Shown here piece by piece: positions 1-64,000 of a stretch of 64,000 nucleotides of DNA; within the stretch, counting starts at the first letter, position 1; each line of letters begins with the position of its first letter. Below the pieces are notes generated by a model, which searched no databases, was not told where the DNA came from, and worked only from the letters and a program-made list of their open reading frames with translations. The stretch comes from Cytophagaceae bacterium (lineage in GTDB: Bacteria > Bacteroidota > Bacteroidia > Cytophagales > Spirosomataceae), in assembly GCA_027491195.1 (NCBI GenBank), contig JAIXWQ010000008.1:62001-126000 (forward strand), in the 5' to 3' direction. Position numbers and translations under genes: made by a program.

Positions 1-2
1 TT

Positions 3-506
3 GAAAATATTTTCGGAGAAGAGAAGTTCGCGATTGTGGGCAATTTCCCTTATTTCATTTCTACGCAGATCTTCTTCCGCATTTTGGAATACAAAGACCA
101 ATGCATCGAAGTGGTGGGCATGTTACAGAAAGAAGTGGCCGTCCGTTTAGCAGCGAAACCGGGAAATAAAGATTACGGCATTTTAAGTGTATTGCTTCAA
201 GCCTTCTACGATATCGAATACCTATTCAGCTTAGGACCTGAGGTATTTACTCCTCCTCCAAAAGTCAATTCCGGTGTTATTCGACTGGTACGGAATTGGG
301 ACAAAAAACTAGACTGCGATCCGGCTAAATTTAAGTCTTTGGTCAAAATGGCCTTCAACCAACGACGCAAAACATTACGTAATGCCCTCAGAGCCTTGCA
401 ATTACCAGAACACCCATTACTTTCTAAACGCGCGGAACAATTAGGTGTAGCTGAGTTCACCGAGTTAACGATTTTATGGAAAGATAATGGCTACCAAGGC
501 GCTTAA
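3..506 (+). CDS. rsmA: 16S rRNA dimethyladenosine transferase RsmA/KsgA, 3' part
   Basis: This enzyme dimethylates two adjacent adenines near the 3' end of 16S rRNA late in small-subunit assembly. The window opens inside the gene: the frame is open from base 3, and about 167 C-terminal residues are visible. The first part carries the catalytic motif NFPY (family form N[LIF]PY) after FAIVG. Next comes the segment with EVFTPPPKVNSGVIRL, where PPPKV is a family hallmark, and the C-terminal lobe has FNQRRKTLRNAL. The GTG at 36 is an internal valine codon and not a start. Truncation is due only to the window edge. The identification is secure. Confidence 0.95.
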   Translation, partial: ENIFGEEKFAIVGNFPYFISTQIFFRILEYKDQCIEVVGMLQKEVAVRLAAKPGNKDYGILSVLLQAFYDIEYLFSLGPEVFTPPPKVNSGVIRLVRNWDKKLDCDPAKFKSLVKMAFNQRRKTLRNALRALQLPEHPLLSKRAEQLGVAEFTELTILWKDNGYQGA

Positions 507-521
507 TCGAGCTATTTTTAG

Positions 522-528
522 TAATTTG
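522..528 (+). promoter_or_regulatory. possible -7 element upstream of mgtE
   Basis: TAATTTG lies 28 bases before the mgtE start. It resembles the Bacteroidota -7 consensus TAnnTTTG with one base missing. No clear -33 TTG is present at the usual distance, so this is a weak inference. Confidence 0.25.
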
Positions 529-556
529 CGCCGTTATACCTAAAATCCCTCAAAAC

Positions 557-1933
557 ATGGAAGAATTAAACCCAAATCACCTTCCGTTTGAACTAACCAA
601 GGAGTTCATAGAGGACATCCGCTTGATGATCGAAAATCAGGCGAATGAGGAAATCTTATTGAAGTTAGAGGAGCTTTTCCCAGCGGATATCACCAGCATT
701 TTAATCGAATTAACTACAGATGAGGCTAAATACCTCGTGCTATTAATCGATACAAAACTAGCCGCTGAAATTATTTCTACGCTTGATTCTGACGACCGCA
801 AGAAGTTCTTAAAGAACTTTACTTCGAAAGAAATTGCGCAATACATCAACGTTATCGATTCAGATGACGCGGTGGATATTTTAAATGAACAGCCTGTAAA
901 GGTTCGTGAGGAAGTAATCGCCTTATTAAAAGACCGGGAGCAAGCTCGATTCATTATTGACTTAATGCATTACGACGAGGATTGTGCGGGTGGTTTAATG
1001 CAGAAAGAGTTAATCAAGATTAATATCTCTCAAACCGTTACCGAATGTGTGGAGGAAATCCGCAAACAGGCGGAAGACGTGGAGAAAGTATATTCCGTCT
1101 ATGTCATAGATGACGACGGCAAATTATTAGGTACGGTTTCTCTGAAGAAAATCATTTTAGCTAAGCGAGGTTCTAAAATCGCTGATGTCTATGAAGACGA
1201 TGAAATCGTATCCGTTCAGACCTATGCCTCTGGTGAAGAAGTGGCGGATTTAATGCAGAAATACGATTTAGAAGCCATTCCTGTTGTCAATATTCAAGGT
1301 CGACTTTTAGGCCGAATCACCATCGATGACGTGGTCGATTTCATTACGGAATCCGCGCAAGAAGATATTCAGGTCATGGCCGGTATCTCCGAGGACGTAG
1401 AGGAAGATGACTCAGTTTGGTTATTAGTTCGTTCCCGTCTTCCATGGTTAATCGGAGGTATGGTCGGTAGTTTTTTAGCGGCTAAAATCATTGATCGATT
1501 CGACGATACCATCTCCATTTTACCAGCGATTTCAGCCTTTATTCCCTTGATCGGCTCTACGGGAGGAAATGTGGGCATTCAATCCTCCTCTTTAATCGTT
1601 CAGTCATTAGCGGATAAGAGTGGTCTGGACACGACCTTAGGAAAACGTCTTCAAAAAGTATTGTTAGTCGCTTTAATTAATGCATTAATAGCTGCGGTTT
1701 TTGCTTTCGGATGCTCCTTATTAGTGGATTCAGGCCAAATCATGTTATCCATGACCGTTTCCCTTTCCTTATTTGCGGTGGTCATGCTGGCTAGCTTAAT
1801 GGGGACGATCACTCCGCTAGTTCTAAATCAATTAAAAATTAATCCAGCTGTAGCCAGTGGTCCTTTCATAACGACGACGAATGACATCTTAGGCTATGGG
1901 GTTTATTTTTTAATCGTTTATTGGCTTCTATAG
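557..1933 (+). CDS. mgtE: magnesium transporter MgtE
   Basis: This is an inner-membrane Mg2+ channel gated by cytoplasmic Mg2+. Its 458 residues match the usual family length of about 450. An acidic helical N-domain occupies roughly residues 10-135. A CBS-domain pair (about 140-260) contains YDEDCAGGLMQ and the second CBS motif LEAIPVVN. The C-terminal membrane domain (about 285-458) has around five transmembrane segments, with the hallmark FIPLIGSTGGNVGIQSS and a closing TTTNDILGYGVYF. It lies 50 bases after rsmA and 3 bases before dtd, so it is probably co-transcribed with dtd. Assignment is secure. Confidence 0.95.
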   Translation: MEELNPNHLPFELTKEFIEDIRLMIENQANEEILLKLEELFPADITSILIELTTDEAKYLVLLIDTKLAAEIISTLDSDDRKKFLKNFTSKEIAQYINVIDSDDAVDILNEQPVKVREEVIALLKDREQARFIIDLMHYDEDCAGGLMQKELIKINISQTVTECVEEIRKQAEDVEKVYSVYVIDDDGKLLGTVSLKKIILAKRGSKIADVYEDDEIVSVQTYASGEEVADLMQKYDLEAIPVVNIQGRLLGRITIDDVVDFITESAQEDIQVMAGISEDVEEDDSVWLLVRSRLPWLIGGMVGSFLAAKIIDRFDDTISILPAISAFIPLIGSTGGNVGIQSSSLIVQSLADKSGLDTTLGKRLQKVLLVALINALIAAVFAFGCSLLVDSGQIMLSMTVSLSLFAVVMLASLMGTITPLVLNQLKINPAVASGPFITTTNDILGYGVYFLIVYWLL

Positions 1934-1936
1934 CAT

Positions 1937-2386
1937 ATGATAGCGGTTATTCAACGCGTTAGCCAAGCGACTCTTCATATTGACGGAGCACTACAAGCTT
2001 CCATTCAACAAGGCTTTATGGTGCTTTTAGGCATACATGTGAATGATACTCCGGAAGATGTAGCGTATTTAGCTGGCAAAATCGCGGGTTTGCGTGTTTT
2101 CTCAGACGAAGAAGGCAAAATGAATTTAGATCTACAGGCGATTAATGGAGAACTTTTACTTGTAAGTCAGTTCACCCTCTATGCTGCCACTAGAAAAGGC
2201 AATCGACCTAGTTTTTTAGAATCTGCTAGACCTGAACAGGCGATTCCGCTGTATGAACTACTGATCAACACATTATCTGAAAAGCTAGGCAAAAAGATCC
2301 AAACCGGCGTTTTCGGTGCCGATATGCAAATTAATCTCACGAATGATGGTCCTGTGACCATTATCATCGACTCTAAAAATCCTTAA
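1937..2386 (+). CDS. dtd: D-aminoacyl-tRNA deacylase
   Basis: The enzyme hydrolyses D-aminoacyl-tRNAs (and glycyl-tRNA-Ala), recycling tRNA and preventing misincorporation. It has the family length of 149 residues, the N-terminal MIAVIQRVSQA, the catalytic-side motif LLVSQFTLYA at about 74-83, and the C-terminal chirality motif NDGPVTIIID. It starts three bases after the mgtE stop. Its TAA overlaps the next gene's ATG by one base (TAATG), which suggests translational coupling to the MazG-like gene. The identification is secure. Confidence 0.96.
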   Translation: MIAVIQRVSQATLHIDGALQASIQQGFMVLLGIHVNDTPEDVAYLAGKIAGLRVFSDEEGKMNLDLQAINGELLLVSQFTLYAATRKGNRPSFLESARPEQAIPLYELLINTLSEKLGKKIQTGVFGADMQINLTNDGPVTIIIDSKNP

Positions 2387-2715
2387 TGATGACTATATCT
2401 GAAGCACAACAACAAGTAGATGAGTGGATTAAGACGGTAGGTGTTCGCTATTTTAGTGAGCTGACTAATATGGCGATGCTGACTGAGGAAGTGGGTGAAG
2501 TCGCACGCATCATTGCACGTCGGTATGGCGAACAATCAGAGAAAGAGTCGGATAAAAATAAGGACCTTGGGGATGAAATGGCGGATGTATTGTTTGTGTT
2601 GATTTGTCTAGCCAACCAAACGGGCATTAACCTAGAAGAGGCTCTGAAACAGAACCTCTTAAAGAAGACGGAACGTGATGCAGACCGTCACAAGAACAAC
2701 CCTAAATTAACCTAG
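2386..2715 (+). CDS. MazG-like nucleotide pyrophosphohydrolase
   Basis: This small (109 aa) all-alpha NTP pyrophosphohydrolase probably hydrolyses non-canonical or dNTP substrates to NMP and PPi. The metal-binding pattern of the family is visible as LTEEVGEVAR (EExxE) near residue 35 and DEMADVLFVL (ExxD) near residue 64. Two adjacent ATGs are possible starts (2386 or 2389). Its start overlaps the dtd stop. Its stop overlaps the stop of the convergent lipoprotein gene, so the two genes share a four-base junction with no terminator. The single-domain length fits the short MazG/YpjD-like group rather than full MazG. Confidence 0.85.
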   Translation: MMTISEAQQQVDEWIKTVGVRYFSELTNMAMLTEEVGEVARIIARRYGEQSEKESDKNKDLGDEMADVLFVLICLANQTGINLEEALKQNLLKKTERDADRHKNNPKLT

Positions 2716-3371
2716 CGAACAGGTATTTGGCTGGATTCAATTTTCTTGGCAATCCCTTTACCCTCTTCTTTCGATGGGATATAAGGTTTCAAAATCGTGA
2801 TTTGTTCCAGCGTTGGGTTCATTTGTTGAATCGAAGGATGACGCACATCGAACTCTGCCTCCCCTGACACTTTATTGAATTCTTCTACTGAAATGTTTTG
2901 GCGTTTGTTACGGAAGGAAACTTGGTGCGTTAAAAGGCTATCTCCAGCTAATTTACCACCCTCCCAGGAAACCACCGAGCCGCCATGCGCCCAACCAAAA
3001 CCGGAGATCGTGAAATTCTTTGTATTAATCTTCTCTACTTCTTGAAGTGTTAATCCTAAGTAAAGGCCTGAACTTGTTTTCCAAGCTGAATTATCACCTT
3101 GAATACTCACATCTGATATCTTTCCTTCATGGAAAAACACACTGGCTTGTTTCGCTGTCCCCGGGAAAATAATCGCGCCTTTTAACGTGTCATCGCCTGA
3201 AATGATGGATGTATCTAAAATGACAGATTTCTCCCCATATTTTGCAATTAAGCCTTTCGCATCCGTACAGGCTAAAACTTCGTTTAAATTCTCCGTGGGT
3301 GCACTCACTTCAGGATTTGAGCTACAAGCGGCAAATAAAGCCGAAGCTAAAAAGAGGATGATTTTTTTCAT
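2712..3371 (-). CDS. hypothetical lipoprotein
   Basis: I do not recognise the family. The start at 3371 is chosen because MKKIILFLASALFAAC then forms a lipoprotein signal peptide with Cys at about position 16. An upstream in-frame start would put 16 unlikely residues in front of it. The mature part (about 200 aa) has no membrane segment. It contains a Gly-rich middle (SGFGWAHGGSVVSWEGG) suggestive of a beta fold, and a repeated pattern of predicted short strands. It is probably attached to the inner leaflet of the outer membrane or to the inner membrane. It converges on the MazG-like gene and is transcribed alone. Confidence 0.8.
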   Translation of the reverse strand: MKKIILFLASALFAACSSNPEVSAPTENLNEVLACTDAKGLIAKYGEKSVILDTSIISGDDTLKGAIIFPGTAKQASVFFHEGKISDVSIQGDNSAWKTSSGLYLGLTLQEVEKINTKNFTISGFGWAHGGSVVSWEGGKLAGDSLLTHQVSFRNKRQNISVEEFNKVSGEAEFDVRHPSIQQMNPTLEQITILKPYIPSKEEGKGIAKKIESSQIPVR

Positions 3372-3485
3372 GGTTACAGAATTATACCTAAAATTACCGA
3401 AGCTTCCGGAGAGAAGCAAGTTAGAAATATTCCAAATTAGCTCAGCAAAATAAATCCAAGTTCTCAGCGTTTATTGATTTATACC

Positions 3486-3493
3486 TATATTTG
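3486..3493 (+). promoter_or_regulatory. predicted -7 element TATATTTG
   Basis: The sequence is an exact match to the Bacteroidota primary-sigma -7 consensus TAnnTTTG. It sits only 8 bases before the first ATG of the outer-membrane protein gene (3502) and 20 bases before the second ATG (3514). Either the mRNA is nearly leaderless or translation begins at 3514. No good -33 TTG lies at 17-20 bases. Confidence 0.45.
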
Positions 3494-3501
3494 TTTTTAA
3501 A

Positions 3502-4401
3502 ATGCTGCATCCTATGCTTCGTACTAGTTCTTTACTCCTTCTGTTTTTGTTGACTTTCTGTTCAGCTACGCAAGCTCAATTTTGGAAAATTGGTAAAAAA
3601 GGAGGAACCGGTTTCAAAAGGTCGACTTTTAATCCGCATACATCTATTGGCTTTGGAGTAGGCAGTTCCCATTACTACAGCTTGAACGACGAACTAACGA
3701 TGTTTAATCGATTAGTAAATGATCAATCTCGTTTTAATGTAGGTGCTCATTTAACCCGTCACGTCAGCAAGAACTTCAGCATTAAAGGAAATTTGAATTA
3801 TATCCGCCTGGCTGGTAATGATTATACCTTTGATAATTCTGCTCTATTACCAACTACACCCGATTTACGCTTCCGTTTTAGAAATGATATTGTGGAGTTT
3901 GGGCTATCGGGTCTATTAGAATTAAACGGTAACCAACAGAGTTATATGAAGCGTAATCGCTTCTCACCCTATTTGTCTGCTGGAATTGCCTTAGTTTCCA
4001 CTAATCCAGAGCTTTATCAATTAGATTCACTTGGAGGAGCGGGTATTCCCGGAGCTTCATGGAGAAACTATTCAGACATCATTGCCACTGATTACCCGAC
4101 TAATCCCATTCGTAATTTCAACGAAACAATCCCTTCCATTGGATTTTCTATTCCAATCGGGGTTGGATTTAGATATCGTTTGAATGATTTTATGGATTTC
4201 GGATTTGAGGCTAGTTTACGAACGCAACTGGGAAATTTGTTTTCAGCGCCTAAAAATCAACCCGCTCAAACGGAATTAACCACTAAACTTTTAATCCCAT
4301 CAGAATACGCGACTAATTTAGTCGATCACTATTTTGTAACACAATTTCAATTAATCTTCCATCTTGATCGAAGCATTGATTGTCCACCTATCAGAAGGTA
4401 A
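3502..4401 (+). CDS. predicted outer-membrane beta-barrel protein
   Basis: This is a secreted protein of 299 residues with a hydrophobic signal peptide (SLLLLFLLTFCSATQAQ) ending near residue 26. The mature part alternates polar and aromatic residues in barrel-like strands, for example SIGFGVGSSHYYS, HVSKNFSIKGNLNYIRL, PSIGFSIPIGVGFRYRL and MDFGFEASLRTQLG. This is typical of small Bacteroidota outer-membrane proteins (DUF6089 or OmpW-like architecture). No catalytic motif is visible, and the specific family is not certain. A second in-frame ATG at 3514 may be the real start. The 3' end abuts the DEAD-box gene, so the two may be co-transcribed. Confidence 0.75.
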   Translation: MLHPMLRTSSLLLLFLLTFCSATQAQFWKIGKKGGTGFKRSTFNPHTSIGFGVGSSHYYSLNDELTMFNRLVNDQSRFNVGAHLTRHVSKNFSIKGNLNYIRLAGNDYTFDNSALLPTTPDLRFRFRNDIVEFGLSGLLELNGNQQSYMKRNRFSPYLSAGIALVSTNPELYQLDSLGGAGIPGASWRNYSDIIATDYPTNPIRNFNETIPSIGFSIPIGVGFRYRLNDFMDFGFEASLRTQLGNLFSAPKNQPAQTELTTKLLIPSEYATNLVDHYFVTQFQLIFHLDRSIDCPPIRR

Positions 4402-4417
4402 AATAAACACACATACT

Positions 4418-5671
4418 TTGACATTTGAAGAACTCGGGCTCAGCCCACAAATATTAGACGGTATCAGTTCCATGGGATACAAGACCGCAACACCGGTTCA
4501 ATCCCAAGTTATCCAACCCATTTTAGCAGGCCGCGACATTTTAGCCTCAGCCCAAACAGGAACCGGTAAAACAGCCGCCTTTCTTTTGCCCATCATCCAC
4601 AAATTAATAACTGAACCTCATCCTGAGGACCAAATTAATGCCCTTATTATTGTTCCTACCCGTGAACTAGCGATTCAAATCGCCGGAAATATGGAAGGAT
4701 TAGGCTATTTCACGAATGTGAGCTCGATTGCCATATATGGAGGTGGCGATGGAAATTCCTTTACGACGGAAAAGACCGCGTTAACCAGCGGTGTTGATAT
4801 TGTGGTTTGCACCCCAGGTCGCATGATTGCCCACTTGAATATGGGTTATGTGAATTTAAAACACTGTAGTTATTTAGTGCTCGATGAAGCGGATCGCATG
4901 CTAGATATGGGATTCTCGGATGATTTGATGAAGATCATCTCATTCCTGCCGGAGAAACGCCAGAACCTTTTATTCTCTGCGACCTTTGCGCCTAAGATGC
5001 GGACGCTAGCACAAAAACTGTTACAAAATCCGGTCGAAATCAACATCGCCGTTTCGAAACCCCCAGAGCAAATCGTTCAAGAGGCGTTCGTGGTCTATGA
5101 GAAGCAAAAGAGTCCTTTAGTGAAGCATTTATTGAAGCTTCAGGAATATACGCGTGTGATTGTTTTCTGTTCCAAAAAGCAGAATGTTAAATCCCTTACC
5201 TCAGATTTAAAACGCGCGAGATTCTCTGTAGAGGAAATACACTCGGATTTAGAGCAAGAGGTTCGCGAACAGGTTTTGCAAGATTTTAGAAATAAGAAGA
5301 CGAAGATTTTAGTGGCGACAGATATTTTAAGCCGCGGTATTGACATCGACGAAATCGAATTAGTGATTAATTACGACGTACCTAACGACGGCGAGGATTA
5401 TATTCACCGCATCGGTCGTACGGCACGTGCACAAACGAAAGGAACGGCCTATACGTTCATTACGGAATCTGAACAACGTAAGTTTAAGACAATCGAAGAT
5501 CTGTTAGAAAAAGAAGTGACAAAAGCGGCCGTTCCGGAGGAATTTGGGGAAACACCTGAATACAATCCAGCAGCTCAGAAAAGTTCTTTTGGTGGATATA
5601 AGGGCAAATCTGGTGGCAAGCCGGGTGGCGGCAAGTCTGGCGGTGGTAAATTTTGGAAAAAGAAATCATGA
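4418..5671 (+). CDS. DEAD-box ATP-dependent RNA helicase (RhlE-type)
   Basis: This enzyme unwinds RNA duplexes, probably in ribosome assembly or RNA decay. All core motifs are in order: the Q motif with F and TPVQ, AQTGTGKT (motif I), PTRELAIQ (Ia), TPGR (Ib), DEAD (II), SAT (III), RGIDID (V) and HRIGRTAR (VI). The C-terminus is a Gly/Lys/Ser-rich basic tail (about 25 residues) typical of RNA-binding extensions. I prefer the TTG at 4418, giving MTFEELGLS, which matches the usual N-terminus. An in-frame ATG at 4364 would overlap the preceding gene by 38 bases. The TGA overlaps the next gene's ATG (ATGA). Confidence 0.93.
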   Translation: MTFEELGLSPQILDGISSMGYKTATPVQSQVIQPILAGRDILASAQTGTGKTAAFLLPIIHKLITEPHPEDQINALIIVPTRELAIQIAGNMEGLGYFTNVSSIAIYGGGDGNSFTTEKTALTSGVDIVVCTPGRMIAHLNMGYVNLKHCSYLVLDEADRMLDMGFSDDLMKIISFLPEKRQNLLFSATFAPKMRTLAQKLLQNPVEINIAVSKPPEQIVQEAFVVYEKQKSPLVKHLLKLQEYTRVIVFCSKKQNVKSLTSDLKRARFSVEEIHSDLEQEVREQVLQDFRNKKTKILVATDILSRGIDIDEIELVINYDVPNDGEDYIHRIGRTARAQTKGTAYTFITESEQRKFKTIEDLLEKEVTKAAVPEEFGETPEYNPAAQKSSFGGYKGKSGGKPGGGKSGGGKFWKKKS

Positions 5672-6912
5672 GAATACTCGCTTTATTATTGTTTTTTAGC
5701 CTTCAGGCTTACGCACAAGACACCACTCAGCACATCATCGCTGGACGTTCAAATGCCCTAAAACAACAAGAAAAGCCTTATGTTATTTTGATTTCAGCAG
5801 ATGGATTTCGCTCTGATTTTTCTCATAAATACGAAGCAAAATTCCTGCAATCGAAAGAAAAATCCGGTGTAAAGGCAAGCTATATGCAAGCCTCCTACCC
5901 TACACTCACCTTCCCTAATCATTATTCCATTGCTACAGGATTGTATCCAGCGCACCATGGTTTAGTAGATAATACCTATTTAGATGTGAATTCTGGACAA
6001 GAATACCGGATGTCGAATAAGAAAATGGTAGGCGAAGGTAAATGGTATGGTGGAACACCGCTTTGGGTATTAGCCGAGAAACAACAGATGATGGCTGCCA
6101 GCTTCTACTGGGTGGCCTCTGAAGCAAATATTCAGGACACCTATCCTTCTTACTACTACGTCTACAACGAAGTTATTGATATCAAAACGCGTATTGCACA
6201 AGTCAAGAATTGGCTTTCCCTACCTGCAGACAAGCGTCCGCATTTAATTACCTTCTACTTCCCAGAAGTCGATCATGACGCACACGAATTTGGGCCAGAA
6301 GATCCCCGCGTTCAGCATTCTGTCCAATTTGTGGATCAGGCTATTGCAGATCTAGAAGCGGCCGTAGCACCATTAGGTCTTCCGATTAACTTCGTTTTCG
6401 TCTCTGATCATGGAATGAAAGAGGTGGATAATGTGAATACAATTACCAAACCCGCACCATTAAACACAACTGCCTTTCAGGTACCATGGGGTGATGCCTT
6501 ATTGCATGTTTATGCGAAAGATCCCTCTAAAATCGATTCAACTTACCAAGAATTAAAGAAAGATACGCGTTTTACAACCTTTCGCCTTGATGAGACTCCG
6601 GCACATTGGCACTACCGTAAAACAGATGATCGATATAATCGCCTAGGTGATATTTTATTAGTCCCAAAACTCCCACAGGTATTCAACCTCTCTACCCGTA
6701 AAACCTCGAAAGGGAAACACGGTTTCGACCCAATGCTTCCTGAAATGCGCGCGAGCTTTCAAGCTTGGGGGCCTGCAATTAAATCAGGACTCACTTTAGA
6801 AGGATTCGAAAACGTGAACGTCTATCCTTTTGTCGCCAAAATCTTAGGTTTAAGCTATGATCCTAAGTCGATCGATGGGAATCTGCAGGTTTTGCAGAAA
6901 GCTTTAAGATAA
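5668..6912 (+). CDS. ectonucleotide pyrophosphatase/phosphodiesterase (alkaline phosphatase superfamily)
   Basis: This is a secreted or periplasmic type I phosphodiesterase of the NPP family that hydrolyses nucleotide or phosphodiester substrates. The start at 5668 (ATGA overlap with the helicase stop) gives a clean signal peptide, MRILALLLFFSLQAYAQ. Zinc-site motifs are all present: ISADGFRSDF (first Asp), YPTLTFPNHYS with the nucleophilic Thr before FPNH, EVDHDAHEFGP (Asp/His), VSDHGM (Asp-His), and GKHGFDP (His). The length of about 414 residues matches bacterial NPPs. The substrate cannot be read from the sequence. Confidence 0.9.
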   Translation: MRILALLLFFSLQAYAQDTTQHIIAGRSNALKQQEKPYVILISADGFRSDFSHKYEAKFLQSKEKSGVKASYMQASYPTLTFPNHYSIATGLYPAHHGLVDNTYLDVNSGQEYRMSNKKMVGEGKWYGGTPLWVLAEKQQMMAASFYWVASEANIQDTYPSYYYVYNEVIDIKTRIAQVKNWLSLPADKRPHLITFYFPEVDHDAHEFGPEDPRVQHSVQFVDQAIADLEAAVAPLGLPINFVFVSDHGMKEVDNVNTITKPAPLNTTAFQVPWGDALLHVYAKDPSKIDSTYQELKKDTRFTTFRLDETPAHWHYRKTDDRYNRLGDILLVPKLPQVFNLSTRKTSKGKHGFDPMLPEMRASFQAWGPAIKSGLTLEGFENVNVYPFVAKILGLSYDPKSIDGNLQVLQKALR

Positions 6913-6918
6913 GCGCGA

Positions 6919-7785
6919 TCAAGCGAATATCTCCTCTACATGCTTTTTTATATTGGCAGCAATTTTATCTGTAGGTAAATCATTGGCATCAGTACCAAAA
7001 GGATCTTCTATTTCCTCTGCAATTAATTCTAAACTGGCCAATACATAAAAGATAAAAACCACCACCGGTATCACATAATATCCTAGCGTAAACACGTAAC
7101 TAAAAGGTAAAGTCATCACATAGATGAAAATAAATTTCTTAATGAATGCGCTGTACGAATAGGGTATTGGCGTATTTTTAATTCTTTCACAAGCCCCACA
7201 TACGTCCGTAAACGACTGCAATTCAGCATTTATATATAAAAGTTGATGGCCGCTTAATCTACCCGTATTATAGAGGTCATTTGACTTTTTCATGATCATC
7301 TTAGCCACCTGATTAGGCTTGTGCTTGGTATGGTCTATTTGCAAATCCAAGCCTTCAAAAAGGACAAGACCTGATTCATCATCTGCTAAATATTTTTGAA
7401 GTACAAAGGCATATAAAGGGATGACTTTCTGATAAAAGTGACGATCAACTTCATTATCTAAAATCGCAGCTAATTTCAAGGCTAAATTTCTACTAGAGTT
7501 CACTAATGATCCCCACAATTTTCTTCCTTCCCACCAACGATCATAGGCCGTATTAGTTCTATAGGCAAGTAACAAAGAGATGACAAATCCCAACATACCG
7601 TGCATAATGGATATATTCTTCACTTTACTATCCTCACCTAAGTGAAAATATTCCATTTCCAAAAAGCAAATAAGTCCAGAATATGCCCCTATAAAGAACA
7701 TTAGAGGCAATAATTTTCGAAATGTATCTGACTGATGTAACTTAAAAATAAAGGTGATCCAGTCTTTTGTATTGTATTGTACCAT
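6919..7785 (-). CDS. bestrophin family membrane protein (UPF0187)
   Basis: This is a pentameric anion-channel-like inner-membrane protein. The 288 residues contain the family signature AYRTNTAYDRWWEGRKLWG followed by NSSRNLA, about four transmembrane segments (LLPLMFFIGAYSGLICF, the MLGFVISLLLA stretch, and two near FIYVMTLPFSYVFTL), and the C-terminal acidic EEIEDPFGTDANDLP that is conserved near the gate. I chose the ATG at 7785. The longer frame upstream would be translated through the tRNA-Arg gene and its terminator and is not credible. It begins only about 18 bases after the tRNA terminator. Confidence 0.9.
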   Translation of the reverse strand: MVQYNTKDWITFIFKLHQSDTFRKLLPLMFFIGAYSGLICFLEMEYFHLGEDSKVKNISIMHGMLGFVISLLLAYRTNTAYDRWWEGRKLWGSLVNSSRNLALKLAAILDNEVDRHFYQKVIPLYAFVLQKYLADDESGLVLFEGLDLQIDHTKHKPNQVAKMIMKKSNDLYNTGRLSGHQLLYINAELQSFTDVCGACERIKNTPIPYSYSAFIKKFIFIYVMTLPFSYVFTLGYYVIPVVVFIFYVLASLELIAEEIEDPFGTDANDLPTDKIAANIKKHVEEIFA

Positions 7786-7802
7786 AGGCCTGTAAATTAG
7801 GC

Positions 7803-7835
7803 AAAAAAAAAGACCTGTAAAAATACAGGTCTTTT
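7803..7835 (-). terminator. rho-independent terminator of tRNA-Arg(ACG)
   Basis: On the minus strand, a perfect 12-bp stem (AAAAGACCTGTA pairing with TACAGGTCTTTT) with a TTTT loop is followed by an uninterrupted U tract. It directly follows the tRNA 3' end. Confidence 0.9.
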
Positions 7836-7843
7836 GATTTCTG

Positions 7844-7917
7844 TGGTCGCGTAGGGATTCGAACCCCAAACCTTCTCATCCGTAGTGAGATGCTCTATCC
7901 AATTGAGCTACGCAACC
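7844..7917 (-). tRNA. tRNA-Arg (anticodon ACG)
   Basis: The 74-nt gene folds as a complete cloverleaf on the minus strand. Acceptor GGTTGCG pairs with CGCGACC (one G-U), the D stem is GCTC/GAGC, the anticodon stem is TCTCA/TGAGA with loop CTACGGA (anticodon ACG, reading CGN through inosine), and the T arm has GGTTCGAATCC. The discriminator is A, and CCA is not encoded. It has its own promoter-like element upstream and its own terminator downstream. Confidence 0.95.
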
Positions 7918-7935
7918 ATTGCCCTTTCGGGATTG

Positions 7936-7943
7936 CAAAGGTA
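7936..7943 (-). promoter_or_regulatory. predicted -7 element of the tRNA-Arg(ACG) gene
   Basis: On the minus strand the sequence is TACCTTTG, an exact TAnnTTTG match that ends 18 bases before the tRNA. The -33 region is less clear. Confidence 0.55.
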
Positions 7944-7991
7944 GAATTTCTTTGGCAAAATGAAAAACTATCCCCTAAAATTTTCTAAAAA

Positions 7992-8762
7992 TTATTTCCC
8001 TTTGAAATGAGGAGCCCTTTTCTGCACAAAGGCCGTCACACCCTCTGCGAAGTCTTGGCTATGCCCTAAGATGGTTTGCTCTTCCGCCTCAGAGGCTAAA
8101 GTTTCTGCTAAATCCTGATTATAAGCTCTTTGTAATGAGCGTTTCATTAAAGAGATGGCTAAAGTCGCTTTCTTTGAAAAGGCTAACGCAACTTCATGCA
8201 CTTTTGACTCCCAATCTAGCTCGGAAACTACTTCTGCCACCAATCCGATTTCTTTTGCTTCCTTCGCCCCTACTTTACGCCCTGTCGTCGCTAAATCAAA
8301 TGCGCGGTGATAACCTACAGACTGCATCAGAAAGGCGGTGGAACCAGCGTCCATGGCTAAACCGATTTGGACAAATAATTCAGAGAAATACGCATCTTCC
8401 TTCGCGATGAGATAGTCACAGGCTAAGGCCAAACTACACCCAGCACCAGCCGCTACCCCATTAATCGCACCTATAACTGGTTTATTCAATCCTCTCAAGG
8501 CAGAAATCATCGGGTTATAAGTTGACCTCAACACATTCCCAAGATTAGGATCTGTCACACCGGATTTCAAATCTGCTCCTGAACAGAAGGCCTTCCCTTC
8601 GCCCGTGATGACTAAAACACGGACTTCATCGTCTATTTGGGCAACTTCCGCTACTTCTCTGATCTCATGAATTAAACCCGCATTTAAGGCATTATATACC
8701 TCAGGACGGTGTAAAGTTAAGGTCCAAATGGGGCCGTTGCGGTGAAGCTTTAGGTAATTCAT
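7992..8762 (-). CDS. enoyl-CoA hydratase/isomerase family protein, PaaG-like
   Basis: This crotonase-fold enzyme acts on acyl-CoA thioesters. The oxyanion-hole motifs are CSGADLKSG (near residue 63) and GVAAGAGCSLALACDY (near 105). The segment FSELFVQIGLAMDAGST carries the Asp conserved in PaaG-type isomerases in place of the usual hydratase Glu pair. An isomerase of the 1,2-epoxyphenylacetyl-CoA or 2,3-dehydroadipyl type is therefore more likely than a plain hydratase, but no other phenylacetate genes are nearby. I chose the ATG at 8762 (MNYLKLHRNG). The upstream extension is encoded by heptad repeats. Confidence 0.85.
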   Translation of the reverse strand: MNYLKLHRNGPIWTLTLHRPEVYNALNAGLIHEIREVAEVAQIDDEVRVLVITGEGKAFCSGADLKSGVTDPNLGNVLRSTYNPMISALRGLNKPVIGAINGVAAGAGCSLALACDYLIAKEDAYFSELFVQIGLAMDAGSTAFLMQSVGYHRAFDLATTGRKVGAKEAKEIGLVAEVVSELDWESKVHEVALAFSKKATLAISLMKRSLQRAYNQDLAETLASEAEEQTILGHSQDFAEGVTAFVQKRAPHFKGK

Positions 8763-8826
8763 ATTGAATGGTAAATGGTGAATGAGTGGCATTAAAATGA
8801 TAAATGGTAAATGGTGAATGCTAAAT
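8763..8826. repeat. heptanucleotide array, left inverted copy (GGTAAAT type)
   Basis: On the plus strand: ATTGAAT, GGTAAAT, GGTGAAT, a 15-nt linker (8784-8798, GAGTGGCATTAAAAT), then GATAAAT, GGTAAAT, GGTGAAT, GCTAAAT, all in strict 7-base phase. It is the inverted counterpart of 9271-9334, with the same linker. It begins directly at the start codon of the PaaG-like gene. Confidence 0.9.
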
Positions 8827-8846
8827 GAATAGAATCTATTTAGTGT

Positions 8847-9200
8847 TCAATTCATGTTTTGCTTAACTGTTATCAAAATTCTTGTAATGATATGCAAAAT
8901 ATCGTTTGCATCTTTCAAGGGTAGAAATAATTGTTCGGAGGATATATAATTCGATGCTTCCAAAAGCTTTAGCCAATAAATAGATTCATTAATTTCTTTT
9001 TGAGCAATACTCATTTTATGTCTAAAATCTGCCCTGGATTCAGCATGGTCAGCTTCCATCACCATCGCACCCACAGATGTGGAGCAGCGTAATAATTGCT
9101 TAGATAAGACGTATTCCCTTTCTTGTTGAAGTAATTTATAAACAGAAATAATTTGGAGAGAAAATGCGAAGGTTTTTGTTTGGATAAGATTAGTTGCCAT
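8847..9200 (-). CDS. four helix bundle protein (23S rRNA intervening-sequence protein family)
   Basis: The protein has 117 residues, the usual size of the TIGR02436/IVP family. Four amphipathic helices are evident, with the family-like segments AFSLQIISVYKLL, SKQLLRCSTSVGAMVMEADHAESRADFRHKMSIAQKEINE (seen in two consecutive helices) and ESIYWLKLL. Relatives are encoded inside 23S rRNA intervening sequences or, as Avd, assist diversity-generating retroelements. Their basic surface suggests nucleic-acid binding, but the function of free-standing copies is not established. I chose the ATG at 9200. The gene sits between inverted heptad arrays and is the only gene between rpoN and the PaaG-like gene. 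Confidence 0.88.
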   Translation of the reverse strand: MATNLIQTKTFAFSLQIISVYKLLQQEREYVLSKQLLRCSTSVGAMVMEADHAESRADFRHKMSIAQKEINESIYWLKLLEASNYISSEQLFLPLKDANDILHIITRILITVKQNMN

Positions 9201-9240
9201 AGTTTTTGGCAGAAAACTAAAGAAAATTAGGCCCAATTCA

Positions 9241-9256
9241 TATCAACATTTTGATA
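9241..9256. repeat. short palindrome upstream of the four-helix gene
   Basis: TATCAA-CATT-TTGATA is a perfect 6-bp inverted repeat with a 4-nt loop. It lies 41 bases before the four-helix gene start and just inside the right heptad array. It could be an operator or part of the element's end. Confidence 0.5.
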
Positions 9257-9270
9257 AAAACTGCCCCCTC

Positions 9271-9334
9271 ATTTACCATTAACCATTTTAATGCAGCTCA
9301 TTTACCATTTACCATTCACCACTTACCATTTTTA
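9271..9334. repeat. heptanucleotide array, right inverted copy (ATTTACC type)
   Basis: On the plus strand: ATTTACC, ATTAACC, a 15-nt linker (9285-9299, ATTTTAATGCAGCTC), ATTTACC, ATTTACC, ATTCACC, ACTTACC, ATTTTTA. The last unit, read on the minus strand, starts with the TAA stop codon of rpoN. The linker matches the reverse complement of 8784-8798 at 13 of 15 positions, so the two arrays are inverted copies. Confidence 0.9.
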
Positions 9335-10759
9335 AAGGTGTTTTCTCAGCCTCGCCACCGGAATACCCAATTGATCGCGGTATTTAGCCACGGTTCTGCG
9401 TTTCACGACGAATCCGCGTTCCAGTAGTATTTGCTCTAAATCCTCATCGGAATGGGGTTCCGAGCTAGGTTCTTGCTCGATGATTTCGCGCAAGATATTT
9501 TTCACTTCGCGAGTGGAGAAGTCTTCACCGGATTCGTGGGTGATGCCTTCGGAGAAGAAGTATTTTAGGGGATAGATGCCAAAATCAGTTTGGACTGACT
9601 TGGCCGAAACAACCCTAGAAACAGTGGAAATATCCATCTCAATCATCGCCGCTATTTCCTTCATCTTCATTGGTTTCAAAACTGCTTCGTCCCCGGTACT
9701 AAAGAAATCAAATTGTTTAGCAACAATACTCTCCATCGTTTTCATCAAAGTACCCTGACGCTGCTGAATGGCAGAAATGAACCAAGAAGCAGAATCTAAT
9801 TTATGCTTGATAAAAGTAACGGCTTCCTTGATATCCTTTTGCTGCTTATCGCCTTTATCATAGGTCTGAAGCATTTCTTGGAAGGCCTTAGATACCCGAA
9901 GTTCAGGGGCATTTTTGCCGTTGATCTTGATCTCAATCTTTCCATTTTGATTCGTAATGATGAAATCAGGCTGCAAATAGGGGGCAATTGGAGCGTCGTC
10001 TCCCCCACCTGGTTTAGGGTTCAAATGGGTAATGACTTGCATCGCCTTTTTAAGCTCCTCTTCGGTGATGGCAAGTTTGGAGAGTAAAACACTAAAATGC
10101 TTTTTGGAAAACTCCTCAAAAAAATCATCAATCAAGCGAATAGCTAATGCATGAGCTGGTGTATCCGATTCCTTGCGATGTAATTGTAATGACAAACATT
10201 CTTGTAACGAACGGGCAGCAATTCCGGCTGGATCTAGTGATTGCACTTTAAACAAGACCTGCTCCACTTCGTCATAATCGGTTTCAAAGCCTTGTGTGAA
10301 GGCAAGATCGTTCACGATGCTTTCAATGTTTCGGCGTAAATAGCCGTCCTCTTCTAAAGAACCGATGATTTGCTGTGCTAAAACTTCTTCGCGCTCGGTG
10401 CGAACAACGTAGCGGATTTGGTTTAACAAATACTCCTGAGTGCTAGATTCGGTGGCCAAAGGGCGTTCGCGCGTCTCCTCATTCGGATCATACGAATCAC
10501 CAGCCATCTTGTAACCGGCATAGTCATCCTGTAGATAATCCCCCACCTCCATCTCCTCGCGCTCTAAGTCCTCGATCGTTTCGCGTGGGACATCTTCAGC
10601 AGAGTGGTCTAATCCTTCCTCAAGAGCCGGGTTATCCTCCAATTCCTCCTCGATTCTGGCAGCTAGTTCAGCCGTCGGAATCTGCAACAACTTGATATAC
10701 TGTATCTGTTGTGGAGAAAGGTTCTGTTGTTGATTCTGTTTTAAGGATAATCCCTGCAT
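9332..10759 (-). CDS. rpoN: RNA polymerase sigma-54 factor
   Basis: This alternative sigma factor directs RNA polymerase to -24/-12 promoters and needs an AAA+ activator. At 475 residues it is of family length. The Gln/Leu-rich region I is at the N-terminus (LSLKQNQQQNLSPQQIQYIKL) and is followed by an acidic region II (about 45-105). The core-binding and HTH domains follow, and the RpoN box KRRTVAKYRDQLGI lies near residues 452-466. A match to TAnnTTTG is present upstream. No activator gene is in the window. The stop codon falls inside the first unit of a heptad array. Confidence 0.96.
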   Translation of the reverse strand: MQGLSLKQNQQQNLSPQQIQYIKLLQIPTAELAARIEEELEDNPALEEGLDHSAEDVPRETIEDLEREEMEVGDYLQDDYAGYKMAGDSYDPNEETRERPLATESSTQEYLLNQIRYVVRTEREEVLAQQIIGSLEEDGYLRRNIESIVNDLAFTQGFETDYDEVEQVLFKVQSLDPAGIAARSLQECLSLQLHRKESDTPAHALAIRLIDDFFEEFSKKHFSVLLSKLAITEEELKKAMQVITHLNPKPGGGDDAPIAPYLQPDFIITNQNGKIEIKINGKNAPELRVSKAFQEMLQTYDKGDKQQKDIKEAVTFIKHKLDSASWFISAIQQRQGTLMKTMESIVAKQFDFFSTGDEAVLKPMKMKEIAAMIEMDISTVSRVVSAKSVQTDFGIYPLKYFFSEGITHESGEDFSTREVKNILREIIEQEPSSEPHSDEDLEQILLERGFVVKRRTVAKYRDQLGIPVARLRKHL

Positions 10760-10777
10760 CGTCTGTATAATCTACAC

Positions 10778-10785
10778 CAAAGATA
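10778..10785 (-). promoter_or_regulatory. predicted rpoN promoter (-7 element TATCTTTG)
   Basis: On the minus strand, TATCTTTG matches TAnnTTTG and lies 18 bases before the rpoN ATG. A TTTG (10805-10802) sits 16 bases further upstream as a candidate -33 element. Confidence 0.5.
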
Positions 10786-10833
10786 AGCCGATTTTTAATT
10801 ACAAATAAATAAAATAAATCGGTTTTTTATCCG

Positions 10834-10841
10834 TATTTTTG
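10834..10841 (+). promoter_or_regulatory. predicted asnS promoter (-7 element TATTTTTG)
   Basis: TATTTTTG matches TAnnTTTG. It is divergent from the rpoN promoter. It argues that the TTG at 10849 is not the asnS start, because the message would then be nearly leaderless. Confidence 0.45.
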
Positions 10842-10878
10842 AGGGTTATTGCCTCTATTGAGGCCTTTTCCTTTTAAA

Positions 10879-12324
10879 ATGCCCGAGTCATTTATGCAAA
10901 TCAAAGAAATACTAGGTTTAACACCCACGCAGCAAAGCATCGTCGTGAAAGGTTGGGTGCGTACAAAAAGAGTATCCTCCTCTGTCGCTTTTATCGCCAT
11001 CAATGATGGGTCGACAATTCATAATATCCAAGCCGTCGTTTCTGAGGGCACTGTCTCAGAAGAAACCTTGAAATTAGTGACGACTGGTTCTTGCATCGCC
11101 GTGACGGGTAAATTAATTGCCTCACAGGGTCAAGGACAATCGGTAGAAGTAGAAGTGGTTTCCATCGAAGTGTATGGAACTGCAGATCCTGAAAAATACC
11201 CTTTACAGCCTAAGAAGCACTCTTTAGAGTTCTTACGTGAGATTGCGCATTTACGCCCACGTACGAATACTTTCTCTGCGATTTTACGTATTCGCCACGC
11301 ATTGGCATATGCGATACATACCTATTTCAACAACAACGGTTTCTTCTATTTGCACACGCCTATCATCACGGGATCGGATGCGGAAGGGGCTGGAGAGATG
11401 TTCCGTGTGACGACTTTGGACCCTATCAATCCTCCATTAACGGAAGAGGGTAAAGTGGATTACAAAGAGGATTTCTTTGGAAAAGAAACGAATTTGACGG
11501 TTTCTGGCCAGCTAGAGGGTGAATTAGGGGCGATGGCTTTGTCCAAAGTCTATACGTTCGGCCCTACTTTCCGTGCAGAAAATTCAAACACAACTCGTCA
11601 CCTAGCTGAGTTCTGGATGATCGAGCCTGAGGTCGCTTTTTATGAATTAGCTGATAATATGAATTTAGCGGAGGACTTCACTAAATTCTGTATCAAATAC
11701 GCTTTAGATAACTGTGCGGACGATATCGCCTTCCTAGAGAAGCGTTTAATCGAAGAAGAAAAGAATAAAAAGAAAGAAGAGCAGTCAGAAATGACCTTGT
11801 CTGAGAAGTTACGTTTCGTGACAGAAAATGAATTCGAACGCTTAACTTACACCGAAGCGATCGACATTTTATTGAATTCAAAGGCGCACAAAAATGGCAA
11901 ATTCGTTTATCCAGTAGAATGGGGAATCGACCTTCAATCGGAACACGAGCGTTATTTAGTGGAGAAACACTTCAAAAAACCAGTTATTCTAACGAACTAC
12001 CCGAAAGACATCAAAGCCTTCTACATGAAGCTAGATGAGGACGGGAAAACAGTTCGTGCGATGGACGTTTTATTCCCGGGCATTGGTGAAATCATCGGTG
12101 GATCTCAAAGAGAAGACGATTACGCGAAGCTTTTGCAACGCACGAAAGAGGTAGGTATCGAAGAAGAATCGATCTGGTGGTACTTAGAAACACGTCAATT
12201 TGGTTCAGCGCCACATGCTGGTTTCGGACTTGGATTTGAGCGATTAGTGTTATTTGTGACGGGTATGAGTAATATTCGCGACGTAATTCCATTCCCTCGT
12301 ACACCTAAGACGGCTGAATTTTAA
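10879..12324 (+). CDS. asnS: asparaginyl-tRNA synthetase
   Basis: This class IIb synthetase charges tRNA-Asn in the cytoplasm. The N-terminal OB-fold anticodon domain (about residues 15-110) contains VKGWVRTKR and FIAINDGS. The catalytic domain carries motif 2 around [15 protein letters not shown] and motif 3 [10 protein letters not shown] near the C-terminus. A Lys/Glu-rich insertion ([13 protein letters not shown]) lies before motif 3. I chose the ATG at 10879. An ATG at 10894 (MQIKEIL) is equally plausible, while a TTG at 10849 is not favoured. The length of about 480 fits bacterial AsnRS with the insertion. Confidence 0.95.
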
Positions 12325-12325
12325 G

Positions 12326-12676
12326 ATGTTTGGTTTAAAGCACGCAATTAACGGCATTATTGATCTTATCAAGCAGGAACGCAATGCGAAGTTCCATACG
12401 GTGAGTACGGTTGTGGTTATTTATGTGGGTTTTAGACTTGGATTTACGGGATCTGAGTGGATTTGGATTTCGCTGGCTGTGGCTGGTGTTTGGGTAGCTG
12501 AATTGTTTAATTCTGCTTTAGAACGAATCACGGATTTAGTTTCTCCGGAACAGAATGAGTTAGCGAAGAAGGCCAAAGATTATGCGGCTGGAGCGGTATT
12601 GATGATGGCTATTTGGGCAATCATCGTATTTTTAATCATCGCCTTGCCTCGCTTATTATTGAATTTAATGCTTTAA
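12326..12676 (+). CDS. dgkA: diacylglycerol kinase family protein (DgkA/undecaprenol kinase-like)
   Basis: This small trimeric inner-membrane lipid kinase phosphorylates diacylglycerol or undecaprenol. The 116 residues contain three transmembrane segments (VSTVVVIYVGFRLGF, WIWISLAVAGVWVAELF, LMMAIWAIIVFLIIALP). The active-site signature is ELFNSALERITDLVSPE followed by AKDYAAGAVL, close to the family ExxNxAxE...D pattern. It starts two bases after the asnS stop and 13 bases before the DUF4290 gene. The lipid substrate cannot be decided from the sequence. The undecaprenol role would fit the murA neighbour. Confidence 0.88.
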   Translation: MFGLKHAINGIIDLIKQERNAKFHTVSTVVVIYVGFRLGFTGSEWIWISLAVAGVWVAELFNSALERITDLVSPEQNELAKKAKDYAAGAVLMMAIWAIIVFLIIALPRLLLNLML

Positions 12677-12688
12677 GAGCAACAAAAT

Positions 12689-13351
12689 ATGAAAGAATAC
12701 GGATCAAGTGTTCAAAAATTAGTGAATTACATTTTGACCATTGCGGATGAAGAGCAAAGGACAAAATACGCGTTTTTGATGGTCGAGGTGATGAAACAAA
12801 TTCACCCGAATATGAAGGATAACAGCCAAGACTATTCGAAAAAATTATGGGATGATTTATACATCATGTCTAATTTCGAATTGAATATGCAGGGCCCATT
12901 CCCTCCTCCCTCACCTGAGTCTTTAGGTAAAGCTCCTCGTAAGGTGGCTTATAACCAACATAATTTACGGTTCAAGCACTATGGCCGTAACGTAGAATTA
13001 CTAATTCTTCGTGCAATCGCTGAAGAAAAAGTAGAGGACAAAAAGATTTTAGTGGCCTACATCGCCCGCTTAATGAAGGGTTTCTATGTGACCTGGAACA
13101 AGGAGTCAGTGGATGATGCGGTGATTTGGCAGAACATCAAAGAAATGTCCGAAAACCTATTAGGTACTATCGTAGACGAATTATCTCAAGAAGGTTTAGG
13201 TCACGCCAAGGTAGCTAATAACGCAAGAAACGCCTATAACGCACCGGAATACCCAAATAGCAACAACAATAACCGGAACAATAATTACCGGAAGAACAAC
13301 TTCAGAAATAATAACAACAACCGAAATAACAATTTCCGTAAAAATAAGTAA
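12689..13351 (+). CDS. DUF4290 domain-containing protein
   Basis: This Bacteroidota-specific protein of unknown function has 220 residues. The conserved part (about 1-175) is helical and soluble, with LVNYILTIADEEQR, KLWDDLYIMSNF and HYGRNVELLILRAI recognisable as the DUF4290 family. The last 30 or so residues are almost entirely Asn, Arg and Lys with Tyr/Phe spaced through them. This low-complexity basic tail could bind RNA or another polyanion. It sits directly upstream of murA, six bases away, an arrangement often seen in this phylum, and suggests a link to cell-envelope growth. No catalytic motif is visible. Confidence 0.85.
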   Translation: MKEYGSSVQKLVNYILTIADEEQRTKYAFLMVEVMKQIHPNMKDNSQDYSKKLWDDLYIMSNFELNMQGPFPPPSPESLGKAPRKVAYNQHNLRFKHYGRNVELLILRAIAEEKVEDKKILVAYIARLMKGFYVTWNKESVDDAVIWQNIKEMSENLLGTIVDELSQEGLGHAKVANNARNAYNAPEYPNSNNNNRNNNYRKNNFRNNNNNRNNNFRKNK

Positions 13352-13357
13352 TCATTT

Positions 13358-14665
13358 ATGGCATCATTTAAAGTAACCGGTGGCCGCCGTTTAAAAGGAG
13401 AAATTACTCCTCAAGGAGCAAAAAACGAAGCATTACAGATTTTGTGTGCCGTGGTTTTAACAGCAGAGCCTGTGACCATTCACAATATCCCGAACATTCG
13501 CGACGTAAATCAATTAATTGATTTATTAGGTGATATGGGCGTGAGCATGCGTCGTTTATCCGAGTCTAGCATTGAATTCGATGCCTCACAAGTCAATATT
13601 GATTACTTAGAATCAGAAACTTACAAGAAAAAAGCAGCTGCACTTCGTGGATCAGTGATGCTTTTAGGACCTACGTTGGCCCGCTTCAAGAAAGGACGTA
13701 TTCCTTCACCGGGTGGAGATAAAATCGGTCGTAGAAGATTGGATACGCACTTCTTTGGCTTCATGAAGCTAGGTGCGAAGTTTAATTATAGCCCAGAGGA
13801 TGGCGGAATCTACGAAGTAGATGCGTCTGAATTACAAGGTGCTTACATGCTTTTAGACGAAGCATCAGTTACAGGAACGGCGAACATTTTGATGGCAGCT
13901 GTTTTAGCGAAAGGTAAAACAACCATCTACAATGCCGCTTGTGAGCCTTATTTACAGCAATTGAGCAAGATGTTAAACCGCATGGGGGCGAAAATCTCCG
14001 GTATCGGTTCGAACATGTTGATCATCGAAGGTGTTGACGTTTTACACGGAACAGAGCACACGATGCTTCCAGATATGATCGAGATCGGTTCATTCATCGG
14101 TTTAGCGGTGATGACTCAATCGGAGATTACGATTAAGAACTGCCAAATTCCTGAACTAGGCATCATTCCAGAGGTATTCAAGAAATTAGGTATCAAAATG
14201 GAATTCCGTGGAGACGATATTTTCATCCCTTCTCAAGAGCATTACGAATTAGAAAACTTCATCGATGGATCGATGTTAACGATATCTGACCACCCGTGGC
14301 CAGGTTTCACACCGGATTTATTATCGATCATTTTAGTAACTGCGATTCAGGCCAAAGGAACGGTCTTAATCCACCAAAAAATGTTCGAATCCCGTCTATT
14401 CTTTGTTGACCGTTTGATCGAAATGGGTGCTCAAATCATCCTTTGCGATCCACACCGTGCTACGGTTGTTGGTTTCGACCGCAAGCAGACCTTAAAAGGA
14501 ATCCGCATGTCATCTCCTGATATTCGCGCGGGTGTTTCTCTTTTAATCGCTGCAATGTCTGCCAATGGAACGTCTATCATCGACAATATCGAGCAAATCG
14601 ACCGTGGTTACCAAAACATTGATACGCGTCTTAACGCCATCGGCGCAGAAATCGTACGTATCTAA
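13358..14665 (+). CDS. murA: UDP-N-acetylglucosamine 1-carboxyvinyltransferase, Asp-type
   Basis: MurA transfers enolpyruvate from PEP to UDP-GlcNAc, the first committed step of peptidoglycan synthesis, in the cytoplasm. At 435 residues it is of family length. The substrate-binding GAKNEAL motif is at 20-26, with LRGSVMLLGP at about 96-105. The catalytic loop reads SPGGDKIG, so the usual nucleophilic Cys (Cys115 in E. coli) is Asp121. That replacement is known in naturally fosfomycin-resistant MurA of Mycobacterium tuberculosis and Chlamydia. The stop overlaps the next ATG (TAATG). Confidence 0.96.
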   Translation: MASFKVTGGRRLKGEITPQGAKNEALQILCAVVLTAEPVTIHNIPNIRDVNQLIDLLGDMGVSMRRLSESSIEFDASQVNIDYLESETYKKKAAALRGSVMLLGPTLARFKKGRIPSPGGDKIGRRRLDTHFFGFMKLGAKFNYSPEDGGIYEVDASELQGAYMLLDEASVTGTANILMAAVLAKGKTTIYNAACEPYLQQLSKMLNRMGAKISGIGSNMLIIEGVDVLHGTEHTMLPDMIEIGSFIGLAVMTQSEITIKNCQIPELGIIPEVFKKLGIKMEFRGDDIFIPSQEHYELENFIDGSMLTISDHPWPGFTPDLLSIILVTAIQAKGTVLIHQKMFESRLFFVDRLIEMGAQIILCDPHRATVVGFDRKQTLKGIRMSSPDIRAGVSLLIAAMSANGTSIIDNIEQIDRGYQNIDTRLNAIGAEIVRI

Positions 14666-16023
14666 TGTCCCTTCTTTCTAAAATAAAACAGACCGTCCAA
14701 TTAGCCTTACCCATCGTGGTAGGGGAATTGGGCGTTATGTTAATGGGTCTAGCCGACACCATTCAAGTAGGCCAAATGTCCACCGGTGCCGCCGAAAGCC
14801 TAGGAGCTGCAGGAATGGCACAATCCATATTTTTTACCATTGCGATTATCGGTATCATCTGTATACAGATTGTATCGCCCATGATTTCCAAAGCAGTTGC
14901 TGAAGGAGACAAAACGGAATGCGGTAACCTCCTACGAGCTAATCTCCGTGTAGCCACCTTTTTAGGCATAATTACGATCCTTATTACCTACCTCATTGGT
15001 TTAAACTACGATTTATTTGGCCAAACAGAGGAAAACAAAGCGTTAACCCTACCCTTCTTAAGTTTAATTTCTATTTCAGTTTTACCTATATTCTGGTTCA
15101 TCGCCTTGAAAAGCTTCATGGATGGATTACAAAGAACAACGGTGGGTATGACGATTACCATCATCGCCTTGGCTTTAAATGTTTTCGGCAACCATTTATT
15201 GATCAATGGATTATGGGGACTACCTGCTTTAGGCTTATTCGGATCAGGCATTTCCACCTTACTATCTCGTTTATTTATGGCGGGAGCATTAGCTATTTAT
15301 GTATTTACAAGAGAAGAATTCAAACCCTATCTTCAGAAAGGCCACGTACATGTGGTGAAGAATGTCTTAGAAAAAAACATTCTCCGCATCGGAATTCCTT
15401 CCGGAATGCAAGGATTCTTTGAAATCGCCACCTTTGGGATGGCGGTCGTTATGATGGGCTGGATTTCTGTAACCGCTCAAGCTGCCCATATCGTCGCCAT
15501 CAATATGGCTTCGATTACCTATATGATGGCCACTGGGATTGCGGTCGCTGGTGGAATTAATGTAGGAACTGCCATTGGTGAACGAAATCGTTCCGGGATT
15601 ATTCAATCCGGAAAAGCCGCACTAGTACTCTCCATTTTATTCATGGGGGCTTGTGCTCTAGTCTTTTTCTTCGGTCGGGAATACCTAGTTCGCGGTTATA
15701 CACAAGATATACCTGTCATTACGATTGCTGTCACTTTAGTGGTTTGGGGGGCTATTTTCCAGTTATTTGATGGTATTCAGGCCGTTTCATTGGGATTATT
15801 ACGCGGGCTACAAGATTATAAAATTCCTACCGCAATTACGGTGATCTCCTATTGGGCTGTCGGAATTCCACTCTGTTACTATATCGGTATTTACCAAAAA
15901 GTAGGCGCTGTAGGCATCTGGGTAGGCTTAACTGCAAGTTTAGTGTGTTCGTCGGCTTTATTATCCTGGAGGTTTTATGTGCGAGCGAAGGGGGTGAATT
16001 TTGAGGAACTTGAAGTTGAATAA
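14665..16023 (+). CDS. MATE family multidrug/cation efflux transporter
   Basis: This is an inner-membrane Na+ or H+ antiporter that exports cationic compounds. The 452 residues form about twelve transmembrane segments in two halves. The N-terminus LALPIVVGELGVMLMGLADTIQVG is a typical MATE start (shown here as TM1 plus the Asp of the cation site). The second half opens with IGIPSGMQGFFEIATFGMAVV. NorM-type relatives are the closest in layout. It overlaps murA by one base, so is translated from the same message. It ends at a heptad array and a strong terminator. The substrate is unknown. Confidence 0.92.
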   Translation: MSLLSKIKQTVQLALPIVVGELGVMLMGLADTIQVGQMSTGAAESLGAAGMAQSIFFTIAIIGIICIQIVSPMISKAVAEGDKTECGNLLRANLRVATFLGIITILITYLIGLNYDLFGQTEENKALTLPFLSLISISVLPIFWFIALKSFMDGLQRTTVGMTITIIALALNVFGNHLLINGLWGLPALGLFGSGISTLLSRLFMAGALAIYVFTREEFKPYLQKGHVHVVKNVLEKNILRIGIPSGMQGFFEIATFGMAVVMMGWISVTAQAAHIVAINMASITYMMATGIAVAGGINVGTAIGERNRSGIIQSGKAALVLSILFMGACALVFFFGREYLVRGYTQDIPVITIAVTLVVWGAIFQLFDGIQAVSLGLLRGLQDYKIPTAITVISYWAVGIPLCYYIGIYQKVGAVGIWVGLTASLVCSSALLSWRFYVRAKGVNFEELEVE

Positions 16024-16043
16024 AAGCACAAAAAACTTTAACT

Positions 16044-16078
16044 AAAGTATAAAGCACAAAGAATAAAGTATAAAGTAC
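16044..16078. repeat. heptanucleotide array (AAAGNAT type) after the MATE gene
   Basis: Five units in exact phase on the plus strand: AAAGTAT, AAAGCAC, AAAGAAT, AAAGTAT, AAAGTAC. Looser related sequence (AAAAGCACAAA) continues back to the MATE stop codon at 16021-16023. The same unit types recur after tilS and, inverted, after porD. Confidence 0.9.
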
Positions 16079-16081
16079 GTG

Positions 16082-16113
16082 AAAAAAGGGCTCGAAATTC
16101 GAGCCCTTTTTTT
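16082..16113 (+). terminator. bidirectional rho-independent terminator after the MATE gene
   Basis: GGGCTCG (16088-16094) pairs with CGAGCCC (16100-16106) around a 5-nt loop, with six A before and seven T after. It can work on both strands. Confidence 0.9.
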
Positions 16114-16173
16114 GGTATCATGAAATGCTGATTTACATTACCTAAATTCATCGCCAAAGGCGATTCAAACTTT

Positions 16174-16208
16174 ATTCTTTTTGCTTTATACTCTATTCTT
16201 TAAATCTT
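16174..16208. repeat. heptanucleotide array, inverted (ATTCTTT type)
   Basis: Units on the plus strand: ATTCTTT, TTGCTTT, ATACTCT, ATTCTTT, AAATCTT. This is the reverse complement of the AAAGNAT type and faces the array at 16044-16078 across the first terminator. A small GC hairpin (ATCGCCAAAGGCGAT, 16150-16164) precedes it. Confidence 0.8.
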
Positions 16209-16219
16209 CTGTATTCATC

Positions 16220-16246
16220 AAAAAAGGCGCAAATTGCGCCTTTTTT
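16220..16246 (-). terminator. bidirectional rho-independent terminator after lpdA
   Basis: GGCGCAA pairs with TTGCGCC (16226-16240, one-base loop) and is flanked by six A and six T. It probably ends the sucA-sucB-lpdA message and backs up the MATE terminator. Confidence 0.9.
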
Positions 16247-16252
16247 AATTCC

Positions 16253-16287
16253 ATATCTATACTCTCTACTCTATAATCTCTAATCTA
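16253..16287. repeat. heptanucleotide array (AGATTAT/AGAGTAG type) at the lpdA stop
   Basis: Plus-strand units are ATATCTA, TACTCTC, TACTCTA, TAATCTC, TAATCTA. Read in the lpdA direction, the first unit is TAGATTA and its TAG is the lpdA stop codon. The unit type matches the array at the hflX stop (40437-40478). Confidence 0.85.
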
Positions 16288-17691
16288 AGAATGAAGAGCT
16301 CTCTTCGCCGTTGCTGCCAAGCAAGCCTCTTTCATCGCCTCCGTATACGTCGGGTGAGCATGAGACATGCGAGCAACATCTTCAGCAGAAGCACGGAATT
16401 CCATGGCAACTACCGCTTCAGCGATCATATCAGCGGCACGAGCACCAATGATGTGAACACCTAGAATTTCGTCTGTGTTAGCATCGGCTAAAACTTTGGC
16501 TAAACCATCCACATCCATAGAAGCAACTGCGCGACCTAAGGCTTTGAACGGGAATGAACCCTCTTTGTAAGCGATACCAGCTGCTTTTAATTCTTGTTCC
16601 GTCTTCCCTACAGAAGCCACTTCTGGCCATGTATAAACAACACCTGGAATTAGATTATAGTTGATGTGAGGTTTTTGGCCAGCAATAACTTCTGCCACAA
16701 AAACGCCTTCCTCTTCTGCTTTATGCGCTAACATCGCTCCGCGAACCACGTCACCGATGGCATAAATGCCAGGAACGGATGTTTGTAAAGTATGCTCATC
16801 GACTGCGATGCGACCACGCTCATCAGCTGTCAAACCAGCCGCAGCAAGGTTTAATCCATCTGTGTAAGGACGACGACCGATACAAACTAAGCAATAATCA
16901 CCTTTGATCTCTACTTCTTTTCCAGCTGAATCTTGGGCTTTCACGGTCACTTCTTTGCCTTTTACAGCTGCCGAAGTCACTTTATGCGATAAGTAAAAGT
17001 CTGCGCCTAACTTAGCAATCGACTTTTGTAATTCTTTTCCCATCGTCTTGTCCATCGTCGGAATCATGCTGTCAGCAAATTCGACGAAAGATACTTTGGA
17101 ACCTAAACGAGCATACACCGATCCTAATTCAGCACCGATTACACCGGCACCGATCACGATTAAATGCTTCGGAATTTCTTTCATTTTCAACGCCTCTGTC
17201 GACGTGATGATGCGATCCTTGTCTACTGGAATGAAGGGCAAAATAGTAGGCTTCGATCCAGTGGCGATGATGATGTTCTTCGCTGATAAAACTTCTGAGC
17301 TACCATCTTCTTTCGTCACTTTTACTGTTTTTGCTGAGTCGAATGATCCCAAACCGTGGAAGGTCGTGATCTTGTTCTTCTTCATCAAATACGTGATACC
17401 GCCGTTCATTTTCTCAACGACACCCGTCTTGCGAGCGATCATTTGAGCTAAATTCACTTTAGGCTTCGCAATTTCGATTCCGTGCTCTGAAAAACTATGT
17501 ACGGCATTATAATAATGCTCAGATGAGTCCAAAAGGGCTTTGGAAGGAATACAACCTACGTTCAAACAGGTTCCACCCATCACGGCATATTTCTCCACGA
17601 TAGCGGTTTTAAAACCTAACTGAGCCGCACGGATCGCCGAAACGTATCCTCCTGGGCCTGAACCAATAACAACTACATCAAATTCTTGCAT
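16285..17691 (-). CDS. lpdA: dihydrolipoyl dehydrogenase (E3)
   Basis: This flavoprotein reoxidises the dihydrolipoyl groups of the E2 subunit with NAD+. The 468 residues show the FAD motif GSGPGGYVSAI (10-20), the redox pair in GGTCLNVGCIPSKAL (Cys42, Cys47), a central NAD motif GAGVIGAELGSVYARLG, AIGDV, and the C-terminal active-site HAHPTYTEA. It is the last gene of a sucA-sucB-lpdA operon, 46 bases after sucB, so is probably the dedicated E3 of 2-oxoglutarate dehydrogenase. It may also serve other dehydrogenase complexes. Its stop codon lies in a heptad array. Confidence 0.97.
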   Translation of the reverse strand: MQEFDVVVIGSGPGGYVSAIRAAQLGFKTAIVEKYAVMGGTCLNVGCIPSKALLDSSEHYYNAVHSFSEHGIEIAKPKVNLAQMIARKTGVVEKMNGGITYLMKKNKITTFHGLGSFDSAKTVKVTKEDGSSEVLSAKNIIIATGSKPTILPFIPVDKDRIITSTEALKMKEIPKHLIVIGAGVIGAELGSVYARLGSKVSFVEFADSMIPTMDKTMGKELQKSIAKLGADFYLSHKVTSAAVKGKEVTVKAQDSAGKEVEIKGDYCLVCIGRRPYTDGLNLAAAGLTADERGRIAVDEHTLQTSVPGIYAIGDVVRGAMLAHKAEEEGVFVAEVIAGQKPHINYNLIPGVVYTWPEVASVGKTEQELKAAGIAYKEGSFPFKALGRAVASMDVDGLAKVLADANTDEILGVHIIGARAADMIAEAVVAMEFRASAEDVARMSHAHPTYTEAMKEACLAATAKRALHS

Positions 17692-17737
17692 ATAGGCAAT
17701 TGAAAGCGAATAGGCCCGCTAAGGCCTATTCTGTTAA

Positions 17738-19282
17738 TTAAATGTCTAATAATAAACGAGCTGGATCCTCTAGTAATTGCTTTAAGCGAACTAAGAAGCT
17801 CACGGACTCACGACCATCGATAATGCGGTGATCGTATGATAAAGCAAGGTACATGATCGGACGAACCACGATTTGACCATCTACCACCACTGGACGCTCT
17901 ACGATATTGTGCATACCTAAGATCGCAACTTGTGGTGCGTTGATAATCGGAGTCGAAAGCATCGAGCCAAATACCCCACCATTCGTGATCGTAAAGGTAC
18001 CGCCGCTCATTTCTTCCAAGCTCAATTTGTTCTCGCGCGCCTTACCAGCTAAACGAACCACTTCTGATTCGATTCCAGCTAATGATAAGTTTTCCGCAGA
18101 ACGGATCACCGGAACTACTAAACCTTTCGGTGCAGAAACTGCAATCGAAATATCACAATAGTCGTGGAATACGATTTCGTCTCCATCGATTTTTGCATTC
18201 ACTGAAGGGAACTCTTTTAAAGCCACACAAACAGCTTTCGTGAAGAAGGACATAAATCCTAAACCAACACCGTGTTTCTCCTTGAATTTGTCTTTGTATT
18301 TACCGCGAAGATCCATCACAGGCTTCATGTCCACTTCGTTAAACGTCGTCAACATCGCTGTTTCATTCTTCACCGCCACTAAACGACGAGCTACTGTCTT
18401 ACGCAATGAGCTCATTTTTTCGCGACGTGTTCCTCCTTGTGCCACGGCTGGTGCAGCGGCAGCTGCTGGAGCTGAAGCGGCAACGGCTGGTTTTGAAGCA
18501 GCTACCGCATCCTCTTTCGTGATGCGACCACCTACTCCTGAACCGGCTACCGAAGCAGCGGAGATACCTTTTTCGTCTAAAATTTTTGCTGCTGCTGGGG
18601 ATGGATGTCCTGCGGCATAAGATGCGTCACCGGATGAAGCAGGAGCTGCCGGAGCCGAAGGTGCTGCTGGAGCTGCAGCAGGAGCCGAAGCTGCCACCGC
18701 ACCACCTACCGTGATTTTCGCTAAAATTCCACCGATCGGAACAACCGTTCCTGATTCAGCTACGATTTCCAATACACCCGCAGCTTCTGCTGGCAATTCG
18801 AAAGTCGCTTTATCTGATTCTAATTCACAAAGAACTTCGTCTATAGAAACGCTATCTCCAGTTTTCTTATTCCAAACAGAAACCGTCACTTCCGTGATCG
18901 ACTCCCCTACCGCTGGAACTTTAATTTCTAAAACCGAAACAGGGCCTGGAGCTGCTGCTGGTGCCGCTGGTGCTGCTGCAGGAGCTGGAGCTGCCACGGC
19001 TGCTGCCGCAGGAGCATCTGCTACTTTCACAGAAGCGGTTGCGCCACCTGCCTCAATCGTACAGATAACTGCACCGATCGGAAGAACATCGCCTTCTTTA
19101 GCCACAATGTGTAACACACCTTCTGCCTCTGCAGGCAATTCAAAGGTCGCTTTGTCCGATTCTAATTCGCACAAAACCTCGTCTAATTTCACGTGATCGC
19201 CTTCCTTCTTGTTCCAAGTGGCAACGGTCACTTCTGTAATCGACTCGCCCACAGCGGGCACTTTCATTTCTATAGCCATCAT
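17738..19282 (-). CDS. sucB: 2-oxoglutarate dehydrogenase E2 (dihydrolipoyl succinyltransferase) with two lipoyl domains
   Basis: E2 forms the core of the 2-oxoglutarate dehydrogenase complex and transfers succinyl groups to CoA. It has two nearly identical lipoyl domains (about 4-78 and 119-194), each with ESDKATFEL carrying the lipoyl Lys (Lys44 and Lys158), joined by Ala/Pro-rich linkers. An E1/E3-binding domain (about 225-265, [12 protein letters not shown]...[10 protein letters not shown]) follows. The catalytic domain ends with [16 protein letters not shown], where the HxxxDG motif is catalytic. At 514 residues it is longer than the one-lipoyl E. coli SucB (405). Two ATGs stand side by side at the start. 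Confidence 0.95.
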
Positions 19283-19289
19283 AATTCTA

Positions 19290-22019
19290 TTATTCGAATG
19301 CTTTGTTAATTAGGTTTGCTTGCTCTACGCCGTGAACTTTTAGGAATCCAGTCGCTGGAGAAGCGGATTTTTTACGCGCTACTAAACCTTTGAATTTAGA
19401 CCAGCCAAACTCACGGATCACATACGACCAGTAGCCCATGTTTTCTGGTTCTTCTTGAACGAATACCACATCTGCTCCTTTGTATTTCGCTAATTCCGCG
19501 TCTACTTGCTTAGTTGGGAATGGGTGTAATTGCTCAATGCGAACAATCGCTACATCTTTGCGCTTGTCTTTTTCTTGGCGATCCAATAAATCGAAGTATA
19601 CTTTACCTGAGCAAAGTAATACCTTTTTCACTTTGGCCTTATCTGCATAACTATCACCAATCACCTCTTGGAACTTACCTTTCGTAAATTCTTCGATAGG
19701 CGAAACCACTTTCGGATGACGGAAAATCGACTTAGGCGACATCACCACTAATGGCTTGCGGAATTCCCAAGTCAATTGACGGCGTAAGGCGTGGAAGATA
19801 TTCGCTGGCGTTGTTAAGTTCGCCACGATCATATTGTTTTCCGCAGCTAACTGCAAGAAACGCTCTGGACGTGCATTTGAGTGTTCTGGACCTTGTCCCT
19901 CATATCCATGAGGCAATAACATCACTAAACCATTTTGTGTACCCCACTTCGACTCATGTGAAGAAACGAATTGGTCAATCATAGTTTGTGCGCCATTTGC
20001 GAAGTCTCCAAACTGTGCTTCCCAAATCACCAAGGCATCAGGATTAGCCAAAGCATAGCCAAATTCAAATCCTAAAACGCCATACTCAGAAAGTAAGGAG
20101 TTGTAGATCTGCGCTTGCTCTTGACCTTCTTTAATGTGGTTCAACGAGTTGTAATTCTCATTCGTATTCGCATCGTGTAATACGACGTGACGGTGAGAGA
20201 AAGTACCACGTTGTACATCTTGACCAGATAAACGAACAGGCTTTCCTTCTAATAGAAGAGAACCATACGCTAATAATTCAGCTGTTGCCCAGTTTAATTG
20301 ACCTTTCTCAAAATATCCTTTACGGTCTGCAATAACCTTTTCAATTTGCTTTAAAGCAGTGAAACCTTTCGGCAAGACCGTTAAAGCTTTTGCTACTTGA
20401 TCAATTACCTCTTTCGAAATCGCTGTCTTCGGAGATGCATCGAAATCTTTCTCGTTAGAGAAACGTAGAGCAGACCAACGGTTATCTAATTTTAAGGGAA
20501 CATACGGTGGGCTAACTTTTTGCTTCACCATATCTAGACGAGCTTGTAATTCCGCTTTGAAAGCTGAATCCATTTCCTCCGCTAATTTAGCCTCGATTTC
20601 GCCGTTCTTGATTAATTGTTGCGTATAAACCTCGCGTGGGTTTGGATGATTCGTGATGTTCGCATACAATGTAGGCTGCGTAAAACGAGGCTCATCAGAT
20701 TCGTTGTGACCATTACGGCGGTAACAAACCATGTCCACAAATACATCGCGATTGAATTCTTGACGGTATTCAGCGGCCATGCGAGAAACAAAAACTACCG
20801 CTTCTGGATCATCACCATTCACGTGGAATACCGGTGCATCGATGATTTTAGCCACATCCGTGCAATAAATCGCCGAACGTGCATCTTCAAAATCAGTCGT
20901 AAAACCTACTTGGTTATTGATCACAAAGTGAATCGTTCCACCCGTGCTATAGCCTTTTAATTTCGCCATCTGAGTTACCTCATAGACGATACCTTGACCA
21001 GCTACCGCCGCATCTCCGTGAATTAAAATAGGCAATACTTTATCGTAATCTCCCGCGTAATGCGCATCCGCACTCGCACGGCAGAAACCTTCCACTAGTG
21101 GATTTACAGCCTCTAAGTGAGAAGGATTTGGAGCTAATTTCAGTGAAATTTCGCTGCCTTTTGGAGAAATATGCTTGCTAGAATATCCTAAGTGATATTT
21201 TACGTCACCGTCACCGTGGATTTCATTAGGTACATTTCCTTCGAAACCATCAAAGATCGCTTCGTAAGATTTGTGCATAATGTTTGCCAAAACGTTCAAA
21301 CGACCTCTGTGCGCCATACCGATCACCGCCTCTTTCACACCCGCATCAGCTGCCACATTTATAATCGCATCTAAACCTGCGATAGTGGATTCACCACCTT
21401 CTAAGCCGAAACGCTTTTGGCCTAAATATTTTGTTCCTAAGAAGTTCTCAAAAACAACCGCCTCATTCATCTTCTGAAGAATGTGTTTCTTCTCTTCGAA
21501 TGTGGGCTTAAAGGAAAGTGCTTCCTTTTCAATCTTATTGCGCAACCATTCTTTTTGTTGAACGTCACGGATATACGAATATTCAAATCCAACAGAACCC
21601 GCATAGATTTTGTGTAAAGCTGCCTGAATTGTACGCAAGGTTACCGCGCCTAAACCCATGAAAGAACCCGCTTGGAAAACGGTATCTAAATCAGCGTCAG
21701 ACAAAGAATAATCCGCCAAATCTAAACGTGGCTTGCGATCCTTACGTTCACGTACGGGATTGGTTTTCGATAATAAGTGTCCTCTAGAACGGAAGGCTTT
21801 AATCAACGAGATTACCGCCATTTCCTTTTGAACATGGCTTGAATCAGCTGAAACAGCGCCTGCAGGAGCTCCCTCGCCTAACCAGGTCTGAGAAAAGTCA
21901 AAACCTTTGAAGAAGTCTCTCCAAGAGCTATCAACTGAATTGGGATCTTGTTTGTACGCCTCATACAAGTCAGCTATGACTTGTGTATCGGCATTGGCTA
22001 CGTAGGAAAATGGATCCAT
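19290..22019 (-). CDS. sucA: 2-oxoglutarate dehydrogenase E1
   Basis: This thiamine-diphosphate enzyme decarboxylates 2-oxoglutarate and succinylates the E2 lipoyl arm. The 909 residues begin with the short N-terminal segment [21 protein letters not shown] that binds E2. The TPP-binding region contains [15 protein letters not shown] and the following [11 protein letters not shown]. The transketolase-like C-terminal half has [16 protein letters not shown] and [22 protein letters not shown]. It is the first gene of the operon, eight bases before sucB. The roughly 250-base gap before it holds its promoter, which I could not pinpoint. Confidence 0.97.
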
Positions 22020-22271
22020 AAGTTAATTTTCTAGGCTTTAGGCCAAAGAAATGTTTCAATGTTTTGGTTTAGTATAAATCTTAACATTCTATAAATGCTA
22101 AAATCTACGCAATTTACTATTTGCTCCGCAAAATAACCCTAAATTTCACCGGGTTTTTTAGCTATAAGTGCACAAATTTCTGAGGAATTCTAACTACTAA
22201 AAAAGAGCCTTTGAAAATCTTTAATAATTTCAATTTTTTCCCCTTAAATCACCAATAATTAACCAATTCTT

Positions 22272-23165
22272 TTAGGGATGAAATTGACCTAATTTTCCCA
22301 AACCAAAATCCAGGTCATATCTAAGGAAAATTTGGTGAAAACCAGATGCTTCACTGGTCGTGGAACTACCTAAAGTAGATACATTTTTCCCCAGAAAATC
22401 GTAGGAATATCCTACCCGAAAATTGATGCCTAATGGCACCTCTAGGGTTCCTAACAAAGCCGGATCACCAAACTCCGAACCTGTCTTCTGGTACCATAGC
22501 CCTACTCCAACTTTTTCTTGGTACCAAAAAACGATATTCAAATCTACTTTCGTCTGCTGATCCTTTCTTACAACTGTCCCTAGTTTCAAGGTATGCGAAT
22601 CACCTACAGGAAAAAAATAAGAGGCCTGAACATATAATGGGGCATCTCCTAATCCGTCTAAACGATTAGCTGGCTTTGAAATTCCGACCTTCAACGCCTC
22701 TTTTCGATAAGTCGCTCCGATCCCCACACTTCCGAGCATCTCACTCGTACCTAATTTCCCCAAAATCGGATACTGATTTATCCCCACATTCACTCCATAA
22801 CTTAATTGATTTCCTCTGCCCCAGTACATGTGATTAGAAACGACTGCCGCTAAACCCAGATTGGAAGAAATCAATCCCGAATTTGTTGCATAGGATTGAT
22901 CTGTATTGAATGCCAAAAAACCCAACCCCCAGACCCCCTTCTTCAATGGCATATCAATGCTCATTAATTGCTGAGAAGAAGATGCTCCGCCGATGGTTTG
23001 AAACAAGGGCTTTTTGCGAAAGACCCCTTTGGCAGAAAAAATCTTCAAGGCTCCTGCATCCGCCGGATTAATGGCTAAGGGCAAAAAAGGATACGCCATC
23101 TGCAGCGATTCTTGCTGCGCATTTGATGCAAAAGTGACCAATAAGAATAGGACAATTTTTCTCAT
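22272..23165 (-). CDS. PorP/SprF family type IX secretion membrane protein
   Basis: This is an outer-membrane beta-barrel of the PorP/SprF family, which helps T9SS cargo adhesins reach or attach to the surface. The start at 23165 gives a signal peptide MRKIVLFLLVTFASNAQ. The family-like opening YPFLPLAINPADAGA (normally NPAxAG) follows at about residues 25-40. Barrel strands such as LSYGVNVGINQY and VGVGLWYQKTGS follow, ending in LRYDLDFG. It is about 298 residues, close to the family's 300. It is alone here, without a partner adhesin. A promoter-like element lies upstream. Confidence 0.85.
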   Translation of the reverse strand: MRKIVLFLLVTFASNAQQESLQMAYPFLPLAINPADAGALKIFSAKGVFRKKPLFQTIGGASSSQQLMSIDMPLKKGVWGLGFLAFNTDQSYATNSGLISSNLGLAAVVSNHMYWGRGNQLSYGVNVGINQYPILGKLGTSEMLGSVGIGATYRKEALKVGISKPANRLDGLGDAPLYVQASYFFPVGDSHTLKLGTVVRKDQQTKVDLNIVFWYQEKVGVGLWYQKTGSEFGDPALLGTLEVPLGINFRVGYSYDFLGKNVSTLGSSTTSEASGFHQIFLRYDLDFGLGKLGQFHP

Positions 23166-23223
23166 AAAATCTGACAATGTGACACCTCCTGCCGGCTTGG
23201 AATTAAAATTGCAAAAGGATGAC

Positions 23224-23231
23224 CAAATGTA
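23224..23231 (-). promoter_or_regulatory. predicted -7 element upstream of the porP-like gene
   Basis: On the minus strand the sequence is TACATTTG, matching TAnnTTTG, 58 bases before the start. The divergent htpG gene begins 22 bases to the right, so the two share this region. Confidence 0.4.
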
Positions 23232-23252
23232 GGATTATTAATTTTAAAACAT

Positions 23253-25070
23253 ATGAAAGAAACAGGTAACATCTCCATTCACACCGAGAACATTTTCCCA
23301 ATCATCAAGAAATTTCTCTATTCGGATCACGAGATTTTCCTTCGTGAGCTAGTTTCTAACGCAGTCGATGCTTCCCAAAAAATCAAGCGTTTAAGTTCCA
23401 TTGGTGAATTTAACGGCGAATTGGGCGAGTTGAAAGTGAAAGTTAGTTTTGACAAAGACAAAAAGACGATTACGATTTCTGACAACGGTATCGGTATGAC
23501 TGCAGAAGAAATCAAGAAATACATTAACCAAATCGCCTTCTCTGGCGCGACAGAATTCGTCGAGAAATACAAGGATCAAGGCGATGACAAAGGAATTATC
23601 GGACACTTTGGTCTAGGTTTCTACTCTGCCTTCATGGTAGCGAAAGAAGTTGAGATCATCTCTAAGTCCTACCAAGAAGGTTCAGAAGCCGCTACTTGGA
23701 AATGTGACGGTTCGACGGAATACACGATCGGACCAGCGAAAAAGAAAAACCGGGGTACGGATATCATCTTGCACATTGCGGAAGACTCAGAAGAATTCTT
23801 AGAGGAGTTCAAATTAAAGTCCATCCTTGAGAAATATGGCAAGTTCTTGCCGATTGAGATTGAGTTTGGAGAAAAGGTGATCAATAACCCGAACCCGATT
23901 TGGACTAAATCTCCATCTGATTTAACAGACGAGGATTACTTGAAATTCTACGAGGAATTATATCCATTCCAAGAGAAGCCTTTGTTCTGGATTCACCTAA
24001 ATGTGGACTATCCGTTCAATTTAACGGGTATTTTATATTTCCCAAAAGTGAAAAACGAGATGCAATTGCAACGCGAAAAAATCTCTCTTTACAGCCGTCA
24101 GGTATTCATTACGGATGAAGTAAAAGACATCGTTCCAGAATTCTTGATGTTATTACACGGGGTGATCGATTCACCAGATATTCCATTAAACGTATCTCGC
24201 TCGTTCTTACAAGCAGATTCGAATGTGAAGAAAATCAACTCGTACATCACAAAAAAGGTAGCGGATAAATTAGCTGAATTATTCAAATCAGATCGCCCAG
24301 CTTTCGAAGAGAAATTCGCGAACATCGGCTTATTCATCAAGTACGGAATGATCTCAGACGAGAAATTCTTAGAGAAAGCGAAAGATTTTTGTTTAGTACA
24401 AGATACGAATAACAAATATTTCACGTTAGACGAATACAGTGAAGAAGTGCAAGCTGCCCAAACTGACAAAGATGGAAACAAGATATACTTGTACACCACC
24501 GATGTCGAGCAACAAGATGCCTTTATTCAATCCGCCCAAAACAAAGGTTATTCAGTCATTAAATTGGATACCCTGATCGACAGCCACTTCATTAACACGA
24601 TGGAGTCTAAATTAGAAAAGACGCAGTGGAAGCGTGTGGATGCTGATGCGGTCGACAAATTAATTGATACAGGGATTACGTTAGAAGCTATTTTATCTGA
24701 TGCGCAAAAAGAGAGCGTGAAGAAAGTCTTCGAAGAAACCCTGAATGATAAACAAAAAGTAGTTGCAGTGGAAGCGATGTCACCCGATGAATTACCCGCT
24801 ATCGTTACTCAAAACGAGTTTATGCGCAGAATGAGTGACATGTCTAAAACCGGTGGCGGTGGAATGGGAATGTTTGGGGCTATGCCAAATACCTACAACA
24901 TCACCATCAATGCGAATCACCCATTGATCAATAAACTAGCTGATTTGAAAGACGAAAGCGAACAAAAAGCGCTGGCGAAACAAATCTCAGACTTAGCTTT
25001 ATTATCACAAAACTTATTAACAGGGGCTGATCTAACGGCCTTTATCAAAAGAACAGTTAGTGGATTTTAA
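23253..25070 (+). CDS. htpG: molecular chaperone HtpG (Hsp90)
   Basis: This is the cytoplasmic dimeric ATP-dependent Hsp90 chaperone. The 605 residues have the GHKL ATP-binding motifs NAVDASQKI, DNGIGMTAEE and GHFGLGFYSAFMVA in the first 140 residues. The middle domain contains LQREKISLYSRQVFI and LNVSRSFLQ. The C-terminal dimerisation domain ends in LLTGADL. It is somewhat shorter than E. coli HtpG (624), as is usual in Bacteroidota. It is transcribed alone and ends at a bidirectional terminator. Confidence 0.97.
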   Translation: MKETGNISIHTENIFPIIKKFLYSDHEIFLRELVSNAVDASQKIKRLSSIGEFNGELGELKVKVSFDKDKKTITISDNGIGMTAEEIKKYINQIAFSGATEFVEKYKDQGDDKGIIGHFGLGFYSAFMVAKEVEIISKSYQEGSEAATWKCDGSTEYTIGPAKKKNRGTDIILHIAEDSEEFLEEFKLKSILEKYGKFLPIEIEFGEKVINNPNPIWTKSPSDLTDEDYLKFYEELYPFQEKPLFWIHLNVDYPFNLTGILYFPKVKNEMQLQREKISLYSRQVFITDEVKDIVPEFLMLLHGVIDSPDIPLNVSRSFLQADSNVKKINSYITKKVADKLAELFKSDRPAFEEKFANIGLFIKYGMISDEKFLEKAKDFCLVQDTNNKYFTLDEYSEEVQAAQTDKDGNKIYLYTTDVEQQDAFIQSAQNKGYSVIKLDTLIDSHFINTMESKLEKTQWKRVDADAVDKLIDTGITLEAILSDAQKESVKKVFEETLNDKQKVVAVEAMSPDELPAIVTQNEFMRRMSDMSKTGGGGMGMFGAMPNTYNITINANHPLINKLADLKDESEQKALAKQISDLALLSQNLLTGADLTAFIKRTVSGF

Positions 25071-25082
25071 GTGATGAATAAT

Positions 25083-25118
25083 AAAAAAAGCTGCTTACGT
25101 ATTGTGAGCAGCTTTTTT
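25083..25118. terminator. bidirectional rho-independent terminator between htpG and the T9SS-domain gene
   Basis: AAAAAAGCTGCT (25084-25095) pairs with AGCAGCTTTTTT (25107-25118). The stem is 12 bp and serves both converging genes, slightly overlapping the stop codon of the minus-strand gene. Confidence 0.9.
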
Positions 25119-25467
25119 ATTGCTTTCTAACCATCAATTTCTTCGTGGCGACGGGCTTCCCATCCACCAGCAACTGGTACATATACAAGCCACTATTCAA
25201 TTCTTTTAGCGAAATCTTAGCAGATCGATCTTCCCGATCTAACTCAACTTCCTTCACCAGTAGTCCTAGCACATTGTAGATTGCGATTTTCACCTCCTGA
25301 TTGTTCGTAGAAAACTGATAATCAACTAAGGCGTAATCTGCTGCAGGATTAGGGTATAAGTGAGAAACGAATATGCGATCGCCCTGAAAAAGTAAGGTGT
25401 CATTTTTAAATCCAAACAGGGCTGCTAGGATTAAAAATAAAGTGATATGTCTAAATACTATTTTCAT
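25117..25467 (-). CDS. stand-alone type IX secretion C-terminal sorting-domain protein
   Basis: The 116-residue product consists of a signal peptide (about 1-20) followed by almost nothing but a type A T9SS sorting domain. YPNPAADYALVDY, IYNVLGLLVKEVEL, ISLKELNSGLYMYQLLVDG and the basic end KKLMVRKQ are all hallmarks. Such domains normally close large secreted proteins and direct export and cell-surface attachment. Here only about 20 residues separate the signal peptide and the domain, so there is no cargo domain. It may be a mini-cargo, a decayed gene or a competitor of sorting. The start at 25467 is chosen for the signal peptide. Confidence 0.85.
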   Translation of the reverse strand: MKIVFRHITLFLILAALFGFKNDTLLFQGDRIFVSHLYPNPAADYALVDYQFSTNNQEVKIAIYNVLGLLVKEVELDREDRSAKISLKELNSGLYMYQLLVDGKPVATKKLMVRKQ

Positions 25468-25518
25468 GCTCAAATCGTTGAGACGAAAGTAGTACAAATT
25501 CACATCCCTTTGTTCTTT

Positions 25519-27054
25519 TTAAGGTTTTTTAACAAGATCTTGATATTCCACTCGTTTCAAAATCGTTTGAAGAGATGGCTTCTCAGAAATACGCCACCTG
25601 AATCCGTCTAATTCTTGAAGATCCCCTTTCCATTCTTTTGGAGGGACGAATTTAGCCTCAGGCTTCGTTATGAAGGCGATTTTCTTGACTTTATTGTCCT
25701 CGAAAAACAAGTTCATTCGACTACATTCCACCCGGTTCAGACCCGTGGTTACTTTCTTGTCATCAATGACGTAATAAATACTCTCCCCATTTCCCTCGAC
25801 ATTCACTCGATTCAATTTGGAATCCTCCTTGAAATGCACCCAAATCTTACGCCCCTTTATCTGATTGAAATGATTCGCAGAATCAATCGAAATCACGAAA
25901 GACTTTCCACGCAGACGCATCTCTTTCAGCTTTTGATTACCCATAAATAAAGAAATGGAGTCGGCTTGAGACTGAGAATCTTGGGTCCAGAGAATGGGTT
26001 TTTGGTAGAAATGAATAATCGAATCCTGCACATTATATCCTAACGAATCACAGCGACCAGACAAATCCGATTTATAAATGAGCACGTTTTTATAGGCAAA
26101 TAATTTCCGAATGGAATCCTTTTTAATGTTAACAGAAACCAAGGTATCCGCCGTCAAATACAACGTATCCTTTTCCATAATATTCTGCATCCAAGCATGT
26201 CCATAAACTCGCGTGACACCTGTTTTACCCGCATAACGGCCATTATCGCCTTTCAGGATGACCTTTTCCTTTTGAGAAATGAATTCTACTTTTCCTTTTG
26301 CTACCCCAATTTGTGTAGGAGAATCATAGAATAAGGTATCAGCTGTCAGAATATATTCATCCGTTTTTGCCGTCGAACGACCGGTGAAATTTGAGACTTT
26401 GGAAATCGTATTATAAAAACCCCGACTCGTGATGACTGTATCCTTTTTCGTTATAATCTGCGTGGGTGCGATGAAATAGGCTTCTTTCGAAGCTGTATTG
26501 TATTTCAAGGAATCGGCCTTAACCGAACCTCCATCTTTATCTATCACCCGCACTTTTTCCTTAAATAAGAAGTTCTTAGTAACGGTATTATAAAATCCTT
26601 CCCGGCTCGTTAAAGTGGATTTTTTGTCTATGATCTTAGCTCCAGAGTGGTAAATCGCCATTTTAGAGTTCAAATCATAATCCAATTTAGGGGTATTCAG
26701 AAGTATAGTGTGGTCATCCAATTTAACCCGGCCACTGATATAGGCCTGGCGCATATTTCCATTATACAGTGCCGTATCACCTGTAATTGTCACGGTATCA
26801 GCTTGTATGATCCGTACATGGCCATAGGCTTCCACATTATTCGTGGTCGAATTTAAAACGGCCTGATCACAATAAAGCGTCGTTGTTCCCTGCTGCAGTA
26901 ATACGCGACCGATTAAGGTTTTGCGCATGATTAATTCCTGCTGCATTCCGTTCAAACTATCTGCCCGAATGACTTGCAAAAGCTGACCCTGAGCCTGTGC
27001 GAATAGCGACAAACTCAGAAGAAATACCAGGAAAATCCAACCTTTGTAACGCAT
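25519..27054 (-). CDS. OstA-like organic solvent tolerance protein (LptA/LptD N-domain type)
   Basis: This is a periplasmic protein with a signal peptide (to about residue 21) and a long series of short beta-jellyroll repeats of the OstA/LptA type. Examples are LIGRVLLQQGTTTLYCDQAVLN, VEAYGHVRIIQADTVTITGD and ISGRVKLDDHTILLNTPKLDY. The fold carries lipopolysaccharide across the periplasm in the Lpt pathway. At 511 residues it is longer than LptA and lacks the barrel of LptD. The OstA domain covers about the first 160 residues, and the repeats continue irregularly to near 400. No other lpt gene is adjacent. It is divergent from tilS. Confidence 0.85.
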   Translation of the reverse strand: MRYKGWIFLVFLLSLSLFAQAQGQLLQVIRADSLNGMQQELIMRKTLIGRVLLQQGTTTLYCDQAVLNSTTNNVEAYGHVRIIQADTVTITGDTALYNGNMRQAYISGRVKLDDHTILLNTPKLDYDLNSKMAIYHSGAKIIDKKSTLTSREGFYNTVTKNFLFKEKVRVIDKDGGSVKADSLKYNTASKEAYFIAPTQIITKKDTVITSRGFYNTISKVSNFTGRSTAKTDEYILTADTLFYDSPTQIGVAKGKVEFISQKEKVILKGDNGRYAGKTGVTRVYGHAWMQNIMEKDTLYLTADTLVSVNIKKDSIRKLFAYKNVLIYKSDLSGRCDSLGYNVQDSIIHFYQKPILWTQDSQSQADSISLFMGNQKLKEMRLRGKSFVISIDSANHFNQIKGRKIWVHFKEDSKLNRVNVEGNGESIYYVIDDKKVTTGLNRVECSRMNLFFEDNKVKKIAFITKPEAKFVPPKEWKGDLQELDGFRWRISEKPSLQTILKRVEYQDLVKKP

Positions 27055-27110
27055 CTTGAAATTGAATCGCTAATTTCGTAGCTCCATTGAACACGCAATT
27101 TACCATTTTT

Positions 27111-28457
27111 ATGCTGGAAGATTTTATCCATTTTGTCCAAAAAGAGAATTTATTCCAAACCGATCAGAAAATTTTGGTCGCTGTTAGCGGCGGAATCGAC
27201 TCGATTGTATTGAGTAAACTGTTTTCTTCGGCCAAATTTAATTTCGGCATCGCTCATGTGAACTTCAGCCTTCGGGGAGAAGAGTCCTTAGCGGACGAGG
27301 TATTTGTGAAGAAATTCGCCAAAACCTTAAAAGTACCCTACCACACTATTTGCTTCGACACCAACGCCTTCGCTGTACAGGAAAAAATCTCCACCCAAAT
27401 GGCGGCCCGCATTTTGCGCTACCAATGGTTTGAAGAAATCCGAGTAAAAGAAGGTTACGATTACATCGCCACCGGTCACCATCAACTCGATAGTGCCGAA
27501 ACGATGCTCATTAACCTCGTAAGAGGTAGCGGAATCGCCGGTTTTCACGGAATTCCTGTTAAATCGGGTCACTTAATCAGACCCCTTTCCTTTGCAAGTC
27601 AAGAAGCCATTTTTGATTTCGTTGTCTCTCATAAATTAGCTTGGAGAGAGGATTCTTCCAATGAATCCACTAAATACCAGCGCAATTTTATTCGGCACGA
27701 GATCATGCCCAAATTCCAGGAGCTAAATCCCCAGTTTGAGCAAACGCTATCCTCTACCAGCGCAAAAATCAAAGGGATCGAATCTTGGTTACAAGATGAA
27801 CTTCAGGAATTTAAGAGCGAATCCTGCACGACAGATTCCGCTGGAAACACCTGCGTTAAATTGCCTGCCATCTCTTCCAAAACCACCGTTTTACTCACAG
27901 AATTATTGCTTTCATACCACTTTAATTCAGCTAGTATTGAAGCGATTTTACAGGCAGATAAAGTAGGTGCTATCTTTGAATCCCCCAGCCACTCGTTAAA
28001 TATCGATCGCGGCCAATGGATTATCAGCTTAAAGAGCCAAGCAGATTATAAACCCATCGTCATTTCAGAAGAAGATGAGGTCATCACCATTGGCAATCAA
28101 GAATTGCACATTTTCATCGAAGAAAGAACAGCAGACTGGAAAGCCATCACAGATCCAAACGTAGCCTGCCTGGATGCAGACACCTTGGATTTCCCTTTAG
28201 AAATTCGCAAAGTGCAGGAAGGCGACTGGTTCTGCCCACTTGGGATGAATCAAAAGAAATTGATATCTGATTTCTTAACGGACAAAAAAGTCCCCCTTGC
28301 CATTAAAAAGAACACCCAAATCCTCTTAAGCAAAGGCTCCGTTGCCTGGATTTTAGGACAACGTATCGATAACCGCAATAAGGTGACAGATAAGACGGAA
28401 TTGGTGGCGGTGTTTGAATTAAAAAGCGCAGCTTTTGACTCAAACATAAAAGCATAA
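27111..28457 (+). CDS. tilS: tRNA(Ile)-lysidine synthase
   Basis: TilS converts C34 of tRNA-Ile(CAU) to lysidine, an essential decoding change. The PP-loop SGGIDS is at about residues 26-31, followed by FRGEES-like FSLRGEESLADE and ATGHHQLDSAETMLINLVRGSG. The N-domain ends near 220, a linker domain follows, and the C-terminal substrate domain has QEGDWFCPLGM and KKVPLAIK. I chose the ATG at 27111 instead of an upstream TTG at 27087. The stop TAA at 28455-28457 straddles the first units of a heptad array. Confidence 0.95.
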   Translation: MLEDFIHFVQKENLFQTDQKILVAVSGGIDSIVLSKLFSSAKFNFGIAHVNFSLRGEESLADEVFVKKFAKTLKVPYHTICFDTNAFAVQEKISTQMAARILRYQWFEEIRVKEGYDYIATGHHQLDSAETMLINLVRGSGIAGFHGIPVKSGHLIRPLSFASQEAIFDFVVSHKLAWREDSSNESTKYQRNFIRHEIMPKFQELNPQFEQTLSSTSAKIKGIESWLQDELQEFKSESCTTDSAGNTCVKLPAISSKTTVLLTELLLSYHFNSASIEAILQADKVGAIFESPSHSLNIDRGQWIISLKSQADYKPIVISEEDEVITIGNQELHIFIEERTADWKAITDPNVACLDADTLDFPLEIRKVQEGDWFCPLGMNQKKLISDFLTDKKVPLAIKKNTQILLSKGSVAWILGQRIDNRNKVTDKTELVAVFELKSAAFDSNIKA

Positions 28458-28480
28458 AGAATAAAGCACAAAGTATAAAG
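28449..28480. repeat. heptanucleotide array (AAAGNAT type) at the tilS stop
   Basis: Units in phase: AAAGCAT, AAAGAAT, AAAGCAC, AAAGTAT, AAAG. The tilS stop codon lies at the join of the first two units. A GC hairpin (CCCCTGCGGGG, 28488-28498) follows. Confidence 0.9.
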
Positions 28481-28543
28481 ATTGAATCCCCTGCGGGGAT
28501 AGTCTCTGAAATGTTTCCAACGAATTCATTTCCTTCGGACTTT

Positions 28544-28571
28544 ATTCTTTATTCTTTGTGCTTTATGCTTT
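28544..28571. repeat. heptanucleotide array, inverted (ATTCTTT type) downstream of porD
   Basis: Units: ATTCTTT, ATTCTTT, GTGCTTT, ATGCTTT. It is the reverse complement of the array at 28449-28480 and runs into the palindrome over the porD stop codon. Confidence 0.9.
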
Positions 28572-28619
28572 ATCGCATTTTACTAAAATAGCCTCTGGCT
28601 ATTTTAGTAAAATGCGATA
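28571..28619. repeat. 23-bp perfect palindrome covering the porD stop codon
   Basis: 28571-28593 is the exact reverse complement of 28597-28619, with a TCT loop. The right arm encodes the last residues and TAG stop of porD, so the left arm is an inverted copy of the gene's own 3' end. It has no U tract right after it, so if it stops transcription it is not a canonical terminator. It would strongly protect the 3' end of the mRNA. Confidence 0.92.
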
Positions 28620-29501
28620 CGCCTCCGTTCGAATTGGATCCAATATACTCAGATACGTAAACGCTTGCTGGCGCTCCGAAGGACTAGCTTCGTTGAGAAT
28701 CGAAATAATCTCCTCAGATTTTGCATCAAAGAAGACCCGAATTGAGGCGGCGCCTGGACGTAAGGTGTTTACTTGACGAATTTGCTTGAGGATTTCTAGC
28801 AAGCCTTTTCTGGCTGCATCCGGATTCTCAGCCATTTTATCTAGATAGACGCGGTGGTAATCATAATATACCTCACGCATGGCTTGCAAATTTTGATTAA
28901 TCAGATTTTCAGAAATTCCGATACGACTGCGAACATCAGCCATCGTACCCCAGCCTGAGCCGGAGTATTGGGCTAAATTAGTAAGGTTGGTAAGCTTTTG
29001 AACGAAGGGCTCCCCTGCTTTCGGGCCAAATGAATCGTAGGAATAGGTTAATGCGATATAGGCATAAAAGGCCATCAGAGAACTCAAATTATCTGAATAG
29101 CTATTGTCATTATACGTGATAGGGTTACCTACTTGGTATTTGAAATTGAAGTTCTTATCAACTAAATTCAAAAGTACAGTCTCGTAAGATGTATTAAACA
29201 CAGGTCGCAGCACTTGAACTCGGGCTGTGGCTTCGATATCACCTTGTGCAGATGACTTCGTTAAAAGTAAGTTGATATTTAGCTTGATTTTTTCTTCGGG
29301 CGCAAAATTATCTGATGACCAACGGCGGCCATTCATAAATTCTTGCATCGTTCTTTGTAATTCAGCGTAGACTTGAGAACTACCTCGCTGTTGATCGAGC
29401 TGTAATTGCTCTGTGCTGATCGTTATAAAAGTAGAAAGTTCTTGAGCCTGAACAGCCCAAGAACTTAAAATAAATATCAATAGAAATCGGATGGATTTCA
29501 T
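28599..29501 (-). CDS. porD: type IX secretion system protein PorD (DUF4835)
   Basis: This is a periplasmic or envelope protein required for gliding/T9SS function in this phylum. The 300 residues have a signal peptide (MKSIRFLLIFILSSWAVQAQ) and the DUF4835 features LNINLLLTKS, VQVLRPVFNTSYET, SLMAFYAYIALTYSYDSF and LRPGAASIRVFFDAKSEE. It sits after bamD and rpoZ, the usual neighbourhood in Bacteroidota, although coaBC, often found between rpoZ and this gene, is absent. The start is 21 bases after the rpoZ stop. Its last codons are part of a 23-bp palindrome. Confidence 0.88.
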   Translation of the reverse strand: MKSIRFLLIFILSSWAVQAQELSTFITISTEQLQLDQQRGSSQVYAELQRTMQEFMNGRRWSSDNFAPEEKIKLNINLLLTKSSAQGDIEATARVQVLRPVFNTSYETVLLNLVDKNFNFKYQVGNPITYNDNSYSDNLSSLMAFYAYIALTYSYDSFGPKAGEPFVQKLTNLTNLAQYSGSGWGTMADVRSRIGISENLINQNLQAMREVYYDYHRVYLDKMAENPDAARKGLLEILKQIRQVNTLRPGAASIRVFFDAKSEEIISILNEASPSERQQAFTYLSILDPIRTEAYRILLK

Positions 29502-29522
29502 GATCGTTCGATCAAATAAAAA

Positions 29523-29852
29523 CTATTGGTTTTCAGTGGTACCTTCTTCGCGGTTTCTGAAATCTACTTTATCAGCTAAGAAATCATCGATAGCTAAAGC
29601 AGATGGCTTAGGCATACGCTCGTAGTATTTAGAGATTTCGATTTGCTCGCGGTTCTCAAAAATCTCTTCTAAGTTATCAACTGATGAAGCAAACTCAGAT
29701 AATTTACCTGATAATTCTTCTTTCATCTTGCTCGAAATCTGACGAGCACGCTGACCTACGATTGAAATAGATTCGTATACATTGCCAGTTTTAGCAGCGA
29801 TCTTATCTACATCACGTGTAATGATGGATGGATTTGTTGGGGTCTTAGACAT
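29523..29852 (-). CDS. rpoZ: DNA-directed RNA polymerase omega subunit (Rpb6 family)
   Basis: This small subunit stabilises the RNA polymerase beta' subunit. The 109-residue protein has the Bacteroidota-type N-terminus PSIITRDVDKIAAKTGNVYES, then the helix with IVGQRARQI that corresponds to the omega/Rpb6 core. The C-terminus is acidic. It lies 48 bases after bamD and 21 before porD, in the same long operon. The call rests on position and sequence pattern and is quite safe. Confidence 0.88.
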   Translation of the reverse strand: MSKTPTNPSIITRDVDKIAAKTGNVYESISIVGQRARQISSKMKEELSGKLSEFASSVDNLEEIFENREQIEISKYYERMPKPSALAIDDFLADKVDFRNREEGTTENQ

Positions 29853-29900
29853 CTCTATATAATTTAAGATAGCAAATTTAACGTTAATTTTTAAGAAATA

Positions 29901-30791
29901 CTATTGCGGACTCGTAGCAATTTTAGAGGTATTCGATTTCTCTTTTTCCTGTAAGGCCTTGTATTCTGCTTCGATTTTGGCAATACGAACCACCTCATTT
30001 TGGCTTTCCGTATACCATTTCTCTGCCGTTTTCAAATAAGAGCTCTGTGGGTATTTATCGATAAACTCTAAATAGAATTTAACCACCTCTTCATAACGCT
30101 CTTTTTGTTTGTATTCTACCGTGCTTTTGGCCAAATCAAACTGGGAAACTACCTTGAAATAGGCCATCTCTTCGTTGTAATCTGAATCTGGGAAATCACG
30201 TTGAAAGTTCGTAATCTCAATAACCGCAGACTTTAAAGAAGCGATATTGAAAGGCGACGTTTTATAGTATAATTTAGCCTTCTCATAGGCTTTCTTCTCT
30301 AATTTCTTACGCAGATCCTTGATCATCAAACTGCAATCCTCGCGGTATTTCGAATCCGGGTAATTATTCAAATAACTCTGTAATTCATTGATCGCAGCAA
30401 GGGTACCCGTTTGATCTAAATTGAAATTAGGCGAATCTTTGTACAGCGAGAATGCCGCCATATAAATGGATTCCTCTGCAAATTCAGAACGAGAAAAAAC
30501 CTCAGAAAAACGTTTAAAGTGCGTGTTAGCTACTGTGTAATTCGCATTCTCAAAATCGCATTTGGCCTGATAAAAAGTAGCCATTTCCTGCGTAGAATCC
30601 CCTGTTAATAAAGGTAACACCTCATCAAATAGAATCCCAGCCTTGTCGAATTCCTTTTTCTTGTAATAATCTACCGCGGCTTTGTACTTCGTAGGAACGC
30701 TGGCGCTCTTTCTGAACTTCTCGAACTTTCCACACGCGCTTAACCCGATCAAGGCGACTAAAGCAATTATAATTTTATTTTTCAAATTCAT
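29901..30791 (-). CDS. bamD: outer-membrane assembly lipoprotein BamD
   Basis: BamD is the essential TPR lipoprotein of the BAM complex that inserts beta-barrels into the outer membrane. The lipoprotein signal MNLKNKIIIALVALIGLSACG has a clear lipobox (LSAC). About five tetratricopeptide repeats follow, for example the A..YY..K.FDKA.ILF pattern near residue 40 and ELQSYLNNYPDSKY near 135. At 296 residues it is slightly longer than E. coli BamD (245) and has a charged C-terminal tail. It begins 18 bases after the ABC exporter. Confidence 0.93.
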   Translation of the reverse strand: MNLKNKIIIALVALIGLSACGKFEKFRKSASVPTKYKAAVDYYKKKEFDKAGILFDEVLPLLTGDSTQEMATFYQAKCDFENANYTVANTHFKRFSEVFSRSEFAEESIYMAAFSLYKDSPNFNLDQTGTLAAINELQSYLNNYPDSKYREDCSLMIKDLRKKLEKKAYEKAKLYYKTSPFNIASLKSAVIEITNFQRDFPDSDYNEEMAYFKVVSQFDLAKSTVEYKQKERYEEVVKFYLEFIDKYPQSSYLKTAEKWYTESQNEVVRIAKIEAEYKALQEKEKSNTSKIATSPQ

Positions 30792-30809
30792 AAGCCCGTA
30801 AAGATACGT

Positions 30810-32561
30810 TTATTTTCTGAATTGTAGATGATAGAGTTGCGCATATAAACCATCTAAAGCTAACAATTCATCTTGAGTGCCGCGCTCTTTAATTTCCCCT
30901 TTGTCCATCACTAAGATTTGATCAGAATTACGAATCGTAGAAAGACGGTGGGCAATAACCACGGCTGTACGCCCTTTCATTAAGGTAGAAATGGCCTGTT
31001 GAATCAAGACTTCCGTCTCTGAATCCACCGAAGAAGTAGCCTCGTCCAGCACAATAATCTTTGGATTATGGACCAAAGCCCGCACAAAAGAAATCAATTG
31101 ACGTTGACCCACACTCAAAGTTGCACCCCTTTCTTTTACCTCATAAGCATATCCACCCGGCAACGACATGATAAAATCATGCACACCCACAGCTTTCGCC
31201 GCTTCGATCATTTTCTCCTCTGTAATCGACTCATCACCCAGGTTAATATTATAGGCAATCGAAGAGCTAAATAAGAATACATCTTGAAGAACGACGGCGA
31301 TATTTTTACGCAAGGATCCTATCTCATAGGAAGTCAAGGGAACCCCATCGATTTTGATTTCGCCGCTTTGGCAATCATATAAACGACCCAAAAGCCCAAT
31401 AATGGACGATTTACCCGCACCCGTTGCCCCTACAATAGCACAAGTCTTTCCTACCTCCACTTGAAAACTAACGTTTTTCACAACCCACTCCGGCTCCTGG
31501 TAAGCAAACGTAACATCGGAGAACTCAATTTTTCCTTTAATCTCATCCGCCTGAATCGTCCCATTATTTTGAATATAATCGGTCGAGTCAAGTAAGGTCA
31601 AAATACGTTCCGTTGACACAATACCCATTTGTAAGGTATTAAATCGATCCGCTAACATCCGAATAGGTCGGTAAAAAAGATTAATGAACATAATAAAGGC
31701 GGTCAAAGTACCAACCCCCATCTCTTCTTTCACGATATAGGTAGACGCCGCCCAAACCACCAGTCCAGTCCCAATCGCCGCAATCACGTCAGCCACAGGA
31801 AAAAACACAGAATACGCGAGAATACCCCGGATATTTGCATCCCGATGTTCCTCGTTAATGCGATTAAACTTAGCTAATTCTTGTTTTTCGGCGTGAAACA
31901 TTTGGACGATAAGCATCCCCGAAATATGTTCTTGCACAAATGAATTCAAGTTCGCCACCGCCGTACGCACCTCTGTAAAGGATTTCTTGATGTATTCCTT
32001 AAATACATAAGTTGAAAAGATCATGAAAGGAACCGTCGCCACGATGATTAAAGTCAATCGCCAATCCGCGTAAAACATCACCGCAAGAATCAGAAATAAC
32101 TGCAGTAAATCACCCGCAATAGAGGCTAATCCTTCTGAAAAGACATCATTTAACGTTTCTATATCCGAAACGGTACGAGTTACAAGGCGACCAATGGGCG
32201 TAGCGTCAAAGAAAGCTAAGCGCAAATTGACAATCTTCTCATACAATTGGATACGAATGTCGCGGATGACGGTTTGGCCTAAATAACCCGCTAAATAGGA
32301 AGTAGAGAATTGCAATAAGGTTTGTAATAGCAAAGCACCTAACATCCAACCAAGCATGCGGAACAGATCCGAGGCAAAAGTCAAACCAAGATAATGATCT
32401 AAGGTATAGCGAATTAAGAGTGGCACTACGGGGGAAATTCCCGCCATGCAAAGAATTAGAAAAACTAAAAACCAAAAGCGAAAACGATAGGGCTTAATGA
32501 AGCCATACAAACGTTGAATGATCTGAAAATCGATTATTTTGGCTGATTTAGCTTCTTTCAC
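30810..32561 (-). CDS. ABC exporter, fused permease-ATPase (MsbA-like)
   Basis: This inner-membrane half-transporter (583 aa) probably exports a lipid or drug. The six-helix permease domain (about 1-320) has LPLLIRYTLDHYL and the coupling segment FDATPIGRLVTRTVSDIE. The ATPase domain has Walker A GATGAGKSS near 376, signature LSVGQRQL, Walker B IIVLDEATSSVDSE and the H-loop AHRLST. The start is GTG at 32561. It overlaps the end of the small Cys-rich gene by 14 bases, implying coupled translation. Between the protease and bamD, a role in envelope lipid export is plausible but unproven. Confidence 0.93.
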   Translation of the reverse strand: MKEAKSAKIIDFQIIQRLYGFIKPYRFRFWFLVFLILCMAGISPVVPLLIRYTLDHYLGLTFASDLFRMLGWMLGALLLQTLLQFSTSYLAGYLGQTVIRDIRIQLYEKIVNLRLAFFDATPIGRLVTRTVSDIETLNDVFSEGLASIAGDLLQLFLILAVMFYADWRLTLIIVATVPFMIFSTYVFKEYIKKSFTEVRTAVANLNSFVQEHISGMLIVQMFHAEKQELAKFNRINEEHRDANIRGILAYSVFFPVADVIAAIGTGLVVWAASTYIVKEEMGVGTLTAFIMFINLFYRPIRMLADRFNTLQMGIVSTERILTLLDSTDYIQNNGTIQADEIKGKIEFSDVTFAYQEPEWVVKNVSFQVEVGKTCAIVGATGAGKSSIIGLLGRLYDCQSGEIKIDGVPLTSYEIGSLRKNIAVVLQDVFLFSSSIAYNINLGDESITEEKMIEAAKAVGVHDFIMSLPGGYAYEVKERGATLSVGQRQLISFVRALVHNPKIIVLDEATSSVDSETEVLIQQAISTLMKGRTAVVIAHRLSTIRNSDQILVMDKGEIKERGTQDELLALDGLYAQLYHLQFRK

Positions 32562-32712
32562 TGTTCATCTTATCAATAGTGGATGAAGCAGCACAGGTTC
32601 CGCAGCCTTTCGCACAATTACCCGCACTAGCACCCCAAAACTGGTTATACACCATCCGAACCAGGTAAAATACCGCGGCAGCAAAAACCAAAAAGATGAG
32701 GATGTTTTCCAT
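32548..32712 (-). CDS. small Cys-rich membrane protein (FeoB-associated type)
   Basis: This 54-residue frame was found by reading the gap between the ABC exporter and the inositol monophosphatase. It starts with ATG at 32712, has one transmembrane segment (ILIFLVFAAAVFYLVRMVY) and then a cysteine cluster NCAKGCGTC, and ends in SERS. This layout (TM helix then CxxxCxxC) is that of the FeoB-associated Cys-rich membrane protein family, but no feoA or feoB is near. It begins one base after the previous gene's stop and overlaps the exporter's GTG by 14 bases, so it is very likely real. Possible roles are metal binding or small redox membrane factor. Confidence 0.8.
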   Translation of the reverse strand: MENILIFLVFAAAVFYLVRMVYNQFWGASAGNCAKGCGTCAASSTIDKMNSERS

Positions 32713-32713
32713 G

Positions 32714-33514
32714 TTAATCAAACCACTTTGACTGCAAAGTTCCTAAAAATTCCGAGAAAATAGGACCTGCTCCAATAATTTCACCCGTAAAAATCACCTC
32801 CTGGCCACCAGAAAAGTTAGTCACTGTTCCACCAGCCTCTTCAATGATAATTTTACCTGCTGCTACATCCCAAGGTTTTAAATTCGCCTCAAAGAACCCT
32901 TCAAAACGCCCACAGGCCGTGTAAGCTAAATCAATGGCCGCTGCTCCCATGCGTCTTAAACCATGAGAAGAGCGCATCAGTTCCTTTAATAAATCTAAAT
33001 ACCGGTCTTGGTACGAGAAATCATAATAAGGAAAACCGGTAGCTAATAAGGATTTCGACAAAGAATTCTCCGGCGAAACCTGAATAGGTTTACCATTCAA
33101 ATGGGCCCCATTTCCTTTTGCTGCAGTAAATAATTCGTCGCGATTAGGCTCATAAATGAGCCCTAAAATAGGTTGCTTTTGATAAATCAAACCTACGGAA
33201 ACCGCAAAAACGGGCAATTTATGCAAGAAATTCGTGGTGCCATCTAATGGATCTATCACCCAATAGTAGCCATCCCCTACCTCTGCGTAATTCGAAGAGG
33301 TTTCCTCCGCGATAAATTGCGCTTCCGGAAAAATGGCTGAAAGGCCAAGCTTTAATTTCGCCTCAGCTTGCTGGTCCACAAAAGAGACTAAATCATTCGT
33401 CCCTTTATAGATGATATCCGAGCTTGTGAATTGAGATGATTGCTGCAAAATCCATTGCCCAGTCTCCCGAACAACCAATGCAGATTCACTCAATATGTCA
33501 GCGAGTGCTTTCAT
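32714..33514 (-). CDS. inositol monophosphatase family protein
   Basis: This is a Mg2+-dependent phosphatase of sugar or inositol monophosphates (SuhB/CysQ superfamily). The 266 residues show the three metal motifs: IAEETSS (first acidic ligand, about 68-72), IDPLDGTTNF (about 88-97), and WDVAAGKIIIEEAGG near 213. The stop and start overlap by one base with the protease gene. CysQ or SuhB roles both remain possible, and SuhB-type is favoured by the motif spacing. It belongs to the FKBP-to-porD operon. Confidence 0.92.
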   Translation of the reverse strand: MKALADILSESALVVRETGQWILQQSSQFTSSDIIYKGTNDLVSFVDQQAEAKLKLGLSAIFPEAQFIAEETSSNYAEVGDGYYWVIDPLDGTTNFLHKLPVFAVSVGLIYQKQPILGLIYEPNRDELFTAAKGNGAHLNGKPIQVSPENSLSKSLLATGFPYYDFSYQDRYLDLLKELMRSSHGLRRMGAAAIDLAYTACGRFEGFFEANLKPWDVAAGKIIIEEAGGTVTNFSGGQEVIFTGEIIGAGPIFSEFLGTLQSKWFD

Positions 33515-35616
33515 TATTTCTTAGCTACTGCTTTAGCAGGTGCGACAGGACCTTTTAACCAATCAGCGATTATCTGCTGTGTTTCCTTTAAATACGTATC
33601 CTTCGCGTGCTTGTCTTTTTCTTTCGACTCCACTTTCTTTTCATCTACAATAAGTGACTCAGAGCCAGCCAAGGAAGCCATCACTTCCTGAGTTTCATCT
33701 GGCTTTTTCTTTTGGTCATCTAATTCTTTCTTACGCATATCGTAATTTAAGGCAATGGAATTCGTCTCCTTTAACTTCTTCCAACGTGCTAAATCTTCTT
33801 TCAACTTCAACAACTCTGGCTTCGTTTTTAAACGCGCTTGGAACGCAGCTTGTAATTGCTTCACGACTACTGGATTCACTTTACCCGTCTTCGTAAACTT
33901 AGTCGAGCGAATCATATCCCAAGGCAAGGCGCTTGGCTGAGAACTTTCGCCAAATTCTTCGGCTGAGAATGCAGATGGTAAAGCGAAATCAGGGCTTACC
34001 CCTTTGTGCTGCGTCGAACTACCCGTGATGCGGTAGAATTTCTCCAACGTAATTTTCAATACCCCAGGATTCTCTTTTTCCGAACGAACAAAACGGCTTA
34101 AATCTAACACACTTTGAACCGTTCCTTTTCCATAAGATTGCTCCCCTACGATGATTCCGCGTTGGTAATCTTGAATCGCACCTGCAAAAATTTCTGAAGC
34201 AGAAGCGGAGAAGCGGTTAATTAAAACGGCCATTGGTCCGTCATACACTAGTTCCGGATTCTCATCGTTTTCTTGGGTGATTTGGCCAGTAGACTCTTTT
34301 CTTTGAACCACTGGACCGGAAGTAATGAACAAACCGGTTAAGTCTACCGCTTCGATCAACGATCCTCCCCCATTATTACGCAAATCGATTAATAAAGCAT
34401 CGATTCCTTCTTTCTTGAACTCGACTAAGAACTTACGCACATCGGCTGAGGTAGATTTAAAACCAGCTTCATTGTTACGCGCACCCTCAAAATCACGGTA
34501 GAACATCGGGATAGTAATTAAACCAATCTTCAAGGTTTTGTCGCCCTGTTTTTGGAACAAAATCTCCTTTTTCGCCGTCTGCTCTTCTAATTTAATCTTC
34601 TCGCGAACGATGCGAACCTCGGTCGTAGGTGAACCTGTCACTCCAGAAGCTGGTAAGATTTTTAAACGCACCACAGTTCCTTTCGGTCCGCGAATTAATT
34701 TCACCGCATCATCCGTAAACCAACCGATCACATCAACAAACTTGCCCTCATCTCCTTGAGCAACACCTACAATGCGATCTTTCGGATTAATTTGTTTGCT
34801 TTTGTAGGCTGGACCGCCAGGTACTAAATCAAAAATAGTTACGTAATCACCCTCTAATCGAAGCGTTGCCCCTATCCCTTCAAAACTTTGGGACATATCC
34901 TTATTAAATTCCTCCGCAGCCTTTGGAATCATATACGATGTATGTGGGTCAATGCTCTCGGTATAGGCATTCATGAAAATCTGAAATACATCCTCCGATT
35001 TCGTCTTCGCCATGTATTTCTCCGTCCGCTTATAACGCTCTTTCAATTCACGTACAGACGTTGTGTCGGCTTTCCCGCCAATTTTCCAATCCAATAATTG
35101 ACGCTTGATGTCCTTGCGCCAGAAATCATCTAGCTCAGCCTCTGATTTAGCCCAAACCGCTTTCTCGCGATTCGGCTGATACGTTTCGTCAATCGTGAAA
35201 TCAACCGCTTTATCTAATTGAGCGTTGATGAAGGCATAACGCGCCTTCATTCTTTTTTGATAAATATTATAAATCTGAAATGCGGGAGTCAAATCGCCTA
35301 GATTAAGCGCCTCATCTATCGCTAAACGATACTTTTCAATCTCATTTATATCCTCCGCTAAAAAGAACACCTTGTTCGGGTCTAATTGCTTGATGTAGGC
35401 ATCAAAAATCTTCGAAGACAACGAATCATTCACAGGAATCTTCCGGTAATGGTAGTTGCTCAAAATCTCGAATACCTTACTCTCCACCTTACGTTGCAAA
35501 GCAGAAGGCTGTAAATCACCTTCTTGGTAGGTCACTTGATTTTGCAGGTCTGAACCATGCATAAACCATACGACTAATAAGGAAAGCGGGATAAAAATAG
35601 GAAGTATCTTCTTCAT
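33514..35616 (-). CDS. carboxy-terminal processing protease (Prc/Tsp, peptidase S41)
   Basis: This is a periplasmic tail-specific protease. The 700 residues have an N-terminal signal anchor (LPIFIPLSLLVVWFMHG), the Tsp N-domain with ISNYHYRK-like EILSNYHYRK, a PDZ domain near 245-330 (EGIGATLRLEGDYVTIFDLVPGGPA), and the S41 catalytic core with NGGGSL, INRFSASASE (catalytic Ser near 471) and SYGKGTVQ (catalytic Lys near 496). The C-terminal region (about 575-700) is Lys/Glu-rich and low complexity. It starts four bases after the FKBP gene and is in the same operon. Confidence 0.95.
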   Translation of the reverse strand: MKKILPIFIPLSLLVVWFMHGSDLQNQVTYQEGDLQPSALQRKVESKVFEILSNYHYRKIPVNDSLSSKIFDAYIKQLDPNKVFFLAEDINEIEKYRLAIDEALNLGDLTPAFQIYNIYQKRMKARYAFINAQLDKAVDFTIDETYQPNREKAVWAKSEAELDDFWRKDIKRQLLDWKIGGKADTTSVRELKERYKRTEKYMAKTKSEDVFQIFMNAYTESIDPHTSYMIPKAAEEFNKDMSQSFEGIGATLRLEGDYVTIFDLVPGGPAYKSKQINPKDRIVGVAQGDEGKFVDVIGWFTDDAVKLIRGPKGTVVRLKILPASGVTGSPTTEVRIVREKIKLEEQTAKKEILFQKQGDKTLKIGLITIPMFYRDFEGARNNEAGFKSTSADVRKFLVEFKKEGIDALLIDLRNNGGGSLIEAVDLTGLFITSGPVVQRKESTGQITQENDENPELVYDGPMAVLINRFSASASEIFAGAIQDYQRGIIVGEQSYGKGTVQSVLDLSRFVRSEKENPGVLKITLEKFYRITGSSTQHKGVSPDFALPSAFSAEEFGESSQPSALPWDMIRSTKFTKTGKVNPVVVKQLQAAFQARLKTKPELLKLKEDLARWKKLKETNSIALNYDMRKKELDDQKKKPDETQEVMASLAGSESLIVDEKKVESKEKDKHAKDTYLKETQQIIADWLKGPVAPAKAVAKK

Positions 35617-35620
35617 CGGT

Positions 35621-36376
35621 TTACTTTTCGATCTCTAATAATTCTACTTCAAAAACTAAGGCAGAATAAGGTTTGATGGTTTGACCACCGCCGCGAACTC
35701 CGTAAGCTAAGTTTTCAGGAATAAATAACTTGAATTTAGAACCCACCGGCATTAATTGCAAGGCTTCTACCCAGCCTGGGATTACGCCAGAAACAGGGAA
35801 TGAAATAGGCTCACCGCGTTGTACGGAAGAATCAAACACCGTACCATCGATTAATGTTCCGTGGTAATGTGTCTTCACTTTATCCGTTGCAACAGGCTTA
35901 GGACCCGTACCTAATTTGATGATTTTGTATTGTAATCCAGAAGATGTCACGATGATCGAGTCTTTCTTTTTATTTTCTGCCAAAAACTTCTCTCCAGCCT
36001 CCTTGTTAGGCAAAAATTCTTTTGATTTTTCTAAGGCCAAGGCCTCTTGATTCTTCATCATGTAATTAGAAACGATGTTTTGGCATTCCTGCTCGGTCAT
36101 TTTCAAGGCTCCACCTTGAGTTGCTGCCTCAAAACCTTTCGCCACCATCGCTGGATTTAACGTTACTTTTTGAGATTTAAAATTCTGTGCCACTAATACC
36201 CCTACCGCATAGGAAACAGAATCTACTTGATTAGAGAATTCTTTTACGGGCACTTTTGTTAATGAAACCGTTAACTTGGGCTTCGTGGCAGCCTTCGTGG
36301 TAGGCTTCGATTTTGTCTGCGCTACAGAAGTCAATGAAACAAAACAAGTAAGGATGGCAAGCAATTTAATTTTCAT
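35621..36376 (-). CDS. FKBP-type peptidyl-prolyl cis-trans isomerase
   Basis: This is a periplasmic proline isomerase and chaperone of the FkpA/Mip type. The 251 residues begin with a signal peptide (MKIKLLAILTCFVSLTSVAQ) and a Lys/Thr-rich spacer. An N-terminal dimerisation helix region (about 45-140) contains DSVSYAVGVLVAQNFKSQ. The FKBP domain (about 160-251) has VKTHYHGTLIDGTVFDSS, GVIPGWVEALQLMPVG and AYGVRGGG. It opens the long operon that runs to porD. I see no clear promoter upstream in 36377-36634. Confidence 0.93.
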   Translation of the reverse strand: MKIKLLAILTCFVSLTSVAQTKSKPTTKAATKPKLTVSLTKVPVKEFSNQVDSVSYAVGVLVAQNFKSQKVTLNPAMVAKGFEAATQGGALKMTEQECQNIVSNYMMKNQEALALEKSKEFLPNKEAGEKFLAENKKKDSIIVTSSGLQYKIIKLGTGPKPVATDKVKTHYHGTLIDGTVFDSSVQRGEPISFPVSGVIPGWVEALQLMPVGSKFKLFIPENLAYGVRGGGQTIKPYSALVFEVELLEIEK

Positions 36377-36556
36377 ATAGATTGTTTATTAATTGTCAAA
36401 AACAAAGGTTCGAAGATACAGAAAAAAGCCTCTTTTTCAAGAATTTTAACGGCATTTAACAGGCTTTCCCTCCTAGCTCAAAGACACTTCTTTAAAAAGT
36501 CTTATGATTATCGTCTTTTTTTTGATTAATTCATGGGAATATTCAAATTTCATGAC

Positions 36557-36564
36557 TAATTTTG
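36557..36564 (+). promoter_or_regulatory. predicted atpA promoter (-7 element TAATTTTG)
   Basis: TAATTTTG matches TAnnTTTG and leaves a 5' leader of about 65 bases before atpA. The -33 element is not obvious. The rest of 36377-36634 is AT-rich and shows no gene. Confidence 0.45.
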
Positions 36565-36634
36565 CACCCGAAATTTGATTCAAAATAAATAGTTTAAAAA
36601 TCAGTTTATAAATTATTAAACCCCTCCATTTTAT

Positions 36635-38215
36635 ATGGCATCAGTAAGACCAGATGAAGTTTCAGCTATTTTACGGGAACAATTATCCCAAGCTAAAACT
36701 GTCGCAGAACTAGAAGAAGTAGGTACCGTACTCCAAGTGGGTGATGGTGTGGCACGTATTTACGGCCTATCTAACGTACAAGCAGGTGAGTTGATCGTTT
36801 TTGAAAACGGTCTAAAAGCTTTGGCCTTGAACTTAGAAGAGGATAACGTAGGTGCTGTATTATTAGGGGATTCTAGCTCTGTAAAGGAGGGTGATACCGT
36901 AAAAAGAACAAACCTCATTGCCTCTGTAAAAGTAGGTGATGGAATTTTAGGTCGCGTAGTGAACACCTTGGGTGAGCCTATCGACGGAAACGGTCCTATC
37001 GCAGGAGACTTATACGAGATGCCTTTAGAGCGTAAAGCACCAGGGGTAATCTTCCGTCAACCAGTAACTGAACCATTACAATCAGGTATCAAAGCGATCG
37101 ATGCGATGATCCCAGTAGGTCGCGGACAACGTGAGCTAGTAATCGGTGACCGTCAAACAGGTAAAACTGCGGTTTGTATCGATACAATCATTAATCAAAA
37201 AGAATTTTACGATAAAGGAGAGCCAGTTTTCTGTATCTACGTAGCGATCGGTCAAAAAGCTTCTACTGTGAAGCAAGTTGAGCAAACATTACGTAAAGCA
37301 GGTGCGATGGATTATACAGTAATCGTTTCGGCGACAGCTGCGGATCCAGCTCCAATGCAATTCTACGCTCCATTTACAGGTGCAGCGATCGGTGAATTCT
37401 TCCGTGATACAGGTCGTCCAGCTTTAGTTGTGTATGATGACTTATCGAAGCAAGCGGTAGCTTACCGTGAAGTTTCTTTATTATTACGTCGTCCACCAGG
37501 ACGTGAGGCGTATCCAGGTGACGTTTTCTACCTTCACTCTCGTTTGTTAGAGCGTGCGGCGAAAGTGAATAACTCGGATGAGATCGCTCGCAACATGAAC
37601 GACTTACCAGAATCAATCAAACACTTAGTGAAAGGTGGCGGTAGCTTAACAGCACTTCCGATCATCGAAACACAAGCGGGTGACGTTTCTGCTTATATCC
37701 CAACGAACGTAATTTCGATTACTGACGGTCAAATCTTCTTAGAAACTAACTTGTTCAACGCAGGTATTCGTCCAGCAATTAACGTAGGTATCTCGGTATC
37801 TCGTGTGGGTGGTAATGCTCAGATCAAGTCAATGAAGAAAGTAGCGGGTACCTTAAAGTTAGATCAAGCACAATTCCGTGAGCTAGAAGCTTTCGCGAAG
37901 TTTGGTTCTGATTTAGATGCATCTACGAAGTTAACGATCGACCGTGGTCGCCGTAACTTAGAAATGCTAAAGCAACCTCAATTCGCACCACAACGCGTAG
38001 AGGAGCAAGTTGCGATGATTTATTTAGCTACAACTGGTAACTTAGATAACGTACCAGTAGAAAAAGTTCGTGAATTCGAACAAGATTTCATTCAAGTATT
38101 ACGTGCGACAGAAAAAGCAACGTTAGAAGCTTTAGGTCAAGGTAAATACGATGATACCTTAACCGCTACGTTGAAGCGTGTGGGTAATGAAGTAGCAGCT
38201 AAATACAAAGCATAA
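36635..38215 (+). CDS. atpA: F1F0 ATP synthase alpha subunit
   Basis: The alpha subunit is the non-catalytic nucleotide-binding subunit of F1. The 526 residues have the P-loop GDRQTGKT near 170-177, the Rossmann-like [34 protein letters not shown] segment (shown here only as [16 protein letters not shown]), and VGGNAQ. The codon bias of the gene (GCT/TTA/CGT) is stronger than its neighbours, as expected for a highly expressed gene. It precedes atpG by 12 bases. No atpB, E, F, H or D gene lies in the window, so the ATP synthase genes are split. Confidence 0.97.
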
Positions 38216-38227
38216 AATTAGAATACT

Positions 38228-39106
38228 ATGGCTTCCTTAAAAGAAGTAAGAAATAGAATTGTATCGGTTAACTCGACGCAGCAGATCACGAAAGCCATGA
38301 AAATGGTTTCCGCTGCGAAGCTACGTCGTGCACAAGATGCCATACACCAAATGCGTCCTTACGCTAAGAAATTAGCGGAAATGATTGCCACCGTTTCTGC
38401 TCAAACAGAAGCGGGTGCGGAGAATCCTTTCACAGAAGTACGTGAGATCAAGAATGCCTTAATCATTGTAGTAACCTCTGATCGTGGACTTTGCGGCGCA
38501 TTTAATGCGAACGTTGGAAAAGCGACCATGGCTTTAATACAAGAGAAATATGCAGATCTTCAAGCGTCTGGAAATGTAGAGATTCTTTCTTTAGGTAAAA
38601 AAGGAGCAGAATATTTATCACGTCGTGGATACAAAGTGAATGATGCGCATACAGACATCTTCACACGTTTGAACTTCACAAACGTACGTGAAATCGGTGA
38701 AGTCGTATTAAATGCCTTCACGGAGAAGCAATATGATGTCGTAGAAATTCTTTTCAATTACTCGAAGAACGTTGCTACACAGATTATTCAAACAGAACAA
38801 TTACTTCCATTAGTAGCCTCAGAATCAGGTGAAAAAGCGAGTTCAGTAGATTATATCTTTGAGCCATCTGAGGAAGAAATTATTTCTGAATTAATTCCAA
38901 AGTCCATTAAATTATCCATCTTCCGTGCCTTATTAGAATCTAATTCTTCAGAACACGGCGCTCGTATGACAGCAATGGATAAAGCAACTGATAACGCTGG
39001 CGAATTAATTAAAGCATTGAAATTAGAGTACAACCGTTCACGTCAAGCAGCTATTACGAAGGAAATCTTAGAGATCGTAGGGGGTGCAGAGGCGCTAAAC
39101 GCATAA
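38228..39106 (+). CDS. atpG: F1F0 ATP synthase gamma subunit
   Basis: Gamma is the rotary shaft of the F1 motor. The 292 residues have the conserved N-terminal MASLKEVRNRIVSVNSTQQITKAMKMVSAAKLRR (quoted only as NRIVSVNSTQQITKAMKM) and the C-terminal ARMTAMDKATDNAGELI followed by YNRSRQAAITKEILEIVGGAEAL. It is second in the atpAG unit and is followed by a strong terminator, so the operon ends here. Confidence 0.97.
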   Translation: MASLKEVRNRIVSVNSTQQITKAMKMVSAAKLRRAQDAIHQMRPYAKKLAEMIATVSAQTEAGAENPFTEVREIKNALIIVVTSDRGLCGAFNANVGKATMALIQEKYADLQASGNVEILSLGKKGAEYLSRRGYKVNDAHTDIFTRLNFTNVREIGEVVLNAFTEKQYDVVEILFNYSKNVATQIIQTEQLLPLVASESGEKASSVDYIFEPSEEEIISELIPKSIKLSIFRALLESNSSEHGARMTAMDKATDNAGELIKALKLEYNRSRQAAITKEILEIVGGAEALNA

Positions 39107-39128
39107 GTAGAACAACCTACCTAACAAG

Positions 39129-39158
39129 AAAGCCTTTCTTCACGGAAAGGCTTTTTTT
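39129..39158 (+). terminator. rho-independent terminator after atpG
   Basis: AAAGCCTTTC (39129-39138) pairs with GAAAGGCTTT (39145-39154) around loop TTCACG, followed by a U tract. hflX begins eight bases later, so its promoter must overlap this region or read-through is used. Confidence 0.92.
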
Positions 39159-39165
39159 AGCTAAA

Positions 39166-40443
39166 ATGAAAAACAACGTAGTACATCGTACGGATGAGGA
39201 ACAAGAAACCGCGGTCTTAGTCGCAGTCACTTCTCAAAAACAAAATGCCGAACAAACGGCCGAATACCTCGCGGAATTAGCTTTTTTAGCTTCTACTTCC
39301 GGCGTCGTGACGCTTCATAGTTTTACCCAAAACTTAGCGAAACCAGATAACAAGACCTACGTAGGAAAAGGAAAATTCGAAGACATCATGGCCTATGTCA
39401 TCGAGAAGGATGTGGATATGCTCATCTTTGACGACGATTTAAGCCCATCCCAGGTGCGTAATATTGAGTTTAATATTCAGGAATACGGCAAAGAAGTTAA
39501 AGTATTAGATCGCAGTTTGTTGATTCTCAACATTTTTGCCTTAAGGGCCCAAACCGTTCAAGCCCGTACCCAGGTAGAACTCGCACAATACCAATACATG
39601 TTACCGCGATTAACCCGCATGTGGTCTCACCTTTCCAAACAACGTGGTGGCGTAGGTATGCGTGGTCCAGGGGAAAAAGAATTAGAAACGGACCGTCGTA
39701 TCGCGAACGACCGTATCGCCTTTTTAAAGGATAAATTAGAAGCCATCGACAAGCAATCCTACACCCAGCGCAAAAACCGCGACCGCATGGTCCGCGTTTC
39801 ATTAGTGGGTTATACAAACGTAGGCAAGTCCACTTTGATGCAAAAACTAGCAAAAACAGACGTTTTTGCTGAAAATAAACTATTTGCCACAGTAGATTCC
39901 ACAGTTCGTAAGGTAGTCTGGGAAGGCATTCCTTTCTTATTAACGGATACCGTAGGTTTCATTCGTAAGCTCCCTACCCTCTTGATCGAGTCGTTTAAAT
40001 CTACTCTAGATGAGGTTCGGGAAGCTGATGTGTTATTACACGTGGTAGACATTTCCCATCCGAACTTTGAGGAGCAAATCGAAGTAGTTCAAGGCATTCT
40101 TAATGAAATGGGCGTAGGAGATAAACCCACCATCCTCGTTTTCAATAAAATTGACCTCTTCCCTGTCGAGGACATTTTCTTCGAAGGATCTGAAGTGGGC
40201 ATCGATGGCGAAGTGGAATTAAGTAAAATGGACCGTGTGACTGCCTTTTTAAAGCGCACTCACTGGCAAACCAATACCCCCAAAACCGTTTTCATCTCTG
40301 CAGAACAACGCAGCAACTTAGCCGAACTTCGCGAGACGATCATGGGACAATTAAAAGACAAGCACATGCAGATTTTCCCGAACTGGCTGGAGGGAAATCA
40401 CTTGATGGGGCATAGTGATGGGTATATGCCTGAAGGAGAGTAG
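39166..40443 (+). CDS. hflX: GTPase HflX
   Basis: HflX is a ribosome-associated GTPase that splits stalled or heat-damaged ribosomes. The N-terminal HflX domain (about 1-195) contains VGKGKFEDI and MRGPGEKELETDRR. The G domain has GYTNVGKSTLM near 214-224, DTVGFIRKLP (G3) and VFNKIDLF (G4). At 425 residues it is of family length. It begins only eight bases after the atpG terminator. The stop codon is embedded in a heptad array of AGAGTAG units, and the tRNA-Arg(CCT) gene begins 42 bases after it. Confidence 0.95.
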   Translation: MKNNVVHRTDEEQETAVLVAVTSQKQNAEQTAEYLAELAFLASTSGVVTLHSFTQNLAKPDNKTYVGKGKFEDIMAYVIEKDVDMLIFDDDLSPSQVRNIEFNIQEYGKEVKVLDRSLLILNIFALRAQTVQARTQVELAQYQYMLPRLTRMWSHLSKQRGGVGMRGPGEKELETDRRIANDRIAFLKDKLEAIDKQSYTQRKNRDRMVRVSLVGYTNVGKSTLMQKLAKTDVFAENKLFATVDSTVRKVVWEGIPFLLTDTVGFIRKLPTLLIESFKSTLDEVREADVLLHVVDISHPNFEEQIEVVQGILNEMGVGDKPTILVFNKIDLFPVEDIFFEGSEVGIDGEVELSKMDRVTAFLKRTHWQTNTPKTVFISAEQRSNLAELRETIMGQLKDKHMQIFPNWLEGNHLMGHSDGYMPEGE

Positions 40444-40478
40444 AGAGTAGAGAGTAGAGAGTAGAGATTATAGAGTGG
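40437..40478. repeat. heptanucleotide array (AGAGTAG type) at the hflX stop
   Basis: AGAGTAG occurs four times in a row, then AGATTAT and AGAGTGG. The hflX stop codon TAG is bases 5-7 of the first unit. The same unit type occurs at the lpdA stop. Confidence 0.92.
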
Positions 40479-40485
40479 ATATATT

Positions 40486-40557
40486 GGCGCTGTAGTTCAA
40501 CGGATAGAATAGGCGTTTCCTAAACGCTAGATGCGGGTTCGATTCCCGCCGGGGCCA
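40486..40557 (+). tRNA. tRNA-Arg (anticodon CCT) with an acceptor-stem mismatch
   Basis: The 72-nt gene folds as a cloverleaf: D stem GTTC/GAAT, anticodon stem GGCGT/ACGCT with loop TTCCTAA (anticodon CCT, reading AGG), T arm GCGGG-TTCGATT-CCCGC. The acceptor GGCGCTG pairs with CGGGGCC except position 4 (G opposite G). Wild type would be expected to have C there. No TAnnTTTG lies in the 42 bases upstream, which is all heptad repeat, so expression may depend on hflX transcription. It is probably functional, but the mismatch is unusual. Confidence 0.85.
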
Positions 40558-40573
40558 CCCAGGGGGAAGCAGA

Positions 40574-40615
40574 AGAGCGCTCCTTCTAAACGCTAGATGA
40601 GGCTGGGGTCGCATG
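40574..40615 (+). pseudogene. degenerate tRNA-like fragment
   Basis: CTAAACGCTAGATG (40586-40599) repeats tRNA-Arg(CCT) positions 40520-40533 exactly. Just before it TCCTTCTAA resembles the loop of an Arg tRNA with anticodon TCT. Neither a full anticodon stem nor a T arm can be formed, so this is a partial, decayed copy. Confidence 0.5.
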
Positions 40616-40626
40616 ACGCGGAGCGT

Positions 40627-40659
40627 CAGTAATCAGTAGCTAGTAGTCAGTAGTCAGTT
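40627..40659. repeat. heptanucleotide array (AGTCAGT type)
   Basis: Five consecutive units in 7-base phase read TCAGTAA, TCAGTAG, CTAGTAG, TCAGTAG, TCAGTTC. It starts at the end of the hairpin GACGCGGAGCGTC (40615-40627). Confidence 0.85.
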
Positions 40660-40672
40660 CGAAGGACGAAAC

Positions 40673-40710
40673 ATTTACCATTCACCATTTACCATTTACC
40701 ATTTACCATT
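40673..40710. repeat. heptanucleotide array (ATTTACC type)
   Basis: ATTTACC, ATTCACC, ATTTACC, ATTTACC, ATTTACC, then ATT. It is the same unit as the arrays that frame the four-helix gene at 8.8-9.3 kb. Confidence 0.92.
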
Positions 40711-40760
40711 CCTTATGCTTTGTGCTTTGAATAAGCGGAGCGTCAGTCCGGAACAATTCT

Positions 40761-40773
40761 CACAATTATTGTG
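40761..40773. promoter_or_regulatory. palindrome CACAATTATTGTG, possible operator
   Basis: This is a perfect 6-bp inverted repeat with a one-base centre, 25 bases before the GNAT gene start. It has the shape of a small repressor site, but no regulator is known. Confidence 0.35.
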
Positions 40774-40797
40774 TTACACACCCATTAAACAAATCAA

Positions 40798-41928
40798 TTG
40801 AGTCTCAATTACATCCATCAACTTTTCAAAAATACAGCTGAATTACCCGAAAACTGGGATCAGGTGGCGGCGTCCTGCCTTTTTTTGCAGAAGAATTATT
40901 TGCAGACTTTGGAGGAATCTTCGCCTGAAAATATGAAATGTACTTTCGTGGGGATATTTAATGGTGAAAAACTGGTGGCTAGCAGTTTGATTCAAGAGAT
41001 TGACTTAGCGAAATTGCCTGGTTTTGGAGAGAGAGATCATGCCATCAAAACGGCGATGAGGAATTTTCTGTTTAAGCAATTTGCATCGCAATTACTTTTG
41101 GTGGGGAATAATATGTTGAGTGGCCAAAATGCCTATGCTTTTTTGCCCGAAGTAGATGAAAGAATTTTAGTTGAAAAACTGCGCGAGATTGTTGAAAATT
41201 GGCCCAATAAACCTCATTTAACCATATTCAAAGATTTTAATGAAGGCCAAATCAAGACCTTCCATATCCCTGCCTTTGGAACTGATTACGAATTCAGCTC
41301 ACAACCAAATATGGTTTTTGAGATTAAACCCCAGTGGAAATCAGAAAACGATTATGTGGCTGATTTGACTAAAAAGTACCGTGACCAATGGAAACGGTGT
41401 CGAAAAAAAGGGGACGGCCTAAGTAGAAAAGAGCTTAATTACGAGGAAATAGTAGAACTGGAGGAAAGGATTTATGCTCTCTATCTACATGTGGCTGAGA
41501 ATGCACCATTCAACACCTTTATCCTGCCTTCAAACCATTTTTCCACCTTTAAAAAATACGTTGGAACGGATTTTATCTTGCGAGGGTATTTCCTAGATAA
41601 TCAGTTAGTTGGATTTTCTACTGTCATACGCCATGGGGAGGAATTAGAAACGTATTTCTTAGGATATGATGAAACGATACAGCGTGAAAAAATGCTTTAT
41701 CTGAATATGCTGTACGATATGGTAGAATGTGGTATCGCTGAAGGGTTTAGCCGGATTATTTTAGGCAGAACAGCGCTTGAAATTAAGAGTTCAATTGGGG
41801 CAAAAGCGACACAACTAAAAGGGATTATGCGGCATCGTTTTGGCCTAATTCATCGCAATCTGTCCTGGATTTTTCCCATGTTAGAACCGGAAGCTAACTG
41901 GATCGAGCGCCATCCGTACAAAGACTAG
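40798..41928 (+). CDS. GNAT/FemAB-like acyltransferase-fold protein
   Basis: The 376 residues look like the BioF2/FemAB-type GNAT family (peptidoglycan or small-molecule acyl transfer). The C-terminal half has ILRGYFLDNQLVGFSTVIRHGEELETYFLGYD and YLNMLYDMVECGIAEGFSRIILGRTALEIKSSIGA (each in excerpts only), a pattern of strands and helices in GNAT folds. The N-terminal half is a degenerate second copy. The start codon is TTG at 40798, as no ATG is available near. It ends overlapping by four bases with the convergent NagB-like gene. The substrate is unknown. Confidence 0.65.
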   Translation: MSLNYIHQLFKNTAELPENWDQVAASCLFLQKNYLQTLEESSPENMKCTFVGIFNGEKLVASSLIQEIDLAKLPGFGERDHAIKTAMRNFLFKQFASQLLLVGNNMLSGQNAYAFLPEVDERILVEKLREIVENWPNKPHLTIFKDFNEGQIKTFHIPAFGTDYEFSSQPNMVFEIKPQWKSENDYVADLTKKYRDQWKRCRKKGDGLSRKELNYEEIVELEERIYALYLHVAENAPFNTFILPSNHFSTFKKYVGTDFILRGYFLDNQLVGFSTVIRHGEELETYFLGYDETIQREKMLYLNMLYDMVECGIAEGFSRIILGRTALEIKSSIGAKATQLKGIMRHRFGLIHRNLSWIFPMLEPEANWIERHPYKD

Positions 41929-42623
41929 ACCGCAGAGGAGTCAATTAAACATTCTACATTCGGGTGCATCCATAAAAAAGAAGCAGGACAATCCGTTCCT
42001 ATTTTACGTTCCATAATTCGCTTCACAGCCTCTTGCTTTCCTTTTCCCGTAATCAAGAAAATGATTTTTTTTGACTGCATAATTCCTTCCATTCCTACAC
42101 ATAATCCATAAGCCGGTTCATCCCCTTGTGAGAGTGCAGGGTCATGAGCAATCGTCGTCTCGGCTAATAAAGCTTTGTGAAAATAAGGTTGTAAGGTTTC
42201 GGCAGGCTCATTAAATGCGATATGACCATTTTTACCTAAGCCTAAAATACAAATATCCAAGGCTCCGTTTTCGGCCAAAAATGTATTCATTCGTTGGCAT
42301 TCAGCTTCCACAACCTCAGGCTTCGTATCAAACGTGGTATAGCGATTATCATCGATTTCCAAAGGTCCCAATAAATGCTTTTTCAAATAGGTCTCGCACG
42401 AATCTGGATGCTCGGATGGAATTATCCCCCATTCATCCATTTTTACTACTCTCATCTGACCAAAAATCTCCTTTTCTTTTGCCATTTCCGCATACATGCC
42501 TGTGGGACTACCACCCGTGGCAGCACAAAATAGCAAGTCAGGGTTATGCTTTACTTCTTCAGCAATAAGAGAAGCTGCTTTTTTGCTTAAAGCAGCATAA
42601 TTTTCAAGGTAGTATATTTTCAT
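41925..42623 (-). CDS. NagB-type hexosamine-6-phosphate deaminase/isomerase
   Basis: This enzyme belongs to the glucosamine/galactosamine-6-phosphate isomerase family that converts amino-sugar phosphates to keto-sugar phosphates and ammonia. The 232 residues have ATGGSPTGMY at about 35-44, KMDEWG near 61-66 and ILGLGKNGHIAFNEP near 122-136. E. coli NagB uses Asp in the position where this protein has Asn (GKNGH instead of GxDGH), and is 266 residues long. It may therefore be the galactosamine-6-phosphate isomerase type. It is transcribed alone, without nagA. Confidence 0.8.
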   Translation of the reverse strand: MKIYYLENYAALSKKAASLIAEEVKHNPDLLFCAATGGSPTGMYAEMAKEKEIFGQMRVVKMDEWGIIPSEHPDSCETYLKKHLLGPLEIDDNRYTTFDTKPEVVEAECQRMNTFLAENGALDICILGLGKNGHIAFNEPAETLQPYFHKALLAETTIAHDPALSQGDEPAYGLCVGMEGIMQSKKIIFLITGKGKQEAVKRIMERKIGTDCPASFLWMHPNVECLIDSSAV

Positions 42624-42890
42624 TTTACATCAATTGTGTGGCAATATACCAAAATTTAAATAGACCTTTTTAAGCCCTTTGCAAATAATAAATTGACAAT
42701 CCTAATCCGAAAGTGAGATTATCAGTTTCTTGATAATTTGCCAAAGCAAAATAATTGAAAATCGACCTCCATTGCACGTAATTGAGCATATAATACATTT
42801 GCCAGGTTACTGATTTTTTCTGCATTTAGCATTCCAAAACCTTTTATGTAGCTTGCTTTTGCCTTCGGGTAATTGCCTAACCACAATAGT
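42624..42890. other. intergenic region without a clear gene
   Basis: This gap separates the divergent NagB-like and outer-membrane protein genes. No terminator or promoter matching TAnnTTTG is evident. A minus-strand frame at 42722-42952 runs into the next gene's start and has no credible start codon of its own. Confidence 0.5.
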
Positions 42891-43574
42891 ATGAAAACAA
42901 TAAAATACCTAACCCATTCATTAACTATATCCTTTATCTGCTTAATCTCCATTTTGTGTTCACAAAAACTGGTAGCACAAGATTGGAGATTTCAGGTAGG
43001 AATCAATTCCGCTCAATTCAGATTCAGTAATCCTATTAATTCCACAGCCGACTCATTTCAACCCGAGGCAGGATTACACCTATCCATTGCACATAGCAAA
43101 CCACTTGTCGATTCGTCTAAAACGAAAAGCGCATTTGTCCGAAAACTCCTTTTTCAATGGGGTATTCATCTGAATGAATTTAATTCTTCAGGGGTGGTAC
43201 AAAATATTCCCTTCAACTATTCTACTACCTATTCAGGCTTAAAATCAGGCCTAGGAATGAGATCAAATTTGGGAAAAGGATTTGCTATCTCTTATACAGG
43301 TCTACTTCAATTGAGCCAGCTAATAATGGGAAATCAAAAAATGGGAGCCCAAACTTTTAATCTGCAAGGAAATAATCAATTTGACCGGCTTCAGTTTCAT
43401 CTAGGAGCAGAGTTACAAGTACTTAAAAAGTTGAATGCTCAAACTGATTTGTTTATTTACTTCTCTGATTCCTGGCAGTTAAATACCATCCAAAAAGATG
43501 GAAGTCAATTCGCGATCAATCCTACCTCGTTCGGATTTGGCCTACACTATTCTCCTTTCAAAAGCCATGAATAA
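42891..43574 (+). CDS. predicted outer-membrane beta-barrel protein
   Basis: The product (227 residues from ATG 42891) has a signal peptide (SLTISFICLISILCSQKLVAQ) and strands such as FQVGINSAQFRFSNP, GLKSGLGMRSNLGKGFAISYTG and FDRLQFHLGAELQVLKKL, ending in FGFGLHYSPF. The alternating pattern is that of a small outer-membrane barrel. No family is recognised. A TTG start at 42873 would add six residues. Its 3' end overlaps the start of the tail-fibre-like gene by eight bases, so the two are probably made from one message and might act together at the surface. Confidence 0.75.
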   Translation: MKTIKYLTHSLTISFICLISILCSQKLVAQDWRFQVGINSAQFRFSNPINSTADSFQPEAGLHLSIAHSKPLVDSSKTKSAFVRKLLFQWGIHLNEFNSSGVVQNIPFNYSTTYSGLKSGLGMRSNLGKGFAISYTGLLQLSQLIMGNQKMGAQTFNLQGNNQFDRLQFHLGAELQVLKKLNAQTDLFIYFSDSWQLNTIQKDGSQFAINPTSFGFGLHYSPFKSHE

Positions 43575-46500
43575 TATCCAACGAATTCTTTTTTTGATCG
43601 GAATCTCTTTTTGTGGATATGCACAAAAAACAGGCATCAATTACCAAGCGGTCATCCTAGATCCTAACTCTATTGCGATGCCTGGCAATAATTATTCAGG
43701 TCAACCATTGGCAAAATCTCCCGTTCAAATCAGATTTAGCCTACTAAAAGGCACAACGCTAGAATACCAAGAAACACATCAGGCTCAGACGGATGAATAT
43801 GGGTTAATCAACCTGATAATTGGGAAAGGGATTAAGCAATCTACCACCATTTTTGACGACATCAGATGGTCAGACACCCTAAAAACGTTACAGGTCGAGG
43901 TGAAGTTTTCCTCCTCAACTTCTTACACGGAAATTAGCCGTAATAGCCTAAATTATAGCCCCTATGCGCTGTATGCAAAATCTGTTGACTACCAAAATAT
44001 CCAAGGAAAACCAGCCGGCCTCTCCTACTTCTCGAATGATGCGGGTCTATTAAATCAAGCGGACTTGGCTGCCTTACGACTTGAAATAAAGAATCAGATC
44101 AACCAAATTATCCTCAACGATGTACCACTAGCCTCAGACATTTTACCTGGTAAAATAAAACTTTCGGGTGACTTATCCGGGCTAGCCACTGCACCCCTAA
44201 TAAAGGATGATGCCATTTCTCATAATAAAATTACCAATGGGGCAATTCATGGACCTAAATTAAGAGATTCAAGTATCGTAGATCAAAAAATCGCATTTGG
44301 AATCAATCCTGCAAAAGTGGGTTTAGACTTAGTTGATAATACGTCAGACCTAAATAAACCGATCAGTACGGCTACTCAAACCGGCTTAGATTTAAAGGCG
44401 GACAAATCCGAATTGAACGCAAAGGCACCTCTCCTCTCACCCACCTTTACCGGAATCGTTTCGGGCATTTCCGCGAGCATGGTAGGCTTGTCTAATGTCG
44501 ATAATACCTCCGATGAAAGTAAGCCAATCAGTGCTGCTACACAAACGGCATTAGATTTAAAGGCAAGTATAGCTTCTGTAGATTTAAAAGCAAATTCAAC
44601 AGATTTAGCTTTCAAAGCTGACCTTTCAGATCTAAACCTAAAGGCGCCTATTGCATCACCTACCTTTACAGGGACGGTTTCTGGCATTACAGCAACGATG
44701 GTAGGATTGAGCAATGTGAACAATACAAGCGATCAAGCAAAGCCCATTAACGTGGCTACACAAACCGCTCTGGATTTAAAGGCATCCATTATATCCTTAA
44801 ACCAAAAAGCAAACGCGACAGATGTTGCCTTGAAGGCAGATATCATCGATTTAAATCTAAAAGCACCTATTGCCTCCCCTACTTTCACAGGCACAGTAGG
44901 AGGAGTAAGCGCTGCTATGGTAGGTTTGACTCATGTGGATAATACGTCTGATGCGAATAAACCAATTAGCACCGCCACACAAACCGCGTTAGATTTAAAG
45001 GCAAATTCAACTGATTTAGTGGCTGGTTTAGCGACAAAAGCCGGGACTGCTTCTCCTACTTTTACCGGAATTGTATCTGGAATTACAGCAAGCATGGTGG
45101 GATTAGGTAATGTTAATAATACTTCAGATGCCAATAAACCAGTCAGTACGGCGGTACAAACAGCCCTGGATTTAAAAGGGTCGGTTAAAAAAGTAAATGG
45201 GGTAGCTCCTGATATAAATGGAGATATTGCCATTTCACTTGGAAGAAACTATACTGGATTATACAATAATGGTAACATAAGCATCAGTGGAACACCGGTC
45301 GGAGGTGATATTTTCATCGTTTCATCTGATCCGGTTGGAGCAAATAATGGTAGAACTTTTATTTATGTGAGTCCAAACTGGAATGAAATAACTAATAATA
45401 TCGGGACAACTGATGCACGATATGTACAATTAGCCGGAAGTACGCTTCAAGGAAACCTGGTTTTCCCAACAGGAAAAAAAATAACATTAACGGACCTGCC
45501 GAGTCTATCTACTGATGCCGCAAATATGGCATATGTGGACGCCTCTAAAACGATAGACGCAACCTCACTTGTTAATGGAAAAATTAGACTAGCTGGTGAT
45601 TTGACAGGGACAGCCTCTAATCCAGAAATAGCGAACTCCGCTATTACTGATGCTAAAGTAGCCAACGGCATCAGCCCGACGAAAGTGGGACTAGGTAATG
45701 TTAACAATACGAGCGATTTATTAAAACCCATCAGTACCGCGACTCAAGTGGCATTAGATGCAAAAGCAAACAACACTGCCTTATCCTTAAAGGCGCCTAT
45801 TGACTCCCCTACCTTCACAGGGACCATCTCAGGGATTACGAAAACCATGGTGGGTTTAGGAAACATAGACAATACAACAGATTTGTTAAAACCCGTCTCT
45901 AATGCCACACAATCAGCCCTTGATCTAAAAGCAACTATAACAGCACTTAATTTAAAAGCCAATTCCACAGACTTAGCTTTGAAAGCTGATATTGCGGATT
46001 TAAATCTAAAGGCCCCCATTGCCTCCCCTACCTTTACCGGGACAGTAGCAGGAATCACGAAAGCTATGATAGGTTTAACTAATGTAGATAATACAACAGA
46101 TCTATTAAAACCGATCTCATCAGCTACTCAGACTGCGTTAAACCTAAAAGTTAGTTTGACGGGCATTGAAACATTAACAAATAAAACCTTGACTTCCCCT
46201 GTGTTCACGAGCCCTACCTTAGGAACACCGGCATCAGGCTTGGCAACGAATTTAACTGGCTTACCGTTGTCTTCTGGAGTAACAGGTATTTTACCCGTTT
46301 CGAATGGTGGGACTGGAGTTAATACCCTAAGTGGATTAGTAAAAGGGAATGGAAGTTCGGCCATGACAGTGGCCATTAATGGAACCGATTTTAGCCTAGT
46401 TAGAGAGGTGAGCGATGAATATACGGCTACTGTAGGCCAAACAGTTTTCGCCCTTACTCAAACAAAATCGGCGAACACACTCATGAGACTCTACATTAAC

Positions 46501-46623
46501 GGTGTCAGAATTTCGAAAACAGCATTCAGCTTATCTGGTACTACGTTCACCTATCTACCCGCTAATAACGAAACCTACACCTTAATTACAGGAGATCGCA
46601 TCCAAATCGACTATTACTATTAA
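43567..46623 (+). CDS. large secreted protein with phage tail-fibre-type repeats
   Basis: The start at 43567 gives a signal peptide (MNNIQRILFLIGISFCGYAQ) and a Bacteroidota-type N-terminal domain (about 20-150, GINYQAV, then YALYAKSV). The body (about 250-910) has eight units of the form VGLxNVDNTSDxxKPIS followed by TQTALDLKA, alternating with six units of SPTFTGTVSGI. These repeats are characteristic of phage tail-fibre and collar proteins. The end has LPVSNGGTGVNTLSGLVKG and TLMRLYINGVRISKTAF, also common in fibres. No T9SS sorting domain is present. It is probably a surface or extracellular fibre-forming adhesin, about 1018 residues long. Confidence 0.85.
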   Translation: MNNIQRILFLIGISFCGYAQKTGINYQAVILDPNSIAMPGNNYSGQPLAKSPVQIRFSLLKGTTLEYQETHQAQTDEYGLINLIIGKGIKQSTTIFDDIRWSDTLKTLQVEVKFSSSTSYTEISRNSLNYSPYALYAKSVDYQNIQGKPAGLSYFSNDAGLLNQADLAALRLEIKNQINQIILNDVPLASDILPGKIKLSGDLSGLATAPLIKDDAISHNKITNGAIHGPKLRDSSIVDQKIAFGINPAKVGLDLVDNTSDLNKPISTATQTGLDLKADKSELNAKAPLLSPTFTGIVSGISASMVGLSNVDNTSDESKPISAATQTALDLKASIASVDLKANSTDLAFKADLSDLNLKAPIASPTFTGTVSGITATMVGLSNVNNTSDQAKPINVATQTALDLKASIISLNQKANATDVALKADIIDLNLKAPIASPTFTGTVGGVSAAMVGLTHVDNTSDANKPISTATQTALDLKANSTDLVAGLATKAGTASPTFTGIVSGITASMVGLGNVNNTSDANKPVSTAVQTALDLKGSVKKVNGVAPDINGDIAISLGRNYTGLYNNGNISISGTPVGGDIFIVSSDPVGANNGRTFIYVSPNWNEITNNIGTTDARYVQLAGSTLQGNLVFPTGKKITLTDLPSLSTDAANMAYVDASKTIDATSLVNGKIRLAGDLTGTASNPEIANSAITDAKVANGISPTKVGLGNVNNTSDLLKPISTATQVALDAKANNTALSLKAPIDSPTFTGTISGITKTMVGLGNIDNTTDLLKPVSNATQSALDLKATITALNLKANSTDLALKADIADLNLKAPIASPTFTGTVAGITKAMIGLTNVDNTTDLLKPISSATQTALNLKVSLTGIETLTNKTLTSPVFTSPTLGTPASGLATNLTGLPLSSGVTGILPVSNGGTGVNTLSGLVKGNGSSAMTVAINGTDFSLVREVSDEYTATVGQTVFALTQTKSANTLMRLYINGVRISKTAFSLSGTTFTYLPANNETYTLITGDRIQIDYYY

Positions 46624-46627
46624 TCTC

Positions 46628-47398
46628 ATGAAAAGCACCATACTATTTGTTTTCATGCCCTTCCTAGTTTTTAGTCAGTTGACCAAGACTGGATTTCGTC
46701 AAACTAACCCCAACATTTATGTGGATTTTAGTGGGAAAATAGGAAGTGGCAAGGGATTAGAACGTTTTGGAAAAAAAACACTATCCTTTGTCTGTGGAAA
46801 TGCACTTACGATTGTTCATACCACGACTAATGGGGTTGCTCCCGTAAATAAAACAGTTATCTATGGTACCGTAAAATCATCTTTAAGTGGTTCGGAAAAA
46901 TGTTGGATTACCCAAAACCTAGGTTCAACAAATCAAGCCACATCGGAAACAGACGCCACTGAAGCTGCAGCAGGATGGTATTGGCAATTCAATAAGAAAA
47001 AAGGATACAGAAATAATGGAGTGTCCACTTCCCCTACCTTCCCCTCTACGAATACAAATACAGAAACTTTGAATTGGGGAGCTACGACTGACCCCTGTAC
47101 CTTGGAATTAGGTGTAGGCTGGAGGATACCCACTGTAACAGAGTGGACAGCAGTCAACAATGCAAATTTAAGAACCCAAGCCTATGCTGGTGTATTAAAA
47201 ATGCACGCTGCCGGCTATTTAAGCACAGGAAGTAGTAGCTCCTTAATGAATCGGGGATCACAATTCTTTTATTGGAGCTCCACTCATAGCGACGTTACCT
47301 ACGCGAAAGGCTTGGTCATTTATACGACTTCAACTTACAACCAAATATCCAATAATGATAAGGATGCAGGTCTTTCCGTTCGTTGTATTCGAGATTAA
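46628..47398 (+). CDS. Fib_succ_major (FISUMP) domain secreted protein
   Basis: The 256 residues start with a signal peptide (MKSTILFVFMPFLVFSQ). The later part shows the Fibrobacter succinogenes major paralogous domain pattern: CWITQNLGST, AAAGWYWQFNKKKGY, GVGWRIPTVTEWTAV, FFYWSSTHSD and the closing GLSVRCIRD with conserved Cys. Proteins with this domain are secreted or surface located, with unknown function and a C-type-lectin-like fold. It starts four bases after the fibre gene and ends one base before the thioredoxin-like gene, so it is part of the same operon. Confidence 0.83.
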   Translation: MKSTILFVFMPFLVFSQLTKTGFRQTNPNIYVDFSGKIGSGKGLERFGKKTLSFVCGNALTIVHTTTNGVAPVNKTVIYGTVKSSLSGSEKCWITQNLGSTNQATSETDATEAAAGWYWQFNKKKGYRNNGVSTSPTFPSTNTNTETLNWGATTDPCTLELGVGWRIPTVTEWTAVNNANLRTQAYAGVLKMHAAGYLSTGSSSSLMNRGSQFFYWSSTHSDVTYAKGLVIYTTSTYNQISNNDKDAGLSVRCIRD

Positions 47399-47399
47399 C

Positions 47400-48080
47400 A
47401 TGAGGTGGTTTATCTGGTTAATTCTACTTTCTTATACCGGTTTTTGTCAAGGCAAATCAGAAGTATTTCCCGATTTCAAACGGTCTAACCAGAAAAAACT
47501 ATCCATCGAAATGGTCATTTCTCGAATCAGAGAAACAAGACTTAGTGACTCTTTACAGTATGGAGATGCGCTTGATTTTTATTATCCTAAAATCGCAGCC
47601 ACAGGCAAAAACGATTGGATTGAAAAATTAGCTGAATTCAGTTTAGATCCAAATTGCCCTGCGAAGTTTAAACAAAAAATAAACGCCCACATTGAGTCTA
47701 TTAGAACCTTGCAAATTGGAAAACTGGCTCCCGATTTCATAGTAGACAAATTTCAATTTGGTCATTTTCATCCTGGGACAAAACAAATTTTAATCTTGTT
47801 CTATAGTCCATCTTGTTTCCACTGCACTGAATTATTAATTGATTTAATTCCCTATGTCAAGTCGCAAAATCTACCTGTTATTGCGCTGCAAATAGATAAT
47901 GATACAAATCCGTGGGTTTTCCCCTCTGATTGGATACAAATCAAGGCTACTGAAAAAATAAGGAAGGCCTACGGAGTGTTTTCAACTCCGAGTCTCTATA
48001 TAATTGAAACTAAAAGCCATAAAATTAGTGGCTTGCCTGAAAATATGGAACAACTAAAAAGTATGGGAACGTTGTTCTAG
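47400..48080 (+). CDS. thioredoxin-like periplasmic protein
   Basis: The product has 226 residues. A signal peptide (MRWFIWLILLSYTGFCQG) is followed by a variable helical region (about 20-105). The TlpA/thioredoxin-like fold then has GKLAPDFIV, ILILFYSPSCFHCTELL with the redox pair CFHC (near residues 139-142), and VFSTPSLYIIE, where the cis-proline TP is present. It probably acts as a periplasmic disulfide oxidoreductase for the Cys-containing proteins of this operon, such as the FISUMP protein. It starts two bases after that gene and is followed by a terminator-like hairpin. Confidence 0.82.
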   Translation: MRWFIWLILLSYTGFCQGKSEVFPDFKRSNQKKLSIEMVISRIRETRLSDSLQYGDALDFYYPKIAATGKNDWIEKLAEFSLDPNCPAKFKQKINAHIESIRTLQIGKLAPDFIVDKFQFGHFHPGTKQILILFYSPSCFHCTELLIDLIPYVKSQNLPVIALQIDNDTNPWVFPSDWIQIKATEKIRKAYGVFSTPSLYIIETKSHKISGLPENMEQLKSMGTLF

Positions 48081-48120
48081 AAAGAAAATGGATGAACGCA
48101 TCCATTCATGTTTCTTTTTT
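48081..48120 (+). terminator. rho-independent terminator after the thioredoxin-like gene
   Basis: ATGGATG (48088-48094) pairs with CATCCAT (48099-48105) around AACG. A U-rich stretch follows at 48111-48120. It separates the fibre operon from the export module. Confidence 0.65.
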
Positions 48121-48135
48121 GGGTAAATTACAAGT

Positions 48136-49212
48136 ATGAAACATATAGTCCTATTCGCTTTAGGGATCTTCGTATTTTCATGCGGAAAAAAGGAAGAAAC
48201 CAGTCTTCCTATAGTAGGTCCCATTACAGAATCAGTTTATGCCTCAGGTGTACTAAAAACGGCTGATCAATACCAAGCTTATGTCACCGTTAATGGGATA
48301 ATTAGCCAGTTACTCGTAAAGGAAGGAGATTCTGTACAGGTAGGGACTCCATTAGTAGCTATCACCAACGAGACTCAACGTTTTGCCGCAGAAAATGCGA
48401 ACATTGCGGCTAATTTCAATGATTTTTCCGCTAATTCAGGAAAATTAGATGAGGCAAAATTAGTCATTGAATCCGCTAAAAATAAATTCAGAGTAGACTC
48501 GTCTTTGTACTACCGCCAAAAAAATCTTTGGGATCAACAAATAGGAACGAAAGTAGATTTCGAATTGAAAGAATTAGCCTTCCAAACGTCTAAATCTAAC
48601 TATTTGGCAGCTATACAACGTTACAAGGAACTAAAGAGAAGTTTAGAATTCAGTTCCGCTCAATCAAAAAAGAGTTTACAGATTTCTAGAAATCAAGCCC
48701 AAGATTTCATTCTACGTTCAAAAACAAATGGAATCGTTTATAGTCTATTGAAAACGATTGGGGAAATCGTTAGTCCACAAACCCCTATTGCGGTGATTGG
48801 AAATTACCAGGACTTTGTTTTAGAACTGCAGGTAGATGAGAATGACATTTTACGTGTTCAAAATGGCCAAAAGGTGATTTTAACCTTAGATAGCTATAAG
48901 AATCAATCATTTGAGGCGAAAGTCACGAAAATCTCTGAGATTATGAATGAGCGTAGCAAGACATTCGTAGTTGAAGCAAAATTCACTAAGGCTCCCCCTA
49001 AACTATTCCCAAATATTACTTTTGAGGCTAATATTTTATTAAGCAAAAAAGAGAATGCAGTACTAATTCCTCGAAATTATTTAAAACAAGACTCAATCGT
49101 GACCTTAGCATCTGGTGAGGAAAGGGTTGTGAAGGTGGGATTAAAGGATTTTCAAAAAGCAGAAATTCTATCTGGGTTAAAAGCCACAGAGGAAATTGTA
49201 AAGCCTAAATAA
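48136..49212 (+). CDS. membrane-fusion (HlyD/MacA-type) lipoprotein of an ABC exporter
   Basis: This periplasmic adaptor is a lipoprotein (MKHIVLFALGIFVFSCGKK, Cys at 16) of 358 residues. A biotinyl/lipoyl-like hairpin half with VNGIISQLLVKEGDSVQVGTPL is near 55-75. A long coiled-coil region (about 80-190) is followed by the second half around LRSKTNGIVYSLLKTIGEIV and a barrel domain containing RVQNGQKVILTLDSY. It would bridge the inner-membrane permease to an outer-membrane channel, which is not encoded here. It overlaps the permease start by one base. Confidence 0.9.
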   Translation: MKHIVLFALGIFVFSCGKKEETSLPIVGPITESVYASGVLKTADQYQAYVTVNGIISQLLVKEGDSVQVGTPLVAITNETQRFAAENANIAANFNDFSANSGKLDEAKLVIESAKNKFRVDSSLYYRQKNLWDQQIGTKVDFELKELAFQTSKSNYLAAIQRYKELKRSLEFSSAQSKKSLQISRNQAQDFILRSKTNGIVYSLLKTIGEIVSPQTPIAVIGNYQDFVLELQVDENDILRVQNGQKVILTLDSYKNQSFEAKVTKISEIMNERSKTFVVEAKFTKAPPKLFPNITFEANILLSKKENAVLIPRNYLKQDSIVTLASGEERVVKVGLKDFQKAEILSGLKATEEIVKPK

Positions 49213-50465
49213 TGAAATTCAAACTCGTTTATCAGGTCGCATTCTCCCTATTGATTGCCCGGTGGAAGCAGACGTTAGTCGCGGCTATCGGTGTGACCAT
49301 AAGTATTACGATGTTTGTCACTGTCCTTAGTTTCATGTCTGGATTAAATGACATGCTAGATGGCTTAATTACGAACAGAACGGCACACGTTCGCATCTAT
49401 AAAGAGATTCAAATCTCAGAAAAACAGCCAGCAGATTTTGTGAATCAAAACGGTCACAATTTCGTTTCCTCCATTAAACCGAAGAATGAGTTACTAGGTA
49501 TCAATAATAGCAAGATCATCATTTCATCTCTTCAAAAAGATGATCGCGTTTTAGGGGTTGCTCCTAAAATAAGTGCTCAGGTTTTTTATAATGTGGGGGC
49601 GGTAGATTTGACGGGATCTATTTTTGGGGTTGATCCTGTGGAAGAAAATCGACTTTTTAAATTTAGCGATTATGTTACTTCCGGGAACTATATTGACTTG
49701 AAGAATATCCCCAACAGTATCATTTTGGGAAAAGGCGTAGCCACTAAAATGATGGCTAATCTGGGTGATGTCATTCAAATCACCACGAGCAAGGGTGATC
49801 AAGTGGCACTAAGAGTGGTGGGTATTTTTCAATCTGGAATTCAAGATTTAGATAATGTCCAAAGTTATTGTTCGTTATCTACCACCCAGAAAATTTTAGG
49901 CAAGCCCAGCAATTACATCACAGACATTCAAGTAAAATTAAAGGATATTCTTTGGGCGCCAGAGGTAGCTAAAGAGTATAAAAAGGTGTATGAATTAAAT
50001 GCGGTTGATATACAAACCGCGAATTCACAATTCGAAACAGGAAGTTCGGTCAGAACGCTTATTTCTTATGCGGTGGGTATTACCCTATTACTAGTCGCAG
50101 GTTTTGGTATCTATAACATCCTGAATATGATGATCTATGAGAAAATGGATTCTATCGCCATCCTAAAAGCGGTAGGGTTTTCAGGAAAAGATGTCAATAA
50201 AATATTCATTTCTATTGCATTAAGCATCGGTATTTTTGGTGGAGTCATGGGACTACTGCTCGGCTTTGGGTTAACCTCCATCATCGACCAGATTCCATTC
50301 AACACCGAATCATTACCTACGATCAAAACCTACCCGATTAATTATAACCCTAAATTCTATTTAATAGGCGGGACTTTTGCCATCGTCACCACCTATTTTG
50401 CAGGATTCTTCCCATCACGTAAGGCTAGTGGTATTGACCCGGTCATCATCATTAGAGGAAAATAA
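49212..50465 (+). CDS. ABC transporter permease, FtsX/MacB-like
   Basis: This inner-membrane permease has 417 residues with four transmembrane helices. TM1 is near residues 18-42 (LVAAIGVTISITMFVTVLSFM). A large periplasmic domain (about 45-270) separates it from the FtsX-type C-terminal helices (SYAVGITLLLVAGFGIYNILNMM, then IFISIALSIGIFGGVMG and FAIVTTYFAGFFPSRKAS). The motif KMDSIAILKAVGFSGKDV is typical of FtsX/LolC/MacB permeases. It is the central gene of an MFP-permease-ATPase set, coupled on both sides. Confidence 0.92.
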   Translation: MKFKLVYQVAFSLLIARWKQTLVAAIGVTISITMFVTVLSFMSGLNDMLDGLITNRTAHVRIYKEIQISEKQPADFVNQNGHNFVSSIKPKNELLGINNSKIIISSLQKDDRVLGVAPKISAQVFYNVGAVDLTGSIFGVDPVEENRLFKFSDYVTSGNYIDLKNIPNSIILGKGVATKMMANLGDVIQITTSKGDQVALRVVGIFQSGIQDLDNVQSYCSLSTTQKILGKPSNYITDIQVKLKDILWAPEVAKEYKKVYELNAVDIQTANSQFETGSSVRTLISYAVGITLLLVAGFGIYNILNMMIYEKMDSIAILKAVGFSGKDVNKIFISIALSIGIFGGVMGLLLGFGLTSIIDQIPFNTESLPTIKTYPINYNPKFYLIGGTFAIVTTYFAGFFPSRKASGIDPVIIIRGK

Positions 50466-50466
50466 T

Positions 50467-51141
50467 ATGAATAAGGTCGTATTAGAGGCAAAAGAGATAT
50501 CGAAATACTTTCACGATCCCGTGACAGTGAAGATTTTAGACAAAGTTAGCTTCCAGCTAAATCAAAGCGAATTTGTATCTGTCATCGGTCGGTCAGGTTG
50601 TGGTAAATCAACCCTTCTCTACATTCTATCCACCATGGATACGGATTACGAGGGGGATCTTTTAATCGATGGAGAATCGATGCGTGATAAAAAAGAAGGA
50701 GAGCTAGCCATCGTCAGAAATGAAAAAATTGGTTTCGTATTTCAATTCCACTATTTATTAAACGAATTCTCAGTCCTAAAAAACGTCATGCTCCCTGGCT
50801 TGAAACTCGGGAAGTATTCAGAAAATGAGATTGAGCACAGAGCTTACGAAAAGCTGAAAATATTAGGGATTGAAAATGAAGCTTTAAAAGACCCGAATCA
50901 ACTCTCAGGTGGACAAAAGCAGCGCGTTGCCATTGCAAGAGCACTCATCAATGACCCCTTATTAATTATGGGTGATGAACCCACTGGAAACTTGGATAAG
51001 AAAAACTCCGAAATCGTATTTAATATATTCCAAGAGTTAGCCGAAGAGTATAAGCAAACCTTATTAATCGTTACGCACGATAATGAATTCGCGGCAAAAA
51101 CGACTCGTATCATCGAGATGGAAGACGGCCATATCAAATAA
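50467..51141 (+). CDS. ABC transporter ATP-binding protein, LolD/MacB type
   Basis: The 224-residue ATPase powers the preceding permease. Walker A GRSGCGKST lies near 39-47, Q-loop VFQFHYLLNEFSV, signature LSGGQKQRVAIARAL, Walker B LLIMGDEPTGNLD and H-loop IVTHD. The segment from QFHYLLNEF to GNLD is that of the LolD/MacB/FtsE group that moves lipoproteins, peptides or signals rather than importing solutes. I chose ATG 50467, one base after the permease stop. An earlier frame start would overlap the permease by 89 bases. Confidence 0.93.
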   Translation: MNKVVLEAKEISKYFHDPVTVKILDKVSFQLNQSEFVSVIGRSGCGKSTLLYILSTMDTDYEGDLLIDGESMRDKKEGELAIVRNEKIGFVFQFHYLLNEFSVLKNVMLPGLKLGKYSENEIEHRAYEKLKILGIENEALKDPNQLSGGQKQRVAIARALINDPLLIMGDEPTGNLDKKNSEIVFNIFQELAEEYKQTLLIVTHDNEFAAKTTRIIEMEDGHIK

Positions 51142-51173
51142 AAAAGGAGCAAAGGGTCAATAACCCTCGCTCC
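51138..51173 (-). terminator. rho-independent terminator on the minus strand after the AraC gene
   Basis: GGAGC (51146-51150) pairs with GCTCC (51169-51173), and AGGGT (51153-51157) pairs with ACCCT (51163-51167). The plus-strand A run 51141-51145 is the U tract on the minus strand. It lies about 160 bases after the AraC stop and also guards the opposite operon. Confidence 0.6.
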
Positions 51174-51334
51174 CTGCATTCATCTGTTCTATTATTATTT
51201 CTAGTGGTTAGGCGGTATCAGATTCGCTTAAACAATAATAGGGATTTAGTAGGGAGCCTGGAAATTAATTCCCTTTTGTATGTTCCATTTTCGAAATACC
51301 GAACAAAGTGTCTGAAAAAACGGGCGAATCGCCA
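51174..51334. other. intergenic region between the ABC operon and the AraC gene
   Basis: No gene is seen. A short hairpin (GGCG 51323-51326 with CGCC 51330-51333) followed by an A run on the plus strand directly after the AraC stop could be a first terminator on the minus strand. Confidence 0.45.
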
Positions 51335-52498
51335 CTATAGCTTGCTTTTTCTTTCTGCATAAGCAGAGGGGGACTCCCCCACTATTTCTTTGAAGTTGAC
51401 GAAAAAAGTCGTTCTGGACTGGAAACCAGATTCAAAACCAATGGCTTCTAAGGTGTGCACTTTATCTTTCCCCGCATCGATCAATTCTTTTGCATACCGA
51501 ATTCGCCAGCGCATGCGTTGCTCCAGAAAATTAGATTGCTGTGTTTTTCTGAAATAAAAATTAAAATGGTGCACCGGAATATCTAAGGCTGACGAAAGTT
51601 GTGCGAGCGAAAAAGAAGTCTTCAAAAAGGGTTTGTATTCCTCTAAATACAAATCCAATTTAGTTTCAATTTCAATTAATTTTTCAGGCGATAATTCATA
51701 ATGAGGTATTTTCAATTTCGCTTCTCTTTCCTCAATAATATAGGGTTCATATAAGAACTCCGGAAAGTAGAAAACACTAAGCGAGAAAACCAAGTAAGAA
51801 CCTAAGCCCAGGTAATTCCAAGGGGTATTCCCTTGGTAGGTTAACTTATACTGCTCAAGATGGGGAACGATTAAAAAGAAATAGACCAAAAAGAGGACCA
51901 ATAATACTTGAAGCACGAGGAAACCTGGAATCCAAAAATGCAATATGAAATTTTTAGGCCTTTCAGGTCGATGAAGTAGGTATAATCGGGCACTGTAAAA
52001 AATATAGCCACTGCTTAAAATAAGTTTGAAGTAAAAATGAAAACGAGTGGACAAGAGGAATCCGAATTGTTGCTGAACTAATTCATGTACATCAAATTTA
52101 ACTAATTCAGCTACCTCTACTTTATGAGCGAAAGAGGTAAAAGCATAAGGTAACATATCTACTAATTGGATAGCAAAAGGGAGTAAATGCAACCAATCGT
52201 AACCCGAAAAATGTACTTTAACCTTTAACATCGCCCGGACATACAAGTAGGCCAAGGGATATAGTAAATAATAAAACGCGTCGAAATTACCTAGAAGAAC
52301 GGCAACAACCTCTACATGCCATTCGATAAAAAGACAGTAATGCAATAAGGTAAATAAGCCAAAAAAGAGAAAATAGAAAAATAGGAATCGCTTAGGACTT
52401 TTGAAGAAAGCCCCAGTCGATTTAAAGAATAAAAGCAAGAGAATGAAAAAGCTCATGAACACCGCAAGCGTGTGCCCCAACTTATAAATTTCGTGCAT
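51335..52498 (-). CDS. membrane-bound AraC-family transcriptional regulator
   Basis: The 387-residue protein has an N-terminal membrane part of about seven helices (residues 5-245), with several aromatic helices such as FLFFYFLFFGLFTLLHYCLF. A cytoplasmic linker and an AraC-type double HTH domain (about 285-385) follow, including FSLAQLSSALDIPVHHFNFYFR and the second HTH around GFESGFQSRTTFFVNFKE. Such membrane-HTH proteins are common in Bacteroidota and sense envelope or extracellular signals. The regulated genes are unknown. It is followed by the acyltransferase and molybdenum hydroxylase genes upstream on the same strand. Confidence 0.9.
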   Translation of the reverse strand: MHEIYKLGHTLAVFMSFFILLLLFFKSTGAFFKSPKRFLFFYFLFFGLFTLLHYCLFIEWHVEVVAVLLGNFDAFYYLLYPLAYLYVRAMLKVKVHFSGYDWLHLLPFAIQLVDMLPYAFTSFAHKVEVAELVKFDVHELVQQQFGFLLSTRFHFYFKLILSSGYIFYSARLYLLHRPERPKNFILHFWIPGFLVLQVLLVLFLVYFFLIVPHLEQYKLTYQGNTPWNYLGLGSYLVFSLSVFYFPEFLYEPYIIEEREAKLKIPHYELSPEKLIEIETKLDLYLEEYKPFLKTSFSLAQLSSALDIPVHHFNFYFRKTQQSNFLEQRMRWRIRYAKELIDAGKDKVHTLEAIGFESGFQSRTTFFVNFKEIVGESPSAYAERKSKL

Positions 52499-52542
52499 TA
52501 AATGGTTAGGTATGAGTGGTTAAAGGTATTCTAACGAATGTA

Positions 52543-52550
52543 CAAAAATA
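52543..52550 (-). promoter_or_regulatory. predicted AraC-gene promoter (-7 element TATTTTTG)
   Basis: On the minus strand this is TATTTTTG, an exact TAnnTTTG match, 44 bases before the AraC start and 14 bases after the acyltransferase stop. Confidence 0.4.
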
Positions 52551-52563
52551 CCCCCACAATCAA

Positions 52564-53583
52564 TCAACCAGCCAAGTTTTTAATCAGTGGTATTTTACGT
52601 AAAATCCAGACAATTGAACCTGAAATTAAAAGACAGGCCAGAGCAGTCAATGGAACGGCAATGCTGGGATGAAGCATTTCACCGTAAATACCTGCTTTGG
52701 CAAGATAAAACAACACAATGATATGAATTAGGTAGATACCATAACTGTGCGAACTCACCCAGTCCCGAAATGGCTTCAGGAAATTAATATCAAGGTTTTG
52801 ATATTTAAATGTCAAGAACACCCCTACCGTAGCAAGGACCACACTAGGGGAAAAATTCGCATACAACAAGCCATAAAACTTACCGCTAGCCGCCGTAAAG
52901 AAATAGGATCCCACCATGGTCCACAAAGTCCCCACAAGGAAAATCAACAAGGCCTTCCATTTAATACCAGCACTAAATTCTTTCGTACTTAAATAGTAGC
53001 CAAGCACTAAATAACCCACATAACCCGTAAAATCTGTCAGAGCTACAGGCAATTTTAGGTAAGGAAAGTGGGGATTATTAAACAAAATAGTCAGTCCCCA
53101 GACGCCTAAAAAATACTGAATATGGGACTCTGGAGCCGATCGAATCCAACGACCAATGATGGGAATAAACAAATAGATTCCAATAATCATGTAGATATAC
53201 CAAAAATGGTACGAAGCTCCATTAAAATATTGCTCTCCTATCCACGTTAATCCATCTGAAAGTCCGAAAGATTTACCTCTCAGCCGAACCTGCCAATTGA
53301 AAATGGTAAAAATCAGGTTGTAGAAGAGAAAAGGCATAACAATGCGCTGAAAACTTTTCTTCAAAAAAGGGCCTATTGGCTCTTCTCTAGGCAATAGCAA
53401 GGCACCTGACAACATGACAAAAATGGGTACCACATAGCGGTACCCCCCATTGTATAAATTTGCAATCCACCAATGATCCGCTGGCACTTTCGTAAATCGG
53501 AATAAAATGGTCGCAGAGGCATGAATCAAAATCACCCCAATGGTTGCATTCACCCGAAGATTATCTAGCCAGCTTATTTTCAT
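52564..53583 (-). CDS. acyltransferase family membrane protein (OafA/WecH-like)
   Basis: This integral membrane acyltransferase (acyltransferase 3 family) has 339 residues and about ten helices. The family signature is near the N-terminus: ISWLDNLRVNATIGVILIHASATI (its RxxA..VIxxH pattern places catalytic His22). A second marker is near SHSYGIYLIHIIVLFYLA. The substrate is probably a cell-surface sugar or glycolipid. Its ATG overlaps the stop of the molybdenum hydroxylase large subunit by one base, an odd pairing that suggests shared transcription. Confidence 0.87.
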   Translation of the reverse strand: MKISWLDNLRVNATIGVILIHASATILFRFTKVPADHWWIANLYNGGYRYVVPIFVMLSGALLLPREEPIGPFLKKSFQRIVMPFLFYNLIFTIFNWQVRLRGKSFGLSDGLTWIGEQYFNGASYHFWYIYMIIGIYLFIPIIGRWIRSAPESHIQYFLGVWGLTILFNNPHFPYLKLPVALTDFTGYVGYLVLGYYLSTKEFSAGIKWKALLIFLVGTLWTMVGSYFFTAASGKFYGLLYANFSPSVVLATVGVFLTFKYQNLDINFLKPFRDWVSSHSYGIYLIHIIVLFYLAKAGIYGEMLHPSIAVPLTALACLLISGSIVWILRKIPLIKNLAG

Positions 53584-55667
53584 TAGCTAAATGGTTGTTT
53601 GTAATGACGCTTTTTAGTGGCTGCATAAATCGCATTCGCGATAGAACCTCCCGTAGGTGGTAAAGCTGGTTCGCCTAATCCAGTAGGTGCAATTCCATTA
53701 TTCACAAAATGGGCATCAATTACCGGAACCTCATTTCCCCGAATCATACGGTAGGTATTAAAGTTATTTGGGCTGGCCACTCCGGCTTGGAAATTTAATT
53801 TCGCAAACATCGCGTGGCCCATACCATCAATGATGGCGCCTTTTACCTGGTTTTCAGCTCCACTTAAGTTAACTACTTCGCCACAATCCGTCACAGCAGT
53901 CACCTTCGTTACTTTGGGTTTTCCATTCTCCACTTTAACTTCTGCAACTTGAGCCACATACGATAAGTGTGAATAATAGACGCTGAAACCTTGGTGAACA
54001 CCTGGCTTTTTCTTCCATTGTGACTTCTCAGCTACTTGTTTAATCACCTCTTCAAATCGAGCAGGCTCATAGGTGATTTTACCAACTGGTTTCGTCTTGA
54101 CTCTGTCTAAAAGCGCTAATCGCATCTGAATCGGATCCTTTCCAGCTGCTTCAGCTACCTCATCTAAAAAGGCTTGTTCAGCAAAACCTAAGAAATTCGT
54201 GATCGGTGCGCGCCATGGGCCAGTGGTGACGGCGGATTTTTGGTCGATAGATTCGATCAAAACGTTTTCGATCGCTCCTACTGGGAAATTATCTTGGCGA
54301 GTAGAATTACCGGCATTTAAGCCTACGCCGCGTAAATAAAACGCCACGATATTACCTGAAGCATCGATACCCGCTTTGAAATGATAACGAACTGCTGGGC
54401 GGTAAGTACCTCCCGTCATGTCATCCTCCCGCGTCCACATCACTAAAACAGGTTTCTTGATGATACTCGAAAGCTCAGCAGCTTCTAACACAAAATCATT
54501 ACTTAAGCGACGGCCGAAACCTCCACCCATTTTGGAAATCTCTACCTGAATTTTATCAGAAGGAATTTTCAACAGGTCTGAAACTGCTTTTTGAGCAGGT
54601 TGTGGAACCTGGGTAGGTCCAGCTAAGAGCACGGAGTCTGACTTTACATCAGCGAAGAAATTCATCGGTTCCATCGGACTATGCGAGATGAAGGGACATT
54701 CATAAGTCGCTTCAATTACTTTAGTCGCTGTGGCAATAGCAGCCGTAAAGTCTCCATCTTTGCGCATCACTTGCGCCTTGTCGGATTTCATACCTTCGTC
54801 GAACCATTTTTGGTGCGTTTCTGTGCTTTCCAAAGGGGCATCAGAACCGTAATCACATCGCAGACTAGCGCGAGCCTGCAGAATAGCGTAGGTATTCTCC
54901 CCTACGATAGCCACTTTATTTTTAAAAGAAACGACGTCGATAATGCCCGGCATTTTCTTCACATCATCTGCCGAGAAGGATTTCAACGTAGCGCCAAAAG
55001 GAGGACGCACGATTTGCGCAAACACCATCCCAGGCTTTCTGATATCTATTCCGAAAAGTGGCTTACCCGTAATGACATTTTTATTGTCTACCCCCTTCAC
55101 ACGGGATCCAATGATTTTATAGTCCTTGCGATCCTTGAAGGTAACTTCTGTGGGTACAGGTAATTTAGCAGCAGCTTCGGCTAATGAACCATACGTCGCT
55201 TTTTGACCTGCAGGTCCTAAGACAACTCCTTTTGCTGTTTTGCAAGTACTTACATCCACCTTCCATTGATCTGCAGCAGCCTGCATCATCATCTTACGAA
55301 CCGTTGCACCCGCTTTTCTGAGGCGCTCCCAAGAATGTTTCAAGGCACCGCTTCCTCCGGTCAACTGGCGTTCAAATAGTTTCGTATCTAAATTTGCTTG
55401 CTCCACTTGCACCTGAGCCCAATCTACGTCCAATTCTTCTGCTACTACGACTGGAAATGCGGTTTTAATTCCTTGACCAATTTCTGGGTTTGGGGAATAT
55501 AGAATCACTTTTCCTAAGCTATCAATCGAGAGAAAGGCGTTAAAACGACCCGCAGAACCCACCACTTCCATGGCCGAGGCATCCGCTGAAAACCAGTCGA
55601 AACCTAAGGTAAATACACCCGTAAATAGGGCGGTTTTTTGTAAAAAATCTCTTCTGGACGTTTTCAT
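53583..55667 (-). CDS. molybdopterin-binding large subunit of a xanthine dehydrogenase-family hydroxylase (IorB-like)
   Basis: This periplasmic molybdenum hydroxylase subunit has 694 residues, similar in size to isoquinoline 1-oxidoreductase beta. A Tat-type signal is at the start (SRRDFLQKTALFTGVFTLG). Two related halves follow, with the first aldehyde-oxidase domain from GNRFKVRG-like GSRVKGVDNKNVITGKPLFGIDI and the Moco domain with MGGGFGRRLSNDF and GLGEPALPPTGGSIANAIYAAT, which includes the catalytic Glu. It follows the 2Fe-2S subunit with a four-base overlap. The organic substrate is not readable. Confidence 0.9.
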   Translation of the reverse strand: MKTSRRDFLQKTALFTGVFTLGFDWFSADASAMEVVGSAGRFNAFLSIDSLGKVILYSPNPEIGQGIKTAFPVVVAEELDVDWAQVQVEQANLDTKLFERQLTGGSGALKHSWERLRKAGATVRKMMMQAAADQWKVDVSTCKTAKGVVLGPAGQKATYGSLAEAAAKLPVPTEVTFKDRKDYKIIGSRVKGVDNKNVITGKPLFGIDIRKPGMVFAQIVRPPFGATLKSFSADDVKKMPGIIDVVSFKNKVAIVGENTYAILQARASLRCDYGSDAPLESTETHQKWFDEGMKSDKAQVMRKDGDFTAAIATATKVIEATYECPFISHSPMEPMNFFADVKSDSVLLAGPTQVPQPAQKAVSDLLKIPSDKIQVEISKMGGGFGRRLSNDFVLEAAELSSIIKKPVLVMWTREDDMTGGTYRPAVRYHFKAGIDASGNIVAFYLRGVGLNAGNSTRQDNFPVGAIENVLIESIDQKSAVTTGPWRAPITNFLGFAEQAFLDEVAEAAGKDPIQMRLALLDRVKTKPVGKITYEPARFEEVIKQVAEKSQWKKKPGVHQGFSVYYSHLSYVAQVAEVKVENGKPKVTKVTAVTDCGEVVNLSGAENQVKGAIIDGMGHAMFAKLNFQAGVASPNNFNTYRMIRGNEVPVIDAHFVNNGIAPTGLGEPALPPTGGSIANAIYAATKKRHYKQPFS

Positions 55668-56125
55668 TTCTTGATCTTTTTAGAGGCTAATTTTACGGCT
55701 TCTTGAATACGGTGATAGGTTCCACATCGGCAGATATTGCCTGACATTCCATCGATAATTTCTTGATCTGTCGGGTGTGGATTATTTTTCAAAAGTCCAG
55801 CAGCTGTCATGATTTGACCTGCTTGGCAATAACCACATTGTGGCACGTCTAACTCGTCCCAAGCTTGTTGCACCGGATGTTTTCCGGCTGGATCTAAACC
55901 TTCAATCGTGGTAATTTGCGCGTTAGATACCGCTGAAATAGGTAGAACGCATGAACGCATCGGTTCTCCATTTACCCAAACGGTGCAGGCGCCACATTGG
56001 GCAATTCCACAACCGTATTTCGTTCCTAAAAGTGATAAATGGTCTCTTAAAGCCCACAACAACGGTGTGTTAGGGTCTATGTCCAAGGAAACCTTTTTCT
56101 TGTTTACTGTGCAATTGATAGCCAT
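55664..56125 (-). CDS. 2Fe-2S small subunit of the molybdenum hydroxylase (IorA-like)
   Basis: This subunit (153 aa) carries two [2Fe-2S] clusters that pass electrons from the Moco to the acceptor. The plant-type cluster ligands are in GTKYGCGIAQCGACTVWVNG, with another Cys at MRSCVLP. The second cluster has CGYCQAGQIM and GNICRCGTYHRIQEAV. No cytochrome c or XdhC-type maturation gene is adjacent, so electron acceptor and maturation factors are encoded elsewhere. It is the first gene of the pair, and no promoter match was found upstream. Confidence 0.93.
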   Translation of the reverse strand: MAINCTVNKKKVSLDIDPNTPLLWALRDHLSLLGTKYGCGIAQCGACTVWVNGEPMRSCVLPISAVSNAQITTIEGLDPAGKHPVQQAWDELDVPQCGYCQAGQIMTAAGLLKNNPHPTDQEIIDGMSGNICRCGTYHRIQEAVKLASKKIKK

Positions 56126-56207
56126 AGTAAGGTTTATTAAAGATGCAATTTTGTCTTAGCTACAAAACTCACTACGAGACAAAATGGTTTAAGCCTAAAT
56201 ATATAAA

Positions 56208-57398
56208 TTAATTGGGAATATTTCCGCTGATAATTTGTTTGTTAACCTGGTCGAGTAGTGGTTCCAAAGAGGCTTGATCGCCCCAGGATTTTAATAGGGC
56301 CAAAACAAAAAGTTTAGCCTGCAATTGATATCCTTCTTTAGTTAAATGTACTTGATCTTTTAAAAAATAACCCCTCTTAACCCAGGAATAACTCGAGCCA
56401 AAACCACCCATCACAGCATTTAAATTATAAAATGGAAAAGCTTGATTTGAAAGTAATTGAACAAGTTGATTCTGGTAGCGAGGTACCCGTTTTTGACTCC
56501 TAGTATCCGGCGGGCTTGTCCATAAAAAAACGGATTGCGGAAGCAACGACTTTAATTCTTGTGAAAATTGAATTAGCGATCGCTCATAAAGACTCGCATC
56601 CCAATTCAAATTATAGGCTTCGTTAGTCCCAAATGAGCAAATAATTAAGTCTGGCTTCAAGGCCCGCACTTGATCTACTACCAAATTAGCTCGAGATTTT
56701 AATTGGGTAAATTGCGCGCCAGCCACTCCTAAGTCAACGTATTCAATGCCTTTTTCGGCCGAAATTAACTCAATTCCGTGTAAGGTAAATTGATCTTGCA
56801 TCGGCGCATTTCTACGTATTTGTAATGTGAATTGATTCAAAGGCAAACTTGATTCAAAGTCAATAAAACGCAAATTTCCCTGTTGCTGCATCTGGGTTAC
56901 CTGAAAGAAAGGACCTAAATCAGGCGTTAAAGCGCAAGAATCAGATTCAGTCCATACTCGAACCCTTCGAAACGAAAGCAAAGAATCTTTCGCTATCCAT
57001 TGAATATTCGCTGAGGTATCCCGCGTAGAAACGGCGTAACCCGTTAAACTGATGTTGATTCCCGAAGCGGGTTTTAAAACCGATACGCCTGTCCAATGAC
57101 CAGAAGCTTTCGTTTTAAAAAGCCGACCATCCACACTTTTCGCTAGTGGGTAGGGAAAATGGATACCGGAGTTTTTGGCTTGCAATAAGCGCTTAATCTC
57201 GCCCGAAAAATGACCAATTTGAACGTGTGAATCGCCCAAATGTAAAATCTTTAAATCACCTGATTTCCATTTATTCGCAAGCAAGGCAAGAGAAGAATCC
57301 TTTTGAATTTCATTGCAAGGAAGACAGACCTGCAAGGAATCTATTTCCGCCCTGCTAGTCGTTGATAAGAACCAAAAAAGCACAAAGACATACCTCAA
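56208..57398 (-). CDS. SGNH/GDSL hydrolase-family periplasmic protein (O-acetylation accessory)
   Basis: The 396-residue protein has a signal peptide (MRYVFVLFWFLSTTSRAE) and an SGNH fold. Block I is ILHLGDSHVQIG near 48-59 (nucleophilic Ser), block III appears as ICSFGTNEAYN near 253-263, and block V as DQVHLTKEGYQLQA near 347-360, giving the Asp-His pair. Its overlap (four bases) with the MBOAT gene indicates that it hydrolyses or transfers acetyl groups together with that membrane protein, as PatB or AlgX do. It is one of two SGNH proteins in the cluster. Confidence 0.85.
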   Translation of the reverse strand: MRYVFVLFWFLSTTSRAEIDSLQVCLPCNEIQKDSSLALLANKWKSGDLKILHLGDSHVQIGHFSGEIKRLLQAKNSGIHFPYPLAKSVDGRLFKTKASGHWTGVSVLKPASGINISLTGYAVSTRDTSANIQWIAKDSLLSFRRVRVWTESDSCALTPDLGPFFQVTQMQQQGNLRFIDFESSLPLNQFTLQIRRNAPMQDQFTLHGIELISAEKGIEYVDLGVAGAQFTQLKSRANLVVDQVRALKPDLIICSFGTNEAYNLNWDASLYERSLIQFSQELKSLLPQSVFLWTSPPDTRSQKRVPRYQNQLVQLLSNQAFPFYNLNAVMGGFGSSYSWVKRGYFLKDQVHLTKEGYQLQAKLFVLALLKSWGDQASLEPLLDQVNKQIISGNIPN

Positions 57399-58888
57399 AA
57401 TTGGAAATAAATAAAGGGTTGAACTAGGGCGTCACGGAACTGAATGATGAATTGTAGGGCGGCTAACAAGAAGAAAAACCAGAAAAAGGAAGGAATATAA
57501 AAGCTCCACTCAAATCCTTTTTTCTTCCAAGTAGACGGAATCAATATCCAAACCAATAACGTTATCAGCAAGATAGCGAGTTCATTTCGAGAAAACCAAA
57601 AACCCAGAAAATCAAGCTCGGATGTAGCGTAAGTAATTTGATTTAAGATAGTTAAGGCTGAATCGAAATCCTTTGCTCGGAAGAAAATCCAGCAGAAAGT
57701 GACAAAACAAAACGTACAAATCCCACCTATAAAATCCATCCATTTACCCTCAGGAAGGTGTTTATTGGCTACTTTGTGAAGTGCTAACGCCAAACCATGC
57801 GCCGCTCCCCAGGCCACAAATTTCCAACTCGCCCCATGCCAAAAACCACCCACCAGCATCGTGATCAACAAAAACAGGTAGGTATTGAATGCTCCCTTCC
57901 GATTCCCTCCCAGAGCAATGTATACGTAATCACGTAACCACGATGATAAGGAGATATGCCATTTGCGCCAAAATTCGGTCACATTCGAAGCGCCATAAGG
58001 ATGATCAAAATTCTCTTTTAATCGATATCCAAGTAATAAAGCCAAGCCAATCGCGATATCCGAGTAACCGGAAAAATCAAAATAGATTTGGAAACTATAG
58101 GCTACTGCGCCTAACAGATTTTCGCCCCCTGTATAAAAGGAGGGATTTTCGAAAACCATATCGACATATTTTCCTAAGTAATCCGCTATCAACAGCTTTT
58201 TCAAAAGTCCCAATATGATACGTAATAAACTCTCTTTGTATCTGCGTGCATCCGGACTTTCGGGGGAATTTACTTGATTCAAAAAATCCTTCGCCCTGAC
58301 GATAGGACCTGCCACTAAATGAGGAAAAAAGGTCATATAGAAGGCATAATCCGTAATATTTTTAGTGGCCCGAATCTCTCCCCGATAGACATCTACCAGA
58401 TAGGAAATCGACTGAAAAGTATAAAAGGAAATACCAATAGGAAGGAATAAATCCACCGACTCGAAATGCGTTAATAATAGCCAATTCGTATTCTCAATTA
58501 GGAAATTAGGATACTTGAAATAGAGCAAAAAAGACAGACTAAAAAGGACAGCAATGGTCGCCCAAATCTGCTTTGCATTTCCTTCTGCCCGTTCAATTTT
58601 CCGAGCAAAAAAGTAGTCTACTATAATCTGAAATAAGAATAAGCCTAAAAATGGTCCGCTCGATTTATAATAGAAAAACAGACTAAAGGCGATCAAATAG
58701 ACTTTACGAAGGGCATTCTGCGTGAATAAAATCGCATAGAAAAACAAAAATAGTCCAAAAGTAAACAAGAACGAAAACTCCGTAAAAAACCAAGGCTGCT
58801 TCGTGGAATACAACATGAATTCTCGAAGAAGCTGCTCAAAAGGGACCGTCCCTATTGCCTGCCTAATAACCTCGATAATCTGCTGCAT
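57395..58888 (-). CDS. MBOAT family O-acyltransferase (AlgI/PatA-like)
   Basis: This membrane-bound O-acyltransferase moves acetyl groups across the inner membrane for modification of polysaccharide or peptidoglycan. The protein has about 497 residues and ten or more helices. Characteristic parts are PIGISFYTFQSISYLVDVYRG, FPHLVAGPIVRA, QIYFDFSGYSDIAIG, RKWHISLSSWLRDYVYI and GGFWHGASWKFVAWG, where the catalytic His is near residue 345. I chose ATG 58888, because longer starts overlap the upstream gene more and add a non-conserved segment. It overlaps both neighbours, so the four genes form one unit. Confidence 0.93.
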   Translation of the reverse strand: MQQIIEVIRQAIGTVPFEQLLREFMLYSTKQPWFFTEFSFLFTFGLFLFFYAILFTQNALRKVYLIAFSLFFYYKSSGPFLGLFLFQIIVDYFFARKIERAEGNAKQIWATIAVLFSLSFLLYFKYPNFLIENTNWLLLTHFESVDLFLPIGISFYTFQSISYLVDVYRGEIRATKNITDYAFYMTFFPHLVAGPIVRAKDFLNQVNSPESPDARRYKESLLRIILGLLKKLLIADYLGKYVDMVFENPSFYTGGENLLGAVAYSFQIYFDFSGYSDIAIGLALLLGYRLKENFDHPYGASNVTEFWRKWHISLSSWLRDYVYIALGGNRKGAFNTYLFLLITMLVGGFWHGASWKFVAWGAAHGLALALHKVANKHLPEGKWMDFIGGICTFCFVTFCWIFFRAKDFDSALTILNQITYATSELDFLGFWFSRNELAILLITLLVWILIPSTWKKKGFEWSFYIPSFFWFFFLLAALQFIIQFRDALVQPFIYFQF

Positions 58889-59714
58889 TGAGTACAATTG
58901 CTTTGTATTTTTTAGGGTAACCAAAACGTTCGGGAGGCATCATCCGAATTTTCCAACGACTCGATTCTTGCAACCAATTCGCCACATTCCCCATCCAAAT
59001 CCGGTATCCCGGCAATGAAGGATGGCGACCATCTGTCGCTTTAGGCAAATTTAAGTGCTTCGAAGGAAAGAAAGCGGCAGAATCTGCAGCCGCTTGAAAA
59101 GCATCCGTCACGACATAATCATAACCCCAATTCGTAGGGCCTATCCAGGCATAGGGTAATCCGTTAAGCTTTTTTTGGAATTGTCTTGCTAAGGCTTTTC
59201 GGGTGGAATAATCCTTCGCTAGCACCTCATTCAATCCAAATAGGACAAATACAAAGGTGGGGCGGTAACGTTTGATGATCTTAGAAATGGTGTCCGACTT
59301 GGCGAAGTTTAGGGAAGTCGCAGAGGACCATTCGACAGTGGCGACGAGTTTGTGGCCATTGCTTTGGCAATAATCATTCAATACATTTTTCATCCCTCCG
59401 GCTTCTGAATCACCGATTAACAAAACCCGATGCCGAGTCGAATCATCCACACTAGAGTCAGGCAAAATAGGCTCAGGAATGCTAGAATAAACAATTTTTG
59501 TCGTGTCTTTAGGAATAATAAAGGTAGGTAGCGTGTCTATTTTCGCCACCTCTATTTTCCTCTCCACTTTCTGTACGGGTGTTTCAATCTCAAATAATTT
59601 CTTGATTTCTTGGTCCCCTACAATATACGTGCTAGGTATATAACTGTACAAATACAGCGCAGAACACACTAAAATGAAGCACAGAGACGCCAGAAACAAA
59701 TATCCTGTCTTCAT
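58863..59714 (-). CDS. SGNH hydrolase-family membrane-anchored protein
   Basis: The protein (283 aa from ATG 59714) has an N-terminal signal anchor (FLASLCFILVCSALYLYSY) and a proline/serine spacer. The SGNH domain has HRVLLIGDSEAGGMKNVLN near 123-141 (block I, nucleophilic Ser), FVFVLFGLNEVL near 187-198 (block III with Asn), and GRHPSLPGYRIWMG near 242 (the His of block V). The layout of one membrane anchor plus a periplasmic SGNH domain fits PatB-type peptidoglycan acetyltransfer or its reverse. Its ATGA overlaps the glucosaminidase stop. Confidence 0.85.
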   Translation of the reverse strand: MKTGYLFLASLCFILVCSALYLYSYIPSTYIVGDQEIKKLFEIETPVQKVERKIEVAKIDTLPTFIIPKDTTKIVYSSIPEPILPDSSVDDSTRHRVLLIGDSEAGGMKNVLNDYCQSNGHKLVATVEWSSATSLNFAKSDTISKIIKRYRPTFVFVLFGLNEVLAKDYSTRKALARQFQKKLNGLPYAWIGPTNWGYDYVVTDAFQAAADSAAFFPSKHLNLPKATDGRHPSLPGYRIWMGNVANWLQESSRWKIRMMPPERFGYPKKYKAIVLNAADYRGY

Positions 59715-60151
59715 ATCAAGGTAAAAGATTTTTTCATTAATCGAATCCAACGCTTCGCATTCGCCGCATAACGCGCCTTCGCCATCGCCCTCGTCCACTT
59801 CATCGGATCCTGATTCCCCTTTAAATTAGCATAGTATTTCTTGCTCGCTAAAACCTCACAAAAGTCCACCATACTTTCCTCTGGTCGATTATAATGCTTG
59901 AAACTCGACTTTTTTTTACGGGAATATTTACCTCGCAAACCGAAGTAATTATTTTGTTTAATGGATTGTTTAGATTGGCCAAAACCGGATTCACAAATCC
60001 CTACCCCAATGATTAATTTCGTAGGTATTCCATAGACCTGAGACAAGGAATCAATGTAGGGTTTGTAACGTTGAATTTTTTCTTGAGTCCCTTCAGAGGC
60101 TTGGGTAACTAGCCCTGTAAAAAAGAGAAAAAAGAGGATGAGATGCTTCAT
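59711..60151 (-). CDS. secreted glucosaminidase-domain protein (FlgJ-like)
   Basis: The 146 residues have a signal peptide (MKHLILFFLFFTGLVTQ) and a glucosaminidase domain that cleaves the glycan backbone of peptidoglycan. The family motif is near KLIIGVGICESGFGQS (catalytic Glu in CESGFG), followed by NNYFGLRGKY and the later DFCEVLASKKYYANL. It is the first gene of the overlapping four-gene cluster with two SGNH proteins and an MBOAT acyltransferase, so its lytic activity may be linked to O-acetylation of the wall. ATG 60151 is preferred for the signal peptide over ATG 60160. Confidence 0.88.
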   Translation of the reverse strand: MKHLILFFLFFTGLVTQASEGTQEKIQRYKPYIDSLSQVYGIPTKLIIGVGICESGFGQSKQSIKQNNYFGLRGKYSRKKKSSFKHYNRPEESMVDFCEVLASKKYYANLKGNQDPMKWTRAMAKARYAANAKRWIRLMKKSFTLI

Positions 60152-60170
60152 ACGAAGCAAAAATACAAAA

Positions 60171-60668
60171 TTATGCGTGGATTACCACGGTCAAACTCCG
60201 CGCACCATGTGCACCAATGACGAGCGATTGCTCAATATCGGCGGTCTTAGATGGACCAGCTAGGAACAAACCGAAACCCGTGGTTTGATTAGTTAACTCC
60301 TCATAGGCTGCATGCATATTAGGAACTATTTTCTGCACATGAATGACTAAATGCTGGCAAATAAAGGGAGCCACACGATGCGGAAGAGCTTCCTCAGTTA
60401 ACCAAATCGCTCCATTTTCCGCTACGCCAAATGCTCCATCAATCTCCAACACCTCGACCTCTGCTAAACTTAAGCCATCCAAGGTCTTTTCCAATCGTTG
60501 TCTATTGGGAAATATACGCTCGAGCTCCTCCGGGGAAACCATTCGCGCACCCACCAGTTCTAGTGAAGCTTTAAAATCAAAATCCTCCGAAGCGCCTTGA
60601 AAGGCCCCTGGATGTTTGATTTCCGCTAACGGTTCGATTTTCCCTAAAATTTGTTCTCTCGCGCTCAT
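60171..60668 (-). CDS. lutC: lactate utilisation protein LutC (LUD domain)
   Basis: LutC is part of the LutABC L-lactate dehydrogenase complex. The 165 residues contain the LUD domain with FGVAENGAIWLTEEALPHRVAPF and GFGLFLAGPSKTADIEQSLVIGAHGARSLTVVI (excerpted). It is shorter than Bacillus LutC (about 240), which is usual in Bacteroidota where the N-terminal part is reduced. Its ATG overlaps the lutB stop by four bases (60665-60668). The order lutA, lutB, lutC is the standard one. Confidence 0.9.
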   Translation of the reverse strand: MSAREQILGKIEPLAEIKHPGAFQGASEDFDFKASLELVGARMVSPEELERIFPNRQRLEKTLDGLSLAEVEVLEIDGAFGVAENGAIWLTEEALPHRVAPFICQHLVIHVQKIVPNMHAAYEELTNQTTGFGLFLAGPSKTADIEQSLVIGAHGARSLTVVIHA

Positions 60669-62008
60669 CGTTTTTTATACCATTCTTGAAAACTTTCTTT
60701 TGGCGCCTGTGGCATTTCACGTTGCTTGTACCAAGGATTCAAACCTGAATTTAACAGGCCTGAAAATCTACGCAGCAGTGATCCACCCAGACGATAAATC
60801 GCGGGATGAGCTAGCGTATAAGCCATTAATTTCATCCCAATCGACTTCCCGATGGGAGCTAAACCTGCCGCCATCAAATCTTGGCGCCAAAACCACAATT
60901 GCTCGTGGATATTGATCTTTACCGGACAGACATTCGAACAAGAACCACACAGCGTGGAAGCAAATGGTAAATCTGCATTCGCTTTCTTGTCAATATTGGG
61001 TGCTAAAATAGATCCTATAGGTCCAGCCACTGGTTGGTGGTAACTATGTCCCCCGCTCCTTCTGTACACCGGACAGGTGTTGAAGCAAGCCGCACAGCGG
61101 ATACATTTCAAGGAATTCTTGTATTTCGGATCGGCGAGTTGACGCGTACGCCCGTTGTCTAGCAATACGATGTGCATTTCTTGTCCTTCGCGAGGCTTGT
61201 GAAAATGCGAAGAATAGGTGGTGATTAATTGACCCGTTGCACTGCGCGCGAGCAGTCTCAGAAAAACTGCCAAATCTGCTCGTTTAGGGATGATTTTTTC
61301 AATTCCCATACACGCGATGTGGACTTTTGCCAGATGCGCCCCCATGTCCGCGTTTCCCTCATTCGTACAAACGACAAACTCCCCTGTTTCGGCTATGGCA
61401 AAATTCACACCGGTAATGGCAACCTCCGAGGCCAAAAAATGCCCTCTTAAATGTTGGCGAGCTGCCTCCGTTAAGAATTGAGGATCCTTGTTCCCTTTTG
61501 GGGTTCCTAAATGTTTGTGAAAGGTCTCCCCTACATCCTCCTTCTTCAGGTGAATGGCTGGAAGGACAATGTGACTAGGCGCCTCATTTCTAAACTGAAC
61601 GATTCGTTCACCTAAATCAGTATCTACAACTTCGATGCCTTTTTCTGCCAAATAATCATTCAAATGACATTCCTCCGTCAGCATCGACTTACTTTTCACC
61701 AAGATTTTAGAACCTTGATCTGCGATGATTTTGTGTACAATGGCATTATGTTCCGCTGCATCTGCCGCCCAATGGACGTGAATTCCATTGGCGTTTGCTT
61801 TCGCTTCGAAGGCAACTAAATACTCCCCTAAATTTGCTAGCGTATGGTCTTTGACTTGGGAGGCATGTTCCCGCAAGGCTTCCCATTCGGGCAATACCTT
61901 AGAAGCTTTGTCGCGTTTTGCACGGACAAACCATAAAGTCTCATCATGCCAGTCTGTCCGTTCCGCATCCGCAATAAAATTCTCCGAAGCTTCTGAATGA
62001 CTAAGCAT
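60665..62008 (-). CDS. lutB: lactate utilisation iron-sulfur protein LutB
   Basis: LutB (447 aa) holds an N-terminal LUD domain (about 60-290) and a ferredoxin-like domain with two [4Fe-4S] clusters: CIRCAACFNTCPVYR near 303-317 and CGSCSNVCPVKINIHEQ near 352-368. The conserved MLTEECHLNDYL lies in the LUD part. It transfers electrons from lactate oxidation towards the quinone pool. It overlaps lutA by eight bases and lutC by four, so the three are translated together. Confidence 0.94.
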   Translation of the reverse strand: MLSHSEASENFIADAERTDWHDETLWFVRAKRDKASKVLPEWEALREHASQVKDHTLANLGEYLVAFEAKANANGIHVHWAADAAEHNAIVHKIIADQGSKILVKSKSMLTEECHLNDYLAEKGIEVVDTDLGERIVQFRNEAPSHIVLPAIHLKKEDVGETFHKHLGTPKGNKDPQFLTEAARQHLRGHFLASEVAITGVNFAIAETGEFVVCTNEGNADMGAHLAKVHIACMGIEKIIPKRADLAVFLRLLARSATGQLITTYSSHFHKPREGQEMHIVLLDNGRTRQLADPKYKNSLKCIRCAACFNTCPVYRRSGGHSYHQPVAGPIGSILAPNIDKKANADLPFASTLCGSCSNVCPVKINIHEQLWFWRQDLMAAGLAPIGKSIGMKLMAYTLAHPAIYRLGGSLLRRFSGLLNSGLNPWYKQREMPQAPKESFQEWYKKR

Positions 62009-62714
62009 GATTCAATATTTCAACGATGTGTTTTACTTGAACTTTCGAGCCCTGACGCCTCAAAATTCCTTCCATGTGCATCAAACAAGACGTATCGGCA
62101 CCCACAATATAGTCGACGGCATTCGCCGCATGTTCCTTAATTCGATCCTGCCCCATCTTCACCGAAACCGCCTCTTCCGTCACACAAAAAGTGCCGCCAA
62201 ATCCACAACACTCGTCTTCTCGCTCCGGCATCACAACTTCTACACCATTCACCAGCGAGAGTAAATCTTCTAATTTCGAATAAGGCTTTTCGTTGCGTTC
62301 AGACATCGAACTTAAACGTAGACCCCGTTGACCGTGGCAACTTTGGTGCAATCCGACGCGATGCGGGAAAGTCGCGGACAAAGCGGAGACTTTCAAAACG
62401 TCCGTCAAAAACTCGCAAATTTCATAAACCGAATTTCTGATTTTCTCTGATGGATGATGCTCCTTCAAGTGTAATACGCAGGATCCTGAAGGCCCTACGA
62501 TGTAATCAAATCCTTCAAAATTTTGGGTAAAATTTGCATCGCATCCTTCCGTTGAAGAGGCAAAACCGGAATTGGCCATCGGTTGGCCACAGCAGGTTTG
62601 GTCAGTAGGAACAATTACTTCGCAGCCCAGTTTCTCTAACAATTCCAAACTCGCCACCGCAACCTGCGGATAGAATTGGTCAATGTAACAAGGAACAAAC
62701 AGAGCTACGCGCAT
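62001..62714 (-). CDS. lutA: lactate utilisation protein LutA (CCG domain)
   Basis: LutA (237 aa) has two CCG domains, recognisable by CCGQPMANSG near residue 42 and CCGFGGTFCV near 171, with SCHGQRGLR in between. CCG domains ligate unusual iron-sulfur clusters in heterodisulfide-reductase-like subunits. It is the first lut gene and is adjacent to an FGGY kinase, one base away. Together with LutB and LutC it oxidises L-lactate to pyruvate. Confidence 0.94.
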   Translation of the reverse strand: MRVALFVPCYIDQFYPQVAVASLELLEKLGCEVIVPTDQTCCGQPMANSGFASSTEGCDANFTQNFEGFDYIVGPSGSCVLHLKEHHPSEKIRNSVYEICEFLTDVLKVSALSATFPHRVGLHQSCHGQRGLRLSSMSERNEKPYSKLEDLLSLVNGVEVVMPEREDECCGFGGTFCVTEEAVSVKMGQDRIKEHAANAVDYIVGADTSCLMHMEGILRRQGSKVQVKHIVEILNHA

Positions 62715-62715
62715 C

Positions 62716-63999
62716 TTAAAATCGTTTCAATTGAATTAAATTTTTGGGTGTCTCCCCTTCGTAAACCATCAACGCAGCGCCTAAAGCACTCGCTTGCGCT
62801 ACTTCCGCCGCATAAACTTCCACTTCTGGCAACGCATGTGCTAACAAGCACATGTACCATTCGTTTTTACTAAAACCACCGTCCACTAGCAATTGTTTGA
62901 CCGGCGCATCCTTCAGCAACAGGTTTAAACTATGGAGCTGTTGACCTACCAAATCTACCATGAATTGATCATACGCCGAAGCTAAATCTGGAAAATCATG
63001 TAAATCACATGAGGCAAAGGCACATTCAAAAACAGACGAACTCCTACTGGATAGTGAAAATACCCGTTCCGAAAACGTCAAATCATGATAGGAACCACCA
63101 AAATGCGCCTCCATTCTCGCTACCTGCTCCTCGTGAAAATGCCCTCCAAACAAGCGAGATGCCTTTACTGGTTTGCCATTTGGCTGCAAATAACACAACA
63201 CGTCCTCCGCTAATTCCTCCGCACTTAAAGGCGATTCATTGAACGGGTGCATCGCGATGCACCAGGTTCCGGTAGATAATAGCACAAATTCATCTGAAAT
63301 CGAACGTAAATAAGGAACAAGTGCCGCGGATGAATCATGCAAACCTAATCCGTAATTAATCCCGTCGATGGGTAAAAAGGCTTCCGTCGAAATAGGGGCT
63401 AATTGATCCTGAATAGTAGCAACCCATGGATGGTATTGACCTAAATCAAAGTCCCATAAAGCGGTGTGACAGCCGATGGACGTAATCTCTGAAACAAGAC
63501 GACCCGTAAATAAGGACGCTAAATAGTTAGAGAAATGGACCGCCTTGAATACCTCAGGCCAGAAAGATCTAAAAGTGGATTCATACACTTGCAAACCCGA
63601 ATTCAAATTGCCCAAGATGGGCGAAGCCGTCTTGCGTGCAAATTCGTCCTCTCCACCGTATTCAGTATATGGAAAGGATTTTGAGACAGGTTTCAAATAA
63701 TTATACAAGGGAGCTAGCGGTTCGCCCACCCGATCCACATAAACAATAGACGCGCCATAGGCGGAAAAATTTAAGCCTATAATCTCGAATTCGGGTAATT
63801 GACAAAGCTCAGCAAAAGTGGATACAATCCATTGTTGCAATGCTCCTAAATCCTCGCAGGCAAAGCCATCTTCATCTACGATCTCGTCGAAAGTCTGCTG
63901 CTTTTCAAACACAATCTCGAAAGTGGTTGACCAGAGAAAGACCTTCTTATTGGTCTTTCCTATGTCAAATACCGCGATAACTGGTGTTTTCAAACTCAT
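62716..63999 (-). CDS. FGGY carbohydrate kinase (rhamnulokinase/fuculokinase-like)
   Basis: This sugar kinase of the FGGY family has 427 residues. The N-terminal ATP-binding motif is VIAVFDIGKTNKKVFLW, and the C-terminal domain has LLVDGGFSKNEWYMCLLA and the closing AQASALGAALMVYEG. The short IGKTN variant and overall size resemble L-rhamnulokinase or L-fuculokinase. Downstream lutABC would oxidise L-lactate, the product of L-lactaldehyde from these deoxysugars, which fits. The start at 63999 is one base from the window edge, so upstream partner genes are not visible. Confidence 0.82.
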   Translation of the reverse strand: MSLKTPVIAVFDIGKTNKKVFLWSTTFEIVFEKQQTFDEIVDEDGFACEDLGALQQWIVSTFAELCQLPEFEIIGLNFSAYGASIVYVDRVGEPLAPLYNYLKPVSKSFPYTEYGGEDEFARKTASPILGNLNSGLQVYESTFRSFWPEVFKAVHFSNYLASLFTGRLVSEITSIGCHTALWDFDLGQYHPWVATIQDQLAPISTEAFLPIDGINYGLGLHDSSAALVPYLRSISDEFVLLSTGTWCIAMHPFNESPLSAEELAEDVLCYLQPNGKPVKASRLFGGHFHEEQVARMEAHFGGSYHDLTFSERVFSLSSRSSSVFECAFASCDLHDFPDLASAYDQFMVDLVGQQLHSLNLLLKDAPVKQLLVDGGFSKNEWYMCLLAHALPEVEVYAAEVAQASALGAALMVYEGETPKNLIQLKRF

Positions 64000-64000
64000 C

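What the first reader, a model, noticed from the sequence alone, without database searches (positions are those of the whole stretch)
8763..9334. Four-helix-bundle gene framed by inverted heptanucleotide arrays: a candidate REP-like or mobile element
The gap between the stop codon of rpoN and the start codon of the PaaG-like gene is filled by two inverted copies of a degenerate 7-bp array (ATTTACC type). Each copy has the same 15-nt linker (ATTTTAATGC then CACTC or AGCTC) at corresponding places, and a single 117-residue IVP/four-helix-bundle gene lies between them. The arrangement (small gene plus flanking inverted repeats, inserted cleanly between two housekeeping genes) looks like a discrete element. 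The analogy is RAYT genes with REP repeats, or 23S rRNA intervening sequences that carry such proteins. The IVP could recognise the hairpin formed by the arrays as DNA or RNA. That role is inference.
Basis: partly seen in the sequence, partly recalled or inferred. Interest (0 to 1): 0.75.

Follow-up and report, generated by a model that had tools for sequence, protein, structure and literature searches.

The report
Small gene between inverted heptamer arrays
A small gene of unknown function sits between two mirror-image stretches of 7-letter DNA repeats, and the same gene family carries such repeats in very different bacteria, which suggests a tiny, overlooked, self-propagating DNA element.

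Summary
An intact IVP gene (PF05635) lies between inverted, matched heptamer arrays in the rpoN-ech gap; a close relative has a 15-bp gap there. The arrangement is general. All 4 IVP genes of this genome have inverted arms. In relatives, 78 of 87 IVP frames have inverted arms versus 32 of 373 other genes; 51 of 87 have 7-nt periodicity on both flanks versus 0 of 373. The signal is specific to 7 nt, extends to Cyanobacteria, Clostridia, Chloroflexota and a spirochaete, and follows A-R-T-N4 read towards the gene. Both arms change heptamer together between strains at one site. Gene-less copies of one array-pair family number 18 in this genome. Across seven genomes, the heptamer of one IVP group's arms tends to be the enriched one (48 of 5040 permutations as extreme).

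Best reading: a REPIN/RAYT-like minimal selfish element whose protein is a four-helix bundle, not a transposase. Against a strict one-unit reading: at hemE-engB, 10 of 13 IVP-less relatives still have heptamer arrays. Binding, mobility and mechanism are inferred. Ten searches of an open-access library found no earlier description.

The parts
8765..8828 (.). arm downstream of the IVP gene: AATGGTR heptamers 8767-8784 and 8795-8828 around a 15-nt linker 8784-8798
8847..9200 (-). IVP/S23 four-helix-bundle gene, 117 aa, intact
   Evidence: purifying selection in orthologs, dN/dS median 0.09
9201..9269 (-). leader between the upstream arm and the IVP start codon; no promoter shown
   Evidence: TAnnTTTG not enriched in leaders of relatives, 7 of 48 versus 5.1 expected
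9270..9331 (.). arm upstream of the IVP gene, inverted relative to the other arm: heptamers 9270-9288 and 9299-9331 around a 15-nt linker 9285-9299
7992..8762 (-). flanking enoyl-CoA hydratase/isomerase (PaaG-like) gene
9332..10759 (-). flanking rpoN (sigma-54) gene
28446..28580 (.). gene-less inverted array pair of the AAAGNAT type, one of a dispersed family in this genome
   Evidence: heptamer of both arms differs at the same site in relatives
16040..16201 (.). gene-less array element of the same AAAGNAT family
40426..40730 (.). stacked arrays of three heptamer types (GAGAGTA, GTCAGTA, CATTTAC) around a tRNA-Arg gene, no IVP

Best explanation
A minimal selfish DNA element made of one gene, an IVP/S23-family four-helix-bundle protein, and two inverted arrays of 7-nt repeats (its arms). 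The arms can pair into a long hairpin with the gene in the loop. I infer that the IVP protein, a pentameric ring in a solved relative, binds the inward-reading A-R-T-N4 heptamers of that hairpin as single-stranded DNA or RNA, and helps host replication or repair enzymes to copy the arms and spread array pairs. Gene-less array pairs elsewhere would be non-autonomous derivatives served in trans, as REPINs are thought to be served by RAYTs. SHOWN: the anatomy, its recurrence in several phyla, the polarity, matched change of both arms, the gene in either orientation at one site, gaps without the element, gene-less copies, and a correlation of arm type with genome-wide abundance. INFERRED: binding, the copying step, transposition, the role of host enzymes.
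For: Arms on all 4 IVP genes of the genome: inverted-arm scores 31-60; three of four also pass the period-7 threshold on both flanks, L002 does not because hairpins interrupt its units. Relatives: inverted arms 78 of 87 IVP frames versus 32 of 373 other genes; period 7 on both flanks 51 of 87 versus 0 of 373. 7-nt specificity. Shared motif and polarity in 213 arms. Concerted arms at hemE-engB: own pair mean 54.4, cross-strain 30.5. Gene inverted in 4 of 14 at hemE-engB. Short gaps without the element at rpoN-ech. 20 copies of at least 120 bp of one array-pair module, 18 of them not at an IVP gene. Arm type of one IVP group enriched in its own genome, 48 of 5040 permutations as high. dN/dS medians 0.05-0.09 in five ortholog sets.
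Against: Arrays without IVP are common: at hemE-engB 10 of 13 IVP-less relatives. At a gene-less site the arms change together as well, so concerted change needs no IVP in cis. Three of ten genomes of the clade have the arrays but no IVP of the matching group was found, and in G008 the IVP arm type is not enriched. No transposition, target duplication or catalytic site was seen. In the sample of 30 top-scoring Bacteroidota IVPs only 10 have inverted arms and 5 have period 7 on both flanks.
Confidence: 0.5

Rival explanations
1. The heptamer arrays arise by polymerase slippage alone; template switching in quasi-palindromes keeps the two arms of a pair alike; IVP genes only hitchhike by homologous recombination between arrays of the same type.
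For: Gene-less arrays are common; arms change together at a gene-less site; published explanation for 7-nt repeats is slippage (quoted in PMC4679880 and PMC4692102, passages).
Against: Does not explain why IVP genes in particular carry arms in several phyla, the shared A-R-T motif and inward polarity, or the link between IVP arm type and genome-wide type.
Confidence: 0.25
2. The unit acts as RNA, as the 23S rRNA intervening sequences do: the arms form a stem in a read-through transcript that RNase III cuts, and IVP or its RNA tunes the fate of the transcript.
For: The minus strand folds far better than shuffles, z -5.4; rpoN, IVP and ech share one strand; Coxiella IVS is cut by RNase III at its inverted-repeat stem and has heptamers upstream of the ORF (PMC4990558, abstract and passages).
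Against: At hemE-engB the neighbours are divergent, so a neighbour's transcript would not span both arms; a DNA hairpin would give the same covariation; no transcript data.
Confidence: 0.1
3. IVP is a DNA- or RNA-binding regulator and the arrays are its binding sites at host genes; the unit is kept for the host's benefit.
For: Purifying selection on IVP; at hemE-engB the arrays lie between two promoter-like TTACCTTTG stretches (read by eye).
Against: Presence differs between close relatives; 16 of 59 relatives have no IVP match.
Confidence: 0.08
4. An unlinked enzyme (reverse transcriptase, as in diversity-generating retroelements, or a Y1/HUH transposase) moves the arrays and IVP is its accessory factor.
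For: IVP is homologous to Avd, an essential retroelement accessory protein (PMC10053308, passage).
Against: The genome has one RVT_1 match, and its best PADLOC model is CRISPR-associated. Y1/HUH transposases were not searched for.
Confidence: 0.07

Closest known systems
RAYT genes with REP/REPIN repeats (Nunvar 2010, PMC2817692; Bertels and Rainey 2011, PMC3116915; abstracts only)
   Same: One gene between inverted repeats; dispersed gene-less inverted pairs in the genome; correlation of the gene with the abundance of its repeats.
   Different: The protein is a four-helix bundle, not a tyrosine transposase; the repeats are tandem heptamer arrays whose sequence switches, not single palindromes.
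23S rRNA intervening sequences with an S23/IVP ORF (PMC4990558, abstract and passages)
   Same: Same protein family, terminal inverted repeats, and in Coxiella tandem GACAGAT heptamers just upstream of the ORF.
   Different: Here between protein genes, not in 23S rRNA; arms are longer heptamer arrays on both sides; the IVP gene is under purifying selection, whereas the Coxiella ORF is described as decaying.
Intergenic heptanucleotide repeats: GGGAATC in Xanthomonas and GGGGA(C/T)T in Nostoc (PMC4692102, passages); TAACTGA in Beggiatoaceae, Cyanobacteria and Bacteroidetes (PMC4679880, abstract, passages and section 12)
   Same: Intergenic 7-nt arrays; in Xanthomonas 70 and 75 convergent pairs. 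Rotated or reversed by me, all fit A-R-T-N4.
   Different: No gene was tied to them in what I read; '23S' and 'four helix' do not occur in either text.
Avd of diversity-generating retroelements (PMC10053308, passages)
   Same: Homologous fold family.
   Different: No reverse transcriptase lies beside the window gene and the genome's only RVT_1 match is on another contig.

Membership tests
IVP/S23 protein family (PF05635, TIGR02436) | profile match over the curated cut-off | tested here: met
   82.1 bits versus 33.8; 85.8 versus 24
RAYT-REP system | gene between inverted repeats | tested here: met
RAYT-REP system | gene encodes a Y1 tyrosine transposase of the IS200/IS605 type | tested here: not met
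   Pfam scan of the window protein gives PF05635 and no transposase family
RAYT-REP system | presence of the gene type correlates with abundance of its repeats | tested here: inconclusive
   48 of 5040 permutations as high, but seven related draft genomes, one exception, no phylogenetic correction
REPIN-like non-autonomous element | inverted doublets without the gene, dispersed between genes | tested here: met
   18 module copies not at an IVP gene; 5 convergent AATGGTR pairs among 15 further sites
23S rRNA intervening sequence | lies inside a 23S rRNA gene | tested here: not met
   lies between rpoN and ech
23S rRNA intervening sequence | terminal inverted repeats cut by RNase III | not testable with these tools
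   inverted repeats present; cutting needs an experiment
Diversity-generating retroelement | reverse transcriptase with template and variable repeats nearby | tested here: not met
   no reverse transcriptase among the ORFs of 6000-12000 that were identified; the only RVT_1 match is on contig C4, the window on C6. Template and variable repeats were not sought as such
Autonomous transposable element | movement shown, target duplication | tested here: inconclusive
   presence/absence at one site between close relatives; no target duplication or movement seen

The most novel reading that the evidence does not exclude
IVP genes and A-R-T-N4 heptamer arrays form one class of selfish element found across bacterial phyla. 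A pentameric four-helix-bundle protein, without a transposase of its own, drives the spread and the coordinated rewriting of inverted heptamer arrays. The scattered heptanucleotide repeats reported from cyanobacteria, Xanthomonas, Beggiatoaceae and Bacteroidota are its non-autonomous copies, and the 23S rRNA intervening sequences are its rRNA-resident branch.
Probability: 0.33. Interest if true: 0.92.

Novelty: new variant of a known kind. Interest (0 to 1): 0.8.

Why it matters
Heptanucleotide repeats have been reported as over-represented in bacterial genomes without a gene tied to them, and the IVP/S23 family, present in 300 of 392 sampled Bacteroidota genomes, has no known function. Here the two go together in several phyla. 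That makes both testable: does IVP bind, copy or spread the arrays? If so, REPIN-like dispersal exists without a transposase in the element, and the role of IVP inside 23S rRNA intervening sequences may be explained too.

Tried and rejected
Promoter in the leader: TAnnTTTG in 7 of 48 leaders, 5.1 expected by shuffling; no support.

Known RNA family: nothing credible in Rfam at 8400-9700; two matches far below their gathering scores.

Reverse transcriptase partner: one RVT_1 in the genome, best PADLOC model CRISPR-associated; not followed further.

Controls that are weaker or go against the reading. Among the 373 control genes, the 42 with at least 100 bp on both sides have inverted scores of 20 or more in 11, period 7 on both flanks in 0. 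Matched controls inside loci L144-L223: a first version (127 genes: both 19, either 87, inverted 21) is contaminated because neighbours' flanks contain the IVP arms; a cleaner one with 250-bp flanks left only 33 genes (both 3, either 8, inverted 3) versus 39, 64 and 45 of 76 IVP frames. The AATGGTR pattern search with 1 mismatch has 60 matches and its backwards control 19.

IVP-less versus IVP-bearing genomes, lag-7 arrays: genus 2 in 149 kb versus 9 in 180 kb; phylum 0 in 240 kb versus 14 in 400 kb; GC differs (0.49 versus 0.37 in the phylum sets), so little weight.

Whether XCC0516, the Xanthomonas IVP with a solved structure, lies between GGGAATC arrays was not tested; the paper's text does not name it.

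Counting notes: rows are IVP frames, not loci. L079 counts twice (split frame); L182 and L202 count twice. Frames with under 300 bp of either flank were dropped: 7 of 94 and 10 of 116. The phylum sample (L224-L253) holds only best-scoring IVPs. Several loci are from metagenome bins whose species label may be wrong. The A-R-T-N4 forms of published repeats are my own rotation or reversal.

Full report
OBSERVATION. The rpoN-ech gap holds two inverted arms, 8765-8828 and 9270-9331, of degenerate AATGGTR heptamers (ATTTACC type on the other strand), each with a 15-nt linker, and between them a 117-aa gene at 8847-9200 minus. The gene is an IVP/S23 four-helix-bundle protein by Pfam and NCBIfam. Relatives with solved structures are 2RLD and 2GSC, each deposited with five chains; the Xanthomonas protein is described as a homopentameric ring (PMC4990558, passage). 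The arm complementarity score is 39; 1000 dinucleotide shuffles reach at most 26, and 1953 pairs of the same geometry elsewhere in the window at most 20. As RNA the unit folds far better than shuffles (z -5.4), with the arms in one long stem.

NOT A SINGLE CASE. The 2.49-Mb genome has four IVP genes over the cut-off. All four have inverted arms, with scores 31 to 60: L003, the window, AATGGTR; L004 AAAGNAT; L001 and L002 AGTCG-type. Three pass the period-7 threshold on both flanks; L002 does not, because small hairpins interrupt its units. The arms match each other at each gene, while three heptamer types occur among the four genes.

STATISTICS IN RELATIVES. 43 of 59 relatives have an IVP match. 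Of 94 IVP frames, 87 have at least 300 bp on both sides. Of these 78 have an inverted-arm score of at least 20, and 51 have at least 19 of 28 matches at lag 7 on both flanks. Of 373 other genes, from 20 stretches of 20 kb and the window, 32 and 0 do; of the 42 of these with at least 100 bp free on both sides, 11 and 0. Pairing the upstream arm of one locus with the downstream arm of another gives 20 or more in 12% of sampled pairs, against 90% for own pairs. The periodicity is specific: 102 of 174 flanks at lag 7, 0 to 5 at lags 2-6 and 8-13, with harmonics at 14, 21 and 28.

BREADTH. Of 76 frames with full flanks, 65 have a lag-7 array on at least one flank, 40 on both, 47 have inverted arms. 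A sample of 30 top-scoring Bacteroidota IVPs is weaker: 14, 5 and 10. In both sets together lag 7 gives 103 of 212 flanks and no lag from 2 to 6 or 8 to 13 more than 6. Weighting all 193 frames by clusters of 60% identity leaves 61.1 of 82 with an array on at least one flank, 37.4 on both, and 54.2 with inverted arms. Named examples on plasmids: of 25 hits I read 8. Bernardetia, Euhalothece, Treponema saccharophilum, Dolichospermum, Nostoc commune and Anabaena cylindrica have arrays on both sides; Monoglobus and Chlorohelix have one strong and one weak side.

MOTIF AND POLARITY. Aligning 213 arms by phase gives A, A/G, T, then mostly T or G and three variable positions, read towards the gene. 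The fit is 3.04 per arm, against 2.38-2.42 with positions permuted. GC skew of the inward strand is positive in 85% of 112 upstream and 80% of 101 downstream arms, and negative in 10% and 16%. So the arms have a direction.

SITE HISTORIES. rpoN-ech, 30 loci of one genus, of 31 matches: 9 have IVP with arms (L108 inverted; L103 and L108 with broken frames), 4 have a pair of genes without arrays, a HigB-like toxin and an HTH protein by Pfam, 5 have a gap of 14-51 bp without arrays, 4 have heptamer arrays of TAATAGG type without IVP, 3 have another palindromic repeat, and 5 have no adjacent ech in reach. Within the nine loci whose RpoN C-terminus is at least 96% identical to the window's, 4 have IVP with arms, 4 the gene pair, and L095 a 15-bp gap; none has only one of IVP and arrays. 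hemE-engB, 30 loci of 37 matches: 15 have IVP (14 with both neighbours in reach). Of 13 resolvable loci without IVP, 10 have an array over the threshold of 19, L281 has 18, and 2 have 11; 2 more are not resolvable. Among the 14 the gene is inverted relative to hemE in 4, as recombination between inverted arms would give. The heptamer differs between strains (AGTCGCT, AGTAGTC-like, AGTCCGAAGGG-like and others), yet arms of one strain match each other better than those of other strains (mean 54.4 against 30.5). The own pair ranks first in 5 of 14 and no lower than seventh. IVP is under purifying selection: median dN/dS 0.05-0.09 in five ortholog sets, with dS often saturated.

GENE-LESS COPIES. 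The module beside L004 (arm, core with two hairpins, inverted arm) gives 115 matching pieces in the genome, 20 of them at least 120 bp; 18 of these are not at an IVP gene. Two lie in the window (28449-28572 and 16043-16201). AATGGTR arrays occur at 15 further places; 5 are inverted pairs, all convergent. At the site of the window element at 28449, of 8 relatives examined, three have both arms as CAAAGNN (L373-L375, with the same core), one has AGAGTA-type arms (L378), L381 has AAAG-type on one side only, L379 and L380 have other sequence, and L376 was not resolved. In five of the seven genomes that hold an L004-group IVP (the window's, G030, G023, G019, G002) the type at this site is one of the types on the arms of that IVP; in G021 and G008 it is not. 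Genome-wide, the three heptamers are abundant in ten genomes of the clade and near zero in the other 28, except AGAGTA in G012 and G003. Three of the ten (G007, G014, G027) have no IVP of this group among the matches. Within the seven that do, the arm type is enriched in its own genome (mean log2 0.58; 48 of 5040 label permutations as high); G008 is an exception. This is seven related genomes, mostly drafts, without phylogenetic correction.

MECHANISM. The data fit a REPIN/RAYT-like system: one gene with inverted arms, dispersed gene-less pairs, and a link between gene group and repeat type. It is not a RAYT, because the protein is not a transposase. I think IVP binds the directed heptamers of a hairpin and that host enzymes do the copying, which would explain why both arms change together. 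That step is inference. Slippage with template switching could keep arms alike without IVP, and one search shows matched arms changing at a gene-less pair, so this rival stays serious. An RNA-processing role as in 23S intervening sequences is less likely at hemE-engB, where the neighbours are divergent.

LITERATURE. Ten searches of an open-access library that lacks preprints and most subscription papers listed no paper that ties IVP genes to heptamer arrays in the parts I saw. Pieces exist: tandem heptamers and inverted ends at the Coxiella intervening sequence (PMC4990558, abstract and passages); convergent pairs of GGGAATC arrays in Xanthomonas (PMC4692102, passages); TAACTGA arrays (PMC4679880, abstract, passages, section 12). 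Passages of PMC10053308, PMC3936711, PMC11637426 and PMC5524665 and the abstracts of the REPIN and RAYT papers were also read.

VERDICT. The arrangement is real and general, and the association of IVP genes with inverted heptamer arms is strong. That it is a selfish, REPIN-like element is likely but unproven, and how it works is open.

Noticed in passing
L096, L097, L100, L101 (rpoN-ech site of relatives): The same gap holds a HigB-like toxin and HTH antitoxin pair without arrays in four close relatives; in L100 the gap is 231 bp shorter and lacks most of the toxin gene.
   Followed up: partly
window 40426-40730: A tRNA-Arg gene is followed and preceded by stacked arrays of three different heptamers, a mosaic without IVP.
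   Followed up: no
L385, L387, L389, L390: On plasmids IVP with arrays lies between genes of defence operons: hsdS and hsdR, helicase and methylase genes, and cas2 and cas1.
   Followed up: no
L118, L120, L121: At the rpoN-ech site three relatives have a tandem palindromic repeat of about 25 bp (GTAGAGACGCGATACCTCGCGTCTA) in place of heptamers.
   Followed up: no
L002, L035, L036, L039, L041: In one IVP group the arms are TTAGTCG units interrupted by many different small hairpins.
   Followed up: no
L020, L021, L025, L028, L029, L030, L038: Some arms have longer units (AGTCCGAAGGGAAAG-like) that fail the lag-7 test although the arms are strongly inverted.
   Followed up: no
L357, L360, L364: Some gene-less pairs have arms of two different heptamer types that still face each other.
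   Followed up: no
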